From Cyanobium sp. FACHB-13342 (GTDB lineage Bacteria; Cyanobacteriota; Cyanobacteriia; PCC-6307; Cyanobiaceae), in contig NZ_JACJRT010000014.1 in assembly GCF_014697415.1 (NCBI RefSeq), forward strand, positions 1-64,000: a DNA stretch of 64,000 nucleotides, given 5' to 3'. The notes beneath the pieces were generated by a model. That model was not told the origin of the DNA. It did not search any database and was given only the letters and a program-made list of their open reading frames with translations. Below are positions 1-64,000 of the stretch, one piece after another (the stretch's first letter is position 1; every line of letters starts with the position of its first letter). A program made the translations under genes and the position numbers.

Positions 1-112
1 GGAACAGGAGCAGACCCGACCAACCCACAAATACGAAGCGGTCGCGCTTGAGCCAGTCATCGAGGACGTCGAACCATCCCCGCTGCGGCGCGCGCCCTAC
101 AGCGATCGTCAT
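1..112 (-). CDS. psbD: photosystem II D2 protein, N-terminal part (runs off the left edge)
   Basis: The minus strand from the ATG at 112 encodes the first 37 residues of the PSII reaction-centre core protein D2. The N-terminus begins [20 protein letters not shown] and is followed by a [16 protein letters not shown] stretch, the start of the first membrane helix and near-identical to cyanobacterial D2. D2 pairs with D1 and binds P680 chlorophylls, pheophytin and plastoquinone QA in the thylakoid membrane. The gene continues beyond base 1, so its length, the C-terminus and any overlap with psbC cannot be seen. It is divergent from the next gene. Confidence 0.95.
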
Positions 113-257
113 GAGAGCGGCTTCATGAAGCGTTACAACGGAACTCTACGGGGCGCAGCCGTCAAGTGCGCAAGCCCGGCCCAAGAGTGAGCACATTTAC
201 CTAAGGCCCCATCCGGGAGCGAATTCGCCACAGTGGGGCGAGCCCCTTTCCCCTTCC
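113..257. other. divergent spacer between psbD and the UPF0367 gene
   Basis: This 145-base spacer must hold the leader and promoter of psbD (leftward) and of the small UPF0367 gene (rightward). A GTTACAA heptamer at about 133-139 resembles one half of the RpaB HLR1 motif, but I see no convincing second half at the right spacing, so no operator is claimed. No additional gene is visible. Confidence 0.5.
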
Positions 258-521
258 ATGTACGTCGTCGAGCTCTCCCTCAAGCTCAGCCCCATGCCTG
301 TTGCCGTGCAGCGCAAGGAGCTGGCCGACGCCCAGGCGGTGTATGGCCAGGTGCGCCAGGCCCTCGAGGGGGAGGGCCCGCGGGTGCTGGAGCTCAGCTG
401 CGAGAAGGAAGAGGAGAAGCGGATCAGCCTGCTGAGCAGTGAGGTGGTGGCCGTTCAGCTCTATGAAAAGTCGGCGGCGGGCAGCGGCGGCAAGCGACCC
501 GGGTTCAGCTTTGAGGGCTGA
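258..521 (+). CDS. UPF0367 family conserved cyanobacterial protein
   Basis: An 87-residue protein starting [20 protein letters not shown] and ending KRPGFSFEG. Both ends match my recollection of the UPF0367 family, which is near-universal and restricted to cyanobacteria and some plastids. It has no signal peptide or membrane segment and is rich in charged residues in the middle (EKEEEK). The molecular function is unknown. It reads in the same direction as the ABC ATPase 44 bases downstream, so the two may be co-transcribed; that is inference. Confidence 0.85.
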
Positions 522-565
522 GCGGACGCTGAGCCTCCCCTGAGCTCCCTGGATCCATCCCAGCC

Positions 566-1249
566 ATGATCCCCCCCCTCACCGTGGAGCGGCTCAGCTT
601 TGCCTGGCCGAACGGCCGCCCCGCGCTCCGCCACTGCACCCTGCAGATTCCCCACCCGGGCCTGTGGATGCTGGTGGGCAGCAACGGCAGCGGTAAGAGC
701 ACCCTGCTGCGGTTGGTGGCCGGCCTGCTGGAGCCCCGCAACGGCCGCATCCAAGTGGCCGGCAAGGCGGCCCTGGTGTTCCAGAACCCGGATCACCAGC
801 TGCTGCTGCCCAGCTGCGCCAGCGATCTCCAGCTCGGTCTGGCCGCCGACCTCAGCGAGGACGAACGCCGCCACCGGGTGGCCCTGGCCCTGGAGCAGGT
901 GGGATTGGCGGAGCTGGGCGAGCGGCCAATCCACACCCTCAGTGGTGGCCAGAAACAACGCCTGGCCATTGCCGGAGCCCTGGCCAGCGAAGCGGAGCTG
1001 GTGCTGCTCGATGAACCCACGGCCCTGCTCGATCCGGACAGCCAGCGTGACGTGCTGGAGCTGCTCTGGCAGCTCACCCATCGCCCGGAAACCCCCCTCA
1101 CGGCCCTGTGGATCACCCACCGCCTCGAGGAGCTGGAGCGCTGTGATGGCGCGGCCCTGATGGAGCACGGCGCCGTCGGCCCATGGCAAAACGGGCCGTC
1201 CCTGGCGACCCGGCTGGCCCCCTTGCAGGGCGGCGGGCCTGAGGGGTAA
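566..1249 (+). CDS. ABC transporter ATP-binding protein, CbiO/EcfA-like
   Basis: A 227-residue single-domain ATPase. It has a Walker A GSNGSGKST at about residues 38-46, a Q-loop FQNPDHQL near 72-79, the signature LSGGQ at 125-129 and Walker B LVLLDEP at 145-151. The FQNPDxQ Q-loop is typical of the energising subunits of energy-coupling-factor transporters for cobalt, nickel or vitamins, so it probably powers such a permease at the cytoplasmic membrane. No permease or substrate-binding gene lies beside it, so the substrate cannot be named. Start ATG 566; the length fits a lone ATPase subunit. Confidence 0.8.
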   Translation: MIPPLTVERLSFAWPNGRPALRHCTLQIPHPGLWMLVGSNGSGKSTLLRLVAGLLEPRNGRIQVAGKAALVFQNPDHQLLLPSCASDLQLGLAADLSEDERRHRVALALEQVGLAELGERPIHTLSGGQKQRLAIAGALASEAELVLLDEPTALLDPDSQRDVLELLWQLTHRPETPLTALWITHRLEELERCDGAALMEHGAVGPWQNGPSLATRLAPLQGGGPEG

Positions 1250-1278
1250 GGTCTTCGGACCGGATTCTTCCGGTGTGG

Positions 1279-1350
<72 letters not shown>

Positions 1351-1361
1351 CTTTTTGGATC

Positions 1362-1390
1362 AACCGCAGCCTTCGGGTTGCGGTTTTTTT
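1362..1390 (+). terminator. rho-independent terminator after tRNA-Asn
   Basis: A perfect 7-bp stem, AACCGCA with TGCGGTT, encloses a short loop containing TTCGG and is followed by a run of seven T. It starts 12 bases after the tRNA, as expected for an intrinsic terminator of the tRNA transcript. Confidence 0.9.
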
Positions 1391-1710
1391 ATGGCCGCCA
1401 AACGGGGTGCAACATTGAACTCCTAAAAAATCCTGAAGATCCCCGGCCCAGACCATCCGCCTCCCTGCAGGTGAGCACTGGATTTCAGCGCCCTGCCAAG
1501 GCCCAGGGCGAAGCCCGCAGCCCCCAAACGGGGCTGCGGAGCGCCCCCGGCGCTTCAGCAGACCCTCGCCGTCAGGACAAAAACGGAGAAAATGCAGTCA
1601 AATTCGCTGCAGCGGTAGCGATTGATTCACTGCCTTACGTGCACTGCCTCCCGTGCACCTGCTCCCGTGCACTGCTCGACGTCCACCGCTAACGCTCTCC
1701 GCCTGTTGCC
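1391..1710. other. 320-base non-coding stretch upstream of rpaA
   Basis: No convincing gene is seen here; the short open frames have no recognisable protein character. It is likely the rpaA promoter and leader region. The only clear structure is the triple 14-base repeat near its right end, listed separately. Confidence 0.6.
1638..1672. repeat. three direct copies of cGTGCAC at exact 14-base spacing
   Basis: The heptamer CGTGCAC occurs at 1638-1644, 1652-1658 and 1666-1672. Flanking bases are also partly repeated (TCCCGTGCAC.TGC). GTGCAC is itself a palindrome. The array ends 38 bases before the rpaA start codon. It could be an operator or merely a small tandem duplication; binding is not known. 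Confidence 0.6.
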
Positions 1711-2475
1711 ATGAAGCCCTGCATCCTGCTGATCGAAGACGACAGCGACATGCGCGAGCTGGTGGCGGGCCACCTCGAGCACGGGGGGTTCGACGTGCAA
1801 CGGGCCGATGACGGCATCAAGGGCCAGGCCCTGGCCCTCCAATACAGCCCGGATCTGATCCTGCTGGATCTGATGCTGCCCAAGGTGGATGGCCTCACCC
1901 TCTGCCAGCGCCTGCGGCGGGATGAGCGCACCGCCAAGATTCCGATCCTGATGCTCACGGCCCTCGGCAGCATCAAGGACAAGGTGAGTGGCTTCAACTC
2001 CGGAGCCGACGACTACCTCGCCAAACCCTTCGATCTCGAAGAGCTGATGGTGCGGGTGAAGGCCCTGCTGCGCCGCAGCGACCATGCCCCCCTCTCGGCC
2101 AAACACAACGAAATCCTCAGCTACGGCTGCCTCACCCTGGTGCCCGAGCGGTTTGAAGCCATCTGGTTCGATGCCCCGGTGCGCCTGACCCACCTGGAGT
2201 TCGAGCTGCTCCACTGCCTGCTGCAGCGCCACGGCCAGACCGTGGCCCCCTCGCTGATCCTCAAGGAGGTGTGGGGCTATGAACCGGACGACGACATCGA
2301 AACGATCCGCGTGCACGTGCGGCACCTGCGCACCAAACTCGAACCCGATCCGCGCAAACCCCGGTTCATCAAAACCGTTTACGGCGCGGGCTACTGCCTG
2401 GAGCTGCCCAGCGACGACCAGCTGGCCGATCTGGTACCCCTGATCCACGAAGCCCGCCAGGCCCAGGCCAGCTAA
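1711..2475 (+). CDS. rpaA: response regulator RpaA (circadian/phycobilisome-associated output regulator)
   Basis: A 254-residue OmpR/PhoB-class regulator. The receiver domain (about 4-120) has the acidic pair E9/D10 with D11, phosphoacceptor D53 in LLDLMLP, and K in the YLAKPF motif. The winged-helix DNA-binding domain contains [20 protein letters not shown] and [20 protein letters not shown]. These segments match RpaA of Synechococcus elongatus almost word for word, including D53. RpaA is phosphorylated by SasA and drives clock-controlled transcription; that is family knowledge. Start ATG 1711. It stands alone with a long upstream region carrying a triple repeat, and converges on holB 9 bases away. 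Confidence 0.93.
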
Positions 2476-2484
2476 TCGCCAGCC

Positions 2485-3435
2485 TCAGAGGCCGGCCAAC
2501 TCCAGCAGGGCCACCTCCCAGGCCAGCCGCGGCTGCACATAGGAGCGCAACTGGCTGCGCAGCCGTTCGAGGCGCTGCAACTGGGCCAGCGGAGCCTGGC
2601 GACGCCAGAGGGCCAACTGCCACCAGCCCAGCAGCCACAGCTGCTGCTCGGCGTCGAGGGCCTCAACCAGATCCCTGGCCAGGGCGAGGGCCTGCAATGG
2701 ATCGGCCGAAGCGGCCAACGCCAGCAGACGGTCGGTCAGCCCCTCGGGCAAGGCGGCCCAGGCCTGCCGGCAGCGCAGCAATGCCCCCGGCGAGCCCGCG
2801 GCAAGCTCCACCAGGACCGGCGGGTCATCGGCAATCCCCGCCTCGCCGCAGCGCTCCAGCACCGCGGCCAGCTGGCTGGGGTTCAGCCGGGTGAAGGGGA
2901 TCTGCTGGCAGCGGGAGCGAATCGTGGTGAGCAGCTGATCCGGTGCAGCCGCGATCAGGATCAGGAGGCCATCGCCGGGCTCTTCCAGGGTTTTGAGCAG
3001 GGCATTGGCCGCGCCCTCGGCCATGGCCTCGGCCCCCTCGAGCACCACCAGGCAGCCCTTGGCCTCCACCGCCCGGCGCGACAGGAACCGCGACACCTCG
3101 CGGATTTGCTCCAGGCGCAGCTGGGGCGCCGCCCGCCGGGCCAAGCCCAGCTCCTCCGCCTTGGAGGCGGGTACCAACTGGCCCTTGTCCTGATAGGTGG
3201 GCTCCACCCAGAGGAGGTCGGGATGGTTGCCCTCCTGCAGCCGCCGACGGATGGCGGCAGCACCGCCCGGGCCCGCCAACACCCCCTCCAGGAAGCGCAG
3301 GGCCGCCAAGCGCCGGCCCACCCCGTCCGGGCCGGCAAAGAGATAGGCCGGAGCAAGCCGCCCCTGGGCCAGGCAGGCCTCCAACAGGGCCACGGCCCTG
3401 GGCTGGCCGAGCAGGTCGTCGAACAGGGCCGTCAC
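2485..3435 (-). CDS. holB: DNA polymerase III delta-prime subunit-like clamp-loader protein
   Basis: A 316-residue AAA+ protein read from a GTG at 3435, whose GTGA overlaps the tmk stop. This start gives [18 protein letters not shown] as the N-terminus, the usual opening of delta-prime. The P-loop region AGPDGVGRR carries Arg where an active ATPase has Lys, consistent with a non-hydrolysing clamp-loader subunit. Sensor and box-VII-like stretches (ALLKTLEEP, IRSRCQ) follow. The E. coli-type zinc cysteines are absent. It loads the beta clamp together with gamma/tau and delta. Pairing with tmk is the common bacterial arrangement. Confidence 0.88.
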   Translation of the reverse strand: MTALFDDLLGQPRAVALLEACLAQGRLAPAYLFAGPDGVGRRLAALRFLEGVLAGPGGAAAIRRRLQEGNHPDLLWVEPTYQDKGQLVPASKAEELGLARRAAPQLRLEQIREVSRFLSRRAVEAKGCLVVLEGAEAMAEGAANALLKTLEEPGDGLLILIAAAPDQLLTTIRSRCQQIPFTRLNPSQLAAVLERCGEAGIADDPPVLVELAAGSPGALLRCRQAWAALPEGLTDRLLALAASADPLQALALARDLVEALDAEQQLWLLGWWQLALWRRQAPLAQLQRLERLRSQLRSYVQPRLAWEVALLELAGL

Positions 3436-4073
3436 GGGCGGGCCGCCAGCTGGGCCAGCGCGGCACGGCAGGCCTCGGCCACCCGCTCCGGCGGCTGGGT
3501 GGCATCCACGCGCAGCCAACCGCGCTCCCGGGCCAGCCGCTCGAAGCCGGTCACCACCCGCTGCAGAAAGGCTTCGCCGCTGGCCTCGATGCGGTCGGCG
3601 GCACGATCGCCGCGGCGGCGCAGGGATTCCGCCAGGGGCAACGCCAGCCAGAGGGTGAGATCGGGGGCCAGGCCGCCGGTGGCCAGCTGCTCCAGCTGGG
3701 CGATCCGGCCAAGGTCAAGGCCGCGGCCATGGCCCTGGTAGGCGGCGGTGGAGCCGCTGAAGCGATCACTCAGCACCCAGTGGCCCGCCGCCAGGGCCGG
3801 CCGAATCAGCTGCTCCACATGCTGGGCCCGATCGGCGGCATAGAGCAGAAACTCGGCCATCGGTTCCGGGGCCGCCTCCCCCGGGGGATGCAACAGCAGC
3901 TGGCGCAGGGCGGCGCCCAGGGCCGTGCCGCCGGGCTCCCGGGTCACGATCAGCTCGGCACCGGGGGCCAGCAGGCCGCTGCCGGGCAACCAGGTGCGCA
4001 GGGCGTCGAGCTGGGTGCTCTTGCCACAGCCATCGATGCCTTCCAGCACCACGAACCGGCCGCGGGGGCCCAT
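3432..4073 (-). CDS. tmk: thymidylate kinase (dTMP kinase)
   Basis: Phosphorylates dTMP to dTDP with ATP. The P-loop is [10 protein letters not shown] near the start. It is followed by TREPGGT, the [12 protein letters not shown] substrate motif and a LID segment with [12 protein letters not shown] chose the ATG at 4073 (213 aa, normal for the family) because an earlier in-frame ATG at 4118 adds 15 residues of no family character and overlaps the P-ATPase end. It overlaps holB by 4 bases (GTGA), so the two are translationally coupled. Confidence 0.92.
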
Positions 4074-4095
4074 GGCCGGTTCTGCCACCTGGAAA

Positions 4096-6399
4096 TCAGC
4101 GGGAAGGGTGGGCCCCATCCTGCAGCAGCAGCGCGTTGACCACCACCGTGATCGAGCTCATCGCCATCAACAGGGCCGCCAGGGGGGGGGTGAGCAACAC
4201 GCCGAAGCCCGGCAGCAGCACGCCGGCGGCCAGGGGCAGCACGATCAGGTTGTACCCAAAGGCCCAGGCCAGGTTCTGACGCACCTTGGCCATGGTCTGG
4301 CGGGCCAGCACCACGGCGCGCACGATGCCCTGCAGCTGGTCACCCATCACCACCAGATCCGCCGTGTCCTGGGCGATCTGGGTGCCGGTCCCCACGGCGA
4401 TGCCCAGATCCGCCGCAGCCAGGGCCGGGGCATCGTTGATGCCATCCCCCACCATGGCCAGGGCACCCCGGGCCGGTGTCTGCAGGATGCGCTCGAGCTT
4501 CTGCTCTGGCCGCAGGTCCCAGGCCAGCTCCGACTCCCGCAACCCCAGCCGAGCCCCCAGCTGCTGCACCGGCTCCTGCCGATCGCCACTGAGCAGGCCG
4601 AGCTCCAGTCCCAGAGCCCGCAACTCGGCAAGCACCGCAGCGGCATCGGGGCGGGGCTGGTCCTCCACCGCCACCAGCCCCAGCAAGCCCTGCTCCCCGG
4701 CCACGGCCAGCACACTGGCCCCACGGCACTCCAGCTGGGCCTGGAGGGCGAGCCATTCCGGCGCGGGCGCCTCCTGAACCCAGCCCAGCCGCCCCACCCG
4801 CAGCCGCTGGCCTTCAATGCAGCCCACCACACCTTGCCCGGCGCTGGTGTGCGCTTCGCTCACAGGCAGCAGCTCCAGCCCTCGGCGCTGGGCCTCCTGC
4901 AGCAGGGCAAAACCCAGGGGATGGCGGCTGCCCGTCTCGAGGCTCGCCGCCAGCTGCACCAGCCGATCGGCCCCGACCTCTGCCTGGGGCTGCACCGCCG
5001 CCACCAGGGGCCGGCCGCGGGTGAGGGTGCCGGTCTTGTCAAACAGCATGGCCTGGAGCCCCGCGGCGGTTTCGATCGCATCGCCGCCCCGGAACAGCAG
5101 GCCCTCCCGGGCGGCCCGGCCCGTACCCACGGTGATGGCCGTGGGGGTCGCCAGGCCCAGGGCACAGGGGCAGGCCACCACCAACACCGCAATGGCCAGC
5201 TGGAGGGCCAGGGCAAAGGGGGTTTCAGCGGCAATTCCCATCCCGCCGTGGCCGGCACTGTGACCGCTGAGCACCTGGGGCCAGAGGTGGGCACCGAGCA
5301 GCCACCAGAACAGCAGGGTGGCCACCGCCAAAGCGAGCACCACCAGGGTGAAACGGCCGGCGATCCGGTCGGCCAGGCCCTGGATCGGCGCCTTGCGGGC
5401 CTGGGCCCGCTCCACCAGATGGATGATCCGGGCAATGGCGCTGTCGGCGCCGCGGCGGCGCACCTCCAGCACCAGGGGCGCTTCCAGGTTGAGGCTGCCC
5501 GCGGCCAGCTCGCTGCGGGGGACGGCCTGAAGGGGCAGGGGCTCCCCCGTGAGGCCGGACACATCCACCGCAGATGCACCCTCCAGCACCACCCCATCCA
5601 CCGGCACCCGATCGCCGGGGAGCAACTGAACGCGGTCACCGGGCCTCAACCCACCCACCCGCACGGGGCGGGGTGGACCCTCGCCCAGCAGCAGCAGGGC
5701 GGTGTCAGGCTGGAGCTCGGCCAACTCCTCCAGGGCCCGACCTGTGCGGAAACGGGCGCGGTCTTCCAGGAAGCGACCCAGCAACACGAAGCCCAGCAGC
5801 ATCACGGGCTCGTTGAAAAAACAGGGCCAGCCGCGCTGGGGCCACAGCAAGGCCACCAGGCTGGCCAGGTAGGCACTCACCACGCCGAGGCCCACCAGGG
5901 TGTCCATGCTGGGCAGGCCGGCCAGGGCCGTCTGGACGCCCCGCACCAGGATCGGGCGGCCAGGACCAGCCAGGGCCACGGTGGCCACCAGGGCATGGAT
6001 CCAGATCGCCCCGAGCCCGGCCAGGGCGAGGTGGCCCAGCACCGACACCAGCAACAGGGCCAGGGCCACCACCAACTGGCGCCAGTTCTGCCACCAGGTG
6101 CGCGTCTGGAGCCGCTCCCGCCGGGAGGGCAACTCGCCATCGCTGGACCGCAGCCTGGCGTGGAAACCCAAACCCTCCAGGGACTGGAGCAGGTCCCCCT
6201 GGCTGGCCTCCGGCGACACGACGTCGACCCAGGCGGTGCGGGTGAGCAGGTTGACGCTGGCCTGGCGGACGCCGGGCTGGTCGAGCAGGCGCTGCTCGAC
6301 GGCCCGCACGCAACCGCCGCACTTCATGCCCTCAATGTCCAGCAGGAGGGGCTCCAGCGGGAGGGGCTCCTGCACAAGGGGCTCCTGAAGCGTGGGCAA
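4096..6399 (-). CDS. copper-type heavy-metal P1B ATPase
   Basis: A 767-residue membrane cation pump. It has an N-terminal HMA domain with GMKCGGC at 24-30, a membrane metal site CPC at about 408, the phosphorylation motif DKTGT near 451, TGSRHP in the nucleotide-binding domain, and GDGINDAP near 649. The last membrane segments contain YN and MSS...N signatures typical of Cu(I) pumps. In cyanobacteria such pumps (CtaA, PacS) move copper into the cell or thylakoid for plastocyanin and cytochrome oxidase. Which of the two this is cannot be told from sequence alone. Odd: the first 20 residues are a proline/leucine-rich repeat of EPL units before the HMA domain. Confidence 0.9.
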
Positions 6400-6474
6400 G
6401 GCCGGCGGGGAGCAGATCGGCTCAGGCTAGGGAGATCCGGCAGGATGGGCGCCACGCAGCCCACCGACGTCACC

Positions 6475-6996
6475 GTGCCCCGCAGCCAACGCAACGACAA
6501 CTTCATCGACAAGAGCTTCACGGTGATGGCCGACCTGATCCTCAAGGTGCTGCCCACCAACCGGCGCGCCAAGGAGGCTTTTGCCTACTACCGCGACGGC
6601 ATGAGCGCCCAGGCCGACGGGGAATACGCCGAGGCCCTGGAGAACTACGAGGAGGCCCTCAAACTCGAGGACGACCCCAACGACAAGGCCTTCATCCTCT
6701 ACAACATGGCCCTGGTGTTCGCCAGCAACGGCGAACATGCCAAGGCCCTCGACTTCTACGGCCAGGCCCTGGATCTCAACAGCAAGATGCCCCAGGCCCT
6801 CAACAACATGGCGGTGATCCACCACCACCTGGGCTCGATCGCCGAAGAGCGCGGTGATGCCGACGAGGCCGACCGCTGCTTCGACCAGGCCGCCGACTTC
6901 TGGGGCAAGGCGATCCGCCTGGCTCCGAACAACTACATCGAAGCCCAGAACTGGCTCAAGACCAGTGGCCGCGGTAGCGTCGACGTGTATTTTTAA
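6475..6996 (+). CDS. ycf3: photosystem I assembly protein Ycf3 (TPR protein)
   Basis: A 173-residue tetratricopeptide protein that assists PSI assembly at the thylakoid. It opens with [20 protein letters not shown], the highly conserved Ycf3 N-terminus. Three TPR units follow (around [35 protein letters not shown] and [13 protein letters not shown]), ending [16 protein letters not shown] take the GTG at 6475 because it gives the exact family start and the usual 173 aa. An upstream ATG at 6445 with a GGAG 10 bases ahead would add 10 residues and is a fair alternative. It diverges from the P-ATPase. Confidence 0.93.
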
Positions 6997-7017
6997 AGAA
7001 CTATATAACTCCGATTT

Positions 7018-7515
7018 TTGGATTTAATTCTAAAAATTGAGCTTTTTCAGGCCGTCGTTCTTGGGATTAGCGGCCTGGCTTTCCTGTTCGTAGCGGCCCA
7101 GCAACCGCGCTCGTCCGCGTTGTGGACTTGCACGATTGCCATGGCCTGCTTTGCCGCAATGCTCAGGGAGCTTGACCCCGAGCTACTCCGAACAGAAACC
7201 TATTTCTGGGCCAATCAATTCGGCAGAAAAGTTCTTTATAGATTCGCCATTGGCTGTTCAGTCGGCCTTCTAGCCGCTGCATTTGCCCTGCAAAGACAGC
7301 AAATGCGACGGTTTTTGGATGCCAGGCTGATAGTCACCTGGCTTGCTGCCATTGCCTTGATGGCCATTGGATCCTTGTTCGAAAAACAAGGTCAAATGCT
7401 CCTTGAAGAAATTTTCGAGCTGGCCGGGCAACTGCTTGTTCTGCTCAGCGCTTGGCTCCTGGCCAAGACCCCAATCCTTCAACCATCCCCATCCCCGCAT
7501 CCAAAGCCAAACTGA
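7018..7515 (+). CDS. hypothetical membrane protein, AT-rich and without an ATG start
   Basis: A 165-residue frame opening with TTG at 7018; the next upstream in-frame codon is a stop at 7006 and no ATG is available near the start. Five hydrophobic stretches are visible (about 7-26, 33-47, 75-93, 104-118 and 130-146), so it is probably an integral membrane protein. I recognise no family. Base composition is about 40-60% G+C per line, clearly lower than all neighbours, and codon use is correspondingly different, which suggests transfer or relaxed constraint. It sits between ycf3 (22 bases) and the radA end (convergent, 17 bases). Confidence 0.6.
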   Translation: MDLILKIELFQAVVLGISGLAFLFVAAQQPRSSALWTCTIAMACFAAMLRELDPELLRTETYFWANQFGRKVLYRFAIGCSVGLLAAAFALQRQQMRRFLDARLIVTWLAAIALMAIGSLFEKQGQMLLEEIFELAGQLLVLLSAWLLAKTPILQPSPSPHPKPN

Positions 7516-7532
7516 ACAACGCCGCTGCCGGC

Positions 7533-8972
7533 CTAGGCCCGGTCATCCGCCGGATTCACCCCCAAAGCGGCCACCAGCGCCTCAGCCACCCCGCCGGCCT
7601 CCAGCAGCTGCAGGCCCAGCCCGGCAGCGGCCTTGGCCAGGCCTGATCCCTTCGGCACCACCGCCCGGGTGAAGCCGAGCCGAGCCGCCTCCTGCAGCCG
7701 CAGCTCCAGCTGACCCACGGGCCGCAGCTGGCCGCCCAGGCCCAGCTCGCCCACCAGCACCGTGCCGGGAGGCAGGGTGAGGTCGCGGTAACTGGCCACC
7801 ACCGCCGCGGCCACCCCCAGATCCGCCGCCGGCTCCTCCACCTCCAGGCCGCCGGCCACGGCCAGATAGCAGTCGAAACGCGACAGCGGCAGGCCGAGGT
7901 GTTTTTCGAGCACCGCCAGGATCTGGTGCAGACGGTTGGCGGCGATGCCGGTGGCACTGCGGCGCGGGCTGGCGTAGCTGGTGGTGCTCACCAGCGCCTG
8001 GAGCTCCACCACCAGAGGCCGGGTGCCTTCGCAGGCCACGATCGTGGCCGTGCCGGCACTGGGTTCATCGCCGCCCAGAAACAACTCGCTGGGGTTGGTC
8101 ACCTCGGCCAGGCCCCGGTCGCGCATCTCGAACACCCCCAGCTCGTGGGTGGCGCCAAAGCGGTTTTTCACCGCCCGCAGCAACCGGTGGCTGGCGAAGC
8201 GGTCACCCTCGAAGGTGAGCACCGCATCCACCAGGTGCTCCAGCACCTTGGGCCCAGCCAGGGCGCCCTCCTTGGTCACATGACCCACCAGCAGCAGGGC
8301 CGTGTCCTGGCGCTTGGCGATGCGGGCCAGGGCCGCGGCACAGTCGCGCACCTGGGCCACCGAACCCGGCGCGCTGCCCAGCTCGGCATCATGCAACGCC
8401 TGGATGCTGTCGATGATGGCCACCGCCGGCCGCAGGGCCTCGAGCTCCTGCAACACCAGCTCCAGGTCGGTTTCGGCCAGCAACTGGAAATCGGCTCCAG
8501 CCCCAGGATCACCAGCGGGATCACCCACGCTGCTCTGGGCCAGCCGGCGCCAGCGCAGCTTCACCTGCTGGGCCGACTCCTCAGCACTGACGTAGAGCAC
8601 GCTGGCCCGCCCCGCCATCGAACAGGCGCTCTGCAACAGCAGGGTGCTCTTACCGATGCCGGGGTCACCGCCCACCAACACCAGGGATCCCGGCACCAGC
8701 CCGCCACCGAGCACCCGGTCCAATTCGCCATAGCCGCTGCTGAGCCGCTGGAGCGCCCGCTCCCCCACCGCCTGGATCGGCTCCGACCGCCGCGGCTGGC
8801 CGGCCGCCTCCGCCGCCTCCACCACGGGTCGCCGCCGCCGGTTGTCGGCCGCCGGGGCGGCCTTCTGCTCCACCAGGGTGTTCCAGCTGCCGCAACCGGA
8901 ACAGCGCCCAAAGAACTGACGCGTCTGGGACCCACAGCTGGTGCAGACGAAAACGGTGCTGGGCTTGGCCAC
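7533..8972 (-). CDS. radA: DNA repair protein RadA (Sms)
   Basis: A 479-residue RecA-like helicase that promotes branch migration in recombination. The N-terminal zinc finger uses C10, C13, C24 and C27. Walker A GGDPGIGKST lies at 101-110, the RadA-specific KNRFG motif is present in VKNRFGATHELG, and a Lon-like C-terminal domain follows. Length is about 20-25 residues longer than E. coli RadA because of a basic linker after the finger. It is divergent from rpaB, with 123 bases between the start codons. Confidence 0.95.
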   Translation of the reverse strand: MAKPSTVFVCTSCGSQTRQFFGRCSGCGSWNTLVEQKAAPAADNRRRRPVVEAAEAAGQPRRSEPIQAVGERALQRLSSGYGELDRVLGGGLVPGSLVLVGGDPGIGKSTLLLQSACSMAGRASVLYVSAEESAQQVKLRWRRLAQSSVGDPAGDPGAGADFQLLAETDLELVLQELEALRPAVAIIDSIQALHDAELGSAPGSVAQVRDCAAALARIAKRQDTALLLVGHVTKEGALAGPKVLEHLVDAVLTFEGDRFASHRLLRAVKNRFGATHELGVFEMRDRGLAEVTNPSELFLGGDEPSAGTATIVACEGTRPLVVELQALVSTTSYASPRRSATGIAANRLHQILAVLEKHLGLPLSRFDCYLAVAGGLEVEEPAADLGVAAAVVASYRDLTLPPGTVLVGELGLGGQLRPVGQLELRLQEAARLGFTRAVVPKGSGLAKAAAGLGLQLLEAGGVAEALVAALGVNPADDRA

Positions 8973-9095
8973 GGGCAGGGCTGACGAAAGGGAGCTTTGT
9001 GAAGAGCTGTATGAAGAAAGGTGGCGTTGAATGCAACGTTCGCCCCTCAGGCCTTTTCAGTAGGGGCTATCTGATGTAGCAGCTCGGCTGCGGCG
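8973..9095. other. divergent promoter region of radA and rpaB
   Basis: This 123-base spacer contains a small dyad, GTTGAATGCAAC followed by GTT, around 9025-9040. No clear HLR1 repeat or sigma-70 box pair could be assigned by eye. Confidence 0.4.
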
Positions 9096-9866
9096 ATGAC
9101 GGTTTCCGCCCCCACCACCATCCACGGGACCAACCACGGCAAAGAGACGATCCTGGTCGTGGATGACGAGGCCAGCATCCGCCGGATCCTGGAAACGCGC
9201 CTGTCGATGATCGGCTATCAGGTGGTCACCGCCTGCGATGGCGTCGAGGCCCTGGAGCTGTTCAAAACCAGCCAGCCCGACCTGGTGGTGCTCGACGTGA
9301 TGATGCCGAAGCTGGATGGCTACGGCGTCTGCCAGGAGCTGCGCAAGGAATCGGACGTGCCGATCGTGATGCTCACGGCCCTGGGCGATGTGGCCGACCG
9401 CATCACCGGCCTGGAGCTGGGCGCCGACGACTACGTCGTCAAACCCTTCAGCCCCAAGGAATTGGAGGCCCGCATCCGCTGCGTGCTGCGCCGGGTGGAA
9501 AAGGAAGCGGTGGCCGGCATCCCCAACTCCGGGGTAATCACCGTGGGCGACCTGCGCATCGACACCAACAAGCGCCAGGTGTATCGGGGCGATGAGCGCA
9601 TCCGGCTCACCGGCATGGAGTTCAGCCTGCTGGAGCTGCTGGTGAGCCGCAGCGGCGAACCCTTCAGCCGCGGCGAGATCCTCAAGGACGTGTGGGGCTA
9701 CACCCCGGAGCGCCACGTGGACACCCGGGTGGTGGATGTCCATATTTCCCGGCTGCGCTCCAAACTGGAGGACGATCCGGCCAATCCCGAGCTGATCCTC
9801 ACGGCTCGCGGCACCGGATATCTGTTCCAACGCATCGTTGACGCCGTTGCCTCCGAAGGGTCCTGA
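9096..9866 (+). CDS. rpaB: response regulator RpaB (Ycf27)
   Basis: A 256-residue OmpR-class regulator and master repressor/activator of high-light and photosystem genes. Receiver domain: VVDDE at 21-25, phosphoacceptor D67 in VVLDVMMPKLDGYG, and a YVVKPFSPKELEAR motif. The winged helix contains GMEFSLLELLVSRSGEPFSR and VDTRVVDVHISRLRSKLEDDP. These match RpaB/Ycf27. It binds HLR1 sites and is controlled by the kinase NblS (Hik33); that is family knowledge. Start ATG 9096; about 11 residues precede the usual N-terminus, so an internal start is possible. The end overlaps plsX. Confidence 0.93.
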   Translation: MTVSAPTTIHGTNHGKETILVVDDEASIRRILETRLSMIGYQVVTACDGVEALELFKTSQPDLVVLDVMMPKLDGYGVCQELRKESDVPIVMLTALGDVADRITGLELGADDYVVKPFSPKELEARIRCVLRRVEKEAVAGIPNSGVITVGDLRIDTNKRQVYRGDERIRLTGMEFSLLELLVSRSGEPFSRGEILKDVWGYTPERHVDTRVVDVHISRLRSKLEDDPANPELILTARGTGYLFQRIVDAVASEGS

Positions 9867-11157
9867 CAAGCGCGCCAAGCCCAGCCGGGCCATTCGCCGG
9901 CTGGTGATCTGGTATCGCCGCAACGCTGCGGTGACCAGCCTGGTGGACAGCGCCACCAGCACCGCTGGATCCGTGGCCGGCAACGTGGCTGGAGCGGCCG
10001 GAGCGGCCACCAGCGCGGCCGGCACCATGGCCAACACGGTGCTGCAGCCGTTGGTCTTCGATCCCCTACGCCGCCTGCAGCGGGGCCTGGGCGGCCCCGA
10101 TGAAGACAAGCCGATCAACGACGCCGACCGCCTCTGGGTGGCCGTGGATGGCATGGGCGGCGACTACGCCCCGGGCCCGATCCTGGAGGGCTGCCTGAGG
10201 GCGGTCGAGCTCCTGCCCCTGCGGGTGCGGTTCGTGGCAGAACAGGCCCCGCTCCAGGCCGCGATGGCCGAGATGGGCCTGCAGGAGCAGCTCGACGAGG
10301 CCGTGGCCCGGGGGCTGATTCAGCTGGTGCCCAGTGGACCCTCGGTGGGCATGGACGAAGAGGCCACGGTGGTGCGCAAGAAGCGGGACGCCAGCATCAA
10401 CATGGCCATGGACCTGGTCAAACAGGGACAGGCGACCGCCGTGTATTCCGCCGGCAACTCCGGAGCGGTGATGGCCTCGGCGATCTTCCGGCTGGGCCGG
10501 CTCAAGAGCATCGATCGCCCCGCCATCGGCGCCCTGTTTCCCACCAAGGACACCGAGCAGCAGGTGCTGGTGCTGGATGTGGGCGCCAACATGGACTGCA
10601 AGCCCGCCTACCTGCACCAGTGGGCCCTGCTCGGCCACATCTACAGCCGCGATGTGCTGCAGGTGGCCCATCCCCGCATCGGCCTGGTGAACATCGGCGA
10701 GGAGGAGTGCAAGGGCAACGAGCTCTGCCTGCGCACCTACCCCCTGCTGGCCGAGGAGAAGCGTTTTGTGTTCGCCGGCAACTGCGAGGGGCGCGACATC
10801 CTCTCGGGTGAATTCGACGTGGTGGTGTGCGATGGCTTCACCGGCAACGTGCTGCTGAAATTCCTGGAATCGGTGGGCAGCGTGCTGCTGGATGTGATCA
10901 AGGAGGAGCTGCCCCGGGGCCGCCGCGGCAAGGTGGGTTCCGCCTTCCTGATCAACAACCTGCGCCGCATCAAAAAGCGGCTCGACCACGCCGAACACGG
11001 CGGGGCCCTGCTGCTGGGCGTCGACGGGGTGTGCGTGATCGGCCACGGCAGCAGCAAGGCCCTCTCGGTGCTCAGCGCCCTGCGGCTGGCCCACTCCGCC
11101 GCCAGCCATGGGGTGATGGCCAACCTCCATGCCCTCACGACAACTGTGGTTGACTGA
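9838..11157 (+). CDS. plsX: phosphate acyltransferase PlsX, with long N-terminal extension
   Basis: Converts acyl-ACP and phosphate to acyl-phosphate, the acyl donor for glycerolipid synthesis. The catalytic core begins at VAVDGMGGDYAP near residue 101 and continues with YSAGNSGAVMA, DVGANMDCKP and CDGFTGNVLLK. The roughly 100 residues before the core are unusual: a basic start (RAIRRLVIWYRRN) then an Ala/Gly/Ser-rich stretch. The start codon is a TTG at 9838, overlapping rpaB by 29 bases; a second TTG at 9847 is equally possible. Gene order rpaB-plsX-fabH-fabD-plsC puts lipid synthesis behind a stress regulator. Confidence 0.92.
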   Translation: MTPLPPKGPDKRAKPSRAIRRLVIWYRRNAAVTSLVDSATSTAGSVAGNVAGAAGAATSAAGTMANTVLQPLVFDPLRRLQRGLGGPDEDKPINDADRLWVAVDGMGGDYAPGPILEGCLRAVELLPLRVRFVAEQAPLQAAMAEMGLQEQLDEAVARGLIQLVPSGPSVGMDEEATVVRKKRDASINMAMDLVKQGQATAVYSAGNSGAVMASAIFRLGRLKSIDRPAIGALFPTKDTEQQVLVLDVGANMDCKPAYLHQWALLGHIYSRDVLQVAHPRIGLVNIGEEECKGNELCLRTYPLLAEEKRFVFAGNCEGRDILSGEFDVVVCDGFTGNVLLKFLESVGSVLLDVIKEELPRGRRGKVGSAFLINNLRRIKKRLDHAEHGGALLLGVDGVCVIGHGSSKALSVLSALRLAHSAASHGVMANLHALTTTVVD

Positions 11158-11178
11158 CCCCACTGTGGGCTGAATCCG

Positions 11179-12216
11179 GTGCCACTCGGCGGCGTCAACA
11201 CACCAGCGGTGCTGGGGGGCATGGCCCTGGTGGGTTGCGGCAGTGCCGTGCCGGCGGCCAGCATCACCAACCAGCAACTCAGCGAGCGGGTTGACACCAA
11301 CGACGACTGGATTCGCACCCGCACCGGCATTGGCGCCCGCCGGGTGGCTGGGCCGGAGGAATCCCTCACCTGCCTGGCCAGCCGGGCCGCCCAGGCTGCC
11401 CTTGACCATGCCGGCTGGAAGGCGGAAGACCTGGATCTGATCCTGCTGGCCACCTCCAGCCCCGACGACCTGTTCGGCACGGCGCCGCGGGTGCAGGGCG
11501 CCCTTGGCGCCAGCCGCGCCGTGGCCTTCGATCTCACGGCCGCCTGCAGCGGCTTTCTGTTTGCCCTGATCACGGCCGGCCAATACCTGGGCAGCGGCGC
11601 CATGAAGCGGGCCCTGGTGATCGGGGCCGACCAGCTCAGCCGCTGGGTCGACTGGGACGACCGCAGCACCTGCGTGTTGTTCGGCGATGGGGCGGGGGCC
11701 GTGGCCGTGGAGGCCTGCGCGGCGGATGCCACCGGCCTGCTGGGCTTCCGCATGCGCTCCGACGGCAGCCGCAACGGCTGCCTCACCCTGGCCCAGGTGG
11801 ACCGCCACAACCCCTTGCTGGGGGAGCTGACGGCCCAACAGGGCGGCTTCGCGCCCATCCAGATGAACGGCCAGGAGGTCTACAAATTTGCGGTGCGGGA
11901 GGTGCCGGCGATCCTGGGCGAGCTGCTGGAGGCCACCGGCACCGCCCCTGAGCAGCTCGACTGGCTGCTGCTGCACCAGGCCAACCAGCGCATCCTCGAT
12001 GCCGTGGCCGATCGCTTCGCCATGCCCCACGACCAGGTGCTCAGCAACCTGGCCCAGTACGGCAACACCTCGGCTGCCACGATCCCGCTGATGCTGGATG
12101 AGGCTGTGAAAGACGGCCGGGTGCAGCCCGGCCATCTGCTGGCCAGCAGTGGCTTTGGCGCCGGTCTGAGCTGGGGGGCTGCCCTGCTGCGCTGGGGCGG
12201 GCCCAACGGAGGCTGA
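11179..12216 (+). CDS. fabH: beta-ketoacyl-ACP synthase III
   Basis: Starts fatty-acid synthesis by condensing acetyl-CoA with malonyl-ACP. The catalytic triad is visible: C123 in AACSGF, His in LLHQANQRI near 262, and Asn in YGNTSAA near 292. The glycine-rich end SGFGAGLSWGA is typical. At 345 residues it is about 15-20 longer than usual; the GTG start at 11179 lies 21 bases after plsX, and the core begins at about residue 16 (ALVGCGSAVP). It is part of the plsX-fabH-fabD-plsC run. Confidence 0.95.
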   Translation: MPLGGVNTPAVLGGMALVGCGSAVPAASITNQQLSERVDTNDDWIRTRTGIGARRVAGPEESLTCLASRAAQAALDHAGWKAEDLDLILLATSSPDDLFGTAPRVQGALGASRAVAFDLTAACSGFLFALITAGQYLGSGAMKRALVIGADQLSRWVDWDDRSTCVLFGDGAGAVAVEACAADATGLLGFRMRSDGSRNGCLTLAQVDRHNPLLGELTAQQGGFAPIQMNGQEVYKFAVREVPAILGELLEATGTAPEQLDWLLLHQANQRILDAVADRFAMPHDQVLSNLAQYGNTSAATIPLMLDEAVKDGRVQPGHLLASSGFGAGLSWGAALLRWGGPNGG

Positions 12217-12252
12217 GGCCTAATCTCCTGCCACTTCCAAAGAGGCGGCAGC

Positions 12253-13167
12253 ATGGGCATTGCCTGGGTGTTTCCTGGCCAGGGCTCACAGAAAGTGGGC
12301 ATGGCCGAGGCCGTGTTGGAGCTTCCCGGAGCCCGGCAGCGCTTTGCCCAGGCCTCGGAGCTGCTGGGGCGGGATCTGCTGGCCATCTGTGCCGGCAGCG
12401 CCACAGGCGAGCTGGCCGATCTGAATGACACCCGCAACACCCAGCCGGCGTTGTTTGTGATCGAAAGCCTGCTGGCCGAAGCGCTCCAGGCCCAGGGCCG
12501 CACGGCCCAGGTGGTGGCCGGCCACAGCCTTGGGGAGCTGGTGGCCCTGCACGTGGCCGGGGTGTTCGACGTCACCACGGGCCTGGCCCTGATGCACTCC
12601 CGCAGCACCCTGATGGCGGCCGCCGGTGGCGGCGCCATGACCGCCGTGATGGGCTTCGACCGCGGCGAGCTGGAGGCCCTGGTGGCCGCCAACGACGGGG
12701 TGGTGATCGCCAACGACAACAGCAGCGCCCAGGTGGTGCTCTCCGGCAGCCCGGAAGCGGTGGCGGCGGTCAGCGCCCAACTCACCTGCAAACGGGCCAT
12801 TCCCCTGGCGGTGAGTGGCGCCTTCCACTCGCCCTTCATGGCGGCGGCGGCCGAAGCCTTTGCGGCCGAACTGGAGGCGGTGCCCTTCGCCGATGCGGCG
12901 ATCCCCGTGCTGAGCAACACGGACCCCACGCCCGAAACCAACGGAGCAGCCCTCAAGGCCCGCCTGATCCACCAGATGACCACCGGCGTGCGCTGGAGGG
13001 AAAGCATGGACACCTTCGGGGCCCTGGGCATCACCACCGCCGTGGAAATCGGCCCCGGGGCCGTGCTCAGCGGCCTGATCAAGCGCAGCTGTGAGGGCAT
13101 CACCACCGCCCAGATCGGCAGCGCCGCCGACCTCGGCGTGGACGGCGGACTGGGAGCGGGCGCGTGA
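12253..13167 (+). CDS. fabD: malonyl-CoA:ACP transacylase
   Basis: Transfers malonyl groups from CoA to acyl carrier protein. The 304-residue protein opens with WVFPGQGSQKVGM and has the nucleophile S92 in GHSLGE. The catalytic His lies in SGAFHSPFM near 200, and an Asn/Gln-rich active-site loop (NDTRNTQPAL) is present. Start ATG 12253 lies 36 bases after fabH. The stop overlaps the plsC GTG start by 4 bases (GTGA). Confidence 0.95.
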   Translation: MGIAWVFPGQGSQKVGMAEAVLELPGARQRFAQASELLGRDLLAICAGSATGELADLNDTRNTQPALFVIESLLAEALQAQGRTAQVVAGHSLGELVALHVAGVFDVTTGLALMHSRSTLMAAAGGGAMTAVMGFDRGELEALVAANDGVVIANDNSSAQVVLSGSPEAVAAVSAQLTCKRAIPLAVSGAFHSPFMAAAAEAFAAELEAVPFADAAIPVLSNTDPTPETNGAALKARLIHQMTTGVRWRESMDTFGALGITTAVEIGPGAVLSGLIKRSCEGITTAQIGSAADLGVDGGLGAGA

Positions 13168-13895
13168 AGGGACTGCTCCGCCGCCGCAAACCGGCCGACC
13201 CTCCCGCCCTGATCCGCACGCCCCGGCCCAGCCTCACCTACCGGCTGATCAGCTACCTGCTGGTATTCCCAGTGTTCCGGCTGCTGTTTCGGGGCCGCAC
13301 CGCTGGCAATGCCAACGTGCCGATGGAGGGGGCCCTGGTGGTGGTAGCCAACCATGGCTCCCACCTCGATCCGCCCCTGCTGGGCCATGCCCTGGGCCGG
13401 CCCGTGGCCTTCATGGCCAAGGCAGAACTGTTCCGGGTGCCGATCCTGGGCCCGATCATCCGCGCCTGCGGGGCCTATCCGGTGTCCCGCGGGGCCAGCG
13501 ACCGCGAAGCCATCCGCACCGCCACCGACCGGCTGCTGGAGGGCTGGGCCACGGGGGTGTTCATCGACGGCACCCGCCAGAGCAACGGGCGGGTGAACGA
13601 TCCCCAGGCCGGTGCCGCCCTGCTGGCGGCCCGGGCCGGCGTGCCCCTGCTGCCGGTGGCGATCATCAACAGCCACCGAGCCCTGGGCCCGGGCCAGGCG
13701 GGTGCCCGGTTAGTGCCGATCCACATCCGCATCGGCACACCGATTCCACCGCCCGCCTCCCGGCGCCGACCCGACCTGGACGCCGCCACCGCCGCCTGCC
13801 AGGCCCAGATCAATGCCCTGCTGGATCAGGGCCTGATCAGCCGTCGCCAGCTGGGGCCAGCCAGGGAGGCAGGTGTGCTGCCGCCCAGCCCCTGA
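13164..13895 (+). CDS. plsC: 1-acyl-sn-glycerol-3-phosphate acyltransferase
   Basis: Acylates lysophosphatidic acid to phosphatidic acid at the membrane. The HX4D catalytic motif is H64-GSHL-D69, followed by the substrate-binding FIDGTRQSNG block (family usually EGTRS) and LLPVAIIN. A membrane-associating hydrophobic stretch lies at about 29-43. The GTG start at 13164 overlaps fabD by 4 bases. The last 59 bases overlap the convergent YdcF-family gene. It completes the local lipid operon with plsX, fabH and fabD. Confidence 0.92.
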   Translation: MKGLLRRRKPADPPALIRTPRPSLTYRLISYLLVFPVFRLLFRGRTAGNANVPMEGALVVVANHGSHLDPPLLGHALGRPVAFMAKAELFRVPILGPIIRACGAYPVSRGASDREAIRTATDRLLEGWATGVFIDGTRQSNGRVNDPQAGAALLAARAGVPLLPVAIINSHRALGPGQAGARLVPIHIRIGTPIPPPASRRRPDLDAATAACQAQINALLDQGLISRRQLGPAREAGVLPPSP

Positions 13896-14490
13896 GATCC
13901 CGGCCACTCACCACCCAGAGGGCAGCCCGGGCCCCATCCCCCCAGATCTTGCGTCGCCCCTCGGGCTGGCAGCGAGCGGCACAGGGCACCGCCACCGGCG
14001 TGAGGTGGATGCCGCGGCTGCCCGCCACGATCCGGCCCACCAGCAGCGCCCGGTCCATGTGATCGCTGCTGGTCACCAGCAGGGCATGGCGGATCCGCGC
14101 CCGGCGCAGATCATCCACCAGGGAGGTGAAGTTGGAGAGGGTGTCGCGGGCGCGGTAATCGAGCTGCACCTGGTGGGACGGCAGCCCCTGGCGCTGCTCA
14201 AACAGCCAGTGGGCGTACTCCGGATTGCTGCCGCCGCTCACCACCACCGGCAGACCTTGACGGGCCGCCAGGTCGGCAGCCCGCTGCTCTCGGGCCACAT
14301 CGCCCCCCAGCACCAGGATCATCTGGGGCGGGGGGGGCAGGGGCCACCACCAGCCGCGCGACAACCAGAGCAGCCCCAAGCCAAAGGCCCCGCTCAGCAG
14401 CAGCGCAGCCAGCCCCCGGGGTCTGAGCAACGGCCGACGAATCCTGCGGCGGCGACGCCGGCTGGGCCGCCGTCCGGGTGATACCGCCAT
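13837..14490 (-). CDS. YdcF/SanA (DUF218) family membrane-anchored protein
   Basis: A 217-residue protein with a very basic N-terminus (many Arg in the first 25), one membrane segment at about 27-46, and a DUF218 domain starting at ILVLGGDVAREQRA. It includes VSGGSNPEYA, RARDTLSNF and LLVTSSDHMDRA. The family includes E. coli SanA, ElyC and YdcF, linked to envelope or peptidoglycan homeostasis; a precise activity is unknown. Its ATG shares one base with the tsaB stop (TGATG), so it is coupled to tsaB upstream. Confidence 0.8.
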   Translation of the reverse strand: MAVSPGRRPSRRRRRRIRRPLLRPRGLAALLLSGAFGLGLLWLSRGWWWPLPPPPQMILVLGGDVAREQRAADLAARQGLPVVVSGGSNPEYAHWLFEQRQGLPSHQVQLDYRARDTLSNFTSLVDDLRRARIRHALLVTSSDHMDRALLVGRIVAGSRGIHLTPVAVPCAARCQPEGRRKIWGDGARAALWVVSGRDLRGWAAAHLPPWLAPAGDG

Positions 14491-15104
14491 CAGAGCCCGG
14501 CCACCGGCGAGGTGGGATAGAGGGGCAACACGGGCTGCCAGGGGGCCGTCAGGCCCTGGGCATGGGCCCGCAGGCTGAGGTCCAGCAACTGGTCCACGTC
14601 ATCGGGGAGCAGGGCCGTGGCCGGCACCTGAACGCCCGGGGGGAGGGTCGTACCCGGGCCAAACAACCGGGGCTGCTCCAACTCCGTGAGGGCGCCATCG
14701 GCACCGCCGGGGCCATAGAGACCGGCCACCACCCCGCGACGGGGCAACTCCTGCACCAGCCAGGTGGGCTGGTGGATGCCAAGGCGCCGGGCCGCCAGCA
14801 GAAAGCTGGACACGCCATCAAGGGGCACCTGAAGCTGCTGGGCCAGGGTGCGGGCCAGCACCACGGTGAGCCGGGTGCCGGTGAAGCCCCCGGGCCCGGT
14901 GGCCACCGCCAGGCGGCTGATCTGGGGCCACTGGTCGGCCGGCAGCAGCTCCTCGATGCAGCTGAGCAACTGGTTGGAGAGGCCCCGACCCAGCGGGAAC
15001 GCCCGCAGGGCAGGGGGGGCGTCCACCGGGCCCGAGCCGGGGAGCCAACGCACCCCCACCCCGAGCACCTCGCTGGAGCTATGCAGGGCCAAGACGGCTC
15101 CCAT
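14490..15104 (-). CDS. tsaB: tRNA threonylcarbamoyladenosine biosynthesis protein TsaB
   Basis: A 204-residue ASKHA-fold scaffold for TsaD/TsaE, making t6A37 in ANN-reading tRNAs. It starts MGAVLALHSSSEVLGVGV and has the motif ATGPGGFTGTRLTVVLARTL. The ATG at 15104 is chosen because the frame upstream (to about 15200) codes for the Ycf34 gene in another frame. It lies 16 bases after the ycf34 stop and touches the YdcF-family gene, so the three probably form one transcript. Confidence 0.9.
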   Translation of the reverse strand: MGAVLALHSSSEVLGVGVRWLPGSGPVDAPPALRAFPLGRGLSNQLLSCIEELLPADQWPQISRLAVATGPGGFTGTRLTVVLARTLAQQLQVPLDGVSSFLLAARRLGIHQPTWLVQELPRRGVVAGLYGPGGADGALTELEQPRLFGPGTTLPPGVQVPATALLPDDVDQLLDLSLRAHAQGLTAPWQPVLPLYPTSPVAGL

Positions 15105-15120
15105 CACCACCTCCCGGGGC

Positions 15121-15372
15121 TCATCGGGGCAGGGCAAGACCGGGGCAGAGCCGCTGCCAGCGCCCCCGATCCCGTTGAAAACTGCCACAGGCCCGCACAT
15201 CCCATTCCACCCCCACGCCCCCGCCGGGAAGGTCCAGCACCTGCACGTGGATGCGCGGATCCTGGGGGGTCATGTCGGGTTGGGCGGAGAGGTGGGGCAC
15301 ACCGTGCTGGCGCTCCACCGCGTGGTAGGCCTGGCAGCGGTCGACCCAGTGGCAATCCACGCAGATGCACAT
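15121..15372 (-). CDS. ycf34: Ycf34 protein (putative iron-sulfur protein)
   Basis: An 83-residue cyanobacterial/plastid protein beginning MCICVDCHWVDRCQAYHAVE, with clustered cysteines C2, C4, C7 and C13, then HGVPHL and a second Cys in VRACGSF. The family has been described as Fe-S-binding and tied to photosynthetic electron transport; its exact function is open. The start codon (15370-15372) interlocks with the divergent CCA-enzyme start codons at 15365 and 15371. Confidence 0.92.
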   Translation of the reverse strand: MCICVDCHWVDRCQAYHAVERQHGVPHLSAQPDMTPQDPRIHVQVLDLPGGGVGVEWDVRACGSFQRDRGRWQRLCPGLALPR

Positions 15373-16672
15373 GCTGCCCAGGCCGAGCCAGGAGCCCATT
15401 CTGACGGGCGACCGCCCCGCCGGCGAGGTGGCCCAGGCCCTGTGGCAACGGCTGCTGGCGGAGCCCTGGCCCCTGCCGCTGGAGGCCCTGCCGCCGGGCA
15501 CGGCCCTGGTGGGCGGGGCCGTGCGCGATGGACTACTGGGCCGGCTCGAGCCCCAGCCCGACCTCGATCTGGTGGTGGCCGGGGATGCCATCGGCCTGAC
15601 CCGCCAACTGGCCCGCAGCCATGGTGGCAGCGCCGTGGTGCTCGATGCCGACCACGGCATCGCCCGACTGGTGCTGGGGGGCTGGTCCATCGACCTGGCC
15701 CGCCGCGATGGCGACAGCCTGGAGGCCGACCTGGGCCGGCGCGATTACACGGTCAATGCCATCGCCCTGCCACTGCCCAGCGACGGCCAGAACCCGGGGC
15801 TCCTGGTGGATCCCACCGGTGGCCTCACCCACCTGGAGCGCCGGGAGCTGGTGGCGGTGAGCGAGGCCAACCTGCTGGCCGATCCGCTGCGGCTGCTGCG
15901 CGGCATTCGCCTGGCCTGCAGCCTCGACTTCACCCTGGAGCCCACCAGCCGGGGCTGGATCGAGCGCCATGGCGACCTGCTCACCCAGGTGGCAGGGGAG
16001 CGGGTGCTGGCCGAGCTGGAGAAACTGGCCACAGCCCCCAACGGCGAACGGGGCCTGGCGCTGGCCCTGGCCTGCGGACTGCTGCGGGGCTGGGGAGTCG
16101 ATCCCAGCGCGGGGGCCCTGCTGGCCGACCTCCGGCTCGATCGGGCCCGGCAACGGGGTCTGGACGCCACCGAAACCGCCTGGGCCCTGCCCCTGGCCCG
16201 GCTGAGTGCCCTGCTGCCCCCCCAGGCCCTGGCCGATCTGCGCAGCAGCCGGCGCCTGCAGCAGCGCTGCCGGGCCCTGCGGCACTGGCAAGGCCAGCTC
16301 GAGCACGCGGGGGGCTGGGGCGGCCTGGGGGAGGCCGCCAGCCTGGCCCTGCACCGGGAGCTGGAGGCCGATCTGCCGGCCCTGCTGCTGCTGACGCCGA
16401 AGCCGGCCTTGCCCCTGCTGGCGCGCTGGCGCAACCCCGACGACCCCCTGCTGCATCCCCGCCCGCCCCTGGATGGGCGCCGCCTGCAACAGCACCTGGC
16501 CATCCCCGCCGGCCCCGACCTGGGCCAGCTGCTCGACCACCTCACCCTGGAGAGGGCCTTCGGCCGCCTGCCCGCCGATGGGGGCCCGCAGGCGGATGCC
16601 CTGGCCCTGGCCGCCGCAGAACGCTGGTGGCTGCAAAAGGGTGAGGGGGGAACAGGCGGGCGACGTGATTAA
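15365..16672 (+). CDS. CCA-adding tRNA nucleotidyltransferase / poly(A) polymerase family
   Basis: A 435-residue class II nucleotidyltransferase. The head domain has LVGGAVRDGLLG and the metal-binding DLDLVV, then RRDYTVNAIALPL (nucleotide recognition) and DPLRLLRGIRLA. Tail helices are present. Predicted to add or repair the CCA end of tRNAs, which is needed because the tRNA-Asn here lacks an encoded CCA. It could instead be an A-adding enzyme of a split pair. Start candidates are ATG 15365 and ATG 15371, both inside the divergent ycf34 start; the promoter must then lie within ycf34, or a later GTG is used. Confidence 0.88.
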   Translation: MHMLPRPSQEPILTGDRPAGEVAQALWQRLLAEPWPLPLEALPPGTALVGGAVRDGLLGRLEPQPDLDLVVAGDAIGLTRQLARSHGGSAVVLDADHGIARLVLGGWSIDLARRDGDSLEADLGRRDYTVNAIALPLPSDGQNPGLLVDPTGGLTHLERRELVAVSEANLLADPLRLLRGIRLACSLDFTLEPTSRGWIERHGDLLTQVAGERVLAELEKLATAPNGERGLALALACGLLRGWGVDPSAGALLADLRLDRARQRGLDATETAWALPLARLSALLPPQALADLRSSRRLQQRCRALRHWQGQLEHAGGWGGLGEAASLALHRELEADLPALLLLTPKPALPLLARWRNPDDPLLHPRPPLDGRRLQQHLAIPAGPDLGQLLDHLTLERAFGRLPADGGPQADALALAAAERWWLQKGEGGTGGRRD

Positions 16673-16739
16673 CTTTCTGATGCAAAGGCGCATCGAGAGG
16701 CTTCTCCTCGCCTGCAGAAAGTTTTTTCTCCCCTTCCCC

Positions 16740-17165
16740 ATGAGCATTCGCCTCTACGTCGGCAACCTGCCGCAGACCTTTGATGCCAAGGAGCTTGAGG
16801 CTCTGTTCAGCGCGGTGGGCGAAGGGGTGCGCTTCAAGGCCGTCAACGACCGCGACACCGGTGCCTGCCGCGGTTTCGGCTTCGCCAACGTGGACGACCA
16901 GAAGCTGGCCGACACGGTGATCGAGCAGCTCAACGGCAAGGACTTCGGCGGCAACGCCCTGCGGATCGAGATCTCGGAGCGCAAGGAGAGCCGCTCCGCC
17001 GCTCCGGCCGAGCGCCGCAATGGCAGCGCCCCCACCCCCGCCCGCAAGGCCGTGAACAAGGTGGTGCATGCCGACAACGTCGACAGCGAAGCCCCCGATC
17101 CCCGCTGGGCCGGCGAACTGGCCAAGCTCAAGTCGCTGCTTGCCAACCAGACGGCCGCGGTCTGA
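16740..17165 (+). CDS. RRM-type RNA-binding protein (Rbp family)
   Basis: A 141-residue protein with one RNA recognition motif at about 3-80. RNP2 is LYVGNL (5-10), RNP1 is RGFGFANV, and VIEQLNGKDFGG is the conserved loop. The tail is basic and Ala/Ser-rich, ending with a short conserved-looking PDPRWAGELAKLKSLLANQ segment. Cyanobacterial Rbps bind mRNA and are often cold-induced or thylakoid-directed. The 67-base leader ends in a pyrimidine-rich run (CTCCCCTTCCCC) directly before the ATG, so there is no Shine-Dalgarno sequence. Confidence 0.9.
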   Translation: MSIRLYVGNLPQTFDAKELEALFSAVGEGVRFKAVNDRDTGACRGFGFANVDDQKLADTVIEQLNGKDFGGNALRIEISERKESRSAAPAERRNGSAPTPARKAVNKVVHADNVDSEAPDPRWAGELAKLKSLLANQTAAV

Positions 17166-17173
17166 GGCCACCC

Positions 17174-18181
17174 TTGCCGACAACGGATCCGATCTCCAGC
17201 CATTGGGACTGGCAGGGGCAACGGATCCACCTGCTGGAGGCAGGCGATCCCACCAACCCCACCAAGGTGCTGCTGATCCATGGGTTCGGCGCCTCGGTGG
17301 GCCACTGGCGCCATAACCTGCCGCCGCTCAGCCTCCACGCCCATGTGCTGGCGGTGGATCTGCTGGGCTTCGGCGCCAGCGACAAACCGCGCTCCCGGCT
17401 GGCCGATGAGCCCGAGCAGCCGGGCGCCGTGCCGTACGGCTTCGACCTGTGGGCCCAGCAGGTGGCCGATCTGGTGCGGGAGCGGCTGCTTCCGTCCGCA
17501 CGGGGGCGCGCGCCACGCCTGCACCTGGTGGGCAACTCGATCGGCGCCATGGTGGCCCTCACCGCCGCCAGGCTGCTGCTAGCCGAAGGGCACCCACCCG
17601 CCCAGGTGATCCTGATCGATTGCGCCCAGCGCACCCTCGACGACAAACGGGCGGCCGAACTGCCGGGCTGGGAGCGCGCGAGCCGGCCCCTGGTGAAAGC
17701 CCTGGTGCGCCAGCGGTGGGTGATCGCACCCCTGTTTCGCCTGCTGGCCCAACCGGCCTTCATCCGCAGCGTGCTGGCCCGGGCCTACCCCAGCGGCGCC
17801 AACGTGGATGCAGAACTTGTGGCGCTGTTGCATCGCCCCAGCACCGACCCCGGTGCCACCGAAAGTTTCCGGGGCTTCGTCAACCTGTTCAACGACCACC
17901 TCGCCCCAGAGCTGCTCACCGACCTCAGTGCCGCCCAGCCTCCCGTGCCGGTGCGGATGCTCTGGGGCGAAGCCGACCCCTGGGAAGATCCGGCCGAAGC
18001 TCGCCGCTGGGCCGAGCTCTACCCCTGCATCCAGGAGCTGCAGGTGCTGCCAGGGCTGGGGCATTGCCCCCACGATGAGGCCCCAGAGCAGGTGAATCCG
18101 ATCCTGGTGCAGTGGATCGGGCTCACCGCGCCTGGGCGATCACAAACGAGCGGGGAAGATCCAGAAACTTGCCGGACGTAG
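17174..18181 (+). CDS. alpha/beta-fold hydrolase
   Basis: A 335-residue hydrolase. It has an oxyanion-hole HGFG near 36, the nucleophile elbow GNSIGAM with Ser near 121, an acid in WGEADPWE, and a catalytic His in GLGHCPHDE. No signal peptide is seen, so it is cytoplasmic. The substrate is unknown; plant and algal relatives act on chlorophyll breakdown products or esters, but nothing here proves that. The start is a TTG at 17174, 8 bases after the RRM gene. The last 59 bases overlap crtB on the other strand. Confidence 0.82.
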   Translation: MPTTDPISSHWDWQGQRIHLLEAGDPTNPTKVLLIHGFGASVGHWRHNLPPLSLHAHVLAVDLLGFGASDKPRSRLADEPEQPGAVPYGFDLWAQQVADLVRERLLPSARGRAPRLHLVGNSIGAMVALTAARLLLAEGHPPAQVILIDCAQRTLDDKRAAELPGWERASRPLVKALVRQRWVIAPLFRLLAQPAFIRSVLARAYPSGANVDAELVALLHRPSTDPGATESFRGFVNLFNDHLAPELLTDLSAAQPPVPVRMLWGEADPWEDPAEARRWAELYPCIQELQVLPGLGHCPHDEAPEQVNPILVQWIGLTAPGRSQTSGEDPETCRT

Positions 18182-19034
18182 GCACATAGGCCCGGTGGTT
18201 GAACACGTCGTAGTCGAGCTCCTCGATCACATCGAGGATGCCGCGATACAGGCGCAGCGACGCCCACACCGGCCAGCGGGCATCGGGTGCCAGCCAACGC
18301 ACGCCGGCCTCGGAACGGGCGAACCAATCCCGGGCGCGGGCCAGCTGGAACCGCATCAGCTCCCGCCAGCTGTCGTTGAGGGTGCCGGCCATCAGCTCGG
18401 CCTCGCTGTAGCCGAAGCGCACCAGATCCTCCTGGGGCAGATAGATGCGGCCGCGGCCCCGGTCCTCGCCCACGTCGCGCAGGATGTTGGTGAGCTGGTT
18501 GGCGATCCCGAGGGCCACGGCAGCCTCACTGGTGTCAGGCCGGGCGCTCCAGGGGGCCGAGGTGTAGGCGGGATCCACCCCCATCACCTCCTGGGTCATC
18601 AGGCCGACGGTGCCGGCCACCCGGTAGCAATACAGGTGCAGCTGCTCAAACGTGGCGTAGCGGCTGGTGGTGAGATCCATCCGCATGCCCTCGATCATGT
18701 CGAGGTAAGGCTGGATGGGCTGGGGGTAGCGCTCAAGCGTGTCCACCATCACCCGATCGAGGCCGTCACGCACCTGGCCCTTGAAGAGCTCGCGCGTGCG
18801 CTGCTCCCAGGCGTCCAACCGGGCCGCCAGCTCCTCCACCGGGCGAGCCATCGCCTCCGGGCTGTCCATCAGCTCATCGGTGCGGCGACACCACACGTAA
18901 ATCGCCCAGATCGCCCGCCGCTTGGCAGGCGGCATCAGCAAGGTGCCCAGGTAGAAGGTTTTGGCCCACTCCGCCGTCTCACGGCGGCAGGCTTCGTAGG
19001 CCTCCTCCAGATTGGGAACGGCGGACACCACCAC
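18123..19034 (-). CDS. crtB: phytoene synthase
   Basis: Joins two geranylgeranyl diphosphates into phytoene, the first committed carotenoid step. A 303-residue protein: KTFYLGTLLMP near the start, a first Asp-rich motif in CRRTDELMD, and a second in NILRDVGEDRGRGRIYLP. The GTG at 19034 is taken as start because it lies 2 bases after the crtP stop and gives normal length; two more GTG codons follow immediately. It forms an operon with crtP. Confidence 0.93.
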   Translation of the reverse strand: MVVSAVPNLEEAYEACRRETAEWAKTFYLGTLLMPPAKRRAIWAIYVWCRRTDELMDSPEAMARPVEELAARLDAWEQRTRELFKGQVRDGLDRVMVDTLERYPQPIQPYLDMIEGMRMDLTTSRYATFEQLHLYCYRVAGTVGLMTQEVMGVDPAYTSAPWSARPDTSEAAVALGIANQLTNILRDVGEDRGRGRIYLPQEDLVRFGYSEAELMAGTLNDSWRELMRFQLARARDWFARSEAGVRWLAPDARWPVWASLRLYRGILDVIEELDYDVFNHRAYVPTSGKFLDLPRSFVIAQAR

Positions 19035-19036
19035 GC

Positions 19037-20449
<1,413 letters not shown>

Positions 20450-20480
20450 TCAGATCTGAAAACCAGAAGCAACCCTAAAG

Positions 20481-20504
20481 GGGGCCCCGGACCTCCGCGG
20501 CCCC
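20481..20504. other. hairpin in the crtP-ndhM divergent spacer
   Basis: GGGGCC (20481-20486) pairs with GGCCCC (20499-20504). Inside, CGG pairs with CCG around an ACCT loop, with one C-C mismatch between the stems. It lies in the leader of crtP or of ndhM depending on strand and has no T run, so it looks like a leader structure rather than a terminator. Confidence 0.55.
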
Positions 20505-20544
20505 GGGAGTTTCTAGAGTTGCGCCATCGGGTGCCCCCAATTCC

Positions 20545-20928
20545 ATGACCATGGCTGAGTCTCGCCCTGTCGACCCTCGCCCTGCAGCGACCCTGCTGAA
20601 GTCCACCACCCGTCACGTGCGGATCTTTACCGCCCGGATCGAGAACGGTGATCTGGTGGCCGATCCCAGCCAGCTCACCATGGATGTGGATCCCGACAAC
20701 GAGTTCCTCTGGGACGCCCCAGTGCTCACCAAGGTTCAGGACCGCTTTCGGGAGCTGGTGGCTGCCCACGCCGGGGCCGACCTGACCGAATACAACCTGC
20801 GCCACATCGGCTCCGAGCTGGAAGGCCTGATCCGCCAGCTGCTCCAGGGTGGCGAGCTTCGCTACAACCCGGATGCCCGGGTGCTCAATTACTCGATGGG
20901 CCTGCCCCGCAGCACCGAAAGCCTGTGA
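20545..20928 (+). CDS. ndhM: NAD(P)H-quinone oxidoreductase subunit M
   Basis: A 127-residue oxygenic-photosynthesis-specific subunit of NDH-1, on the peripheral arm, for cyclic electron flow and respiration. Family stretches include [33 protein letters not shown] and [20 protein letters not shown]. The start is ATG 20545 or the ATG two codons later. Its stop overlaps the next gene's GTG by 4 bases. ndhM next to crtP and rbcR is a common picocyanobacterial order as I recall it. Confidence 0.93.
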
Positions 20929-21563
20929 GCCGCTCCCGCTACAACCCCGACCGGTACGGCGACGACCGCTACGCCGAGGAGGCCTACGGGCGCAGCGGGC
21001 GGCGCCCCGAACCGCGGCCGGGGCCCGGCGGGAGCAAGGGCGGGCCTGGGGGACCGGGACCGGGCGGCAGCGGGCCCTTTCAGTTCAACGTGGGCACCCT
21101 GGCGATTCTGGCCGGGGTGCTGGTGGTGGGCATCGGCATCGGCACCGGCCTCTCCAGCACCACCCAGGGCGACCAGGGCAACATCGCCAGCAGCCAGCAG
21201 CTCGACATGGCCGTGCCCGATCCCGAATTCTGCCGCCAGTGGGGCGCCAGCGCCTTCGTGATGGACGTGGAGCTGTACACCACCATGAACCCCAGCTCCA
21301 GCTTCGTCACCCAGCCCGAGCTCAAGGCCGGCTGCGTGATCCGACGGGAGAACTGGAGCGTGCTGCAGAAGGAAGGGGCCGTGACCGCCGAGCAGATGCG
21401 CCAGTGCAAGCAGCGCATGAACACCTTCGCCTACATCGGCTCGGTGAAGGACAAACCGATCGTGCGCTGCGTCTACCAGACCGACATCAGCCAGAACAAG
21501 TTCCTCACCAAAGGCGTGGCTGACGACACCGTGGGCATCACCCCCGAAGCCGACCAGTTCTGA
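20925..21563 (+). CDS. DUF3172 family membrane-anchored protein
   Basis: A 212-residue protein of unknown function. It has an Arg/Gly/Pro-rich head (about 1-52) with many Tyr and Arg, a single membrane segment at about 54-77 ([18 protein letters not shown]), and an outer or lumenal domain with four Cys (FCRQWG, AGCVIRR, RQCKQR, VRCVYQ). The soluble part matches cyanobacterial DUF3172. The GTG start overlaps the ndhM stop (GTGA), so expression is coupled with ndhM. Confidence 0.82.
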
Positions 21564-21594
21564 GCACCGGCCCGTCTGAGCAGCGGGCGGAGAG

Positions 21595-22575
21595 TCAGCC
21601 CGACGTGGCGGCAACCGCTGAGTCCTGCTGGAGCGGCCGACGCAGGGGGCTGTCGGGGCTGGCGAACACCGGCAGCACCTCCTTGCGGAAGGCATCGGCG
21701 GCCCGGGAGCAATAGCGGGCGGGGTGGGTGATCAGCTTCAGCTGGCGGCGCACCAGCAGATCGGCCACCTGGGGGCGATGCAACGTGCCGGCCGAGAGCT
21801 CCCGCTCGATCGACACCACCGGCAGAAAGGCGGCACCCAGGCCGCTCTGCACGGCATTTTTGATCGCCTCAAAGGAGTTGAGCTCCATCTCGATCTTGAG
21901 GCGGCCCACATCCAGGCCGGAGCGGGCCAGCAGCTGGTCCACCATCTTGCGCGTGGTCGACTGGGCATCCAGGCAGACAAAGCCCAGCCGGTAGAGGTCG
22001 TCCTTGGTGAGCTCGGGCAGGCGGGCCAGGGGATGCTTCACCGGCAGCACCAGGGCCAGCTCATCGCTGGCGTAGGGCACCACCTGCAGCAACTCCCCGA
22101 GTTCCGTGGGCAGCTCCCCACCGATGATCGCCAGATCCACCTGGCCATTGGCCACGCTCCAGCCGGTGCGCCGGGTGCTGTGCACCTGCAGCTGCACCGC
22201 CACCTCCGGATACTTCTGGCGGAACAGGCCGATCATCCGCGGCATCAGGTAGGTGCCGGTGGTCTGACTGGCGCCCACGATCAGGGAGCCGCCGCGCAGG
22301 TTGTGCAGGTCTTCCAGGGCCCGGCAGGCCTCCTGACACTGGCTCAGGATCCGGTCGCAGTAGCTGAGCAGCAGGTGGCCCGCCTCGGTGAGCTGGGCCT
22401 TGCGCCCGCCCCGATCGAACAGGCTGACGCTGAGCTGCTTCTCCAGGTTCTGGATCTGCAGGCTCACCGCCGGTTGGGTGACATAGAGGCTGTCGGCGGC
22501 CTTCTTGAAGCTGCCCTCCGAGGCGATGGCCCGCAGGATGCGCAGCTGATCGAGGGTGAAAGGCAGATCTGCCAT
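21595..22575 (-). CDS. rbcR: LysR-type regulator RbcR/CmpR-like (Ycf30)
   Basis: A 326-residue LysR-family activator. The helix-turn-helix lies at about 6-65 ([20 protein letters not shown], then [20 protein letters not shown]). The effector domain contains [13 protein letters not shown] and AIIGGELP. Ycf30/RbcR proteins control RuBisCO and carbon-concentrating genes in response to metabolites; orthologue choice between RbcR, CmpR and NdhR is by similarity only. It is convergent with DUF3172 and divergent from the NnrU-family gene 104 bases away. Confidence 0.85.
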
Positions 22576-22679
22576 CGGGTTGCCTGGATGGGCCTGGGCC
22601 TGCCGGCTGGCGAGGGCAAAACTCTAGGGGGGAAGTCTGGCAGCGAGAATCGACAGCTTCACAACTCCCCATCCGGCCC

Positions 22680-23417
22680 TTGCCCCCCAGCTCCCCCCAC
22701 CACAGCAGCTGGGTGATGCTCGCCCTGCTGCTGGCCTTCGCCGTGGTCCACAGCGGCGGCGCCTCCCTGCGGGTGTGGGGCGTGGAGCGGATCGGCGAGC
22801 GGGCCTGGCGGCTGCTATTTGCCGCCGTCAGCATTCCCTCGGCCGTGGTGGTGATCGGCTACTTCCTGGCCCACCGCTACGACGGCGTTCGTCTCTGGAA
22901 CCTCCAGGACCAGCCTTGGATCGTGCCGCTGGTGTGGGGAGGCACCGCCATCAGCTTCCTGTTCCTCTACCCGGCCACCTACAACCTGCTGGAGATTCCG
23001 GCGGTGCTCAAACCCCAGGTGCGGCTGTATGCCACCGGGATCATCCGCATCAGCCGCCATCCCCAGGCCGTGGGCCAGGTGCTCTGGTGCGCCACCCACC
23101 TGCTCTGGATCGGCAGCAGCTTCATGGTGGCCACCTGCATCGGCCTGATCGCCCATCACCTGTTTGCGGTGTGGAACGGCGACCGCCGCCTGGCCCGCCG
23201 CTTCGGCGCCGCCTTCGAGGAGCTGCGGGCCACCACCTCGGTGCTGCCCTTCCGGGCCGTGCTGGATGGACGCCAACAGCTGGTGCTCGCCGAATTCCTA
23301 CGACCCGCCCAACTCGGCATCGCCATCGCCGTGGGGGTGTTCTGGTGGGCCCACCGCTTCATCGGCCTGGGGGCCACCAGCTTCTCCCGGTCCGCCCTGG
23401 GCCACTGGCTGGGCTGA
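22680..23417 (+). CDS. NnrU-family membrane protein (possible zeta-carotene isomerase, Z-ISO-like)
   Basis: A 245-residue integral membrane protein with about six hydrophobic segments. His residues sit in AVVHSGG, ISRHPQA, CATHLLW and AHHLF, the pattern of the NnrU family. Plant Z-ISO, a heme enzyme that isomerises 15-cis-zeta-carotene, belongs to this family, and crtP and crtB lie 2-4 kb away, so a carotenoid role is plausible but unproven. The start is uncertain: TTG 22680 here, or GTG 22713 / ATG 22716 just before the first helix. Confidence 0.8.
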   Translation: MPPSSPHHSSWVMLALLLAFAVVHSGGASLRVWGVERIGERAWRLLFAAVSIPSAVVVIGYFLAHRYDGVRLWNLQDQPWIVPLVWGGTAISFLFLYPATYNLLEIPAVLKPQVRLYATGIIRISRHPQAVGQVLWCATHLLWIGSSFMVATCIGLIAHHLFAVWNGDRRLARRFGAAFEELRATTSVLPFRAVLDGRQQLVLAEFLRPAQLGIAIAVGVFWWAHRFIGLGATSFSRSALGHWLG

Positions 23418-23522
23418 GCAGCCCAGGCTGCCGGAGCGGCCAGGGTTCAACCACAGGAGCCGGAATCCCCCTCCCCCCCCTGCCTAAACTCGCCCCAACC
23501 AGCCCCAACGGAGCCCCGCCGG

Positions 23523-25535
23523 ATGCCTTCCGCCGCCGAACTCGCCTGGTTGATCCCGGTGCTGCCCCTGGTCGGAGCCTGTATCACCGGGCTGGGGCTG
23601 ATCAGCTTCAACCGCACCATCAACCGGTTGCGCAAACCCGTCGCCTGGCTGCTGATCAGCTGCGTAGGGGCTGCAGCCGTGCTCAGTTACGCCGTGCTGG
23701 CCCAGCAGCTCGCCGGCGCGGGCCCCACCGAGGTGCTGTTCAACTGGGCGAGCGCCGGCAGCTTCAACCTGCAGATGGGCTTCCGGGTGGATGCCCTCGG
23801 GGCGGTGATGCTGTCCCTGGTGACCACCATCGCCGTGCTGGTGATGGTGTATTCCGATGGCTATATGGCCCATGACAAGGGCTATGTGCGCTTTTTCACC
23901 TACCTGGCCCTGTTCAGCAGCTCGATGTTGGGCCTGGTGATCAGCCCCAACCTGCTCGAGATCTATGTCTTCTGGGAGCTGGTGGGCATGTGCTCCTACC
24001 TGCTTGTGGGCTTCTGGTACGACCGCGACGGCGCCGCCAATGCCGCCCAGAAAGCCTTTGTGGTGAACCGGGTGGGCGACTTCGGCCTGCTGCTGGGGAT
24101 CCTGGGGCTGTTCTGGGCCACCGGCAGCTTCGGCTTTGAGGAGATCGGCACCCGGCTGCAGGAGGCCGTGGCCGGCGGCAGCGTCTCCAACGCCGCGGCG
24201 ATCCTGCTCTGCCTGCTCGTGTTCATGGGCCCCATGGCCAAATCGGCCCAGTTCCCCCTGCACGTGTGGCTGCCCGACGCCATGGAGGGCCCCACCCCGA
24301 TCTCCGCCTTGATCCACGCGGCCACGATGGTGGCGGCGGGTGTCTTTCTGGTGGCCCGGCTGCAGCCGGTGTACGAACCCTTCCCGGCGGTGCAGGCCAC
24401 GATCGCCGTGGTGGGCACCATCACCCTTGTGCTGGGGGCCTCGATTGCCCTCACCCAGATGGACCTCAAAAAGGGCCTGGCCTACAGCACGGTGAGCCAG
24501 CTCGGTTACATGATGCTGGCCATGGGCTGCGGCGCCCCAGTGGCCGGCATGTTCCACCTGGTGACCCACGCCTTCTTCAAGGCCATGCTCTTCCTGGGGT
24601 CGGGGTCGGTGATCCACGCCATGGAAGAGGTGGTGGGCCATGAACCCGTGCTTGCCCAAGACATGCGCTTGATGGGTGGCCTGCGCAAGTTCATGCCGAT
24701 CACCAGCGCCACCTTCTTCATCGGCTGCATCGCCATCAGCGGCATCCCGCCCCTGGCGGGCTTCTGGAGCAAGGACGAAATCCTGGGGGTGGCGTTCGGC
24801 CAGTTCCCCATCCTGTGGGTGGCCGGTTTCATCACCGCCGGCATGACCGCCTTCTACATGTTCCGGCTCTACTTCCTCACCTTTGAAGGGGAGTTCCGCG
24901 GCGGCGACAAAGCCATGGCCGCCCAGTTGATGGCCGCCGCCGGTAAGACCGCGGATGACCACGGCGACGACCACGGCCACAGTCACGCCAGTCATCCCCA
25001 TGAATCCGGCTGGCAGATGGCCATGCCCCTGGTGGTGCTGGCGGTGCCCTCGGTGCTGGTGGGCCTGCTGGGCACCCCCTGGAACAGCCGCTTCGGCACC
25101 CTGCTGGATCCCCAGGAAGCCGCCGAGGTGGCCGAGCACTTCAGCTGGAGTGAGTTTCTGCCCCTCGCGGGAGCCTCTGTCGCCATCTCCGTGGCCGGCA
25201 TCAGCGTGGCCGTGCTGGCCTACGCCCTCCACAAGCTCGACCTGGGCACCGCCGTGGCGGCCCGCTTCCCCGCCTTCAACGCCTTCCTGGCCAACAAGTG
25301 GTATCTGGATGCCATCAACGACAAGCTGTTCGTGCAGGGCAGCCGCAAGCTGGCCCGCCAGGTGCTGGAGGTCGACTCGAAGGTGGTGGATGGCGTGGTC
25401 AACCTCACCGGCCTGGTGACCCTGGGCAGCGGCGAGGGCCTCAAGTACTTCGAAACCGGCCGGGCCCAGTTCTATGCCCTGATTGTGTTTGGCGGCGTGA
25501 TCGCCCTGGTCGTCCTGTTCGGCTCCCTGGGCTGA
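23523..25535 (+). CDS. ndhF: NAD(P)H-quinone oxidoreductase chain 5
   Basis: A 670-residue proton-pumping antiporter-like subunit of NDH-1, with many membrane helices. Conserved stretches: VFWELVGMCSYLLVGFWY, KSAQFPLHVWLPDAMEGPTP and STVSQLGYMMLAMGCG. A His-rich loop (several H-G and D-H units) lies at about residues 478-495, between helices near the C-terminal third. It resembles NdhF1 of the respiratory/cyclic complex. Followed by a structured 297-base spacer and then ndhD. Confidence 0.95.
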   Translation: MPSAAELAWLIPVLPLVGACITGLGLISFNRTINRLRKPVAWLLISCVGAAAVLSYAVLAQQLAGAGPTEVLFNWASAGSFNLQMGFRVDALGAVMLSLVTTIAVLVMVYSDGYMAHDKGYVRFFTYLALFSSSMLGLVISPNLLEIYVFWELVGMCSYLLVGFWYDRDGAANAAQKAFVVNRVGDFGLLLGILGLFWATGSFGFEEIGTRLQEAVAGGSVSNAAAILLCLLVFMGPMAKSAQFPLHVWLPDAMEGPTPISALIHAATMVAAGVFLVARLQPVYEPFPAVQATIAVVGTITLVLGASIALTQMDLKKGLAYSTVSQLGYMMLAMGCGAPVAGMFHLVTHAFFKAMLFLGSGSVIHAMEEVVGHEPVLAQDMRLMGGLRKFMPITSATFFIGCIAISGIPPLAGFWSKDEILGVAFGQFPILWVAGFITAGMTAFYMFRLYFLTFEGEFRGGDKAMAAQLMAAAGKTADDHGDDHGHSHASHPHESGWQMAMPLVVLAVPSVLVGLLGTPWNSRFGTLLDPQEAAEVAEHFSWSEFLPLAGASVAISVAGISVAVLAYALHKLDLGTAVAARFPAFNAFLANKWYLDAINDKLFVQGSRKLARQVLEVDSKVVDGVVNLTGLVTLGSGEGLKYFETGRAQFYALIVFGGVIALVVLFGSLG

Positions 25536-25542
25536 GCGGTTC

Positions 25543-25575
25543 GGCCGTAGCGGACGCTACGCGTCCAACACGGCC
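25543..25575. other. two-stage hairpin right after the ndhF stop
   Basis: GGCCGT (25543-25548) pairs with ACGGCC (25570-25575), and inside it GGACGC (25552-25557) pairs with GCGTCC (25561-25566) around a TAC loop. The two stems are separated by symmetric 3-base bulges. A competing pairing GTAGCG (25547-25552) with CGCTAC (25555-25560) is mutually exclusive with these, the logic of a switch. No T run follows. Confidence 0.7.
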
Positions 25576-25601
25576 TCGCACGCTCAGTCCAGGGAGCCTC
25601 A

Positions 25602-25613
25602 CCCCGCGAGGGG
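25602..25613. other. CCCC-GCGA-GGGG mini-hairpin
   Basis: A 4-bp GC stem with a GNRA-type tetraloop (GCGA), followed by four further G. It lies in the middle of the ndhF-ndhD spacer and may be part of a larger fold with the hairpins on either side. Confidence 0.5.
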
Positions 25614-25673
25614 GGGGAGCCGGAGCTGAAGCTTCCAAAAGCCCGGCCCCAACCCTCAAAACCCTCACCCCGC

Positions 25674-25744
25674 TCTGGGGGTCTTGCCCTGCGCTGGAGG
25701 CGTGAGCGGCTAGCGGGCCTCCAGCGCAGGGCAAGACCCCCAGA
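25674..25744. repeat. 28-bp perfect inverted repeat between ndhF and ndhD
   Basis: The arm at 25674-25701 (TCTGGGGGTCTTGCCCTGCG...) is repeated exactly in reverse complement at 25717-25744. The 15-base loop contains GCTAGC. No T run follows, so it is not a classical terminator, although such a stem could pause polymerase or block exonucleases. Rest of the 25536-25832 spacer: two other hairpins and a run of ACCCTCA direct repeats (about 25650-25668); no gene is visible. Confidence 0.9.
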
Positions 25745-25832
25745 ACCCAACGGTCTGTGTGACATCCCCCACCAGCAGAGTGCCTGGCCGGACTGAATTT
25801 CTACACTCCGGCCAAACGGTGAGGCCTGGTTC

Positions 25833-27413
25833 GTGCCCTTCCCCTGGTTGAGCGCGTCGATCCTGTTCCCGATCGCCGCCGCCCTACTCATTCCCTTCAT
25901 TCCCGATGCCGGCGACGGCAAGCGGGTGCGCTGGTACGCGCTGGGGATCACCTTGACCACCTTCCTGCTGACGGTGGGGGGGTACCTCAACGGCTACGAC
26001 CCCTCCGTGGAAGGGCTGCAGCTGGTGGAGCAGGTGCAATGGCTGCCCAGCCTGGGGCTGGCCTGGTCGGTGGGCGCCGACGGCCTCTCGATGCCGCTGA
26101 TCCTGCTCACCAGCTTCATCACGGCCCTGGCAGCCCTGGCGGCCTGGCCCGTGACCTTCAAGCCGAAGCTCTTCTACTTCCTGCTGCTGGCCATGGATGG
26201 CGGCCAGATCGCGGTGTTCGCGGTGCAGGACATGCTGCTGTTCTTCCTCGCCTGGGAGCTCGAGCTGCTGCCGGTGTATCTGCTGCTGGCCATCTGGGGC
26301 GGCAAGAAGCGCCAGTACGCGGCCACCAAATTCATCCTCTACACAGCTGGGAGCTCCCTGTTCATCCTGGTGGTGGGCCTGGCCATGGCCTTCTACGGCG
26401 GCGGCACGCCCACCTTTGAGTACACGGCCCTGATGGCCAAGGACTTCTCAACGAAGTTCCAGCTCTTCGCCTACGCCGGCCTGCTGATTGCCTTTGGGGT
26501 GAAGCTGCCGATCGTGCCGCTGCACACCTGGTTGCCCGATGCCCACGGCGAAGCCACGGCCCCGGTGCACATGCTGCTGGCCGGCATCCTGCTGAAAATG
26601 GGCGGCTACGCCCTGCTGCGCTTCAACGTGCAGCTGCTGCCCGAGGGACACGCCCAGTTTGCGCCGCTGCTGGTGGTGCTGGGCGTGGTGAACATCATCT
26701 ACGCCGCGCTCACCTCGTTTGCCCAGCGCAACCTCAAGCGCAAGATCGCCTACAGCTCGATCAGCCACATGGGCTTCGTGTTGATCGGCATCGGCAGCTT
26801 CAGTGCCCTCGGCACCAGCGGGGCCATGCTGCAGATGGTCAGCCATGGCCTGATCGGCGCCAGCCTGTTCTTCCTGGTGGGGGCCACCTACGACCGCACC
26901 CACACCCTGCAGCTCGATGAAATGGGCGGGGTGGGGCAGACGATGCGCAAGATGTTCGCCCTCTGGACCATCTGCTCCCTCGCCTCCCTGGCCCTGCCGG
27001 GCATGAGCGGCTTCGTGAGCGAACTGATGGTGTTCACCGGCTTCGTCACCAGCGAGGCCTATTCGCTCAGCTTCCGCATCGTGATGGCGGCCCTGGCGGC
27101 CGTGGGCGTGATCCTCACGCCGATCTACCTGCTCTCGATGCTGCGGGAGATCTTCTTTGGCAAGGAGAACGCCGAACTGGCCTCCCACACCCACCTGGTG
27201 GATGCCGAACCGCGGGAGATCTACGTGGTGAGCTGCCTGCTGGTGCCGATCGTGGGCATCGGCCTCTATCCCCGGATCATGACCGACACCTACCGGGCCT
27301 CGATCGAGGCCCTGGTGCAGCGGGAAACCACCGCCCTGGCCAAGGTGATCCAACCGCCGCCCGGCGACCTGATCCGCCAGCCCCTGCTCTCAGCGCCGGC
27401 CCTGCCGGTCTGA
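25833..27413 (+). CDS. ndhD: NAD(P)H-quinone oxidoreductase chain 4
   Basis: A 526-residue proton-pumping NDH-1 membrane subunit. It has [40 protein letters not shown] with the following [18 protein letters not shown], and [18 protein letters not shown], all hallmarks of NdhD. The start is a GTG at 25833 (no nearby ATG fits). It follows ndhF across a 297-base structured spacer, so the pair may be one operon with internal processing or two units. Confidence 0.95.
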
Positions 27414-27541
27414 TCAGGTGCGGTAACAAAACTGTTCAGATCCCCGGCGGGATGGTTGGCCTCGGGCTGCCCTCCGTACGCTCCTGATTCGCTCTGGAGC
27501 CCCGCGGCACCCGCCCCTCCCCGACCCCGGATGACCCCGCG
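27414..27541. other. spacer between ndhD and the LapA-domain gene
   Basis: This 128-base GC-rich stretch shows no hairpin with a T run and no gene. Confidence 0.4.
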
Positions 27542-27913
27542 ATGAAACAGCTGAACTTTCTGCTGATCTTCAGTTTCGGCCTGGCCACGGTGATGTTCAC
27601 CCTGGAGAACACAGCCCCCACAACGGTCCATTTCCTGCCAGGCCTGAGCGGCACCCTGCCCCTGGCGGCCCTGCTGCTCCTGGTGGGCGGCATCGGCGCC
27701 ACCGCCGCCTGGGTGTTTGCCGTGTGGACCGGGGTCGTGCGCAAGGTGGAAGCCCTGCAGAGCCAGAGCGAGGTGGCCGCCCAGCAGGTACGGATCCAGG
27801 AATTGGAAAACGACCTGCAGCGTTACCGGGCCACGGTGGATGCCCAGCTGGGCCTGCTGCCAGCCGCCGGCCAGACCTCGGCGGACGAGGCGATGACCGT
27901 TTCGGTGAGCTGA
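27542..27913 (+). CDS. LapA-domain (DUF1049) membrane protein
   Basis: A 123-residue protein with two membrane helices (about 5-22 and 37-62) connected by a short acidic loop. A predicted coiled coil follows at about 66-100 (EALQSQSEVAAQQVRIQELE). This is the LapA architecture; E. coli LapA works with LapB/YciM in lipopolysaccharide assembly control. In cyanobacteria its role is not defined. It stands in the ndhD-scpA interval in the same direction. Confidence 0.8.
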   Translation: MKQLNFLLIFSFGLATVMFTLENTAPTTVHFLPGLSGTLPLAALLLLVGGIGATAAWVFAVWTGVVRKVEALQSQSEVAAQQVRIQELENDLQRYRATVDAQLGLLPAAGQTSADEAMTVSVS

Positions 27914-28012
27914 CCATCCACCCCCCATCCCTAGCGCCCCCCCAGGCCAGGTGGTGCGGGCGGACCAATACCGGTAGCGTGCCAGAGGAATCCAGCGGGG
28001 CGCGGAACGGGA

Positions 28013-28903
28013 TTGGCTGAAGGGGGCGCCAGGCTGGCCATCCGCCTGCTGCAGGACGCAGCCGAGCGCGGTGATCTCGACCCGTGGGACGTGGACGTGA
28101 TCGCGGTGATCGATGGCTTCCTCGACCAGCTGCGCCAGCGGATTGAGGTGCCCCGCCTTGTGGCCGCCACGGGACCAGGCCGGGGCGGCAGCTACGAGCA
28201 GGACCTCGCCGAGACCAGTGAGGCCTTCCTGGCGGCCTCGGTGCTGGTCAGCCTCAAGGCTGAGGTGCTGGAGGCGGCCACCTTCCCGCCGGAACCCCTC
28301 GACGACCAGGATTTCGGCTTTGACTTCGACGCCGATGGGCAAGGCTGGCTGGTGAATCCGGCCTTGGAACTCCCCCAGCGCCCCGAGCGGCACCTCTGGC
28401 GCCGCCCCGTGGCTCCCCCGCCCCTACAGCGGCCCGTCACCCTGGGCGAGCTGATTCGCCAGCTGGAAGACATCGCCGAACGGCTGGAGGCGGACGAGGG
28501 CCGCACCCGGCCACGCCACCGCCCCAAGCGCTACAGCGAACGGGCCGCGATCGAACAGGTGGCCGCCCTGGCCCACCGCGAGAAACTGCCGGAAACCACC
28601 GCCGCCCTCAGCCAGTTCCTGCTCAGCTGGGATCCCGCCCATGACTGGGCGGGCTTCAACGAGCTGGTGCAGGCCTGGGCCACCGACGTGGAGGCCCGAG
28701 GCGCCGCCGCCGACCTGGACCGCGACCGGGTGGGGGTCTTCTGGGCGCTGCTGTTCCTCTGCCACCAGGGCAAGGTGGAACTCGACCAACAGGGGGGGCT
28801 GTTCGGGCCATTGCAGCTGCGGCGCCTGCTCCATGACGGTGAAACCCGCCAGCTGCCCCTCGTGCCAGCCCGCGGGGCGGCGCCCCAGCCGCTGGCCGCC
28901 TGA
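28013..28903 (+). CDS. scpA: segregation and condensation protein A
   Basis: A 296-residue kleisin bridging SMC heads for chromosome segregation. The N-terminal domain has RLAIRLLQDAAERGDLDPWD and DVIAVIDGFLDQLRQ, then EAFLAASVLVSLKAEVL. The C-terminal winged helix ends with VFWALLFLCHQGKVELDQQG. The start is a TTG at 28013. No scpB is adjacent. The gene is followed 46 bases later by the sugar-nucleotide gene. Confidence 0.88.
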   Translation: MAEGGARLAIRLLQDAAERGDLDPWDVDVIAVIDGFLDQLRQRIEVPRLVAATGPGRGGSYEQDLAETSEAFLAASVLVSLKAEVLEAATFPPEPLDDQDFGFDFDADGQGWLVNPALELPQRPERHLWRRPVAPPPLQRPVTLGELIRQLEDIAERLEADEGRTRPRHRPKRYSERAAIEQVAALAHREKLPETTAALSQFLLSWDPAHDWAGFNELVQAWATDVEARGAAADLDRDRVGVFWALLFLCHQGKVELDQQGGLFGPLQLRRLLHDGETRQLPLVPARGAAPQPLAA

Positions 28904-28949
28904 TCAGGGCGATTAGGCTGGCGGCTCCGACCGACGTGAGCAAACGCCG

Positions 28950-30131
28950 ATGAAGGCGATGATCCTGGCGGCCGGCAAAGGAACCCGGGTGCGGCCCATC
29001 ACGCACACGATTCCCAAGCCGATGATCCCCATCCTGCAGAAACCCGTGATGGAGTTTCTGCTGGAGCTGCTGCGGGAGCACGGCTTCACCGAAATCATGG
29101 TGAATGTCTCCCACCTAGCCGAGGAGATCGAGAACTACTTCCGCGACGGCCAGCGTTTCGGCGTGGAGATCGCTTACAGCTTCGAGGGCCGCATTGAGGA
29201 TGGCGAACTGATCGGGGACGCCCTGGGCTCGGCCGGCGGCCTCAAAAAAATCCAGAACTTCCAGCGCTTCTTCGACGACACCTTCGTGGTGCTGTGCGGC
29301 GATGCCCTGATCGACCTCGACCTGAGCGAGGCGGTACGCCGCCACAAGGCCAAGGGAGCCATGGCCAGCCTGATCACCAAACGGGTGCCCAAGGATCAGG
29401 TGAGCAGCTACGGGGTGGTGGTCACCGATGACGACGGCCGGGTGCGCTCCTTCCAGGAGAAGCCGGCGGTCGACGAGGCGGCCAGCGACATGATCAACAC
29501 CGGCATCTACATCTTCGAGCCGGAGGTGCTCGACTTCGTGCCGAGTGACCAGCCCTTCGATATCGGTTCCGACCTGTTCCCCAAGCTGGTGGAAGCCGGG
29601 GCCGCCTTCTACGCCCTGCCGATGGAATTCGAGTGGGTGGACATCGGCAAGGTGCCGGACTACTGGCAGGCCATTCGCAGCGTGCTGCAGGGTCAGGTGC
29701 GTCAGGTGCAGATCCCCGGCAAGGAGGTGCGTCCTGGGGTCTTCGCCGGCCTGAATGTGGCGGCCGACTGGGACCAGATCAAGGTGACCGGCCCGATTTA
29801 TGTGGGCGGCATGACCCGGATTGAGAACGGAGCCACGATCATCGGCCCAGCCATGATCGGACCCAACTGCCACATCTGCGAAGGCGCCACGATCGACAAC
29901 TCGATCATCTTTGACTACTCCCGCATCGGTGCCGGGGTCCGGCTGGTGGAAAAGCTGGTGTTCGGCCGCTATTGCGTCGACCGCAACGGCGACCACTTCG
30001 ACCTGCAGGAGGCAGCTCTCGACTGGCTGATCACCGATGTGCGCCGCCAGGACGTGGTCTCCCCGTCGCCGCAGCAGAAAGCGATGGCCGAACTGCTCGG
30101 CACCGACCTGGCCCTCAGCAACGCCAGCTAG
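28950..30131 (+). CDS. NDP-sugar (mannose-1-phosphate guanylyl-type) nucleotidyltransferase
   Basis: A 393-residue two-domain enzyme. The N-terminal Rossmann-like nucleotidyltransferase has AAGKGTRVRPITHTIPKPM at 7-25, LCGDALIDLDL (metal-binding Asp) and FQEKPA. The C-terminal left-handed beta-helix carries hexapeptide-like repeats (VTGPIYVGGMTRIENGATI, IGPAMIGPNC). It makes NDP-glucose or GDP-mannose for polysaccharides or glycans; which one cannot be read directly. The stop TAG shares CTAG with the convergent metF stop. Confidence 0.85.
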   Translation: MKAMILAAGKGTRVRPITHTIPKPMIPILQKPVMEFLLELLREHGFTEIMVNVSHLAEEIENYFRDGQRFGVEIAYSFEGRIEDGELIGDALGSAGGLKKIQNFQRFFDDTFVVLCGDALIDLDLSEAVRRHKAKGAMASLITKRVPKDQVSSYGVVVTDDDGRVRSFQEKPAVDEAASDMINTGIYIFEPEVLDFVPSDQPFDIGSDLFPKLVEAGAAFYALPMEFEWVDIGKVPDYWQAIRSVLQGQVRQVQIPGKEVRPGVFAGLNVAADWDQIKVTGPIYVGGMTRIENGATIIGPAMIGPNCHICEGATIDNSIIFDYSRIGAGVRLVEKLVFGRYCVDRNGDHFDLQEAALDWLITDVRRQDVVSPSPQQKAMAELLGTDLALSNAS

Positions 30132-31021
30132 GCCGCTGGCTTGAGGGGTGCCAGGCCTGCCCGCTGCAGGATGGCCGGAATCCGTTCCTCGGCCTTGATC
30201 GCCATCAGGTGCACCCCCTGGGCGATCTCCAGGTAGGAGGCCACCTGTTCGGCCGCAATCGCCTCCCCCTCCGCCGCCGGGTCGGCCGCCGCTGCCAAGC
30301 GGTCGATCACCGCCTGGGGAATGTTGGCTCCCGGCACCACCCGGTTGATGAAGGCCGCATTGCGGGCCGACTTGAGCAGAAACACCCCCGCCAGCACCGG
30401 CAGGTCGAGGGGGCCGGCCAGCTCGCCCACGAAGCGCTTCAAGGCCTCGGCATCACTGACCATCTGGGTCTGGACGAAACGGGCGCCTGCCTCCTTCTTG
30501 CGGGCCAGGCGACTCTTGAGGCCACTCCAGCTGGGCGACTGGGGATCGGCCGCCGCTCCGGCGAACAGGGCCGTCGGCCCATCGGGCAGGGAACCCTCCA
30601 CCGGATCCTGGCCCGCATTGAACTGCTGCACCAGCTGCAGCAGCCGCACGGCCTCCAGCTCATTCACCGGCCGGGCCCCGGGCTGGTCGCCGGCTCGCAC
30701 CGGATCGCCAGTCAGGCAGAGCAGGTTGCGCAGGCCCAGGGCATGGGCCCCTAGCACCTCAGCCTGCAGCGCAATGCGATTGCGATCCCGGCAGGCCAGC
30801 TGCAATACCGGCTCGATGCCCGCATCCAGGAGCAGCCGGCACAGGGCCAGGCTGCTCATCCGCATCACCGCCCGACTGCCGTCGGTGACATTCACCGCAT
30901 GGACCCAGCCCCGCAGGGCCCCGGCGGCTTCCAGGGCGCGGGATGGATCGCCCCCCCGGGGGGGCATCACCTCGGCGGTGAGGGCTGCTTCTCCATTGGC
31001 CAGAGCCCTTTGCAGCAGCAA
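30128..31021 (-). CDS. metF: methylenetetrahydrofolate reductase family protein
   Basis: A 297-residue TIM-barrel flavoprotein reducing 5,10-methylene-THF to 5-methyl-THF for methionine synthesis. Motifs: EVMPPRGGDPSRALE, NVTDGSRAVMRMSS, LTGDPVRAGD, and ARFVQTQMVSDAEALKRF. The start is a TTG at 31021; no ATG fits. The stop overlaps the sugar-nucleotide gene stop in CTAG. Divergent from the LuxR-type regulator. Confidence 0.88.
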   Translation of the reverse strand: MLLQRALANGEAALTAEVMPPRGGDPSRALEAAGALRGWVHAVNVTDGSRAVMRMSSLALCRLLLDAGIEPVLQLACRDRNRIALQAEVLGAHALGLRNLLCLTGDPVRAGDQPGARPVNELEAVRLLQLVQQFNAGQDPVEGSLPDGPTALFAGAAADPQSPSWSGLKSRLARKKEAGARFVQTQMVSDAEALKRFVGELAGPLDLPVLAGVFLLKSARNAAFINRVVPGANIPQAVIDRLAAAADPAAEGEAIAAEQVASYLEIAQGVHLMAIKAEERIPAILQRAGLAPLKPAA

Positions 31022-31096
31022 GCCAGTCCATTCCTCTGAAGGCCATCATGGGACAGCGCCCTGCCTACAGTGAGCGGACGCCTGGGGCCTGGGCCA

Positions 31097-31405
31097 ATGG
31101 ATTCCGATCGCTCCACGGGAGTTTCACAGGCAGGCTCCCTGGGTCAGGTGCGCCATGACCTCTCGGAACGGGAAATCGAGATCATTGAACTGGTGGCCCA
31201 GGGGCTCACCAACCAGGAGATCGCCGAAACGCTCACGATCAGCAAGCGAACCGTGGACAACCACGTGAGCAACATCTTCACCAAGACGGGCGCCAAAAAC
31301 CGGGTTGCCCTACTCAACTGGGCCATGGATCACGGCAAGATCTGCCGTGATGGCTTCAACTGCTGCTCCCTCGAAGCTACCGACGACAAACGGCCTGGCA
31401 GCTAG
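31097..31405 (+). CDS. small LuxR-type regulator, PedR-like
   Basis: A 102-residue single-domain regulator: short head, then a LuxR helix-turn-helix LSEREIEIIELVAQGLTNQE and TISKRTVDNHVSNIFTKTGA. The tail carries three Cys in CRDGFNCCSL. No receiver domain is present. This matches, from memory, PedR, a redox-sensed repressor/activator that responds to photosynthetic electron transport through thioredoxin and a cysteine; the orthology is inference. Start ATG 31097; an upstream start at 31070 would add nine unremarkable residues. The stop overlaps the small convergent ORF in CTAG. Confidence 0.75.
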   Translation: MDSDRSTGVSQAGSLGQVRHDLSEREIEIIELVAQGLTNQEIAETLTISKRTVDNHVSNIFTKTGAKNRVALLNWAMDHGKICRDGFNCCSLEATDDKRPGS

Positions 31406-31569
31406 CTGCCCAGCGGCTGGGTCTCCAAGGGGACGCTGGTGTCCTCGGCCAGGGAGGCGAGGCTGTAACCCTCGGCACCGAGACCGAACAGCTCGGCGTA
31501 GGCCAGGCAGTCGGCCAGATCCCTGCCAGCGAAGCGGAGCATGCCCTGGTTGTCGTAAAGACCGGTCAC
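31402..31569 (-). CDS. small conserved-looking hypothetical protein, non-ATG start
   Basis: A 55-codon frame read from GTG 31569; upstream in-frame codons to 31602 have only ATT, ATA and ACG. The translation VTGLYDNQGMLRFAGRDLAD then CLAYAELFGLGAEGYSLASL looks strongly protein-like (balanced composition, amphipathic). The coding may extend upstream as KEILKKLG. It follows the CYTH gene (stop 31599) by about 30 bases on the same strand and ends by sharing CTAG with the PedR-like gene. I do not recognise a named family. Confidence 0.5.
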   Translation of the reverse strand: MTGLYDNQGMLRFAGRDLADCLAYAELFGLGAEGYSLASLAEDTSVPLETQPLGS

Positions 31570-31598
31570 GCCAAGCTTCTTCAGAATTTCTTTCGTTT

Positions 31599-32168
31599 TT
31601 ATCCTAGGGCCTTGAGCAGGTCCTGGCGTTGGGCCTCCGGCCAGTGGGCCAGGGGGCAGCGGGCCAGGGCCGCATTGCTGAGCTCATGGCGCCCGGTGAG
31701 TTCCTGGACGCACCAGGGCGGCAGCTCCAGGGCCAGCCCCTCCCCAGGCACCCCCCCAGGCTGGAGCGAGGCCGGCTCAAACTCCACCTCCGCCACCACG
31801 AGCGGGGCATTCTCTGCTTCAAACACATCCAGCACCCAGTCACCCCCGGGCAGGTCGAGGCCGTAGCGCCACTTACGGAGCTGCTGGGGCGCCAGGGCCA
31901 GCAGGGCGCCCGCATCGTCCGGCGGAATCGGATATTCGAATTCCTGCCGCACCAGCCCTTCAGGCCCAGCACCTCCTGCTGCCTGGGGGGCGCGCGCCTT
32001 GAGGGTGAGCCAGGCCCCAGGCGCAGCGCCGCTGGCGCGGCGCACCCGCACCGTGAGCCCATCGGCGGCGGCCACGAGGTAGCCCTGCTCCAGCCAGGCC
32101 TCCCACAGGATGTGGCGACGCCAGTCGTTGCCTCGCACCAGAAAACGCCGTTCGATTTCCAGGGCCAT
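31599..32168 (-). CDS. CYTH-domain triphosphate tunnel metalloenzyme
   Basis: A 189-residue protein with the opening ALEIERRFLV, the ExExK-like metal-binding start of the CYTH fold (here EIERR). Further charged strands follow: LTVRVRR, WLTLKAR, RQEFEYPI and VVAEVEFE. Members hydrolyse tripolyphosphate, thiamine triphosphate or other triphosphates, or make cAMP (class IV cyclases); small bacterial ones are usually phosphatases. Start ATG 32168, chosen because the motif begins right after it. Follows nadK on the same strand, with the start within 45 bases of the nadK stop. Confidence 0.85.
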   Translation of the reverse strand: MALEIERRFLVRGNDWRRHILWEAWLEQGYLVAAADGLTVRVRRASGAAPGAWLTLKARAPQAAGGAGPEGLVRQEFEYPIPPDDAGALLALAPQQLRKWRYGLDLPGGDWVLDVFEAENAPLVVAEVEFEPASLQPGGVPGEGLALELPPWCVQELTGRHELSNAALARCPLAHWPEAQRQDLLKALG

Positions 32169-32209
32169 GGGGGGCGGGTCAGTTGGGAGCGGGATCAGTT
32201 GTGAGAGGG

Positions 32210-33145
32210 TCAGTTGTGGGAGGGCTCGGTGGCCGTGAGGCTGCCCGCCCAATGAAGCTTGTGGGTGAGAGTGCGGTAGTACGACGGACTCTGCTCCAGC
32301 AGCACCTGCAGGGCGGGGTGGGGGCTGCGCTGCACCACCGCCCGATCGCCGGGCTCCAGCACCGTGGCGTGGGCACCGTCCTTCCAGAGCTTCACCCGGC
32401 GGCTGGTTTCACCCAGGGGCCACACCGAGAGCTGGGCCCGCGGGGGCACCACCACCGCCCGACTGGAGAGGCTCATCGGACAGATCGGGTTGACCACGAT
32501 CGCCTCGATCCCGGGGTGAAGGATCGGACCGCCGGCCGCCATCGCATAGCCCGTGGAGCCGGTGGGGGTGGCAATGATCAGGCCATCGCCGCGGTATTGA
32601 TCCACCACTTCACCATCAATCTCCAGCTCGAGCACGCAGGTCGGGGACACCTCGTCGAGGCAAGGACGGAAATAGAAATCATTCAGGGCCAGGTGGGGAC
32701 CATCGGCCTGGTCCACCCCATCGCCGCGGTCGATGTGGGCCTGGAGCATCATGCGGCGCTCCAGGGCAAAGCGATCCTGCCGCAGGCGATCCCAGAGGCT
32801 CTCCTCCTCCACCTTGTCGGCCTCGGCGCTGAGGCGGAGCAGCCGGCGGTCGTGGGTGAGAAAGCCAAGATGCCCCCCCACGTTGAAGCTGAGGATCGGC
32901 ACATCCAACGGGGCCAGGTGGCGGGCAGCACCGAGCACGGTGCCATCCCCACCAAGCACCAAGGCCAGATCCGGCAACTGGGGCTCGGTGGCCAACAGGC
33001 CAGGAAAGGGGTTGCGGGCCAAGCCACTGGAGGCCACCACCACATGCACCCCCTGGGCCGCCAGGTCTTCGGCACAGCGCTTGGCCTGGCGATGGGCAGC
33101 CTGGCTGCCCGACCTGGAAATCAGCCAGACCCTCTCAAGCCGCAT
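32210..33145 (-). CDS. nadK: NAD kinase
   Basis: A 311-residue NAD+ kinase making NADP+, essential for photosynthetic reductant. Motifs: [16 protein letters not shown], then [23 protein letters not shown], and the ATP/NAD site [17 protein letters not shown] followed by [11 protein letters not shown]. Picocyanobacteria commonly carry two NAD kinases; this looks like a normal full-length copy. It follows ndhE by 15 bases on the same strand, so it is probably co-transcribed with the ndhAIGE genes. Confidence 0.95.
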
Positions 33146-33160
33146 CGCAGAACAGCCGGG

Positions 33161-33490
33161 CTACCAGCGCAGCAGGTTGAAGCGCTCCATATCGACCGTT
33201 TCCCGGTTGCGGTAGAGGGACAAGAGGATGGCGAGGCCCACCGCCGCCTCCGCAGCAGCCACGGTGATCACAAAGATGGCGAACACCTGGCCGCGAATCA
33301 GCTGGCCATCGAGGTAGTCAGAGAAGGCCATCAGGTTGATGTTCACCGCATTCAGCATCAGCTCAATGCTCATCAGCACCCGCACCGCATTGCGGCTGTT
33401 GATCAACCCCCACACCCCGGTGCAGAACAACACGGCCGCCAGCACCAGATAGGCCTGAAGGGGGATGGTGGTGGGGAGGGTGATGTCCAT
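33161..33490 (-). CDS. ndhE: NAD(P)H-quinone oxidoreductase subunit 4L
   Basis: A 109-residue NuoK-type subunit of NDH-1 with three membrane helices. It has the conserved acidic segment [17 protein letters not shown] and [20 protein letters not shown], both containing the buried Glu needed for proton transfer. Last ndh gene of the local ndhA-I-G-E operon. Confidence 0.95.
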
Positions 33491-33562
33491 GGGCCGGGGG
33501 GTTGGAGCGGGGAAAAACTGTGACGTGGGAAAAACCTGAGGCGTTCCGAAGCGAGCAGGGCC

Positions 33563-34165
33563 CTAACGGGGTGCCTTGTCGAGCAGCAACGGGGATCGGG
33601 ATTTCTCGATCAGCCCCTGATCAACCGACTCTCCGGTGATCACATCGCTGCTGAGCACATCCCTGCGAGCCAGCACGATGGCGCCGATCATCGACATCAG
33701 CAACAGCACCGAGGCCAGCTCGAAGGGGAGCAGGTAGTCGCTGAAGAGGTGTTCACCGATCCGAATCGTGGCCTCCTCGCCCACCGGCAAGGGACCAGGC
33801 AGGGCCCAGTCGGTGGTGAAGGCCACCCGGATCAGCAGCACGAACAGCCCGCCGCAGACGGCCCCGGACAACAGACGCCGCAGGGGCAGCCCCGGGATTG
33901 CGGCAAGCGTTTCCTTCTTGTTGACCAACATGATCGCGAAGAGGATCAGCACGTTCACGGCGCCCACGTAGACGAGCACCTGGGCGGCCGCCACAAAACT
34001 GGCATTGAGCAGCAGGTAGAGGCCGGCTACGGAGAGAAAAACCCCACCCAACAGGAAGGCGGAGTAGACGATGTTGGGCAGCAGGACCACCCCAAGTGCA
34101 CCCAACACGAGGGTGGCGGAGAGGGCCGCGAAACAGATCAGCTGGGCGGTGGAGGCGATGGTCAT
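33563..34165 (-). CDS. ndhG: NAD(P)H-quinone oxidoreductase subunit 6
   Basis: A 200-residue NuoJ-type membrane subunit of NDH-1 with five helices. It carries YVGAVNVLILFAIMLVNKKE, the family hallmark. The ATG at 34165 overlaps the ndhI stop, so translation is coupled. After its stop, 72 bases of GC-rich spacer precede ndhE. The C-terminal tail is hydrophilic. Confidence 0.95.
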   Translation of the reverse strand: MTIASTAQLICFAALSATLVLGALGVVLLPNIVYSAFLLGGVFLSVAGLYLLLNASFVAAAQVLVYVGAVNVLILFAIMLVNKKETLAAIPGLPLRRLLSGAVCGGLFVLLIRVAFTTDWALPGPLPVGEEATIRIGEHLFSDYLLPFELASVLLLMSMIGAIVLARRDVLSSDVITGESVDQGLIEKSRSPLLLDKAPR

Positions 34166-34785
34166 CAGGCCTTCTCCTGGGGTTGGGCCGAAGCGGGCTC
34201 GCTTTTGGGCAGGGTGGCCAGCACCTGCTCAGGCAGTTTGCCGGCCCGGGGGGCGGTGTCGGGCACGCCGTGGGGGTCCATTTCACCTTTGGGCAGGTAG
34301 GCCAGCTCCCGCAGGGGCACCACCGCAGGATCGCTGGTGACGCTGGTGGGCAGGCGACCCAGGGCGATGTTGTCGTAGTTGAGGCTGTGGCGATCGAAGG
34401 CCGCCAGCTCGTATTCCTCGGTCATCGAGAGGCAGTTGGTGGGGCAGTACTCCACGCAGTTGCCGCAGAAGATGCACACCCCGAAATCGATCGAGTAGTT
34501 GCGCAGCTCCTTCTTCTTGGTGGCCTTGTTCATCACCCAATCCACCACCGGCAGGTTGATGGGGCACACCCGCACGCACACCTCGCAGGCGATGCACTTG
34601 TCAAACTCGTAGTGGATGCGGCCGCGGTAGCGCTCCGAGGGGATCAGCTTCTCGTAGGGGTACTGAACCGTGATCGGCCGACGGCGCAGGTGGTCAAAGG
34701 TGACCGCCAGGCCCTGGGTCAGGTAATTGGCCGCACCCACCGCATCACGGGTGTAGTCGCCGACTTTTTTGAGGAACCCGAACAT
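34165..34785 (-). CDS. ndhI: NAD(P)H-quinone oxidoreductase subunit I (ferredoxin-like)
   Basis: A 206-residue peripheral-arm subunit carrying two 4Fe-4S clusters: [12 protein letters not shown] and [12 protein letters not shown], each with the CxxCxxCxxxCP spacing. Electrons from ferredoxin pass through these to plastoquinone. The N-terminal segment [20 protein letters not shown] is the typical membrane-contact helix. Coupled to ndhG by an overlapping stop/start. Confidence 0.97.
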
Positions 34786-34865
34786 GGAGCTGGCTCTGGG
34801 GGGAGGCGGGCTGGACAGGTCAGACCATGATGGCTGGTCTGGAGGGGGCCTGGGTCAAGGCGGGG

Positions 34866-35996
34866 TCAACCGCCGAAGGCGACCGGGAAGGCGAGCTTCA
34901 GGGCCGCCGTGATCAGCAGGTTGACCAGGGCGATGGGAAGCAGGAATTTCCAACCCAGATCCAGCAGCTGGTCGATGCGCACCCGGGGGGTGGTCCAACG
35001 CAGCAGGATCGCCAGGAAGACCAGGAGATAGGCCTTCAGCACGGTCATGACGATGCCCACCGATCCGGTGATCAGCTGCACGAGCGGGGCGTCAATGGGC
35101 TGGCCCAACCAGCCAGCCAGCCACTCCACCGGGATCGGGAAGCCCCAACCGCCGAGGTAGAGCACCGACACCAACAGGGCCGAGAGCACCAGGTTGATGT
35201 AGCTACCCAGATAGAAGAGGGCAAACTTCATGCCGGAGTATTCGGTCTGGTAGCCCGCCACCAGCTCCTCCTCGGCCTCCGGCAGGTCGAAGGGCAGGCG
35301 CTCGCACTCAGCCAGGGCGCAGATCCAGAAGATCACGAAGCCCACCGGCTGGCGCCAGATGTTCCAGCTGAGGATGCCGGCGCCGGTCTGCTGGTCGACG
35401 ATGTCGACCGTGCTGAGCGAATTGCTCATCATCACGACCGCCAGCACCGCCAGGGCCAGGGGAATCTCGTAGCTGATCGACTGGGCCGCCGCCCGCAGAC
35501 CACCCAGCAGGGAGTACTTGTTGTTGGAGGCGTAGCCGCTCATCAGCAGGCCGATCGGCTGGATGCTGCTGAGGGAGATCCACAGAAAAATGCCGATCCC
35601 CACGTTGCTGATCAGCAGGTGCTGGCCAAAGGGCACCACCAACCAGCTGAGGATCACCGGGATCAGCACCAGCACCGGGCCGAGGGTGAACAGCAGGCCA
35701 TCGGCCTTGGCCGGAATGATGTCCTCCTTGAAGACCAGCTTCATGCCGTCAGCTATGGGCTGGAGCACTCCGAGGGCGCCGGCATATTCCGGACCGATCC
35801 GCTGCTGCACGGCGGCGGAGATCTTGCGCTCCAGCCACACGTTCACCAGCACACCCACCACCGCCGCCACCAGCACCAGCACCATCGGCAGGGGCAGCCA
35901 GAGCAGGTGGGCCGCCCCCGGACTCAGGCCGAGGCCTTCGAGGGCCTGCTCAAAGCTGGCCTCTAGATCCAAACCGGGAGCTGTGTTGGTCACCAT
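34866..35996 (-). CDS. ndhA: NAD(P)H-quinone oxidoreductase subunit 1
   Basis: A 376-residue NuoH-type membrane subunit lining the quinone chamber of NDH-1. Hallmarks: [58 protein letters not shown] and [14 protein letters not shown]. First gene of ndhA-I-G-E, 80 bases before ndhI. Start ATG 35996. It follows gltA closely, 24 bases after the gltA stop, and may share its transcript. Confidence 0.96.
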
Positions 35997-36020
35997 GGCG
36001 GCAGCTCAGATGGGGGCAAC

Positions 36021-37175
36021 TTAGCGGGCCCCAATGGGCTGCCAGTCGCGGCCTGCCGGACCGGTATAGATCTGGGAGGGTCTGTAGATGCGGTTGGCAC
36101 CCAGCTGTTCCTTCCAATGGGCCAGCCAGCCGGCGGTACGGGCGATGGCAAAGATCGGCGTGAACAGGTCTTCCGGGATGCCGAGCTTGCGGTACACCAA
36201 GCCGGAATAGAAGTCGACATTGGGGTAGATCCCCTTGGGTCCGAGCCGCTCGGCCGCCACCGCCTCGAGCTTGCGGGCCAGGTCGTACATGGGGTCGTGA
36301 CCGAAGGCATCGAACAGCTGCTCGGCCAATTTCTGCAGAATTACGGCCCGGGGGTCCTTCACCTTGTACTCCCGGTGGCCGAAGCCCATGATCTTGCGCT
36401 TCTCGGCAATGGCCCGGTCCAGCCAGGGCTCCACCTGGTCTTCGCTGCCGATGCTCTCCAGCATCTCCAGCACGTCTTCGTTAGCGCCACCGTGCAAGGG
36501 GCCGGCCAGGGTGCCCACCGCCGAGGCCACCACGGCATAGGGGTCCGTGAGGGTGCTGGCGGTGACCCGGGCGCTGAAGGTGCTGGCGTTGAGGCTGTGC
36601 TCCGCGTGCAGGATCAAACAGGCGTCAAAGATCCGGGCCGCCAAAGGATCCGGCTCCCGCTCCGTCAGCATGTAGAGAAAGTTGGAGGCGTAGGCCAGGT
36701 CATCGCGGGGCTGGATCGGGTCCTGGCCTTTGCGGATCAGCTGGAACGCCGCCACCATCGTGGGGATCTTGGCGATCAGCCGCACCACTGCCGACACGAT
36801 GTATTCGGGGTTGTCCAGGGCGCGCCTGGAATAAAAGAGCCCCAAGGACGCCGCACTGCTCTGGAGGGCATCCATGGGATGACCACCGGAGGGAAAGCAT
36901 TTCATCATGTCGCGGATGCGGAAGCTCACCCGCCGGTGCATCTGCACCTCCTGCTCAAACTCCCGCAGCTCCTCAGCGGTGGGCAGCTCGCCCCAGATCA
37001 GCAGGTAGGCGGTTTCCAGAAAGGTGCTCTGGGCCGCCAGCTCATCCACGCGGAAGCCGCGGTAGGTCAGCACCCCCCGCTGGCCGTCGATGTCGCAGAT
37101 CGACGACTGGGTCGCCGGCACGCCCTCCAGGCCCGGGCGAAAGGGGCTCGGAGCCTGGGCTCCACTCGCTGTCAT
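36021..37175 (-). CDS. gltA: citrate synthase
   Basis: About 384 residues. Condenses oxaloacetate and acetyl-CoA into citrate for 2-oxoglutarate and nitrogen assimilation. Catalytic His residues lie in HAEHSLNAST and GPLHGGANE, the catalytic Asp in PNVDFYSGLVY, and GFGHREYKVKDPRA is conserved. I take ATG 37175 as start; a GTG at 37190 would add five residues. It lies between sixA and ndhA on the minus strand. Confidence 0.95.
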   Translation of the reverse strand: MTASGAQAPSPFRPGLEGVPATQSSICDIDGQRGVLTYRGFRVDELAAQSTFLETAYLLIWGELPTAEELREFEQEVQMHRRVSFRIRDMMKCFPSGGHPMDALQSSAASLGLFYSRRALDNPEYIVSAVVRLIAKIPTMVAAFQLIRKGQDPIQPRDDLAYASNFLYMLTEREPDPLAARIFDACLILHAEHSLNASTFSARVTASTLTDPYAVVASAVGTLAGPLHGGANEDVLEMLESIGSEDQVEPWLDRAIAEKRKIMGFGHREYKVKDPRAVILQKLAEQLFDAFGHDPMYDLARKLEAVAAERLGPKGIYPNVDFYSGLVYRKLGIPEDLFTPIFAIARTAGWLAHWKEQLGANRIYRPSQIYTGPAGRDWQPIGAR

Positions 37176-37220
37176 GCCCGCCGCTGTCACGTTGAAGCCG
37201 CCGCTGTCATCTTGGCGAAC

Positions 37221-37748
37221 CTACGGCTGCCGGGGACACCGGCGCCGTAGCCGCAGCAACCGGGGACCGATCAACAGCTCCAATCTGGCCCCAGCGGGGC
37301 CGAAGCGGATCAGGGCCGCCCCCGCCTTGCGCAGGACGATGGTGCCCGGGGGCGCCCCCAGCAGGCTGGCCGCCAGCTCGCCCAGATCGGGCTCATGGCC
37401 CACCAGCCCCAAGCGCCGCCAGCGGCCTGCCCCCAAGAGGGGCCTCGGATCGCCCCCGGGAGCCAGGCTGGACTCCAGCCCAAAACCCGTGGCCAGGCCG
37501 GCGGCAACCCCAAGCTCGGCGGTCTGCCGGGCCCGCCGCAGGGGACTGCTGAGCAGGAGGTCGCAGTCCAGCTGGAGCCGATGCAGCTGCTCGGCCATCG
37601 CCGCCGTGCGGCGGATCCCCCGGGCCGTCAGGGCCCGTTCCGAATCCAAGGAGCCGATGCCACCCCCATCGGGCTGGCGCTCTTCCGCCAGGCCATGGCG
37701 CCAGAGCAGCAGTTCGCGCTCAACCAAAGCCCAGTTGCGCCCGAACAT
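37221..37748 (-). CDS. sixA: phosphohistidine phosphatase SixA-like
   Basis: A small histidine-phosphatase-superfamily protein. It has the catalytic RHG in LLLWRHGLAEER near the N-terminus, SSPLRRARQTAEL, and the second catalytic His in GLVGHEPDLGELAA. SixA removes phosphate from phosphohistidine proteins such as phosphorelay or PTS carriers. The ATG at 37748 (175 aa) overlaps the end of the DUF3352 gene; a TTG at 37727 (168 aa) is an alternative close to the usual SixA length. Confidence 0.88.
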   Translation of the reverse strand: MFGRNWALVERELLLWRHGLAEERQPDGGGIGSLDSERALTARGIRRTAAMAEQLHRLQLDCDLLLSSPLRRARQTAELGVAAGLATGFGLESSLAPGGDPRPLLGAGRWRRLGLVGHEPDLGELAASLLGAPPGTIVLRKAGAALIRFGPAGARLELLIGPRLLRLRRRCPRQP

Positions 37749-39333
37749 GCACGGTGGCGCCGGCATCAGGGCCAGCTTCAACCCCCAGGCCCAGCCCCTG
37801 CACCGCGCCAGCCAACGGCTGGCCGGCCAGCCCGGACAACAGTCGCCAGGTGGTCCAGCGCTGCAGCAGGGCCTGGGCCCGCTGGTCTGCCATGGCCCAC
37901 TGAAGGGGAGCCTGAACCAGATCCAGGCTCGCGAGCTGCTCCAGCCGCGGGCGGGGCGGCTGGCGGGCATCGCGCTGGTCCTGGAGGACCGCCAGGTTTT
38001 GACCCCACCAGGCCAGACGCCCCTGGCTGGAGCGGGCCCCGGCCAGGCTGGCCTGCAGCTGGGCCGGTTCGGTCCGGGCCGGCCGGCGGCCGGCCTGGGG
38101 AGCCTCGAGGCGGGTCCAGACGCGGACGCTGGCATCGCCCTCCACGGGCAGCGGAGCCGCAATCAGCCCCTGGGCGGCCAGGGGGCCATCGAGCTCGGCC
38201 GGGTCCGGTTGATCGACGGCGGTACCGAGCAACCAGCCCTGGCGGCCCTCGCTCCAGAGCACCGGGCCGGTGTCCCCAGCCACCACCAGGGCGGGCAGAG
38301 ACTGGTCTCCTGCCGGCAGCACCGCCGCCAGCAGGGGCTGCCAGAGAGCGGGCCAGGCGGAAGGCCGTTGCACCAGGGCCAGGCTGTCGGACGGCCCCTG
38401 GAGGCTCTCCAGCAGGGCCGCAGCGGTGGCGGCAGCGGCCGGCGTCGTGGCGGGCAACGCCTCCGCGGCCCCAGCCTCCTGACTGAGCTGAAGCAGGCCG
38501 TCGAGCACCAGGGTGCGGCCCTCGGGACGCAGGCTGGCCACCAGCTCCTGGATGGCCCCAGGGGCGGTGAGCGAAGCCGGCAGACCCAGCCAGGGCCCGA
38601 GGGCCTCCGGGCGGGCCGTCAGCAGCGCCGCCCCCTCACCCAGCTGCTGCACCGCCTGCTGAAACCGGGGGCTGGCGGCCTGGTTGAGCTCATCGATCTG
38701 GGACACATCGAGGGCCTGCTCCAGCACACCCCGGCCCGAAGCGATCAGCACAAAGTCATCGTTGATCAGGGCCGTGGCGATCGGCACCGGCGTGGTGCCC
38801 ACCAGGGCGCCGCGGCCACTGATCAGTCCCATGCCCCGGTAGCTGCTGATCTGCAGGTCGGTGCCGGCCAGGCTGCGGGTTTGCCAGAAGCGCTGCAGGA
38901 AGCGACGGGCCCCATCGGCATCCCGGCTGCGCAGGGCCAACAACCAGCCATCGGGGGCCGCCCCGGGCTCGGACGCCAGCAGGGCCAGGCCCAGTTCCCG
39001 ACCCAGCCAGGGGGCCAGCTCGCTGGGGTAGTCGAGACCCGCCGCGGCAAAGCCTCCGTCCCGCAGGCGGGCCACCGCCTCGGCGGCCTGGCGCCGCTGG
39101 CGCGGGGGGGCCACGGCCCGGGCATAGCCCACCGGCTGCTCCCCATCACTCAGCCAGTAGAGGCTCAAGGCGGCCTGGCGGGGCACAAAGCGGGCGGCCC
39201 GAGGCGACACCAGGGCCTGGTGCTGCAACTGCAGGGGGGAGCGCTGCAGCACAAGCCACCAGCCACCGGCCGCCAGGCTCAGCAACAGCAACACCGCCGC
39301 CAGCACGACCGCCAGAAACGGGCGGGCCTTCAT
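37720..39333 (-). CDS. DUF3352 family membrane-anchored protein
   Basis: A 537-residue protein with a single N-terminal hydrophobic segment at about 5-30, probably an anchor or signal. A long periplasmic-type domain follows, rich in Ala, Leu and Gln. It contains ALNDD-like ATALINDDFVLIASGRGVLE and repeated LxxL elements typical of cyanobacterial DUF3352 proteins. No catalytic motif is recognisable. Start ATG 39333, just before the hydrophobic segment. Confidence 0.8.
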   Translation of the reverse strand: MKARPFLAVVLAAVLLLLSLAAGGWWLVLQRSPLQLQHQALVSPRAARFVPRQAALSLYWLSDGEQPVGYARAVAPPRQRRQAAEAVARLRDGGFAAAGLDYPSELAPWLGRELGLALLASEPGAAPDGWLLALRSRDADGARRFLQRFWQTRSLAGTDLQISSYRGMGLISGRGALVGTTPVPIATALINDDFVLIASGRGVLEQALDVSQIDELNQAASPRFQQAVQQLGEGAALLTARPEALGPWLGLPASLTAPGAIQELVASLRPEGRTLVLDGLLQLSQEAGAAEALPATTPAAAATAAALLESLQGPSDSLALVQRPSAWPALWQPLLAAVLPAGDQSLPALVVAGDTGPVLWSEGRQGWLLGTAVDQPDPAELDGPLAAQGLIAAPLPVEGDASVRVWTRLEAPQAGRRPARTEPAQLQASLAGARSSQGRLAWWGQNLAVLQDQRDARQPPRPRLEQLASLDLVQAPLQWAMADQRAQALLQRWTTWRLLSGLAGQPLAGAVQGLGLGVEAGPDAGATVHVRAQLGFG

Positions 39334-39387
39334 GCGTCCCACGCAGGATGGGTCCATCTTGACCCCAACCCTCCCCCTCTGCCCGCG

Positions 39388-39768
39388 ATGCGCAGCCCAG
39401 ACGTCCAACCGCAGTCCCCAGGCCAGGGGATGCCAACCAACATCCAAGCCCGCGACCTGCAGGCGCGGCTGGAGCGGGGCGAGGCCATCCAGCTGGTGGA
39501 TGTGCGCGAAGACGCCGAACTGGAGCTGGCCCGGCTGCCGCACCCCGTGGTGCACCTGCCCCTGAGCCGCTCGAGCGACTGGATCGCCAACCTCCCCCAG
39601 CTGCTCGATCGCGACCGTCCCGTGGCGGTGGTGTGCCATGCCGGCGTGCGCAGCTGGCACCTGGGCTGCTGGCTCATCCAGGAGCACGGCTACGGCGCGG
39701 TCTGGAACCTCCAGGGGGGCATCGACGCCTGGAGCGTGGAGGTGGATCCCGCCGTGCCCCGCTACTGA
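39388..39768 (+). CDS. rhodanese-like domain protein
   Basis: A 126-residue single rhodanese domain: QLVDVREDAELELARLP and the active-site loop VVCHAGVRSWH with catalytic Cys, ending NLQGGIDAWS. Likely a sulfur carrier or thiol sensor in the cytoplasm. Start ATG 39388 or the ATG at 39430, which gives a start nearer the domain. Followed by hrcA 46 bases later, on the same strand. Confidence 0.88.
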   Translation: MRSPDVQPQSPGQGMPTNIQARDLQARLERGEAIQLVDVREDAELELARLPHPVVHLPLSRSSDWIANLPQLLDRDRPVAVVCHAGVRSWHLGCWLIQEHGYGAVWNLQGGIDAWSVEVDPAVPRY

Positions 39769-39814
39769 GAGGGGCTGGATCTGACTACGATCGCCCCACC
39801 CCTGCAGCATTCGC

Positions 39815-40804
39815 TTGCAGTCTGTGTCCACCAGGCCCTTGCCCCCCAGGCAGCAGGAGGTGCTGCAGTTGGCGGTGCGCCACTACGTGGACACGATGGA
39901 GCCCGTCGGCAGCCAGACCCTGGTGCGCCGCTTCGGCCTGCAGGCCAGCCCGGCGACGGTGCGCTCGGCGATGGGGGCCCTCGAGCAGCGTGGCCTGCTC
40001 ACCCAGCCCCACCCCTCGGCGGGCCGGATCCCCAGCCAGCAGGGCTATCGCACCTACGTGGATCAGCTGCTGCCGCCCCCCGGGGCCGCGGCCCTGCAGC
40101 TGGAGCGGGAACTCACCGGCCTGAGCCTGCAGTGGGCCGCCCTCGACGACCTGTTGCTGCACCTCAGCCGGCGCCTGGCCGATCTCACCGGCCTACTGAG
40201 CCTGATCACCCGGCCCCAGCGCCACCAACCCCAGCTGCAGGCCCTGCGGCTGGTGGCCAGTGGCGAGCGGCTGTTGGTGTTTTTGGTGGAAGGCGGCGCC
40301 ACCGCCAGCAGCCTCAACCTGCGACTCCCCGCCCAGGCCGAACCGGAACTGGAGCCGCTGGAGCGGTGGGTGAGCGGCCAGCTCCAGGGGGGAGCAATCG
40401 ACTGGAGCTGCCTGCCCTCCCATCTGGGCAGCAGTGGGGCGGTGCTGCGCCAGGCCTTGGCCAGCCATGGGCAATCCCGCCACCTGGAAGGGGAAGGCGC
40501 CGTGACCACGGGCCTGGCGGGGCTGCTGGCCCAACCGGAATTCAGCCAGACCCTGAGCCTGCGCCCCCTGGTGGAGCTGGTGGAGGATGCGCCCCAACAA
40601 CTCCTGCCCCAGCCAGGCATCTGGATCGGCGCCGAGCATCCCCACCGGGCCCTGCACCAGTGCGCCGTGGTGCAGGCCAACTACCGCAGCGGCGATGGGG
40701 GCATCGGCCAGGTGGCCCTGGTGGGGCCGATGCGGATGGCCTATGCCACCGCCCGGGCCGCCGTGCGCTCGGTGGCCCAGGTGCTGGAGCGGCTGCTCGG
40801 TTGA
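39815..40804 (+). CDS. hrcA: heat-inducible transcription repressor HrcA
   Basis: A 329-residue repressor of groE and other heat-shock genes through CIRCE operators. The N-terminal winged helix contains RQQEVLQLAVRHYVDTMEPV and SPATVRSAMGALEQRGLLTQ with HPSAGRIPS. The C-terminal part ends VALVGPMRMAYATARAAVRS, typical of HrcA. The start is a TTG at 39815 or a GTG three codons later. No CIRCE repeat is visible in this window and no chaperone gene is adjacent. Confidence 0.92.
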   Translation: MQSVSTRPLPPRQQEVLQLAVRHYVDTMEPVGSQTLVRRFGLQASPATVRSAMGALEQRGLLTQPHPSAGRIPSQQGYRTYVDQLLPPPGAAALQLERELTGLSLQWAALDDLLLHLSRRLADLTGLLSLITRPQRHQPQLQALRLVASGERLLVFLVEGGATASSLNLRLPAQAEPELEPLERWVSGQLQGGAIDWSCLPSHLGSSGAVLRQALASHGQSRHLEGEGAVTTGLAGLLAQPEFSQTLSLRPLVELVEDAPQQLLPQPGIWIGAEHPHRALHQCAVVQANYRSGDGGIGQVALVGPMRMAYATARAAVRSVAQVLERLLG

Positions 40805-40823
40805 GCCGATCCTGAGCCAGCGT

Positions 40824-40841
40824 CCATCAGTACCCTGATGG
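40824..40841. other. perfect 7-bp hairpin after hrcA
   Basis: CCATCAG pairs with CTGATGG around a TACC loop, 19 bases after the hrcA stop. There is no T run, so its role as a terminator is doubtful. Confidence 0.5.
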
Positions 40842-40863
40842 CCCATTCCATTGGAACACCCGC

Positions 40864-41313
40864 GTGGATCTCCAATCGGCAGGCGTGATCCTCAGACTTC
40901 TCAATTTGGTCGCGCTGGCCGACGGAGGGGTCTCCCTTGAAGAAGAAAATCTGCTGCAATCGCTGAGTGAGCAATACAAACTGCAGGCCAAATTCGTCAC
41001 CTGGGAAGATCAGGTATCCGATCCATCCTCCATCGAGGAACTGGCCGTACTGGTGAAGCCGGACCAACGGGAACTGGCCATGAAAACCGCGGTGATGGTG
41101 GCTTCGGCATCCAGACAGCCGCAGGACGATGCCTTCATCTGCGACGAGGAGAACGCCATCTTGAACCGCCTGGCTAAAGGCCTGGGACTGAGCCCGGAGC
41201 AACGCAGCGCCATCGAAGCCGAAGCGGCCCAAGCACTGGAGAAGCAACCCAATCTCTGGCAGGTGCTCTACTCCGTCTTCGGGCATCGTTTCGACTGGCC
41301 AGGCCAGGGATGA
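40864..41313 (+). CDS. TerB-like (tellurite-resistance fold) small protein
   Basis: A 149-residue acidic helical protein. The segment LVALADGGVSLEEENLLQSL with later FICDEENAILNRLAKGLGL is the pattern of the TerB/DjlA helical domain. No membrane segment. Function unknown. The start is GTG 40864. The stop overlaps the next gene by 4 bases (ATGA), so the pair is co-translated. G+C looks lower than in its neighbours. Confidence 0.7.
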   Translation: MDLQSAGVILRLLNLVALADGGVSLEEENLLQSLSEQYKLQAKFVTWEDQVSDPSSIEELAVLVKPDQRELAMKTAVMVASASRQPQDDAFICDEENAILNRLAKGLGLSPEQRSAIEAEAAQALEKQPNLWQVLYSVFGHRFDWPGQG

Positions 41314-42134
41314 AACCCGCCGCTGAGGAGTCCTACGTCGTCGGCACGAGTGAGGCTGAGCTCGCACGGCTGCTGCGCCAGCACGCCCTGTTCCGCCCAG
41401 CCTGCATGGAGGCCTGGCGGAAGGCAGGCGTGGCACCAGGGCTGCGGGTCCTGGACGTGGGTGCCGGGCCTGGCGCGGCGGCCCTGGACCTGGCGGCCCT
41501 GGTGGGTCCGGCGGGTTCGGTGGTGGCCGTGGAGCGCAACAGCCGCTTCGTGTCCCATGGCCAGACCAGGGCCAGGGCCAGCGGCCTGGCCCAGCTCGAG
41601 GTGCTGCAGGCCGATCTGCTGCGCGACCCCCTTCCCGCTGGCCCCTTCGATCTGATCTGGTGCCGCTGGGTCGCCGTCTACCTCGAGGATGGCGCCCGAC
41701 TCGTGGAGCGGCTCGTGCCCTTGCTCGGGCAAGGCGGCCGGATGCTCTTTCTGGAAACGATCGACTGGACAACCCTGGCGCTGCATGGCAGCGATGCCGG
41801 CACCACTGCCGTGGCTGGCTTCGGGCGCGGGGTGGATCGGGCCATTGCCGCCTCCGGCGGCGATCCCGTGCTGGCCAGGCGGCTGCCCGGGCTCCTGGCG
41901 GCGGCGGGGCTCCAACTGGAAGTGCTGGAACCGCTGGTACTGGGTGGGGACGCGGCGGTGACCGAATGGCTGGCCGACGTGATCGCACTGATGGGGCCGG
42001 AACTGGTGCGCCAAGGGATCTGGACCGAGCAGGACCTCACGGCAGCCCGCGCCGCGCTGCAACGGGCGCAGAACCAGCCCGGCTGTTATGCCGTCGGCCC
42101 CCTGCAGCTGTGGATCCAGGCCAGGCGTCCCTAA
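41310..42134 (+). CDS. SAM-dependent methyltransferase
   Basis: A 274-residue class I methyltransferase: motif I VLDVGAGPGAAALDL, an acidic strand VVAVERNS, and LEVLQADLLRDPLPAGPFDL with IWCRW. The substrate is unknown; the fold resembles UbiE/COQ5-like small-molecule methyltransferases. Its ATGA overlap with the TerB-like gene suggests joint function. It ends in CTAA, whose bases also give the TAG stop of the convergent def gene. Confidence 0.8.
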   Translation: MKPAAEESYVVGTSEAELARLLRQHALFRPACMEAWRKAGVAPGLRVLDVGAGPGAAALDLAALVGPAGSVVAVERNSRFVSHGQTRARASGLAQLEVLQADLLRDPLPAGPFDLIWCRWVAVYLEDGARLVERLVPLLGQGGRMLFLETIDWTTLALHGSDAGTTAVAGFGRGVDRAIAASGGDPVLARRLPGLLAAAGLQLEVLEPLVLGGDAAVTEWLADVIALMGPELVRQGIWTEQDLTAARAALQRAQNQPGCYAVGPLQLWIQARRP

Positions 42135-42673
42135 CCGGGGACCGCTGGAATCAGCCCGGCAGCCTCGAGCTCTGGGATGAATCCAAAGGCTGTGGGATCG
42201 CTGAGTCGGTCGGGGAACAGCACGCCATCGAGATGGTCGCACTCGTGCTGGACCACCCGGGCATGGAAGCCCTCCACACAACGATCGACGGGCTGACCAT
42301 CAGCATCGATCCCCTGGTAACGCAACCCTCGCCAACGGGACACCCGCCCCCGCAGCCCCGGCACGCTCAGGCAGCCCTCCCAACCCTCGTCGCGCTCCGG
42401 ACCCAGGGGGGTGAGCACCGGGTTGATCAACAGGGTGCGGGGGATCGCCGGGGCATCGGGGTAGCGCGGATTGGGCCCTCCGCCACCGAACAGCACCACC
42501 CGCAGCGGCACACCGATCTGGGGTGCGGCCAGGCCGGCGCCGCTGCAGGCCGCCATCGTGTCCTCCAGATCCACCATCAGCTGCCGTAGGGCTGGATCCG
42601 CCACATCCACCACGGGCTGGGCGCATCGGCGCAGACAGGGATCACCCAGCCGCAGAACGGTGCGTACCGCCAT
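42131..42673 (-). CDS. def: peptide deformylase
   Basis: A 180-residue metalloenzyme removing the N-formyl group from new proteins. All three motifs are visible: GAGLAAPQIG, EGCLSVPGL and HECDHLDG (metal ligands Cys and two His). Start ATG 42673 overlaps the stop of the glutamine-synthetase-like gene, so the two are coupled. Confidence 0.95.
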   Translation of the reverse strand: MAVRTVLRLGDPCLRRCAQPVVDVADPALRQLMVDLEDTMAACSGAGLAAPQIGVPLRVVLFGGGGPNPRYPDAPAIPRTLLINPVLTPLGPERDEGWEGCLSVPGLRGRVSRWRGLRYQGIDADGQPVDRCVEGFHARVVQHECDHLDGVLFPDRLSDPTAFGFIPELEAAGLIPAVPG

Positions 42674-44031
42674 CAGGCCCAGCCCAGGCCACCCACCAGC
42701 GGCCACCAGCCATCGGCTGCCGCCAGCTCGGCATCGCTGAGGCCCGCGCAGCGGCGCACCTCGGCGGCCTGGCTGTCGAGCAGGCTGGCGTGCAGCTCCT
42801 CCCCAAAGGCCTGGCGCAGCACGGCACTGGCGGCGAAGGCGGCTGAGGCCTCGGCCAAGCGCGCGGGCAACCGCACGGCCGCACCAGCCGGCAAATGGGC
42901 CGGATCGCCGCTCACCGGCGGCGGCAGGGGCCGGGCCTGATCCAGCCCCGCCCCTGCAACGGCCTGCACGGCCGCCAGCAGCAGGTAGGGATTGGCCGCC
43001 AGATCCGCCACCTTGAGCTCCAGGTGGGCAGCGGCACCATCGGCAGCGGTGGGGATCAGGCGCAGGGCCGCCTCCCGGTTCTCGATGCCCCACACCTGAA
43101 AGGGCGCCGACCACGACCCTGGCGCCAGGCGCCGGTAGGAGATCTCCAGGGGACAGGCCAGGGCCAGCAGGGCCGGCAGCTCCTCCAGCAGGGCCGCCAG
43201 CACGGCGCCACCCGCATCGCTGAGCCCACCGGGGCCGCCGCCCCCCTCCAGCAGCGGCAGGCCATCGCGCTGCAGGCTCAGGTGCAGATGGCCCCCATTG
43301 CCCACCCGCTCCAGGCTGGGCTTGGGACTGAAACTGCAGCGCCAGCCAAAGCGGCGCGTCACCCGCTGAATCACGAGCCGGGCGTGCACCAGCCGGTCGG
43401 CCGCCTCCAGGGGCGTGCCCGGAGCGAGCGCGAGCTCGAACTGCCCGGCCCCGTATTCCGGGTGGAACTGCTGCCAGGGAATGCCGGCGGCCTCCAGCCC
43501 ATCGAGCAGGGCCGTGGCGTAATCCAGACCCTCCATCAGCCGATCGGCGCCGTAGGGGCCACCGGGGAAGGCCGGTTGGGGCTCGGCATCGGGGCGATGG
43601 CTGGCCACCAGCCACTCCAGTTCGAAGCCGGCCCGCAGCTCCACGCCGGCCTGGTGAAGCTGCTCCTGCTGCTGGCGACAACGGTGCCGTTGATCCCCTG
43701 CGTAGGGCTCGCCGGAGCGCTCGAAGCGCTCCCCTGGCGCCCAGGCCCAGCCGCTGGCGGGCTCCAACAACGCCAGGGCCGCGGCATCGGCCCGCAGACG
43801 CAGGTCCCCATCGGGGCAGGCCAGGCGATGGACCGGATCGATGGCGCCATCGGCGCGGAAGGCATCCGAGACGGGCGAAAAGCCCACCCCCACGGCCGCA
43901 GCCGCATCGAAGCAGGCCAGGGGCACCACCTTCACCAAGGGGGCACCGGCATGGTTGACCCAGGTGATCGCCACCCAGCGGATGCCCTGATCGGCGAGGG
44001 CGGCAACCGGCGGCGACAGGGGCTTCGACAC
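42673..44031 (-). CDS. glutamine synthetase family enzyme (PuuA/GlnA3-like ligase)
   Basis: A 452-residue ATP-dependent ligase of the GS fold. It has GFELEWLVA (metal Glu pair), FHPEYGAGQFELAL, GNGGHLHLSLQ (nucleotide/metal loop) and WGIENREAALRL. It differs from housekeeping GS in lacking the adenylylation-type C-terminal tyrosine region and in a divergent substrate loop. Such enzymes glutamylate amines (putrescine, ethanolamine and others). Divergent from a cysteine hydrolase 67 bases away, which suggests one amine- or amide-handling pathway; the substrate is unknown. Confidence 0.8.
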   Translation of the reverse strand: MSKPLSPPVAALADQGIRWVAITWVNHAGAPLVKVVPLACFDAAAAVGVGFSPVSDAFRADGAIDPVHRLACPDGDLRLRADAAALALLEPASGWAWAPGERFERSGEPYAGDQRHRCRQQQEQLHQAGVELRAGFELEWLVASHRPDAEPQPAFPGGPYGADRLMEGLDYATALLDGLEAAGIPWQQFHPEYGAGQFELALAPGTPLEAADRLVHARLVIQRVTRRFGWRCSFSPKPSLERVGNGGHLHLSLQRDGLPLLEGGGGPGGLSDAGGAVLAALLEELPALLALACPLEISYRRLAPGSWSAPFQVWGIENREAALRLIPTAADGAAAHLELKVADLAANPYLLLAAVQAVAGAGLDQARPLPPPVSGDPAHLPAGAAVRLPARLAEASAAFAASAVLRQAFGEELHASLLDSQAAEVRRCAGLSDAELAAADGWWPLVGGLGWA

Positions 44032-44097
44032 GGACCAACCGCGGCACTGCGGCCATGATTGCCCCGGCCGGCGTTGCCCGCATGGAGGAGGCCCCCC

Positions 44098-44712
44098 ATG
44101 GAACTGGATCCCCTGCCGACCTGGTGGCAGCCCGGCGCCATGGCCCTGCTGCTGGTGGATCTACAACAGGGCACCTGCGGCGATGCTCAGCCACGGCCGC
44201 GGCCGGCCTTTGATGGCCAGTTCCGCACCCACACCCTGCCCGCCGCCCAAGGCGCCCTAGCGGCGGCGCGCCGGAGCGGGTTGGAAGTGATCCACACGGT
44301 GATGGCCAACCTCACCGCCGACGGCCGTGACCGCAGCCTTGACTACAAGCGCTGCGGCATGGGCTTCCCCCCCGGCAGCCGCGCCGCCCAGGTGATCCCC
44401 GAACTGGCGCCATGGGCCGATGAGCTGGTGCTGGCCAAGAGCTCGTCGTCGCCGTTCAGCTCCACCACGCTCGATTACCTGCTGCGCAACATCGGCATCC
44501 GCACCCTGGTGGTGATGGGCCTGCTCACCGACCAGTGCATCGACCACACGGTGAAAGACGCCGCCGACCGGGGCTACCAGGTGGTGTGCCTGACCGACGC
44601 CTGCCAGGCCGAGACGCCGGAGCGGCATAGGGCGGCGCTGGATTGCTTTCGCGGCTACGCCGCATTGCTGAGCGTCGACGCCTTCACCGCACTCCTGAAG
44701 CGTGCTGGCTGA
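44098..44712 (+). CDS. isochorismatase-like cysteine hydrolase
   Basis: A 204-residue amide hydrolase of the nicotinamidase/isochorismatase fold. The catalytic Asp lies in ALLLVDLQ near 22, Lys in LVLAKSSSSPF, and Cys in LLTDQCIDHTVKDA. The start is ATG 44098 (GGAGG 6-10 bases upstream is a good Shine-Dalgarno sequence). An upstream in-frame start at 44059 has no clear merit. Substrates of relatives include ureidoacrylate, carbamoyl and nicotinamide compounds. Confidence 0.85.
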   Translation: MELDPLPTWWQPGAMALLLVDLQQGTCGDAQPRPRPAFDGQFRTHTLPAAQGALAAARRSGLEVIHTVMANLTADGRDRSLDYKRCGMGFPPGSRAAQVIPELAPWADELVLAKSSSSPFSSTTLDYLLRNIGIRTLVVMGLLTDQCIDHTVKDAADRGYQVVCLTDACQAETPERHRAALDCFRGYAALLSVDAFTALLKRAG

Positions 44713-44740
44713 AGGCGTCCTGCCTGGAGCCAATCGGGGC

Positions 44741-46012
<1,272 letters not shown>

Positions 46013-46053
46013 CGGTGGCTAGGCGCAGTGAGGCAAGCCTAGGGAGGCAGCTC

Positions 46054-46308
46054 TCAAGGAAGGATCAACCGTAGACCGGGAAATGCCTGGCGATAGCAAC
46101 GCTCATCTCTGGTGAGCAGTCCCGTGGACTCCAGAAGAGCATGGGCCCCGATCAGAAAATCAGGAAGGATCATCGTGCGCTGGCCACCGCGCTGGCGGTA
46201 GTCAGCGTGGGCCATAGCGGCGAGGAAGGAGGCCTCGCGGGGAATCGGCCGATAGGCATAGAGGTGCTGCGGCAGAAGCGCATCCACCGCCTCGATGGCG
46301 TCGCTGGC
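46054..46308 (-). pseudogene. C-terminal remnant of a PIN-domain toxin (VapC-type)
   Basis: Coding resemblance runs from about 46308 to the stop at 46054: IEAVDALLPQHLYAY, then YRQRGG, LPDFLIGAHALLESTG and LLTRDERCYRQAFPGLRLI. This is the C-terminal half of the toxins that usually pair with AbrB/MazE-type antitoxins (motif LPDFxIGAHA). The N-terminal half, with the first catalytic Asp, is missing; the frame instead runs into a sui1-derived segment. It lies on the same strand as the AbrB-like fragment at 47368-47559. Confidence 0.7.
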
Positions 46309-46421
46309 AAAGGCGGCACCGTCAAAGACGGCGTGATCGAGCCGCAGGGCGACCAGGTGGCCCCGGCTATCTCAGCCTTGGAGCAGGCCGGCTACAGGCC
46401 AAAGCAGGCGGGGGGCTGGGC
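46305..46421 (+). pseudogene. truncated copy of the 3' end of a SUI1 gene
   Basis: Bases 46314-46420 align without gaps to 47781-47887, the 3' end of the intact SUI1 gene; I count 90 of 107 matches. The translated stretch KDGVIEPQGDQVAPAISALE corresponds to KDGVIELQGDQVAPALVALE. The stop TGA of the intact gene is TGG here, so the frame reads on to a stop at 46494. The 5' two-thirds of the gene is missing. Amino-acid level differences suggest an old or imported copy rather than a recent duplication. Confidence 0.85.
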
Positions 46422-46504
46422 ACGCAGACCCAAGCCCTTACAGACCACACATCTTGACGCGCCTTTTGCAAAGCATCATGATGTCTCTGGCTGAAAGGTG
46501 ATTT

Positions 46505-46789
46505 GTGCGCACCACGCTGACCCTGGACGACGATCTCGCCGCAGAACTCAATCGCACAGCTCGCCTATCAGGGCGAAGCTTCAAAGAGGTAGTGAATGCG
46601 GTGATCCGCCAAGGGCTGTCGGCCGGGCAACATCCCCCTGCAACCGATGATCGGCCGTTTGTGGTGCAGCCCCAGTCCTGCGGGTTGCTGCCGGGCATTG
46701 ATCCGTTGCGGCTCAACCAACTGCTGGATCAACTCGAGGTCGAGCAGTTCTCAGTTGTCCAGAAGACCCAGGGGCAGCCTTCATCGTGA
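46505..46789 (+). CDS. vapB: ribbon-helix-helix antitoxin (VapB-like)
   Basis: A 94-residue protein opening MRTTLTLDDDLAAELNRTAR with SGRSFKEVVNAVIRQGL, the beta-strand plus two helices of an RHH/MetJ-Arc repressor. The C-terminal half (QPQSCGLLPGIDPLRL and EVEQF) would wrap the toxin. Start GTG 46505 with AAAGG about 6 bases upstream. The stop overlaps the toxin GTG by 4 bases (GTGA), the classical TA coupling. The pair is predicted to be autoregulated. Confidence 0.85.
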   Translation: MRTTLTLDDDLAAELNRTARLSGRSFKEVVNAVIRQGLSAGQHPPATDDRPFVVQPQSCGLLPGIDPLRLNQLLDQLEVEQFSVVQKTQGQPSS

Positions 46790-47244
46790 TCATTCCCGAT
46801 GTCAATCTGCTGGTGTATGCCTACAACTCCGACGCCCCCCACCATCAGCAGGCCAAGACGTGGTGGGAGCAGGGCGTTCGCGGACGCCAGCCCGTGGCGA
46901 TCCCATGGGTTGTGGCCCTGGGCTTTCTGCGGATCATGACCAGCCGGGCTGTGCTGCCGCGGCCCATGGGCGTTGGAACAGCCCTGGGCCATGTGCGCTC
47001 CTGGCTGGATCAGCCGGCGGTGCTGCTCCTCCAGCCAGGCCCGCGCCACCTCGGCATCCTGACGAGCTTTGGCGAAGCCGGCGTGCTCACTGCGGCCCTG
47101 ATGACCGATGCCCACATCGCCGCCCTGGCCATCGAAAACCAGGCCACCGTGCACTCAAACGACAGCGACTTCAGTCGCTTTCCTGGCCTGCACTGGACCA
47201 ATCCACTCAACGACGTCAGGCCAGCCGGCGCCCCACCTGGCTGA
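46786..47244 (+). CDS. vapC: PIN-domain ribonuclease toxin (VapC)
   Basis: A 152-residue PIN nuclease. D5 in MIIPDVNLLVYAYN, a middle acidic/Ala helix, DAHIAALAIE with Asp, and the final acidic cluster HSNDSDFSRFP complete the metal site, so it appears intact. VapC toxins cut tRNA or rRNA and are silenced by VapB. Start GTG 46786 overlaps the antitoxin. The last 29 bases overlap an open frame on the minus strand that I do not call. Confidence 0.87.
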   Translation: MIIPDVNLLVYAYNSDAPHHQQAKTWWEQGVRGRQPVAIPWVVALGFLRIMTSRAVLPRPMGVGTALGHVRSWLDQPAVLLLQPGPRHLGILTSFGEAGVLTAALMTDAHIAALAIENQATVHSNDSDFSRFPGLHWTNPLNDVRPAGAPPG

Positions 47245-47367
47245 CATGGGCTCGCAGGTCGGCGGGCAGCTCATCGATCGCCTCCATCAGGCCCAGGCGA
47301 TCGGGATGGCTGAGCTGGTGGCCAACCAGCCATACAGCCACACCGAACAGCGAAACCACCGTGGTCT

Positions 47368-47559
47368 TCAAAGCCTGGACCATCTCCTGTGCAGGACCCG
47401 CCCCTCCTCCAGCTCGAAGCGCACCTCGGCGTGGGACAACAGCCCGCACTGCTCACGGATCGCCTGGGGGATCGTGACCTGGCCCTTGCTAGTGATGCCT
47501 ACTCGTGTCGGCCGCCTGTCCAAGATCAGACTCCGCTGCAGAGACCCAGATTTCGACAT
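47368..47559 (-). pseudogene. AbrB/MazE-type antitoxin fragment
   Basis: Read from ATG 47559, a 63-codon frame contains GITSKGQVTIPQAIREQCGL and AEVRFELEEGRVL, a clear SpoVT/AbrB DNA-binding domain. It then ends in an unrelated tail, HRRWSRL. The long C-terminal tail that normally binds the PIN toxin is absent, so it looks truncated. Its ATG lies back to back with the SUI1 ATG (CATG at 47557-47560), so the divergent frames overlap by two bases. It may still bind DNA as an orphan repressor. Confidence 0.7.
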
Positions 47560-47890
47560 GGCCAAAGGCGGCTGGCAGGAATTCAGCAGGCCGGAGAGCC
47601 TCGAGCGCGGCACGGCCAGCGGCCCGCCTGGCGGGCCCACCCCCAAGGCCCAGCAGCGGGTGCGGGTGCAGCGCACCAAGGCGGGCAAGGGCGGAAAGAT
47701 GGTGACGGCGATCACCGGCCTGGAAGCGCCTGAAAGCGAGCTGAAGACCCTGCTGAAACAGCTCAAGGCCGCCGCCGGCACTGGCGGCACCGTGAAAGAC
47801 GGGGTGATTGAACTGCAGGGCGACCAGGTGGCACCCGCCTTGGTGGCACTGGAGAAGGCCGGCTACAGGCCGAAGCAGGCGGGGGGCTGA
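47558..47890 (+). CDS. SUI1/eIF1-like translation factor (YciH family)
   Basis: A 110-residue protein: MAKGGWQEFSRPESL, a basic stretch QQRVRVQRTKAGKGGK, MVTAITGLE, and a core GGTVKDGVIELQGDQV ending GYRPKQAGG. This is the bacterial SUI1/YciH fold, thought to affect start-codon selection or stress translation. Start ATG 47558, back to back with the AbrB-like ATG. A partial second copy of its 3' end lies 1.4 kb upstream. Confidence 0.9.
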   Translation: MAKGGWQEFSRPESLERGTASGPPGGPTPKAQQRVRVQRTKAGKGGKMVTAITGLEAPESELKTLLKQLKAAAGTGGTVKDGVIELQGDQVAPALVALEKAGYRPKQAGG

Positions 47891-47894
47891 TCCA

Positions 47895-48269
47895 GTGCCA
47901 AGCACCAGCCCGAGGCCGTATGAACCGCTGCGCAAATGCCGGGTGGCCTGGCAAGGGCTTCGCTTCGCTCTGCGCGACAAGGGCGTGGCCTACACCCTCG
48001 TGGTGTCGTTGATCCTTCTGGCGATTGCCTTCACCCAGCGGGCCTGGGCCGATCTGGAGCTGCTGCTGGTGGCCACAGCGCTGGTGCTAGCCAGTGAACT
48101 GATCAACACCGCGATCGAAGAGCTCTGTGACTATGTGCAGCCCGAAGCCACCCCACAGATAGGTGCCACCAAGGACATCGCCGCGGCAGGCGTGGGGGTG
48201 TGCGTGCTGGCCTGGGCGGGCGTGATCCTGCTGGAGACCTGGCGGCTGCTGATCTCAGGCCACAGCTGA
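47895..48269 (+). CDS. dgkA: diacylglycerol kinase family protein
   Basis: A 124-residue membrane protein with three helices (about 33-51, 58-75 and 97-114). It has the DgkA hallmarks ASELINTAIEELCD and GATKDIAAAGV. It phosphorylates diacylglycerol or undecaprenol for lipid recycling. Start GTG 47895, 4 bases after the SUI1 stop, so probably co-transcribed. Its position between SUI1 and cysC may be lineage-specific; that needs comparison. Confidence 0.85.
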   Translation: MPSTSPRPYEPLRKCRVAWQGLRFALRDKGVAYTLVVSLILLAIAFTQRAWADLELLLVATALVLASELINTAIEELCDYVQPEATPQIGATKDIAAAGVGVCVLAWAGVILLETWRLLISGHS

Positions 48270-48324
48270 ACAAGCGAACCTTTGCCGAGTTGGATACTGG
48301 GCCAACCAGCGCGCAGTTCAACCG

Positions 48325-48975
48325 ATGTCCGCCCCCACGGTTCCCTACGGCGAACTCACCAACCAGGGAGCCTCCACCAACATCGCCTGGCACCACACCA
48401 CGGTGGACCGGGCAGCCCGGGCCGAACAGCAGGGCCACCGCAGCGCCATCCTCTGGTTCACGGGCCTGAGTGGCTCCGGCAAAAGCACCCTAGCCAACGC
48501 CGTGAACTCCGCCCTGTTTGAGCGGGGACTCAGCTGCTACGTGCTGGATGGCGACAACATCCGCCACGGCCTCTGCAAGGACCTGGGCTTCTCCGACGCC
48601 GCCCGCGAGGAGAACATCCGCCGCATCGGCGAGGTGAGCAAATTGTTCCTCGATGCGGGCGTGGTGGTGCTCACCGCCTTCGTGTCGCCGTTCAAGGCCG
48701 ACCGCGACAAGGCCCGCGCCCTGGTGGACGCCGGCGACTTCATCGAAATCCACTGCGCCGCCGATCTCGCGGTGTGCGAGCAGCGCGACACCAAGGGGCT
48801 CTATGCCAAGGCCCGGGCCGGCGAAATCAAGGAGTTCACCGGCATCTCCAGCCCCTATGAAGCCCCCGAGCAGCCCGAGCTGCGGGTGGACACCGGCGCC
48901 CAGAGCCTGGAGGATTCGGTGGCCGTGGTGCTCAGCTATCTGGCGGGTCAGGGCGTGATCCCGCAGGCGAGCTGA
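48325..48975 (+). CDS. cysC: adenylylsulfate kinase
   Basis: A 216-residue APS kinase making PAPS for assimilatory sulfate reduction. P-loop GLSGSGKST at 47-55, LDGDNIRHGLCKDLGFS, and EEFTGISSPYEAP-like EIKEFTGISSPYEAPE for substrate binding. ATG 48325. The end overlaps the convergent AI-2E family gene by 44 bases. Confidence 0.95.
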   Translation: MSAPTVPYGELTNQGASTNIAWHHTTVDRAARAEQQGHRSAILWFTGLSGSGKSTLANAVNSALFERGLSCYVLDGDNIRHGLCKDLGFSDAAREENIRRIGEVSKLFLDAGVVVLTAFVSPFKADRDKARALVDAGDFIEIHCAADLAVCEQRDTKGLYAKARAGEIKEFTGISSPYEAPEQPELRVDTGAQSLEDSVAVVLSYLAGQGVIPQAS

Positions 48976-50044
48976 CCACCGGCACCTCAGCGGAGCGGAG
49001 CTGGTCGCCCCAGGCATCGAGGAAGGTCTTGGCACAGCTGGCCACCGGCACCGCCAGCACCAGGCCGAGCAGATCCCCCAGGCCCAGCAGGCTGCCCAAC
49101 CGGGCCCCCACCGGCAGGCTGATCAACAGCCAGGCCGGCTGCAGCCCCACGATCCGCCCCATCAACCGGGGCTGGATCACCTGGTCCACCACCTGGCCCA
49201 CGCTGATGGCCGCGGCCAGCACTTCCAGGCCCGTGCGGGGATCATCCAGGGCGAGCAGCACACTCACCACCACGATCGTGAGGGCACTGGCGTAGGGCAC
49301 CAGGGTGGTGAAACCGATCGCCACCGCAAACAACACCCCATAGGGAATTCCCAGCAGGGTGAACACCACGATCTGGGCCAGGCTCAGAATCAACGCCAGC
49401 ACCACCTGGCCGGCGAAATAGCCGCGGAAGGTGCGGTTCAAGGTGGCCACCACCAGCTCCCGCACCCGCGGCGGCAGCCACTGGGCCAGGCCGGCACTGA
49501 TCCCCTCACCGCCGAGCAGCAGAAACACCGCCAGCACCAGCACGATCACGGTGTTCACCGTGAGGCCCACGGTGGTGCCCAACAGGCTGAGCAGCTGCTG
49601 GCTGAACTGGCGGGCGAGCTGGCTGGTGCGGGTGAGCAATTCGCTGCTGAGGTCGCCGAAATCGGTGGGCAGACCCCGCGCCACCGCCCAGTCCTGCAGC
49701 TGCTGCAACAGGGTTTCCCCCTGGGCCAACCAGGCGGGCAGGGCCGTGATCAGCTCGCCCAGCTGCTCGATCAGCCGGGGCACCAACCAGACGGCGGCCA
49801 GACCGATCAGGCCCACACTCACCCCCACCACCAGGGCGTAGGCCAAGCCCCGCGGCAGACCCCGGCCCATCAGCCAGCGGCTGGGCAGATCGAGCAGAAA
49901 GGCGATCAGGGCCGCCGCCACAAACAGGGCCGGGAAGGGGGCCAGGGGCTGCAGCAACTGGCGCAGCACCCAGAGATTGAGCACCAGCAAGGGCAGGGCC
50001 AGGCCAGCCTTCAACCAGGGGGGCAGGACGAGCCGCTCGAGCAT
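48932..50044 (-). CDS. AI-2E family transporter (UPF0118 permease)
   Basis: A 370-residue permease with about eight hydrophobic helices in the family layout: two N-terminal pairs, a long amphipathic middle (ELITALPAWLAQGETLLQQL), then a C-terminal bundle with VVDQVIQPRLMGRIVGLQP. Substrates of relatives vary (AI-2, Na+/H+). The specific role is unknown. Its ATG shares ATGA with the purE stop. Confidence 0.85.
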   Translation of the reverse strand: MLERLVLPPWLKAGLALPLLVLNLWVLRQLLQPLAPFPALFVAAALIAFLLDLPSRWLMGRGLPRGLAYALVVGVSVGLIGLAAVWLVPRLIEQLGELITALPAWLAQGETLLQQLQDWAVARGLPTDFGDLSSELLTRTSQLARQFSQQLLSLLGTTVGLTVNTVIVLVLAVFLLLGGEGISAGLAQWLPPRVRELVVATLNRTFRGYFAGQVVLALILSLAQIVVFTLLGIPYGVLFAVAIGFTTLVPYASALTIVVVSVLLALDDPRTGLEVLAAAISVGQVVDQVIQPRLMGRIVGLQPAWLLISLPVGARLGSLLGLGDLLGLVLAVPVASCAKTFLDAWGDQLRSAEVPVVSSPAGSRPDPPDS

Positions 50045-50625
50045 CAGCCCATCTGCGCGAGATAGGCCTGGCTACCCAGCTCCTGGAGGCGGGCGTCCTT
50101 GGCCGTCACCTGGGCGTGCAGCTCGCTCCGGTAGGCCGTCAGGGCCTCGGCGAGGGGGGCATCGGCCGTGGCCAGAATTTGCACCGCCAGAAGCCCGGCG
50201 TTGGTGCCGTTGCCGATGGCCACGGTGGCCACGGGGATGCCGGCGGGCATCTGCACGATCGAATGGAGCGAGTCCACGCCGGAGAGGGCCCGGCTCTGCA
50301 CCGGCACGCCGATCACCGGCAGGGTGGTGAGGGAGGCCACCATCCCGGGCAGGTGGGCCGCTCCGCCGGCGCCGGCAATGATCACCTTCAGGCCTCGGCC
50401 GGCGGCCTGCTGGGCAAAATCCACCATCTCCAGCGGCGTGCGGTGGGCCGACAACACCCGCACCTCCACGGCCACACCGAAGCGCTGCAAGAGCGCCACC
50501 GCCGGCTGCATCGTGGGCAGGTCGGAGTCGCTGCCCATCACCACGGCCACGCGGGCGATGGCGTGGGGTTCAGCAGAGCCTGGGGAGGGAAGGGCAACCA
50601 CACAGGCGCAGGCGGAGAATGGCAT
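50044..50625 (-). CDS. purE: N5-carboxyaminoimidazole ribonucleotide mutase
   Basis: A 193-residue purine-synthesis enzyme. [21 protein letters not shown] and [14 protein letters not shown] are the substrate-binding loops. The ATG at 50625 gives a 25-residue tail before the core. The divergent nagA start is only 26 bases away, so the promoter of each gene must lie in or beside the other's 5' end. Coupled to the AI-2E family gene downstream. Confidence 0.93.
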
Positions 50626-50651
50626 TCTCCCGTCTGGCGGCCCTTCTGCCC

Positions 50652-51821
50652 ATGCGCTGGCTCAGCAACGTTCGACTGGCCCAGGCCCGGCGCTGCAGCC
50701 ACGGGGGCCAGCAGCGCTGGCGCATCGGCCTCAACGACGACAACCTGATCGCGGTGGTGGAGCCCCTGCCGGACGGCAGCCGGGCCGCCGGCGACGACTG
50801 GGGCGGCGACTGGCTCAGCCCAGCCGGGGTGGACCTGCAGATCAACGGCGGCCTCGGGCTGGCCTTCCCCGAACTCGGCGAGGCCGACCTGCCGCGGCTG
50901 GGGGAGCTGCTGGAGCGGCTGTGGCGCGATGGCGTGGAGGCGATCTGCCCCACCCTGGTGACCTGCGCTGTGGGGCCGCTGCGCCAGGCCCTGGCCGTGC
51001 TGGCAGCAGCCCGGGAGGCCCACCGCCCGGGCCGCTGCCAGCTGCTGGGAGCCCATCTGGAGGGCCCGTTTCTGGAGCCCACGCGGCGCGGCGCCCACCC
51101 CGCCCAGCACCTGGCCAGCCCGAGCCTGGCGGCCCTGCTGGAGCGCATCACCGGCTTCGAAGACGACATCGATCTGGTGACCCTCGCCCCCGAGCTCGAG
51201 GGCGCCGACACGGTGATCGCCGCCCTGGCGGAACGGGGCATCGTGGTGAGCCTGGGCCACAGCGCCGCCAGTGAAGCCCAGGCCCACGCCGCCTTCACGG
51301 CGGGGGTGACGATGCTCACCCACGCGTTCAATGCCATGCCCGACATGCACCGGCGGGCACCGGGACCGGTGGCGGCGGCCGCCCTGCGGGGGGACGTGGC
51401 GATCGGCCTGATCGCCGATGGCGTGCACGTGGCGCCCACCATGGCGGTGCTGCTGCAGCGGCTGGCCCCGGAGCAGGTGGTGCTGGTGAGCGATGCCCTG
51501 GCCCCCTACGGCCTGGGGGAGGGCCAGCACCGCTGGGATGAACGGCTGCTGATCGTGCAGGACGGCAGCTGCCGGCTGGAGGATGGCACCCTGGCGGGCG
51601 TGACCCTGCCCCTGCTGGAGGGGGCGCGGCGCCTGGCGCAGTGGACGGGCGATCCGGCCCGGGCCATCGCCGCCGCCACCGTGGTGCCCCGGCGGGTGCT
51701 GGGGGATGACCGCACCCTGCCCGAGCTGCTGCTGGGCACACCGCTGATCGAGACCCTGCGCTGGCACGACGGATCAGAGGGCCTGATCTGGCGGCGACCC
51801 GGCCTGGAGGCCACTGCCTAG
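50652..51821 (+). CDS. nagA: N-acetylglucosamine-6-phosphate deacetylase
   Basis: A 389-residue amidohydrolase recycling amino sugars. Metal/substrate motifs: [38 protein letters not shown] and [10 protein letters not shown]. Start ATG 50652 rather than one 33 bases earlier, which would overlap purE. No nagB or PTS gene is nearby; it may serve peptidoglycan recycling. Confidence 0.92.
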
Positions 51822-51846
51822 GATCCGCGCCACGACCGGAAGTTCC

Positions 51847-52566
51847 ATGTCCCCCGAGCAACTGCTGGAAGCCAACCAGGCCGAGAAACTCGAGGTGAAG
51901 GGCTACTTCGAAACCACCGGCTTCGACCGCTGGAATCGCATCTACAGCGACAGCGACGACGTCAACCGGGTGCAGCGCAACATCCGCATTGGCCACCAGA
52001 AAACCGTCGACAACGTGCTGGCCTGGCTCGAAGAGCAGGGCAACCTGGAGCAGCACAGCTTCTGTGACGCCGGCTGCGGCGTGGGCAGCCTGACCCTGCC
52101 CCTGGCCCAGCTGGGGGCGGGCTCAATCGCCGCCTCCGACCTCTCCGCCGCCATGGTGCAGGAGGCGGAGCGCCGGGCTGGCGCAGCGGGCATCGCCCCG
52201 GGCCGGATCAGCTTTCTGGCCTCGGATCTCGAAAGCCTGAGCGGCCGCTACGACACGGTGATCTGCCTGGATGTGTTCATCCACTACCCCCAGCAGCCCG
52301 CCGAGGCGATGGTGCGCCACCTGGCCTCGATGGCGGAACAGCATCTGATCGTGAGCTTTGCCCCCTACACGCCGCTGCTGGCCCTGCTCAAGGGCATCGG
52401 CCAACTGTTCCCCGGCCCCAGCAAGACCACCCGCGCCTACACCCTGCGCGAGGCCGGCATCGTCAAAGCGGCCGAGGAGGCGGGCTTTAAGCCGATGCGC
52501 CGCAGCCTCAACAAGGCCCCCTTCTACTTCTCCCGGTTGATCGCCTTTGAGCGAAAGGGAGCCTGA
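51847..52566 (+). CDS. chlM: magnesium protoporphyrin IX methyltransferase
   Basis: A 239-residue SAM enzyme of chlorophyll synthesis, methylating Mg-protoporphyrin IX. Motifs: EVKGYFETTGFDRWNRIYSD, SAM-binding CDAGCGVGSLTLPLA, and ICLDVFIHYP, with a conserved C-terminal PFYFSRLIAFER. ATG 51847. Confidence 0.95.
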   Translation: MSPEQLLEANQAEKLEVKGYFETTGFDRWNRIYSDSDDVNRVQRNIRIGHQKTVDNVLAWLEEQGNLEQHSFCDAGCGVGSLTLPLAQLGAGSIAASDLSAAMVQEAERRAGAAGIAPGRISFLASDLESLSGRYDTVICLDVFIHYPQQPAEAMVRHLASMAEQHLIVSFAPYTPLLALLKGIGQLFPGPSKTTRAYTLREAGIVKAAEEAGFKPMRRSLNKAPFYFSRLIAFERKGA

Positions 52567-52598
52567 GCCTGGGAGCGGGCCTTCAACCCACCCCCCGA

Positions 52599-53249
52599 TC
52601 AACCCACCACCCGAAAGGTGAGGTTGAGCCGCTCCTGCTGAAGCCGCAGCCGCCGGGGCAGGGCGTGCTGCCACCACAGCTGGGTGGGCGGCTCCATCAG
52701 CAGCAGATCGCCGTTGCGCAAGGGGAGGTTGAACGGAGTGCAGCCGCTGCCGTCACTGCCAAGGCCCATGCTGTAGCCCACCGGCGAGGTCAGTCCAGAA
52801 GGCCTGCGGGGGCTGGGCTGGGGCCGCAGGCGCAAGTCGCGGGGGGCCCCCAGGCTGAGGGAGGCGATCGGCGCAGCGCCATCGAGCTCGGGTTCGTCAT
52901 CGGCGTGCCAACCCATGGCGTCGCGGCCATCGCGATAGCGGTTGAGCAGCAGGGAATTGAAGCGCCACCCCGTGAGCTCCTGCAGCGCCTGGCGCAGCGC
53001 GGCGGCGGCCGGCGACCAGGGCTCAATCACGTTGGCCAGGCCGCTGTAGCGGTAGCCGCAGCCGGGATCGGCCATCCAGCAGGTGAGCCGCGGCAGCAGG
53101 TGACGGCGGCCGTAGAGGGTGATCGCCTCCTGCTTCCAGGGCACCTCGTCCCGCAGCGCCCCCAGGAGCTCGGCCGCCCGGGCCGGGGGCAGCCAGGCGG
53201 GCCAGTGGCGCAGCCGCAGCCCGGGCCGCTCGATTAGGCGCTCAGCCAT
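52599..53249 (-). CDS. AlkB-like Fe(II)/2-oxoglutarate dioxygenase
   Basis: A 216-residue protein of the AlkB fold: Fe ligands H and D in GWHADDEPEL, the second His in WWQHALPRR, and 2-oxoglutarate Arg in LNLTFRVVG; FNSLLLNRYRDGRDAMGWH is typical. Likely repairs alkylated DNA or RNA; it could also act on tRNA or protein. ATG 53249 overlaps the end of the pseudouridine-synthase-like gene. Confidence 0.88.
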   Translation of the reverse strand: MAERLIERPGLRLRHWPAWLPPARAAELLGALRDEVPWKQEAITLYGRRHLLPRLTCWMADPGCGYRYSGLANVIEPWSPAAAALRQALQELTGWRFNSLLLNRYRDGRDAMGWHADDEPELDGAAPIASLSLGAPRDLRLRPQPSPRRPSGLTSPVGYSMGLGSDGSGCTPFNLPLRNGDLLLMEPPTQLWWQHALPRRLRLQQERLNLTFRVVG

Positions 53250-54228
53250 CGGCAGCACCCCGCAGGAGCTCAGGCAACGGCGCCTCCAGCTCCAGCAGGC
53301 CGCCATCGGGGCAGGCCAACCGCAACCGGTGGGCATGCAGGTGGTAGCCACCATCCCCCGGCAGAGCCTGATCGAGCGCCAACCCGCCCGGGGCATAAAG
53401 CGGATCACCCAGCAGCGGAGCCCCGGCGGCGGCGGTGTGGATGCGGATCTGGTGGGGACGCCCCGTGGCGATCGTGACCTCCACCAGCCAGGCGCGATCA
53501 GCCCGTTCCAGCAGGCGCAGCGTGCTGCAGGCCGGCAGGGCAGCGGGATCCGTCGGAGCCGCGGCCCAGATGGTGCCCAGGCGCCGATGGGGACAGCGGC
53601 CAATCGGCGTAGTGAGGCTGAGCTGGTGGTCGGGCTCCAGGGCCAGCAGGGGGGACGCGGGCGCCGGGGGCACAATCAGGGTCCGGTAGGTCTTGCTGCA
53701 GGGCCGGGCAGAGGCGACTGGATCGCGGCCCGCGGCGGTGCTGTCGCGTAGCTGGGCGCTGAGCCAGGCGCGGCTGCCGGAGCGGCGCGCGCACACCAGC
53801 AGGCCCGAGGTGAAGCGCCCCAGGCGATGCACGGGCCGGGCCTCGGGCCAGCGGGCCTGGAGCTGGGCCAGCAGGGTGTGCGCGAGGAAGCCCCCGGCCG
53901 GCAGCACCGGCAGGCCACTGGGCTTGTCGAACACCAGCAGGTCGCCGTCGTCGAACAGGGGGCCGGGCAACACCGGCACGGCGGGCTCCTGCCAGGGGGG
54001 CCGATGCCAGATCAGCTGATCCCCGGCTGCGAGGGCGACATCGGCCTGGAGCCTCTGACCGTTCCTGTCGATCTCCCCGGCGGCGAGCCGTTGTTGCCAC
54101 ACCTGGGCACCGGAGTGGCCATAGCGGGCGGCGTAAAAGGCGCTGACCCACTGGCCGGCATCCGCCGGGGCCACGCGGTCGCGGTAGGCATGGCCCCGGT
54201 TCAAGGCCGCCGGGAGCTCAGTCCACAA
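53242..54228 (-). CDS. RluA-family pseudouridine synthase-like protein, catalytic Asp replaced by Gly
   Basis: A 328-residue protein with an N-terminal S4-like segment (RLAAGEIDRNGQRLQADVAL), GDLLVFDKPSGLPVLPAG, and the RluA active-site stretch read here as HRLGRFTSGLLV. The family is normally HRLDxxTSGL; the Asp is Gly (codon GGG). A C-terminal GRPHQIRIHTAAAGAPLLGD is intact. Either this is a non-catalytic or altered paralogue or a lineage-specific active site. It overlaps the alkB-like gene by 8 bases. Confidence 0.88.
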   Translation of the reverse strand: MWTELPAALNRGHAYRDRVAPADAGQWVSAFYAARYGHSGAQVWQQRLAAGEIDRNGQRLQADVALAAGDQLIWHRPPWQEPAVPVLPGPLFDDGDLLVFDKPSGLPVLPAGGFLAHTLLAQLQARWPEARPVHRLGRFTSGLLVCARRSGSRAWLSAQLRDSTAAGRDPVASARPCSKTYRTLIVPPAPASPLLALEPDHQLSLTTPIGRCPHRRLGTIWAAAPTDPAALPACSTLRLLERADRAWLVEVTIATGRPHQIRIHTAAAGAPLLGDPLYAPGGLALDQALPGDGGYHLHAHRLRLACPDGGLLELEAPLPELLRGAADG

Positions 54229-54251
54229 GACGGTTCAGTCCCCGCAACAGA

Positions 54252-54971
54252 TCAGTCGACAAGACCGTGCTCGAGGGCGTAGCGCACCAGCTCGGTGCGG
54301 CTGGCGGTGCCGGTTTTGATGAACAGGCGGCTGACGTACTTCTCGACGTTGCGGATCGAGGTTTCCAGGCGCCGGGCGATTTCCTTGTTCATCATCCCCT
54401 CGGCCACCAGCTGCAGCACGCTGGCCTCCCGCGGCGTGAACACGTGCTCCGGCGCCGTGGCGAGCTTCTTGGTGCCGCCGGTGGCGAGCAGGGAGCGGAT
54501 TTCGGTGATCTGCTTGGACAGCTGGCCGATGTCGGCGTCGGCAAAGCGGGCCGCCTCCGCCAGCAGGCGCTGCTGGCGCTTGACGACGTTGTTCACCCGC
54601 GCCACCAACTCATCCGGGTCAAAGGGCTTGGGGATGTAGTCGTCGCAGCCGGCCTGGAAGCCGGTGACCCGATCGGCCGTCATGCCCTTGGCGGTGAGGA
54701 AGATCACCGGCGTGCCGCCCAGGCGCTCATCGGCCCGCAACTTCTGGAGCAGCCCGTAGCCATCGAGGCGGGGCATCATCACGTCGCTGAGGATGACGTC
54801 CGGCAGCATCTCCTGGGCCACGGCCCAGCCCTCTTCGCCGTCGTTGGCGGTGGTGACAGCGAAGCCCTCATCCTCCAGGTAGGCCTTCACGGCCGTACGC
54901 AGGCCGGGTTCGTCGTCGACCAGCAGCAAACGCACGGGCGTGGCCTGGGCGGGATCGGGTTCAACAGTCAT
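54252..54971 (-). CDS. ycf29: NarL-type response regulator, Ycf29-like
   Basis: A 239-residue regulator. The receiver domain has phosphoacceptor D63 in LSDVMMPRLDG, FLTAKGMTADRVTGFQAGCD and KPFDPDEL. A long helical linker follows, then a LuxR DNA-binding domain FTPREASVLQLVAEGMMNKE with SIRNVEKYVSRLFIKTGTAS. The FLTAKGMT...GCD and VSRL..TGTASRTEL segments match plastid Ycf29. It may belong to a redox- or light-linked two-component path; no kinase is adjacent. Confidence 0.82.
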   Translation of the reverse strand: MTVEPDPAQATPVRLLLVDDEPGLRTAVKAYLEDEGFAVTTANDGEEGWAVAQEMLPDVILSDVMMPRLDGYGLLQKLRADERLGGTPVIFLTAKGMTADRVTGFQAGCDDYIPKPFDPDELVARVNNVVKRQQRLLAEAARFADADIGQLSKQITEIRSLLATGGTKKLATAPEHVFTPREASVLQLVAEGMMNKEIARRLETSIRNVEKYVSRLFIKTGTASRTELVRYALEHGLVD

Positions 54972-54991
54972 GGGCGCAAGTCTGCAGGCTC

Positions 54992-55510
54992 TCAGCGGGG
55001 GCGTCCAGGCACGATCTGCTCGGATTCCCGCAGGGTGCCGCTGTAGCCCAGCTGGCGGGCCAGAGCCGCCAACCCGGCCGGATCCTTGCCCGCCTGCTCG
55101 GGGAAGCAGGTGGCCCACCACACCAGGTGGTCGATGCGGTTGGCGGGGGTGATCGCGCCGCCGGGGTTGAGTTCGCGCAGGAAGAGGTAGGCGCCATTGC
55201 TGGTGACCCGCATCGGCGCGGCCGGGCTGCAACGGATCGTTTCGCTGCGCACCTTGACGTCGTTGGGCTGCTCATCCCAAAACTTGATCCGCCACAGGCC
55301 GGGGGTGTCGCGATCGGCCACGGCGCCGTACACGCCAATGGCCTGCTTGCCCCCCAGGCCGGGGCGCTCCTCCAGCAGGATCAGGCCAGGCGGGCGGGCA
55401 TCCTCGGGCCGCACCCCGCCCCCCTCGGCCCAGGCCGCGGGATTGGTTCCGGCAGCAAGGGCCGCCGCGCAGGCCAGCGGCAGCACCCAACGCAAGGCTG
55501 TTGGCAACAT
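54992..55510 (-). CDS. secreted hypothetical protein
   Basis: A 172-residue protein with a signal peptide at about 1-28 (ALRWVLPLACAAALAAGTNP then AWA, a plausible cleavage site). Two Cys in the mature part (RCSP and ATCFPE) could form a disulfide. Phrases like IGVYGAVADRDTPGLWRIKF suggest a beta-rich fold, but no family is recognised. Upstream of the ycf29-like gene by 20 bases on the same strand and divergent from the cysteine desulfurase. Confidence 0.7.
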   Translation of the reverse strand: MLPTALRWVLPLACAAALAAGTNPAAWAEGGGVRPEDARPPGLILLEERPGLGGKQAIGVYGAVADRDTPGLWRIKFWDEQPNDVKVRSETIRCSPAAPMRVTSNGAYLFLRELNPGGAITPANRIDHLVWWATCFPEQAGKDPAGLAALARQLGYSGTLRESEQIVPGRPR

Positions 55511-55530
55511 GGAGTCCTGCAGGCCTGTCC

Positions 55531-56688
55531 ATGCTCGCCTACCTCGACCACCACGCCACCACGCCCTGCGATCCGGCGGTGGTGGCGGCGATGGCCCCCT
55601 GGTGGAGCGAGCACTGCGCCAACCCGGACAGCCGGCTCTACCGCCCGGCCCTGGAGGCCGCCGCCGCCGTGGAGCAAGCCCGGGGCCGGATCGCCCGGAC
55701 CCTGGGAACCATCCCGGAGGCCGTGATCGTCACCAGCGGCGCCACCGAAGCCAACAACCTGGCCCTCAAGGGCTGCTGCGAGGCGGCCCTGGACTCTGGC
55801 AGCCCCAGGCGGCGGTTGGTGAGCCTGGTGAGCGAACACCGGGCCGTGCTGGATCCCCTGGCCTACCTGGGCCGCCATGGGTTCCCGGTGAGCCTGGTGC
55901 CGGTGCAGGCCGATGGCCTGGTGGACCTGCACCAACTGGAGGCGGCCCTGGGGGACGACACCCTGCTGCTGAGCGTGATGGCCGCCAACAACGAGATCGG
56001 CGTGCTCCAACCCCTCGCCGCCATCGCGGCCCTGTGCCGGAACCGGGGGGTGCTGCTGCACGTGGACGCCGCCCAGGCCGCCGGTCACATCCCCCTGGCC
56101 ATGGACGCCCTGGGCATCGACCTGCTCAGCCTCAGCGGCCACAAGTGCTACGGGCCCAAAGGGGTGGGGGCCCTGCTGGTGCGGCCGGAGCTGCGGCTGG
56201 CCCCCCAGCTCCACGGCGGCGGCCAGCAGGAGGGGCGCCGGGCCGGCACCCTGCCGGTGCCCCTGGTGGTGGGGTTGGGCGAGGCGCTGGTGCGGGCCGA
56301 GGCCGACCGGGAGGCGCGCAGCGCCCGGCTCGGGGCCCTGCGCGACCAGCTCTGGACGGGCCTGCGCGACCTGGGCGGCGTGGAGGTCAACGGGGTGGCC
56401 CCCGACGGCGCCGGGGCCCCGCGGCTGGCCCACAACCTGAACGTGACCGTGCAGGGCGTGGACGGCACCCAACTGCACCGGCGGCTGCGCCGCCAGCTGG
56501 CCGTGAGCAGCGGTTCGGCCTGCAGCCAGGGATCCCCCTCGCCCGTGCTGACGGCCCTGGGCCGCAGCCGCACCGAGGCCGCCGCCTCAATCCGCTTCGG
56601 GCTGGGACGGAGCACCACCGCCGAGGACATCGACCTGGCGATCACGGCGGTGGCGGCGGCGGTGCGAGAGCTGCGTCTCAGCGCGTAA
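55531..56688 (+). CDS. cysteine desulfurase (NifS/IscS family)
   Basis: A 385-residue PLP enzyme moving sulfur from Cys to Fe-S cluster assembly or thiolated tRNA. YLDHHATTPCDPAVV near the start, VTSGATEANNLALK, PLP Lys in SLSGHKCYGPKG, and active Cys in SSGSACSQGSPSP. Start ATG 55531 is taken because the signature YLDHHATT begins four residues on. Ends with an 11-base overlap with the convergent DUF456 gene. Confidence 0.93.
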   Translation: MLAYLDHHATTPCDPAVVAAMAPWWSEHCANPDSRLYRPALEAAAAVEQARGRIARTLGTIPEAVIVTSGATEANNLALKGCCEAALDSGSPRRRLVSLVSEHRAVLDPLAYLGRHGFPVSLVPVQADGLVDLHQLEAALGDDTLLLSVMAANNEIGVLQPLAAIAALCRNRGVLLHVDAAQAAGHIPLAMDALGIDLLSLSGHKCYGPKGVGALLVRPELRLAPQLHGGGQQEGRRAGTLPVPLVVGLGEALVRAEADREARSARLGALRDQLWTGLRDLGGVEVNGVAPDGAGAPRLAHNLNVTVQGVDGTQLHRRLRRQLAVSSGSACSQGSPSPVLTALGRSRTEAAASIRFGLGRSTTAEDIDLAITAVAAAVRELRLSA

Positions 56689-57187
56689 GCCAGAGGAAGC
56701 CCACCACCCCCACCAGCGCCAGCAGGGCCTGGGCCAGCCGGCTCACCAACATGCCGGCCACCACCGCAAAACCCACCAGCAGCGCGCGGCCCGGAGCGCC
56801 CCGGGCCGCCAGTCCCTGGGCCAGGCTCGCCCCCAGGAACGGGCCCAGCAGCACCCCCAGCAAGGGCCCACCCACCGGCAGGGCCGGCAACAGACCGAGC
56901 ACCCCCACCACCAGACCCAGGCCCGCCCCAAGAGCGGCCCAGCGGCTGGCCTGGAGCCGGGCAGGGCCAAGCACCAGGGCCAGGGCCTCGGTGCCCCAGC
57001 CGAGCACCAGCAGCACCCCCGCCAGCAGCAGCGGCGGCCAGCCAGCGCTCCAGCCCACAGCACCAATCCACACCAGGGCTCCGAGGGGCAAGAGGGCCAG
57101 ACCCGGCAACACCGGCAGCAGGGCGCCGGGAATCGCCAGCAGTTGGATGGCGAGGGCCAGCCACCAGAGCAGCGAAGCCGGTTCCAT
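56678..57187 (-). CDS. DUF456 family membrane protein
   Basis: A 169-residue integral membrane protein with five to six helices made almost entirely of Leu, Ala, Gly and Val. The pattern AIPGALLPVLPGLALLPLGA and GPLLGVLLGPFLGASLAQGL matches DUF456. No catalytic residues are evident; function unknown. ATG 57187; a TTG codon just upstream is ignored. Confidence 0.78.
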   Translation of the reverse strand: MEPASLLWWLALAIQLLAIPGALLPVLPGLALLPLGALVWIGAVGWSAGWPPLLLAGVLLVLGWGTEALALVLGPARLQASRWAALGAGLGLVVGVLGLLPALPVGGPLLGVLLGPFLGASLAQGLAARGAPGRALLVGFAVVAGMLVSRLAQALLALVGVVGFLWLTR

Positions 57188-57249
57188 CAAACCCCTACAG
57201 GCGGGATGCGCCCTGCTGTCTCCATCGCTACCGTCCGGTCCATCTGCCC

Positions 57250-58029
57250 ATGATCATGGCCCTCACCCCTTCCGGCGACAGTCGCCTGCGCGTTCTCCAG
57301 GCCGTGGAAGATGGCTGGGGTGCCTTCTGCCGCGCCCCCTGGACCTTCCTGCTGTTCCAGGCACTGGCCGGCCTGATCCTGCTGCCCTTTGCCGCCCTGG
57401 CCGCCGTGGGCGGCGCCCGCCTGGCGGAGGTGGATGAACTGATGGCCGTGCACCCCGCCGGCGCCTGGGTTGCCCTCCTTGTGGGCGTGATCGGCTACGT
57501 GATCGTGGCCCTCTGGACCGTGGTGGGGCTCACCCGCGGCGCCTGGCTGAGCCTGGAGGGCCGCAAGCCCTGCTTCGCCGACTTCACCCGCTGGGATCGG
57601 CCCGCCAGTGCCCGCCTGCTGGGCTCCCTGATCCTGCTGGCGATCCTGGTGGCGGTGGCCGGTGCCATCGCGGCCCTGATCGGCGCTGGGCTGGGGATGG
57701 TCAACCAGGCCCTCGCCGTGATTCCGATGATCGTGGTGGCCGTCTTCTTCATCTGGTTGCTGGTGACCCAGAAGTTCCTGATCCAGGTGGCGCTGCTGGG
57801 CACCTCCCGCGCCACCCAGACGATCGGCTCAGGCGTGAATGTGGTGAACCCCAGCTGGTGGATGGTGCTCTGGCTCGGCATCGTCGAGGGCATCATCCAC
57901 AGCATCGGCGCCCTGTTCAGCTACGGCGGCCTGCTGGTGGTGGTGCCCCTGGTGCTGTGCATCTCCACGGCGGCCTTCCGCCAGCTGTTCGGCGCTGAAG
58001 ACCGCACCGGCCTGATCGGCCAGGGCTGA
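57250..58029 (+). CDS. hypothetical multi-pass membrane protein
   Basis: A 259-residue protein with about six helices and a short cytoplasmic start (LTPSGDSRLRVLQAVEDGWG). The arrangement, with paired Gly-rich helices and a conserved-looking ARLAEVDELMAV loop, resembles membrane domains of glycerophosphodiester phosphodiesterase or DUF975 proteins, but I cannot assign a family. ATG 57250 or 57256. Confidence 0.65.
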   Translation: MIMALTPSGDSRLRVLQAVEDGWGAFCRAPWTFLLFQALAGLILLPFAALAAVGGARLAEVDELMAVHPAGAWVALLVGVIGYVIVALWTVVGLTRGAWLSLEGRKPCFADFTRWDRPASARLLGSLILLAILVAVAGAIAALIGAGLGMVNQALAVIPMIVVAVFFIWLLVTQKFLIQVALLGTSRATQTIGSGVNVVNPSWWMVLWLGIVEGIIHSIGALFSYGGLLVVVPLVLCISTAAFRQLFGAEDRTGLIGQG

Positions 58030-58047
58030 GGCCCAGGGCGATGGGCC

Positions 58048-58944
58048 CTAGCGGCGCCGGGCCAGCCGGAACTTGGCAGAGCGGCTACGCGGATTGCGCT
58101 CCTGCTCCTCCGCAGAGGCGATCAGGGGTTTGCGGGTCACCCGCTCCAGCCGTTCATCGCCGAGGAAGGCGGTTTTCACCCGCCGATCCTCCAGGGAGTG
58201 GAAACTGATCACCCCAAATAGGCCGCCGCGGGCCAGCCAATCCGGCGCCTGATCCAGCAGGGTGTCCAGCGCCGCCAGCTCATCGTTCACGGCGATGCGT
58301 AGGGCCTGGAAGGTGCGGGTGGCCGGGTGGATGCGGCCCCGCCGTGCTGCTGGCGGATAGCACCCGGCCACCGCATAGGCCAGGGCGGCGGTGCCCGGAA
58401 AGGGCCCTTCGCTGGCCAGATGGTCCTTGATCCGGCGGGCAATGCGGCGGGACAGCCGCTCCTCCCCATAGGCATAGATCAGATCGGCCAGCTCGCCCTC
58501 CTCCAGGCGGGCGAGCAACGCGGCGGCAGTCTCGCCCGCCTCGGGGTTCATGCGCATGTCGAGGGGGCCATCGCTGCGGAAACTGAAGCCCCGCTCCGCC
58601 CCGTCCAACTGGGGACTGCTCACCCCCAGATCGGCCAGCACCGCCAGCACCGGTCCTGGGGGCGTGTACGCAGCGAAATTGCTGGCCACGATGGTGACCC
58701 GCTGTCCAAAGGGGGCGAGGCGCGCGGCGGCGGCGGCCCGGGCCAGGGGGTCCTGGTCCAGGCCCACCAGGTGCAGCTGGGGATGGGCCTCCAGCAGCAG
58801 GGCACTGTGGCCGCCACCACCGAGGGTGCAATCCACCAACACCCCCCCACCCTGGGCCGCCAGCAGGGGGGCCAGCCCGGCGAAACCAGCCACCACCGGC
58901 TCCGCCAACACCGGCACATGGTCAAAGCCAGGGAGATCGGCCAT
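58048..58944 (-). CDS. rsmH: 16S rRNA (cytosine-1402-N4) methyltransferase
   Basis: A 298-residue SAM enzyme methylating C1402 in the ribosomal P site. [10 protein letters not shown], the SAM motif [41 protein letters not shown], and [12 protein letters not shown] with [12 protein letters not shown] are diagnostic. Start ATG 58944, 8 bases after the upstream hypothetical gene. Confidence 0.95.
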
Positions 58945-58952
58945 GGGTCGCC

Positions 58953-59552
58953 CTAACGCCGGCGATGGGGAGAAGCCCAGCGGGCCAGCCTCTCCCCCAG
59001 GGCACCGCACTGGCGCTGCCACCAGGTTTCGGAGCGCCGGAAGCGGCGGCACAGATCCGGCAGGTCCCGTTCCAGCTCGGGATGGTCCAGGGCCTGCAGG
59101 AGGGTCTGGAGGGCACCCAACTCCTGCCCGGATCCTTCCCCATCCGCCGCCGCAAACAGGCAGAAACAGCGGCCAATCTCCAGCCGCTGGGCGGGATTCT
59201 CCAAGGCAGCGAGGCGGGTGGCAATCCGGCCCAGATCGGGAGTGCCCTGAAGACTGATGCCCTGGCGTTGCTGGTCGGAGAGATTCAACCGGGCCAGGCA
59301 ACTGGCGTAGAGCTCCCATTCCTCCTGGTCGAAGCGGCCATCGGCGAGGCTGACGGCCAGCGCTCCCTCCAGGATCGCCAGGCCCAGCGCACTGTCCTCC
59401 AGGGAGGAGGGCATGGCGGCCACCAGGCTGTCCACCAGCTGCTCGCGAACCCGGGCGGCCCGCTGGCGACGGGAGGCCAACAGCCAGTGGGCCAGGGCGC
59501 CGGCAGGACGACCCAGCAGCCGTTGCAACAGGGATAGCCGGGGCCTGCCCAT
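58953..59552 (-). CDS. hypothetical helical protein with TerB-like segment
   Basis: A 199-residue basic protein. The middle segment [20 protein letters not shown] and [20 protein letters not shown] recalls the paired acidic helices of TerB-fold proteins, but overall similarity is weak. No membrane segment. Located just upstream of rsmH on the same strand, so likely co-transcribed. Divergent from ndhH. Confidence 0.65.
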
Positions 59553-59641
59553 GGATCCAGCCGCGGCTCAGAGCGTCAAGCCAGCCTAGGAGCCGGAACT
59601 CTTTCCTAAGATCCCGTCGAAGCTTTGCAGGCCACGGCCCC

Positions 59642-60826
59642 ATGACGCAGCTGGAGACGCGCACGGAGCCGATGGTGGTCAACTTCGGCCCCCACCACCC
59701 CTCGATGCACGGGGTGCTGCGGCTGGTGGTGACCCTCGACGGCGAGGACGTGGTGGATTGCGAGCCGGTGATCGGCTACCTGCACCGCGGCATGGAGAAG
59801 ATCGCCGAGAACCGCACGAACGTGATGTTCGTGCCCTACGTGAGCCGCATGGACTATGCGGCCGGCATGTTCTACGAGGCGATCGTGGTGAACGCCCCCG
59901 AGCGGCTGGCCGATGTGCCGGTGCCGAAGCGCGCCAGCTACATCCGCGTGCTGATGCTGGAGCTGAACCGCATCGCCAACCACCTGCTCTGGCTGGGCCC
60001 CTTCCTGGCCGATGTGGGTGCCCAGACGCCGTTTTTCTATATCTTCCGCGAGCGGGAGATGATCTACGACCTGTGGGAAGCGGCCACGGGCCAGCGGCTG
60101 ATCAACAACAACTACTTTCGCATCGGCGGCGTGGCCGCCGACCTGCCCTACGGCTGGCTGGAGAAGTGCCTCGACTTCTGCGATTGGTTTGGCCCCAAGA
60201 TCGACGAATACGAAAAACTGATCACCAACAACCCGATCTTCCGCCGCCGCATCGAAGGCCTGGGTGTGATCACCAAAGAGATGGCGATCAACTGGAGCCT
60301 CTCCGGCCCAATGCTGCGGGCCTCCGGGGTGCCCTGGGACCTGCGCAAGGTGGATCACTACGAGTGCTACGACGACTTCGACTGGACCGTGGCCTGCGAA
60401 CAGGAAGGGGACTGCTACGCCCGCTACCGGGTGCGGGTGCAGGAGATGCGCGAATCCCTCAAAATCCTGCGCCAGGCCTGCGCCATGATCCCCGGCGGTC
60501 CCACCGAAAACCTCGAAGCCCAGCGCATGGCCGAGGGCAAGGGCGGCCCGTCATCGGCCTTCGACTTCCAGTACGTGGCCAAGAAGGTGGCGCCCACCTT
60601 CAAAATCCCCAGCGGTGAGCTCTACACCCGGCTGGAATCGGGCAAGGGCGAAATCGGCGTCTACATCCAGGGGAACGACGACGTCACCCCCTGGCGCTTC
60701 AAGATCCGCGCCGCCGACTCCAACAACCTGCAGATCCTGCCCCACATCCTCAAGGGGGCCAAGGTGGCCGACATCATGGCCATCCTCGGCTCCATCGACG
60801 TGATCATGGGGTCGGTTGACCGCTGA
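59642..60826 (+). CDS. ndhH: NAD(P)H-quinone oxidoreductase subunit H (49 kDa)
   Basis: A 394-residue peripheral-arm subunit forming the quinone-binding pocket of NDH-1. [33 protein letters not shown] and [20 protein letters not shown] are diagnostic, as is [19 protein letters not shown] 59642. Its end overlaps the DHNA-CoA thioesterase start by 11 bases. Confidence 0.97.
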
Positions 60827-61271
60827 TTCCAGCGCCTGGTTGTTGCTCTGCCGCACGGTGCGCTTCGGCGACACCGATGCGGCCGGAGTGATGCACTTTC
60901 ACCAGCTCTTGCGCTGGTGCCATGAGGCCTACGAGGAGAGCCTGGAGCGCTTCGGCCTAGCTGCTGGCGACGTCTTCCCGCGACCGGGCGAGAGGCTGGC
61001 GGTGGCGCTGCCGATCGTGCATTGCAGTGCCGATTTCCTGGCGCCTCTGGCCTGCGGCGATCCCCTGGCGATCCAACTGGAACCCCGCCGCCTCGACCCC
61101 GGATCCTTCGAGGTGCACTACGGCTTCCGCAGTGGCGACAAACAGGTGGCCCGGGGGTTGACCCGCCATCTGGCCATCGGCGCCGACACCCGCCAGCGCT
61201 GCCCCCTGCCGGCAGCCATCCAACGCTGGCTGGAAGCCTCGAGCCTGGGCCAGGGGGTTCAGCCCCTCTAG
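60816..61271 (+). CDS. 1,4-dihydroxy-2-naphthoyl-CoA hydrolase-like thioesterase
   Basis: A 151-residue hot-dog-fold thioesterase: [20 protein letters not shown] with the catalytic-type Asp, and [11 protein letters not shown]. It matches cyanobacterial DHNA-CoA thioesterase, which releases DHNA for phylloquinone (vitamin K1, the PSI A1 quinone). The nearby menE, menC and menA genes support this. The start is a TTG at 60816 overlapping ndhH. The stop shares CTAG with the convergent small ORF. Confidence 0.88.
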
Positions 61272-61435
61272 GGCCGGCGGAACACGTACAGCAGCGCCGC
61301 CAATTGCAGCGGCAGCAGGGCTGCCAGCAGGGCCAAGGGATGCAGGCCCTCCTGGGGCATGGCCGCTGCCGCCAGAACGCTCAGCACGGCCGCCGCCAGC
61401 AGGGGCACCAGATTGGTCAGTCGCGCCCTGGCCAT
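61268..61435 (-). CDS. small two-helix membrane protein
   Basis: A 55-residue frame from ATG 61435: MARARLTNLVPLLAAAVLSV and a second hydrophobic run LHPLALLAALLPLQLAALLY, ending VFRRP. An upstream in-frame start at 61465 overlaps the TM2-domain gene. No family is recognised. Its stop overlaps the thioesterase stop in CTAG. It is on the same strand as, and directly after, the TM2-domain gene. Confidence 0.55.
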   Translation of the reverse strand: MARARLTNLVPLLAAAVLSVLAAAAMPQEGLHPLALLAALLPLQLAALLYVFRRP

Positions 61436-61442
61436 GGCTGGC

Positions 61443-61721
61443 TCAGAACCACTCTTTCTGACCATCCAGGTACTGGGCCTGGAATTCCGCGTCCGTTTTG
61501 GTGAGGTAGATGATTCCCTCGATCAAGCCAATCACCCCCATCACGAAACTGGCGAGGCCACAGGTGACCACACCACCCGCGAGCGACACCACCAGCATGA
61601 TGATGGCGGGTTTGTTGTAGCCCAACACAAACTTGTGCACCCCGAAGGCACCCAAAAAGATGCCGGTGAGACCCGCCGCCAGCTTCTTGTTGCTGATTTC
61701 GGTGTCAGAGAGGGTCGACAT
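61443..61721 (-). CDS. TM2-domain membrane protein
   Basis: A 92-residue protein with two helices: IFLGAFGVHKFVLGYNKPAI and the second half ending GVIGLIEGIIYLT, which together make the TM2 domain (G-x-x-G-x-H-x-F-Y/L-x-G). Function unknown; found widely. Overlaps the end of menE by 17 bases. Confidence 0.85.
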   Translation of the reverse strand: MSTLSDTEISNKKLAAGLTGIFLGAFGVHKFVLGYNKPAIIMLVVSLAGGVVTCGLASFVMGVIGLIEGIIYLTKTDAEFQAQYLDGQKEWF

Positions 61722-62943
61722 CGGCCGCTGCGGATGTTGGGGTCTGCACCGCTTCTAGCTCGCCAACCCAGGCCCGCCAACGGGTGCGTTGCCATTTACC
61801 CAGCGCTGTCGGAGCCAGCTCCGGGCACAGGAGCCAGCGCCAGGGACGCTCCGCCGGGGCCCAGCTCGCACACAGGGCCTCCAGGGCAGTGTGCAGCTCC
61901 GGCCAGGGGAGCGCACCAGGAGATGGCCGCACCAGGGCCACCAGCCGCTGGCCCCAGTCGAGATCGTCCACCGCCAGCAGCAGCAACGCCTCCACGGGCA
62001 GCTCTACTGCCTGAGCAGCCGCCCGCAACCGGGCTTCCAACGGCTCGGGAAACACGGTTTCCCCGCCGCTGTGAATGGCGCTGTCGAGGCGTCCCAACAG
62101 CTCCAGCCCCGCCGGTCCCAGCCGGCCGGCATCGCCGCTGCGCCACCAGCCCTCCGCCGTCCGGGGCAGGGGGCGCAAGGTGCCGTGCTCCAGCCAGCCC
62201 GGACTGAGACGCCCGCAGGTCACCTCCACGGCCCCTGATGCGGCCAGCCGCAACTCCACATCAGCAAGGGGCGCACCGCAGCCCGCCACCCCCGCCAGAA
62301 ACCGCTCGGGAGGAAGGGCGCACACCATGGCGGCCGTTTCCGTGGCGCCGTAGCAAGGGGCCAGCCGCAGCCCGGCCTGGCGCGCCTGCGCGGCCAGCTG
62401 GGGGGGCAACGGCGCCCCACCCACCCAAACCACCGCCAGCTGCTGCAACCAGGCCACCCCCTCCGGAGCCGCCATCAACCGCTGCAGCTGGGTGGGCACC
62501 AACGACAGCAGGGCCGGACGGCCGGGATCCAACGGCACGGCGGCCGCGACCTGGGTGGGATCCCGCATCCAGGCCGGGTCGAGGCGCCGGTGGCCGGCGC
62601 CCCACTGCTGGGCCCGCACCCAGGGCAGCAGGCCGCTGACGTGGTGCAGCGGCAAGGGGTTGAGATGCAGGCAGGCCCCGGGCTCGAGCCCCCGGGCCTC
62701 CAGCCAGTGGCCGCTGGCCACCGCCGCCGCCTGCAGATGGGCCAGGGGCTGGAGGCACCAACGGCGCTCCCCGCTGCTGCCGCCGCTGCCCAACACCACC
62801 CCGGGGCCCCACTGCCGGAGCAGGGGACCGAGGCCCCCAGGGCCCACCGCCGCCGCCAGCGCCTCCTGATCGCGGCGGGCCGGGCCGGCCAGCGCCACGA
62901 TCTGGCCGGAGGCCCAGAGCTGTTGGAGCTGCTCGGGCGTCAT
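61705..62943 (-). CDS. menE: o-succinylbenzoate--CoA ligase-like AMP-forming enzyme
   Basis: A 412-residue adenylate-forming enzyme. The P-loop-like GSGGSSGERRWC (family STSGTTG), HHVSGLLPW, YGATETAAMVCALP and the hinge WWRSGDAGRL are recognisable. It activates OSB with CoA in phylloquinone synthesis. ATG 62943 gives MTPEQLQQLW; an earlier frame start overlaps menC. GGERRW instead of a Lys-containing P-loop is a variation within the family. Confidence 0.9.
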   Translation of the reverse strand: MTPEQLQQLWASGQIVALAGPARRDQEALAAAVGPGGLGPLLRQWGPGVVLGSGGSSGERRWCLQPLAHLQAAAVASGHWLEARGLEPGACLHLNPLPLHHVSGLLPWVRAQQWGAGHRRLDPAWMRDPTQVAAAVPLDPGRPALLSLVPTQLQRLMAAPEGVAWLQQLAVVWVGGAPLPPQLAAQARQAGLRLAPCYGATETAAMVCALPPERFLAGVAGCGAPLADVELRLAASGAVEVTCGRLSPGWLEHGTLRPLPRTAEGWWRSGDAGRLGPAGLELLGRLDSAIHSGGETVFPEPLEARLRAAAQAVELPVEALLLLAVDDLDWGQRLVALVRPSPGALPWPELHTALEALCASWAPAERPWRWLLCPELAPTALGKWQRTRWRAWVGELEAVQTPTSAAADVDPL

Positions 62944-63908
62944 GGGGCCTGGGCTCCGGTGATTGGCGCGGCGGACCAAACCACTTCAGGATCCCGGCTG
63001 GCCAGGCCCCCGGGCGCCTGCCAGCCGGGTGCCAGGCCGGGCGCCACGGGCGTGGGGCCCTCGGCCTGCAGGGCGGCCAGATGGTCCAGCCAACGCCGGG
63101 CAATGCCGGTTTCAAAGGCCGTGCTGACCATCAACCGCGGAGCGCCCTGCTCCAGGGCCGCCAGCAGCGGCCGGGGGTCCCCTTCCTGGCTGGGCCGGCG
63201 CACCTGCCACCCTGGCCAGCTCTGGCGCAGGGCGGGCTGCCGCTGCAGCGATTCATCGAGGGCCACCGGCACGCGCTCAGCCAGGGCCGCCAGCCCGGCC
63301 TGATCGGCGGGATCGAGGGGCTGCTCCAGCCACTGCAGCCGGGGCTCATCCGCCAGCCGCTCGGCCCAGGCCGTCGCCGTCGCCCGGGACCAGCCGCCAT
63401 TGGCATCGAGGCGCAGCTGCGCCGCCGCCGGCAGGCGCTGCAGCAGCTGCTCGAGCACCGCACGCTCCAGGGAATCGGCCACCACAGCCACCTTCCACTT
63501 GACCACGGCTGCCGGCCCGCTGCGATCGAGGGCCTCCAGAGCCGCCGGCCCGGCCGGCAGCAACCGGGCCGAAGCCGGTGCCGCCAGCCAGCGGCGCCGC
63601 GGCAGGCCAGCCAGCTCGGCCAGGGCGCCCCCCAAGGCGAAGGCCAGGGCCGGTGGCAGGCCGCCGGTCGCCAGGGCGGCCTCCAGACCCTCACGGGGCT
63701 GGGCGGAGCCGAGAGCAGCGATCGCCGCAGCCAGCGGGTCCAGCGGCCCATCCAGAGGGGCCGCCTCGCCCCAGCCCAGCTCCCCCTGGGGCCCCTGGGC
63801 CCGCAGCAGCCAGCCACGCCGCTGGCGCACCGTGCCCGCCGCCGTGGCCAGGGGCTGGGGCAGGGCAAAGCCAAAGGGCCGCCACTCCAGGCGGATCAGG
63901 CCGGCCAC
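62940..63908 (-). CDS. menC: o-succinylbenzoate synthase
   Basis: A 322-residue enolase-superfamily enzyme dehydrating SHCHC to OSB. KWK in AAVVKWKVAVV (catalytic Lys), metal ligands D in LRLDANGGW, E in WLEQPLD and D in VALDESLQ. Start GTG 63908, overlapping the menA end by 13 bases. Coupled with menE (4-base overlap). Confidence 0.9.
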   Translation of the reverse strand: MAGLIRLEWRPFGFALPQPLATAAGTVRQRRGWLLRAQGPQGELGWGEAAPLDGPLDPLAAAIAALGSAQPREGLEAALATGGLPPALAFALGGALAELAGLPRRRWLAAPASARLLPAGPAALEALDRSGPAAVVKWKVAVVADSLERAVLEQLLQRLPAAAQLRLDANGGWSRATATAWAERLADEPRLQWLEQPLDPADQAGLAALAERVPVALDESLQRQPALRQSWPGWQVRRPSQEGDPRPLLAALEQGAPRLMVSTAFETGIARRWLDHLAALQAEGPTPVAPGLAPGWQAPGGLASRDPEVVWSAAPITGAQAP

Positions 63909-64000
63909 CAGCGCCCCAGGGCCAGTCCCAACGCCAACCCCAACCCATTGAGGGCCTGAAAGCGCAGGGCCAGAAACTTGCTGCTGCTGATCCGCCCGGC
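63896..64000 (-). CDS. menA: 1,4-dihydroxy-2-naphthoate phytyltransferase, C-terminal part (runs off the right edge)
   Basis: The last 34 residues: GRISSSKFLALRFQALNGLG then LALGLALGRWWPA, stop at 63896. The SSSKFLALRFQALNG segment is the last loop and helix of MenA, which attaches the phytyl chain to DHNA. It overlaps menC by 13 bases. The rest lies outside the window. Together with the thioesterase, menC and menE it forms a phylloquinone cluster. Confidence 0.75.
   Translation of the reverse strand, partial: AGRISSSKFLALRFQALNGLGLALGLALGRWWPA

Follow-up and report, generated by a model that had tools for sequence, protein, structure and literature searches.

Two hairpins of conserved position and pairing at the ndhF-ndhD junction of picocyanobacteria

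The spacer between ndhF and ndhD in the freshwater picocyanobacterium Cyanobium sp. FACHB-13342 holds two unusually long, nearly perfect hairpins, H1 and H2. They are present in single copy, occupy a fixed position in many lineages, stand ahead of a conserved downstream block, and stay paired while their sequence is replaced. This pair is a maintained feature of the ndhF-ndhD junction; neither a chance palindrome nor a dispersed repeat accounts for it. One possible reading, which we advance only tentatively, is that of a locus-bound hairpin pair, conserved in position and pairing across genera with its stem sequence turning over, that DNA template switching keeps perfect and that selection retains, in cyanobacteria lacking Rho, as a non-canonical end of transcripts. 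To the narrower proposal that H1 and H2 are 3'-end or insulator hairpins of the ndhF mRNA, lying upstream of an independent ndhD promoter, we give a chance slightly below even, judging from sequence comparison.

Two long hairpins between ndhF and ndhD

The window, the whole stretch of 64,000 nucleotides that was analyzed, carries ndhF (NAD(P)H-quinone oxidoreductase subunit 5; 23523..25535, + strand; NF005626, 1215 bits against a cut-off of 963) and ndhD (NAD(P)H-quinone oxidoreductase subunit 4; 25833..27413, + strand; NF002713, 989 bits against a cut-off of 827), and H2 lies inside the 297-nt spacer that separates them. Its left arm (25674..25701, + strand) and right arm (25717..25744, + strand) are each 28 nt long and complementary at 28 of 28 positions; between them is a 15-nt loop, GTGAGCGGCTAGCGG (25702..25716, + strand), whose motif is common to seven same-genus relatives. 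These measurements reproduce the 28-bp identical arms, 15-base loop, and missing T run reported in an earlier note on this DNA. The runner-up perfect inverted repeat in the window is 12 bp (loops of up to 80 nt), and shuffling the dinucleotides of the whole window 20 times gives no perfect repeat longer than 14 bp. As RNA, H2 is predicted to fold at -73 kcal/mol (z -8.2), and its 28-bp duplex exceeds the roughly 20 bp taken as the minimum for an RNase III site.

A second long hairpin, H1 (25521-25598), which the earlier note did not include, spans the ndhF stop codon. Its left arm (25521..25538, + strand) consists of the final ndhF codons and the stop; it is 18 nt long and 94% complementary to the non-coding right arm (25581..25598, + strand), and the pairing is kept in 22 spacers. 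The fold is an 18-20-bp stem with an inner palindrome on top, GGCCGT..ACGGCC (25543..25575, + strand), of which the genome has one copy. The non-coding 3' arm tracks changes in the coding 5' arm, with 71 double-changed cells, 6 G·U pairs, and 7 other mismatches. H2 sits about 140 nt downstream of the stop codon, and the pair would belong to the ndhF 3' untranslated region. Upstream of these genes, a LysR-type regulator (21595-22575, - strand) is divergent from the ORF preceding ndhF; its best NCBIfam matches all fall under their cut-offs, and it is possibly RbcR-like.

Pairing, distribution, and the downstream block in relatives

Between species, the sequence of the stem is largely replaced and the pairing is kept, as aligned spacers indicate. 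Across the eight hairpins of the same-genus set, 97.5% of cells are paired, and in a second set of 12 hairpins the figure is 95.1%; these percentages favor a structure that was itself read off these sequences, and the counts of double changes are the stronger evidence. In the same-genus set, 21 of the 28 main-stem pairs are altered on both sides, giving 51 double-changed cells and a single one-sided change. Shuffling yields a mean of 15.9 double changes, and none of 500 shuffles reaches the observed count; sliding the register cuts pairing to 35-47%. The second set behaves in the same way (18 pairs and 60 cells double-changed, two single-sided, 0 of 500 shuffles). The comparison of relatives for compensatory changes that the earlier note had proposed thus comes out positive: pairing is kept through two-sided changes, above both shuffles and register slides.

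We then followed the hairpins through related picocyanobacteria, whose ndhF-ndhD spacers gave 120 distinct sequences. H2 is called in 28, H1 in 22, both in 18, and neither in 88, with a score of at least 15 defining an H2 call and all H1 and H2 calls depending on the chosen score thresholds. H1 and H2 are therefore not essential, because the distribution is patchy and many relatives lack hairpins. On a FastTree phylogeny of 230 protein columns, H2 requires at least 15 gains or losses. A tendency of H1 and H2 to co-occur on independent branches is seen in too few pairs to carry weight. Within the genus, 8 of 13 readable spacers have an H2 of like loop type and differing stem, and the other 5 are short (94-140 nt) and have no H2. 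Two same-genus spacers without the hairpin, G012 (L019) and G004 (L017), retain a stub of H1 sequence (TTCGGCC...), and their sequences suggest that the hairpin was lost there by deletion.

Where H2 is present, its geometry is constrained. Stems across relatives are mostly 19-33 bp, the total length is 64-79 nt except in two weak cases, and the 3' end lies 7-14 nt ahead of the motif TGTGTG in 29 of 30 cases (21 nt in the remaining one). Other genera carry differing loop families at the same position.

TGTGTG (25756-25761) opens a promoter-like block (25756..25808, + strand) that ends in ATTTCTACACTC (25797-25808) and includes the -10-like hexamer TACACT (25802-25807), some 30 nt upstream of the ndhD start. 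No consensus sigma-70 promoter is predicted at 25400-25950, and the block has no consensus -35. Described as TGTGTG, 40-44 nt, and TTTCTACACT, it is found in 117 of the 120 spacers, with or without a hairpin; the 40-44 nt from TGTG to TTTCTA[CA]ACT holds in all 117, including those of Prochlorococcus and hairpin-less genomes. From freshwater Synechococcus to Prochlorococcus, the spacing within the block is nearly fixed. We infer that this block is the putative promoter of ndhD itself, and a regulator may bind at its TGTGTGNCA portion. In three relatives (L106, L111, and L119) an insert of about 2.3 kb separates ndhF from ndhD. It carries a glycosyltransferase-like ORF and, in L106 and L111, a carbohydrate-deacetylase-like ORF behind it (names from reading translations), and the TGTGTG...TTTCTACACT block still lies directly 5' of ndhD. 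Since these inserted genes leave the block directly before ndhD, strict co-transcription of the ndh pair is not a conserved feature.

Copy number, maintenance, and rival readings

A search of the genome itself (2.37 Mb, 99% complete) with the hairpin region returned only the region itself, and searches of plasmid and phage records gave no match to it. H2 is the only hairpin scoring at least 16, with mismatches allowed, in sampled stretches totaling 864 kb, about 36% of the genome; a scan of 400 kb from the relative G006 finds no hairpins longer than the H2 and H1 of its ndhF-ndhD spacer. One-mismatch matches to the H2 loop motif elsewhere in the family are, by eye, not clearly above a reversed control pattern. 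Long hairpins are also scarce outside the spacer in the scanned flanks of 80 ndhF-ndhD loci. At or just past the ndhD stop codon, some relatives have perfect hairpins of 15-20 bp (L122:4576-4623, L130:4574-4611, L141:4613-4656). A multi-copy repeat family or mobile element is ruled out in this genome by the whole-genome, genus, plasmid, and phage searches. The suggestion that the hairpin belongs to a repeat family, to be checked by searching the genome for copies of the arm, does not survive: arm and loop are single-copy in each genome. It is true that the hairpin is palindromic, intergenic, and patchy over species, as a dispersed palindromic repeat (REP/BIME/REPIN-like or a miniature mobile element) would be, but the arm and the loop are both unique in the genome, the loop pattern GGCGTRAGCGNNNAGCGNG is found once in each of seven same-genus genomes and always in the ndhF-ndhD spacer, and plasmids and phages yield nothing. 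We consider membership in such a family highly improbable.

The main rival is that ndhF and ndhD are co-transcribed and that RNase III cuts the long duplex, splitting the messages and tuning their ratio; it develops the earlier note's idea of an NdhF:NdhD ratio set by pausing, processing, or stabilizing of mRNA ends. RNase III is a double-strand-specific nuclease that reads the helix and not its sequence, and it tolerates G·U; such an enzyme suits long stems in which pairing is conserved and sequence is free, and stems of 19-33 bp exceed terminator size in most cases. The genome encodes an RNase III; the match scores 161 bits (E 3e-47) and narrowly misses the curated cut-off of 166 bits. Against this reading stand the promoter-like block between H2 and ndhD in nearly all spacers, the 2.3-kb gene insertions in relatives' spacers, and the many relatives without hairpins, and these same observations leave the premise of an NDH-1 operon weak. 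G·U pairs, moreover, are not enriched even though the enzyme would tolerate them. On balance we think cleavage by RNase III unlikely to be the explanation.

The kinds of change within the stems bear on whether pairing is maintained in RNA or in DNA. H2 has 5 G·U versus 10 A·C among 759 pairs and H1 has 6 G·U versus 2 A·C among 448, for a joint 11 versus 12, all small numbers; overall, G·U is no commoner than A·C, whereas RNA-level selection should make it the commoner of the two. By manual count, 38 of the 51 same-genus double changes are of transversion type, for which no G·U intermediate exists. With no G·U bias and hardly any one-sided changes, the pattern suggests that one arm is copied onto the other by template switching during replication, a process that creates and maintains perfect hairpins (PMC8794818). 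Taken alone, these patterns could reflect DNA-level upkeep with no RNA function, in which template switching makes or re-perfects palindromes that persist in a permissive spacer: the arms keep to Watson-Crick pairs and mismatches are rare, G·U is about as frequent as A·C, double changes outnumber single-sided ones by 51:1 and 60:2, and most are transversion-type. We nevertheless regard this as distinctly unlikely, given that it does not explain the fixed position before TGTGTG in many lineages, nor why total lengths are so alike (mostly 64-79 nt) and why such hairpins are missing from the rest of the sampled genome; loop inversion, too, is nowhere seen. Arm copying alone leaves the position and the absence elsewhere unexplained, so we infer selection at the ndhF-ndhD site as well. 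H2 might instead work at the DNA level, ahead of the ndhD promoter, perhaps by forming a cruciform or absorbing supercoils next to TGTGTG; its end lies 7-14 nt from that motif and the transcribed strand has no G·U bias. The block, however, is conserved to the same degree in spacers that lack H2, and nothing in this reading accounts for H1 over the stop codon of ndhF, which makes it a poor bet.

A candidate transcript end and its relation to known systems

No U-tract follows H1 or H2, the latter being succeeded by ACCCAACGG, and no terminator-like site is predicted on either strand at 25400-25950. For both reasons a canonical intrinsic terminator was rejected, in agreement with the earlier view that the repeat is beyond an ordinary terminator. 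Rho searches of the genome gave only matches of 22-24 bits against a cut-off of 509, so Rho is absent, as it is, to our knowledge, in cyanobacteria generally. Rfam searches over the hairpins returned only sub-threshold microRNA precursors, reflecting hairpin shape; GC skew gave no clear signal of a replication origin or terminus; and literature searches found no description of an ndhF-ndhD hairpin element.

In the reading that we prefer, that of 3'-end or insulator hairpins, the ndhF transcript would run through the site and fold into the H1 and H2 duplexes, which would define and protect the mRNA 3' end. The end could form when polymerase is stalled or released without a U-tract, or when 3'-5' exonucleases are blocked after trimming. 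The duplexes would also insulate ndhD, with its own putative promoter just downstream of H2. Template switching would copy one arm onto the other, and selection would keep the hairpin at the site. Non-canonical ends are plausible at ndhF because in PCC 7942 known terminators are missing from most transcription units (PMC13289151). Several findings count against a 3'-end role: with neither hairpin in 88 of the 120 spacers, many relatives manage without them; the 5 G·U versus 10 A·C of H2 is the reverse of what RNA selection predicts; and in PCC 7942 the ends that have no U-tract were mostly without strong structure (PMC13289151).

How transcription ends in Rho-less cyanobacteria is an open question (PMC13289151). 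A conserved, natural hairpin pair of variable sequence at one junction, which some close relatives have and others lack, lends itself to comparison without further construction. Whether selection on RNA or arm copying in DNA preserves long hairpins can likewise be asked cleanly of this natural example.

H1 and H2 resemble several known systems in part. They share with intrinsic (Rho-independent) terminators a GC-rich hairpin downstream of a gene, but the U-tract is absent on both strands and the stem is far longer. RNase III processing stems are likewise long, near-perfect, sequence-free duplexes in spacers; here a promoter-like block follows H2 and cleavage is only putative. REP, BIME, and REPIN elements are also intergenic palindromes, whereas these hairpins are single-copy in each genome and have no stem sequence in common. 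The U-tract-less transcript-end hairpins of Rho-dependent units in E. coli are GC-rich, follow a stop codon, and could block 3'-5' decay; in contrast, the 28-bp stem is much longer, the hairpins form a tandem pair fixed relative to a downstream block, and there is no Rho. Unlike H1 and H2, U-tract-less ends in PCC 7942 mostly lack strong structure of this kind (PMC13289151). The template-switch hairpins of Monttinen and Löytynoja (PMC8794818) likewise have perfect stems, arms that change together, and a loop that is conserved; those lie in rRNA and microRNA genes, whereas the ndhF-ndhD hairpins lie in a bacterial mRNA spacer and have stems of 19-33 bp.
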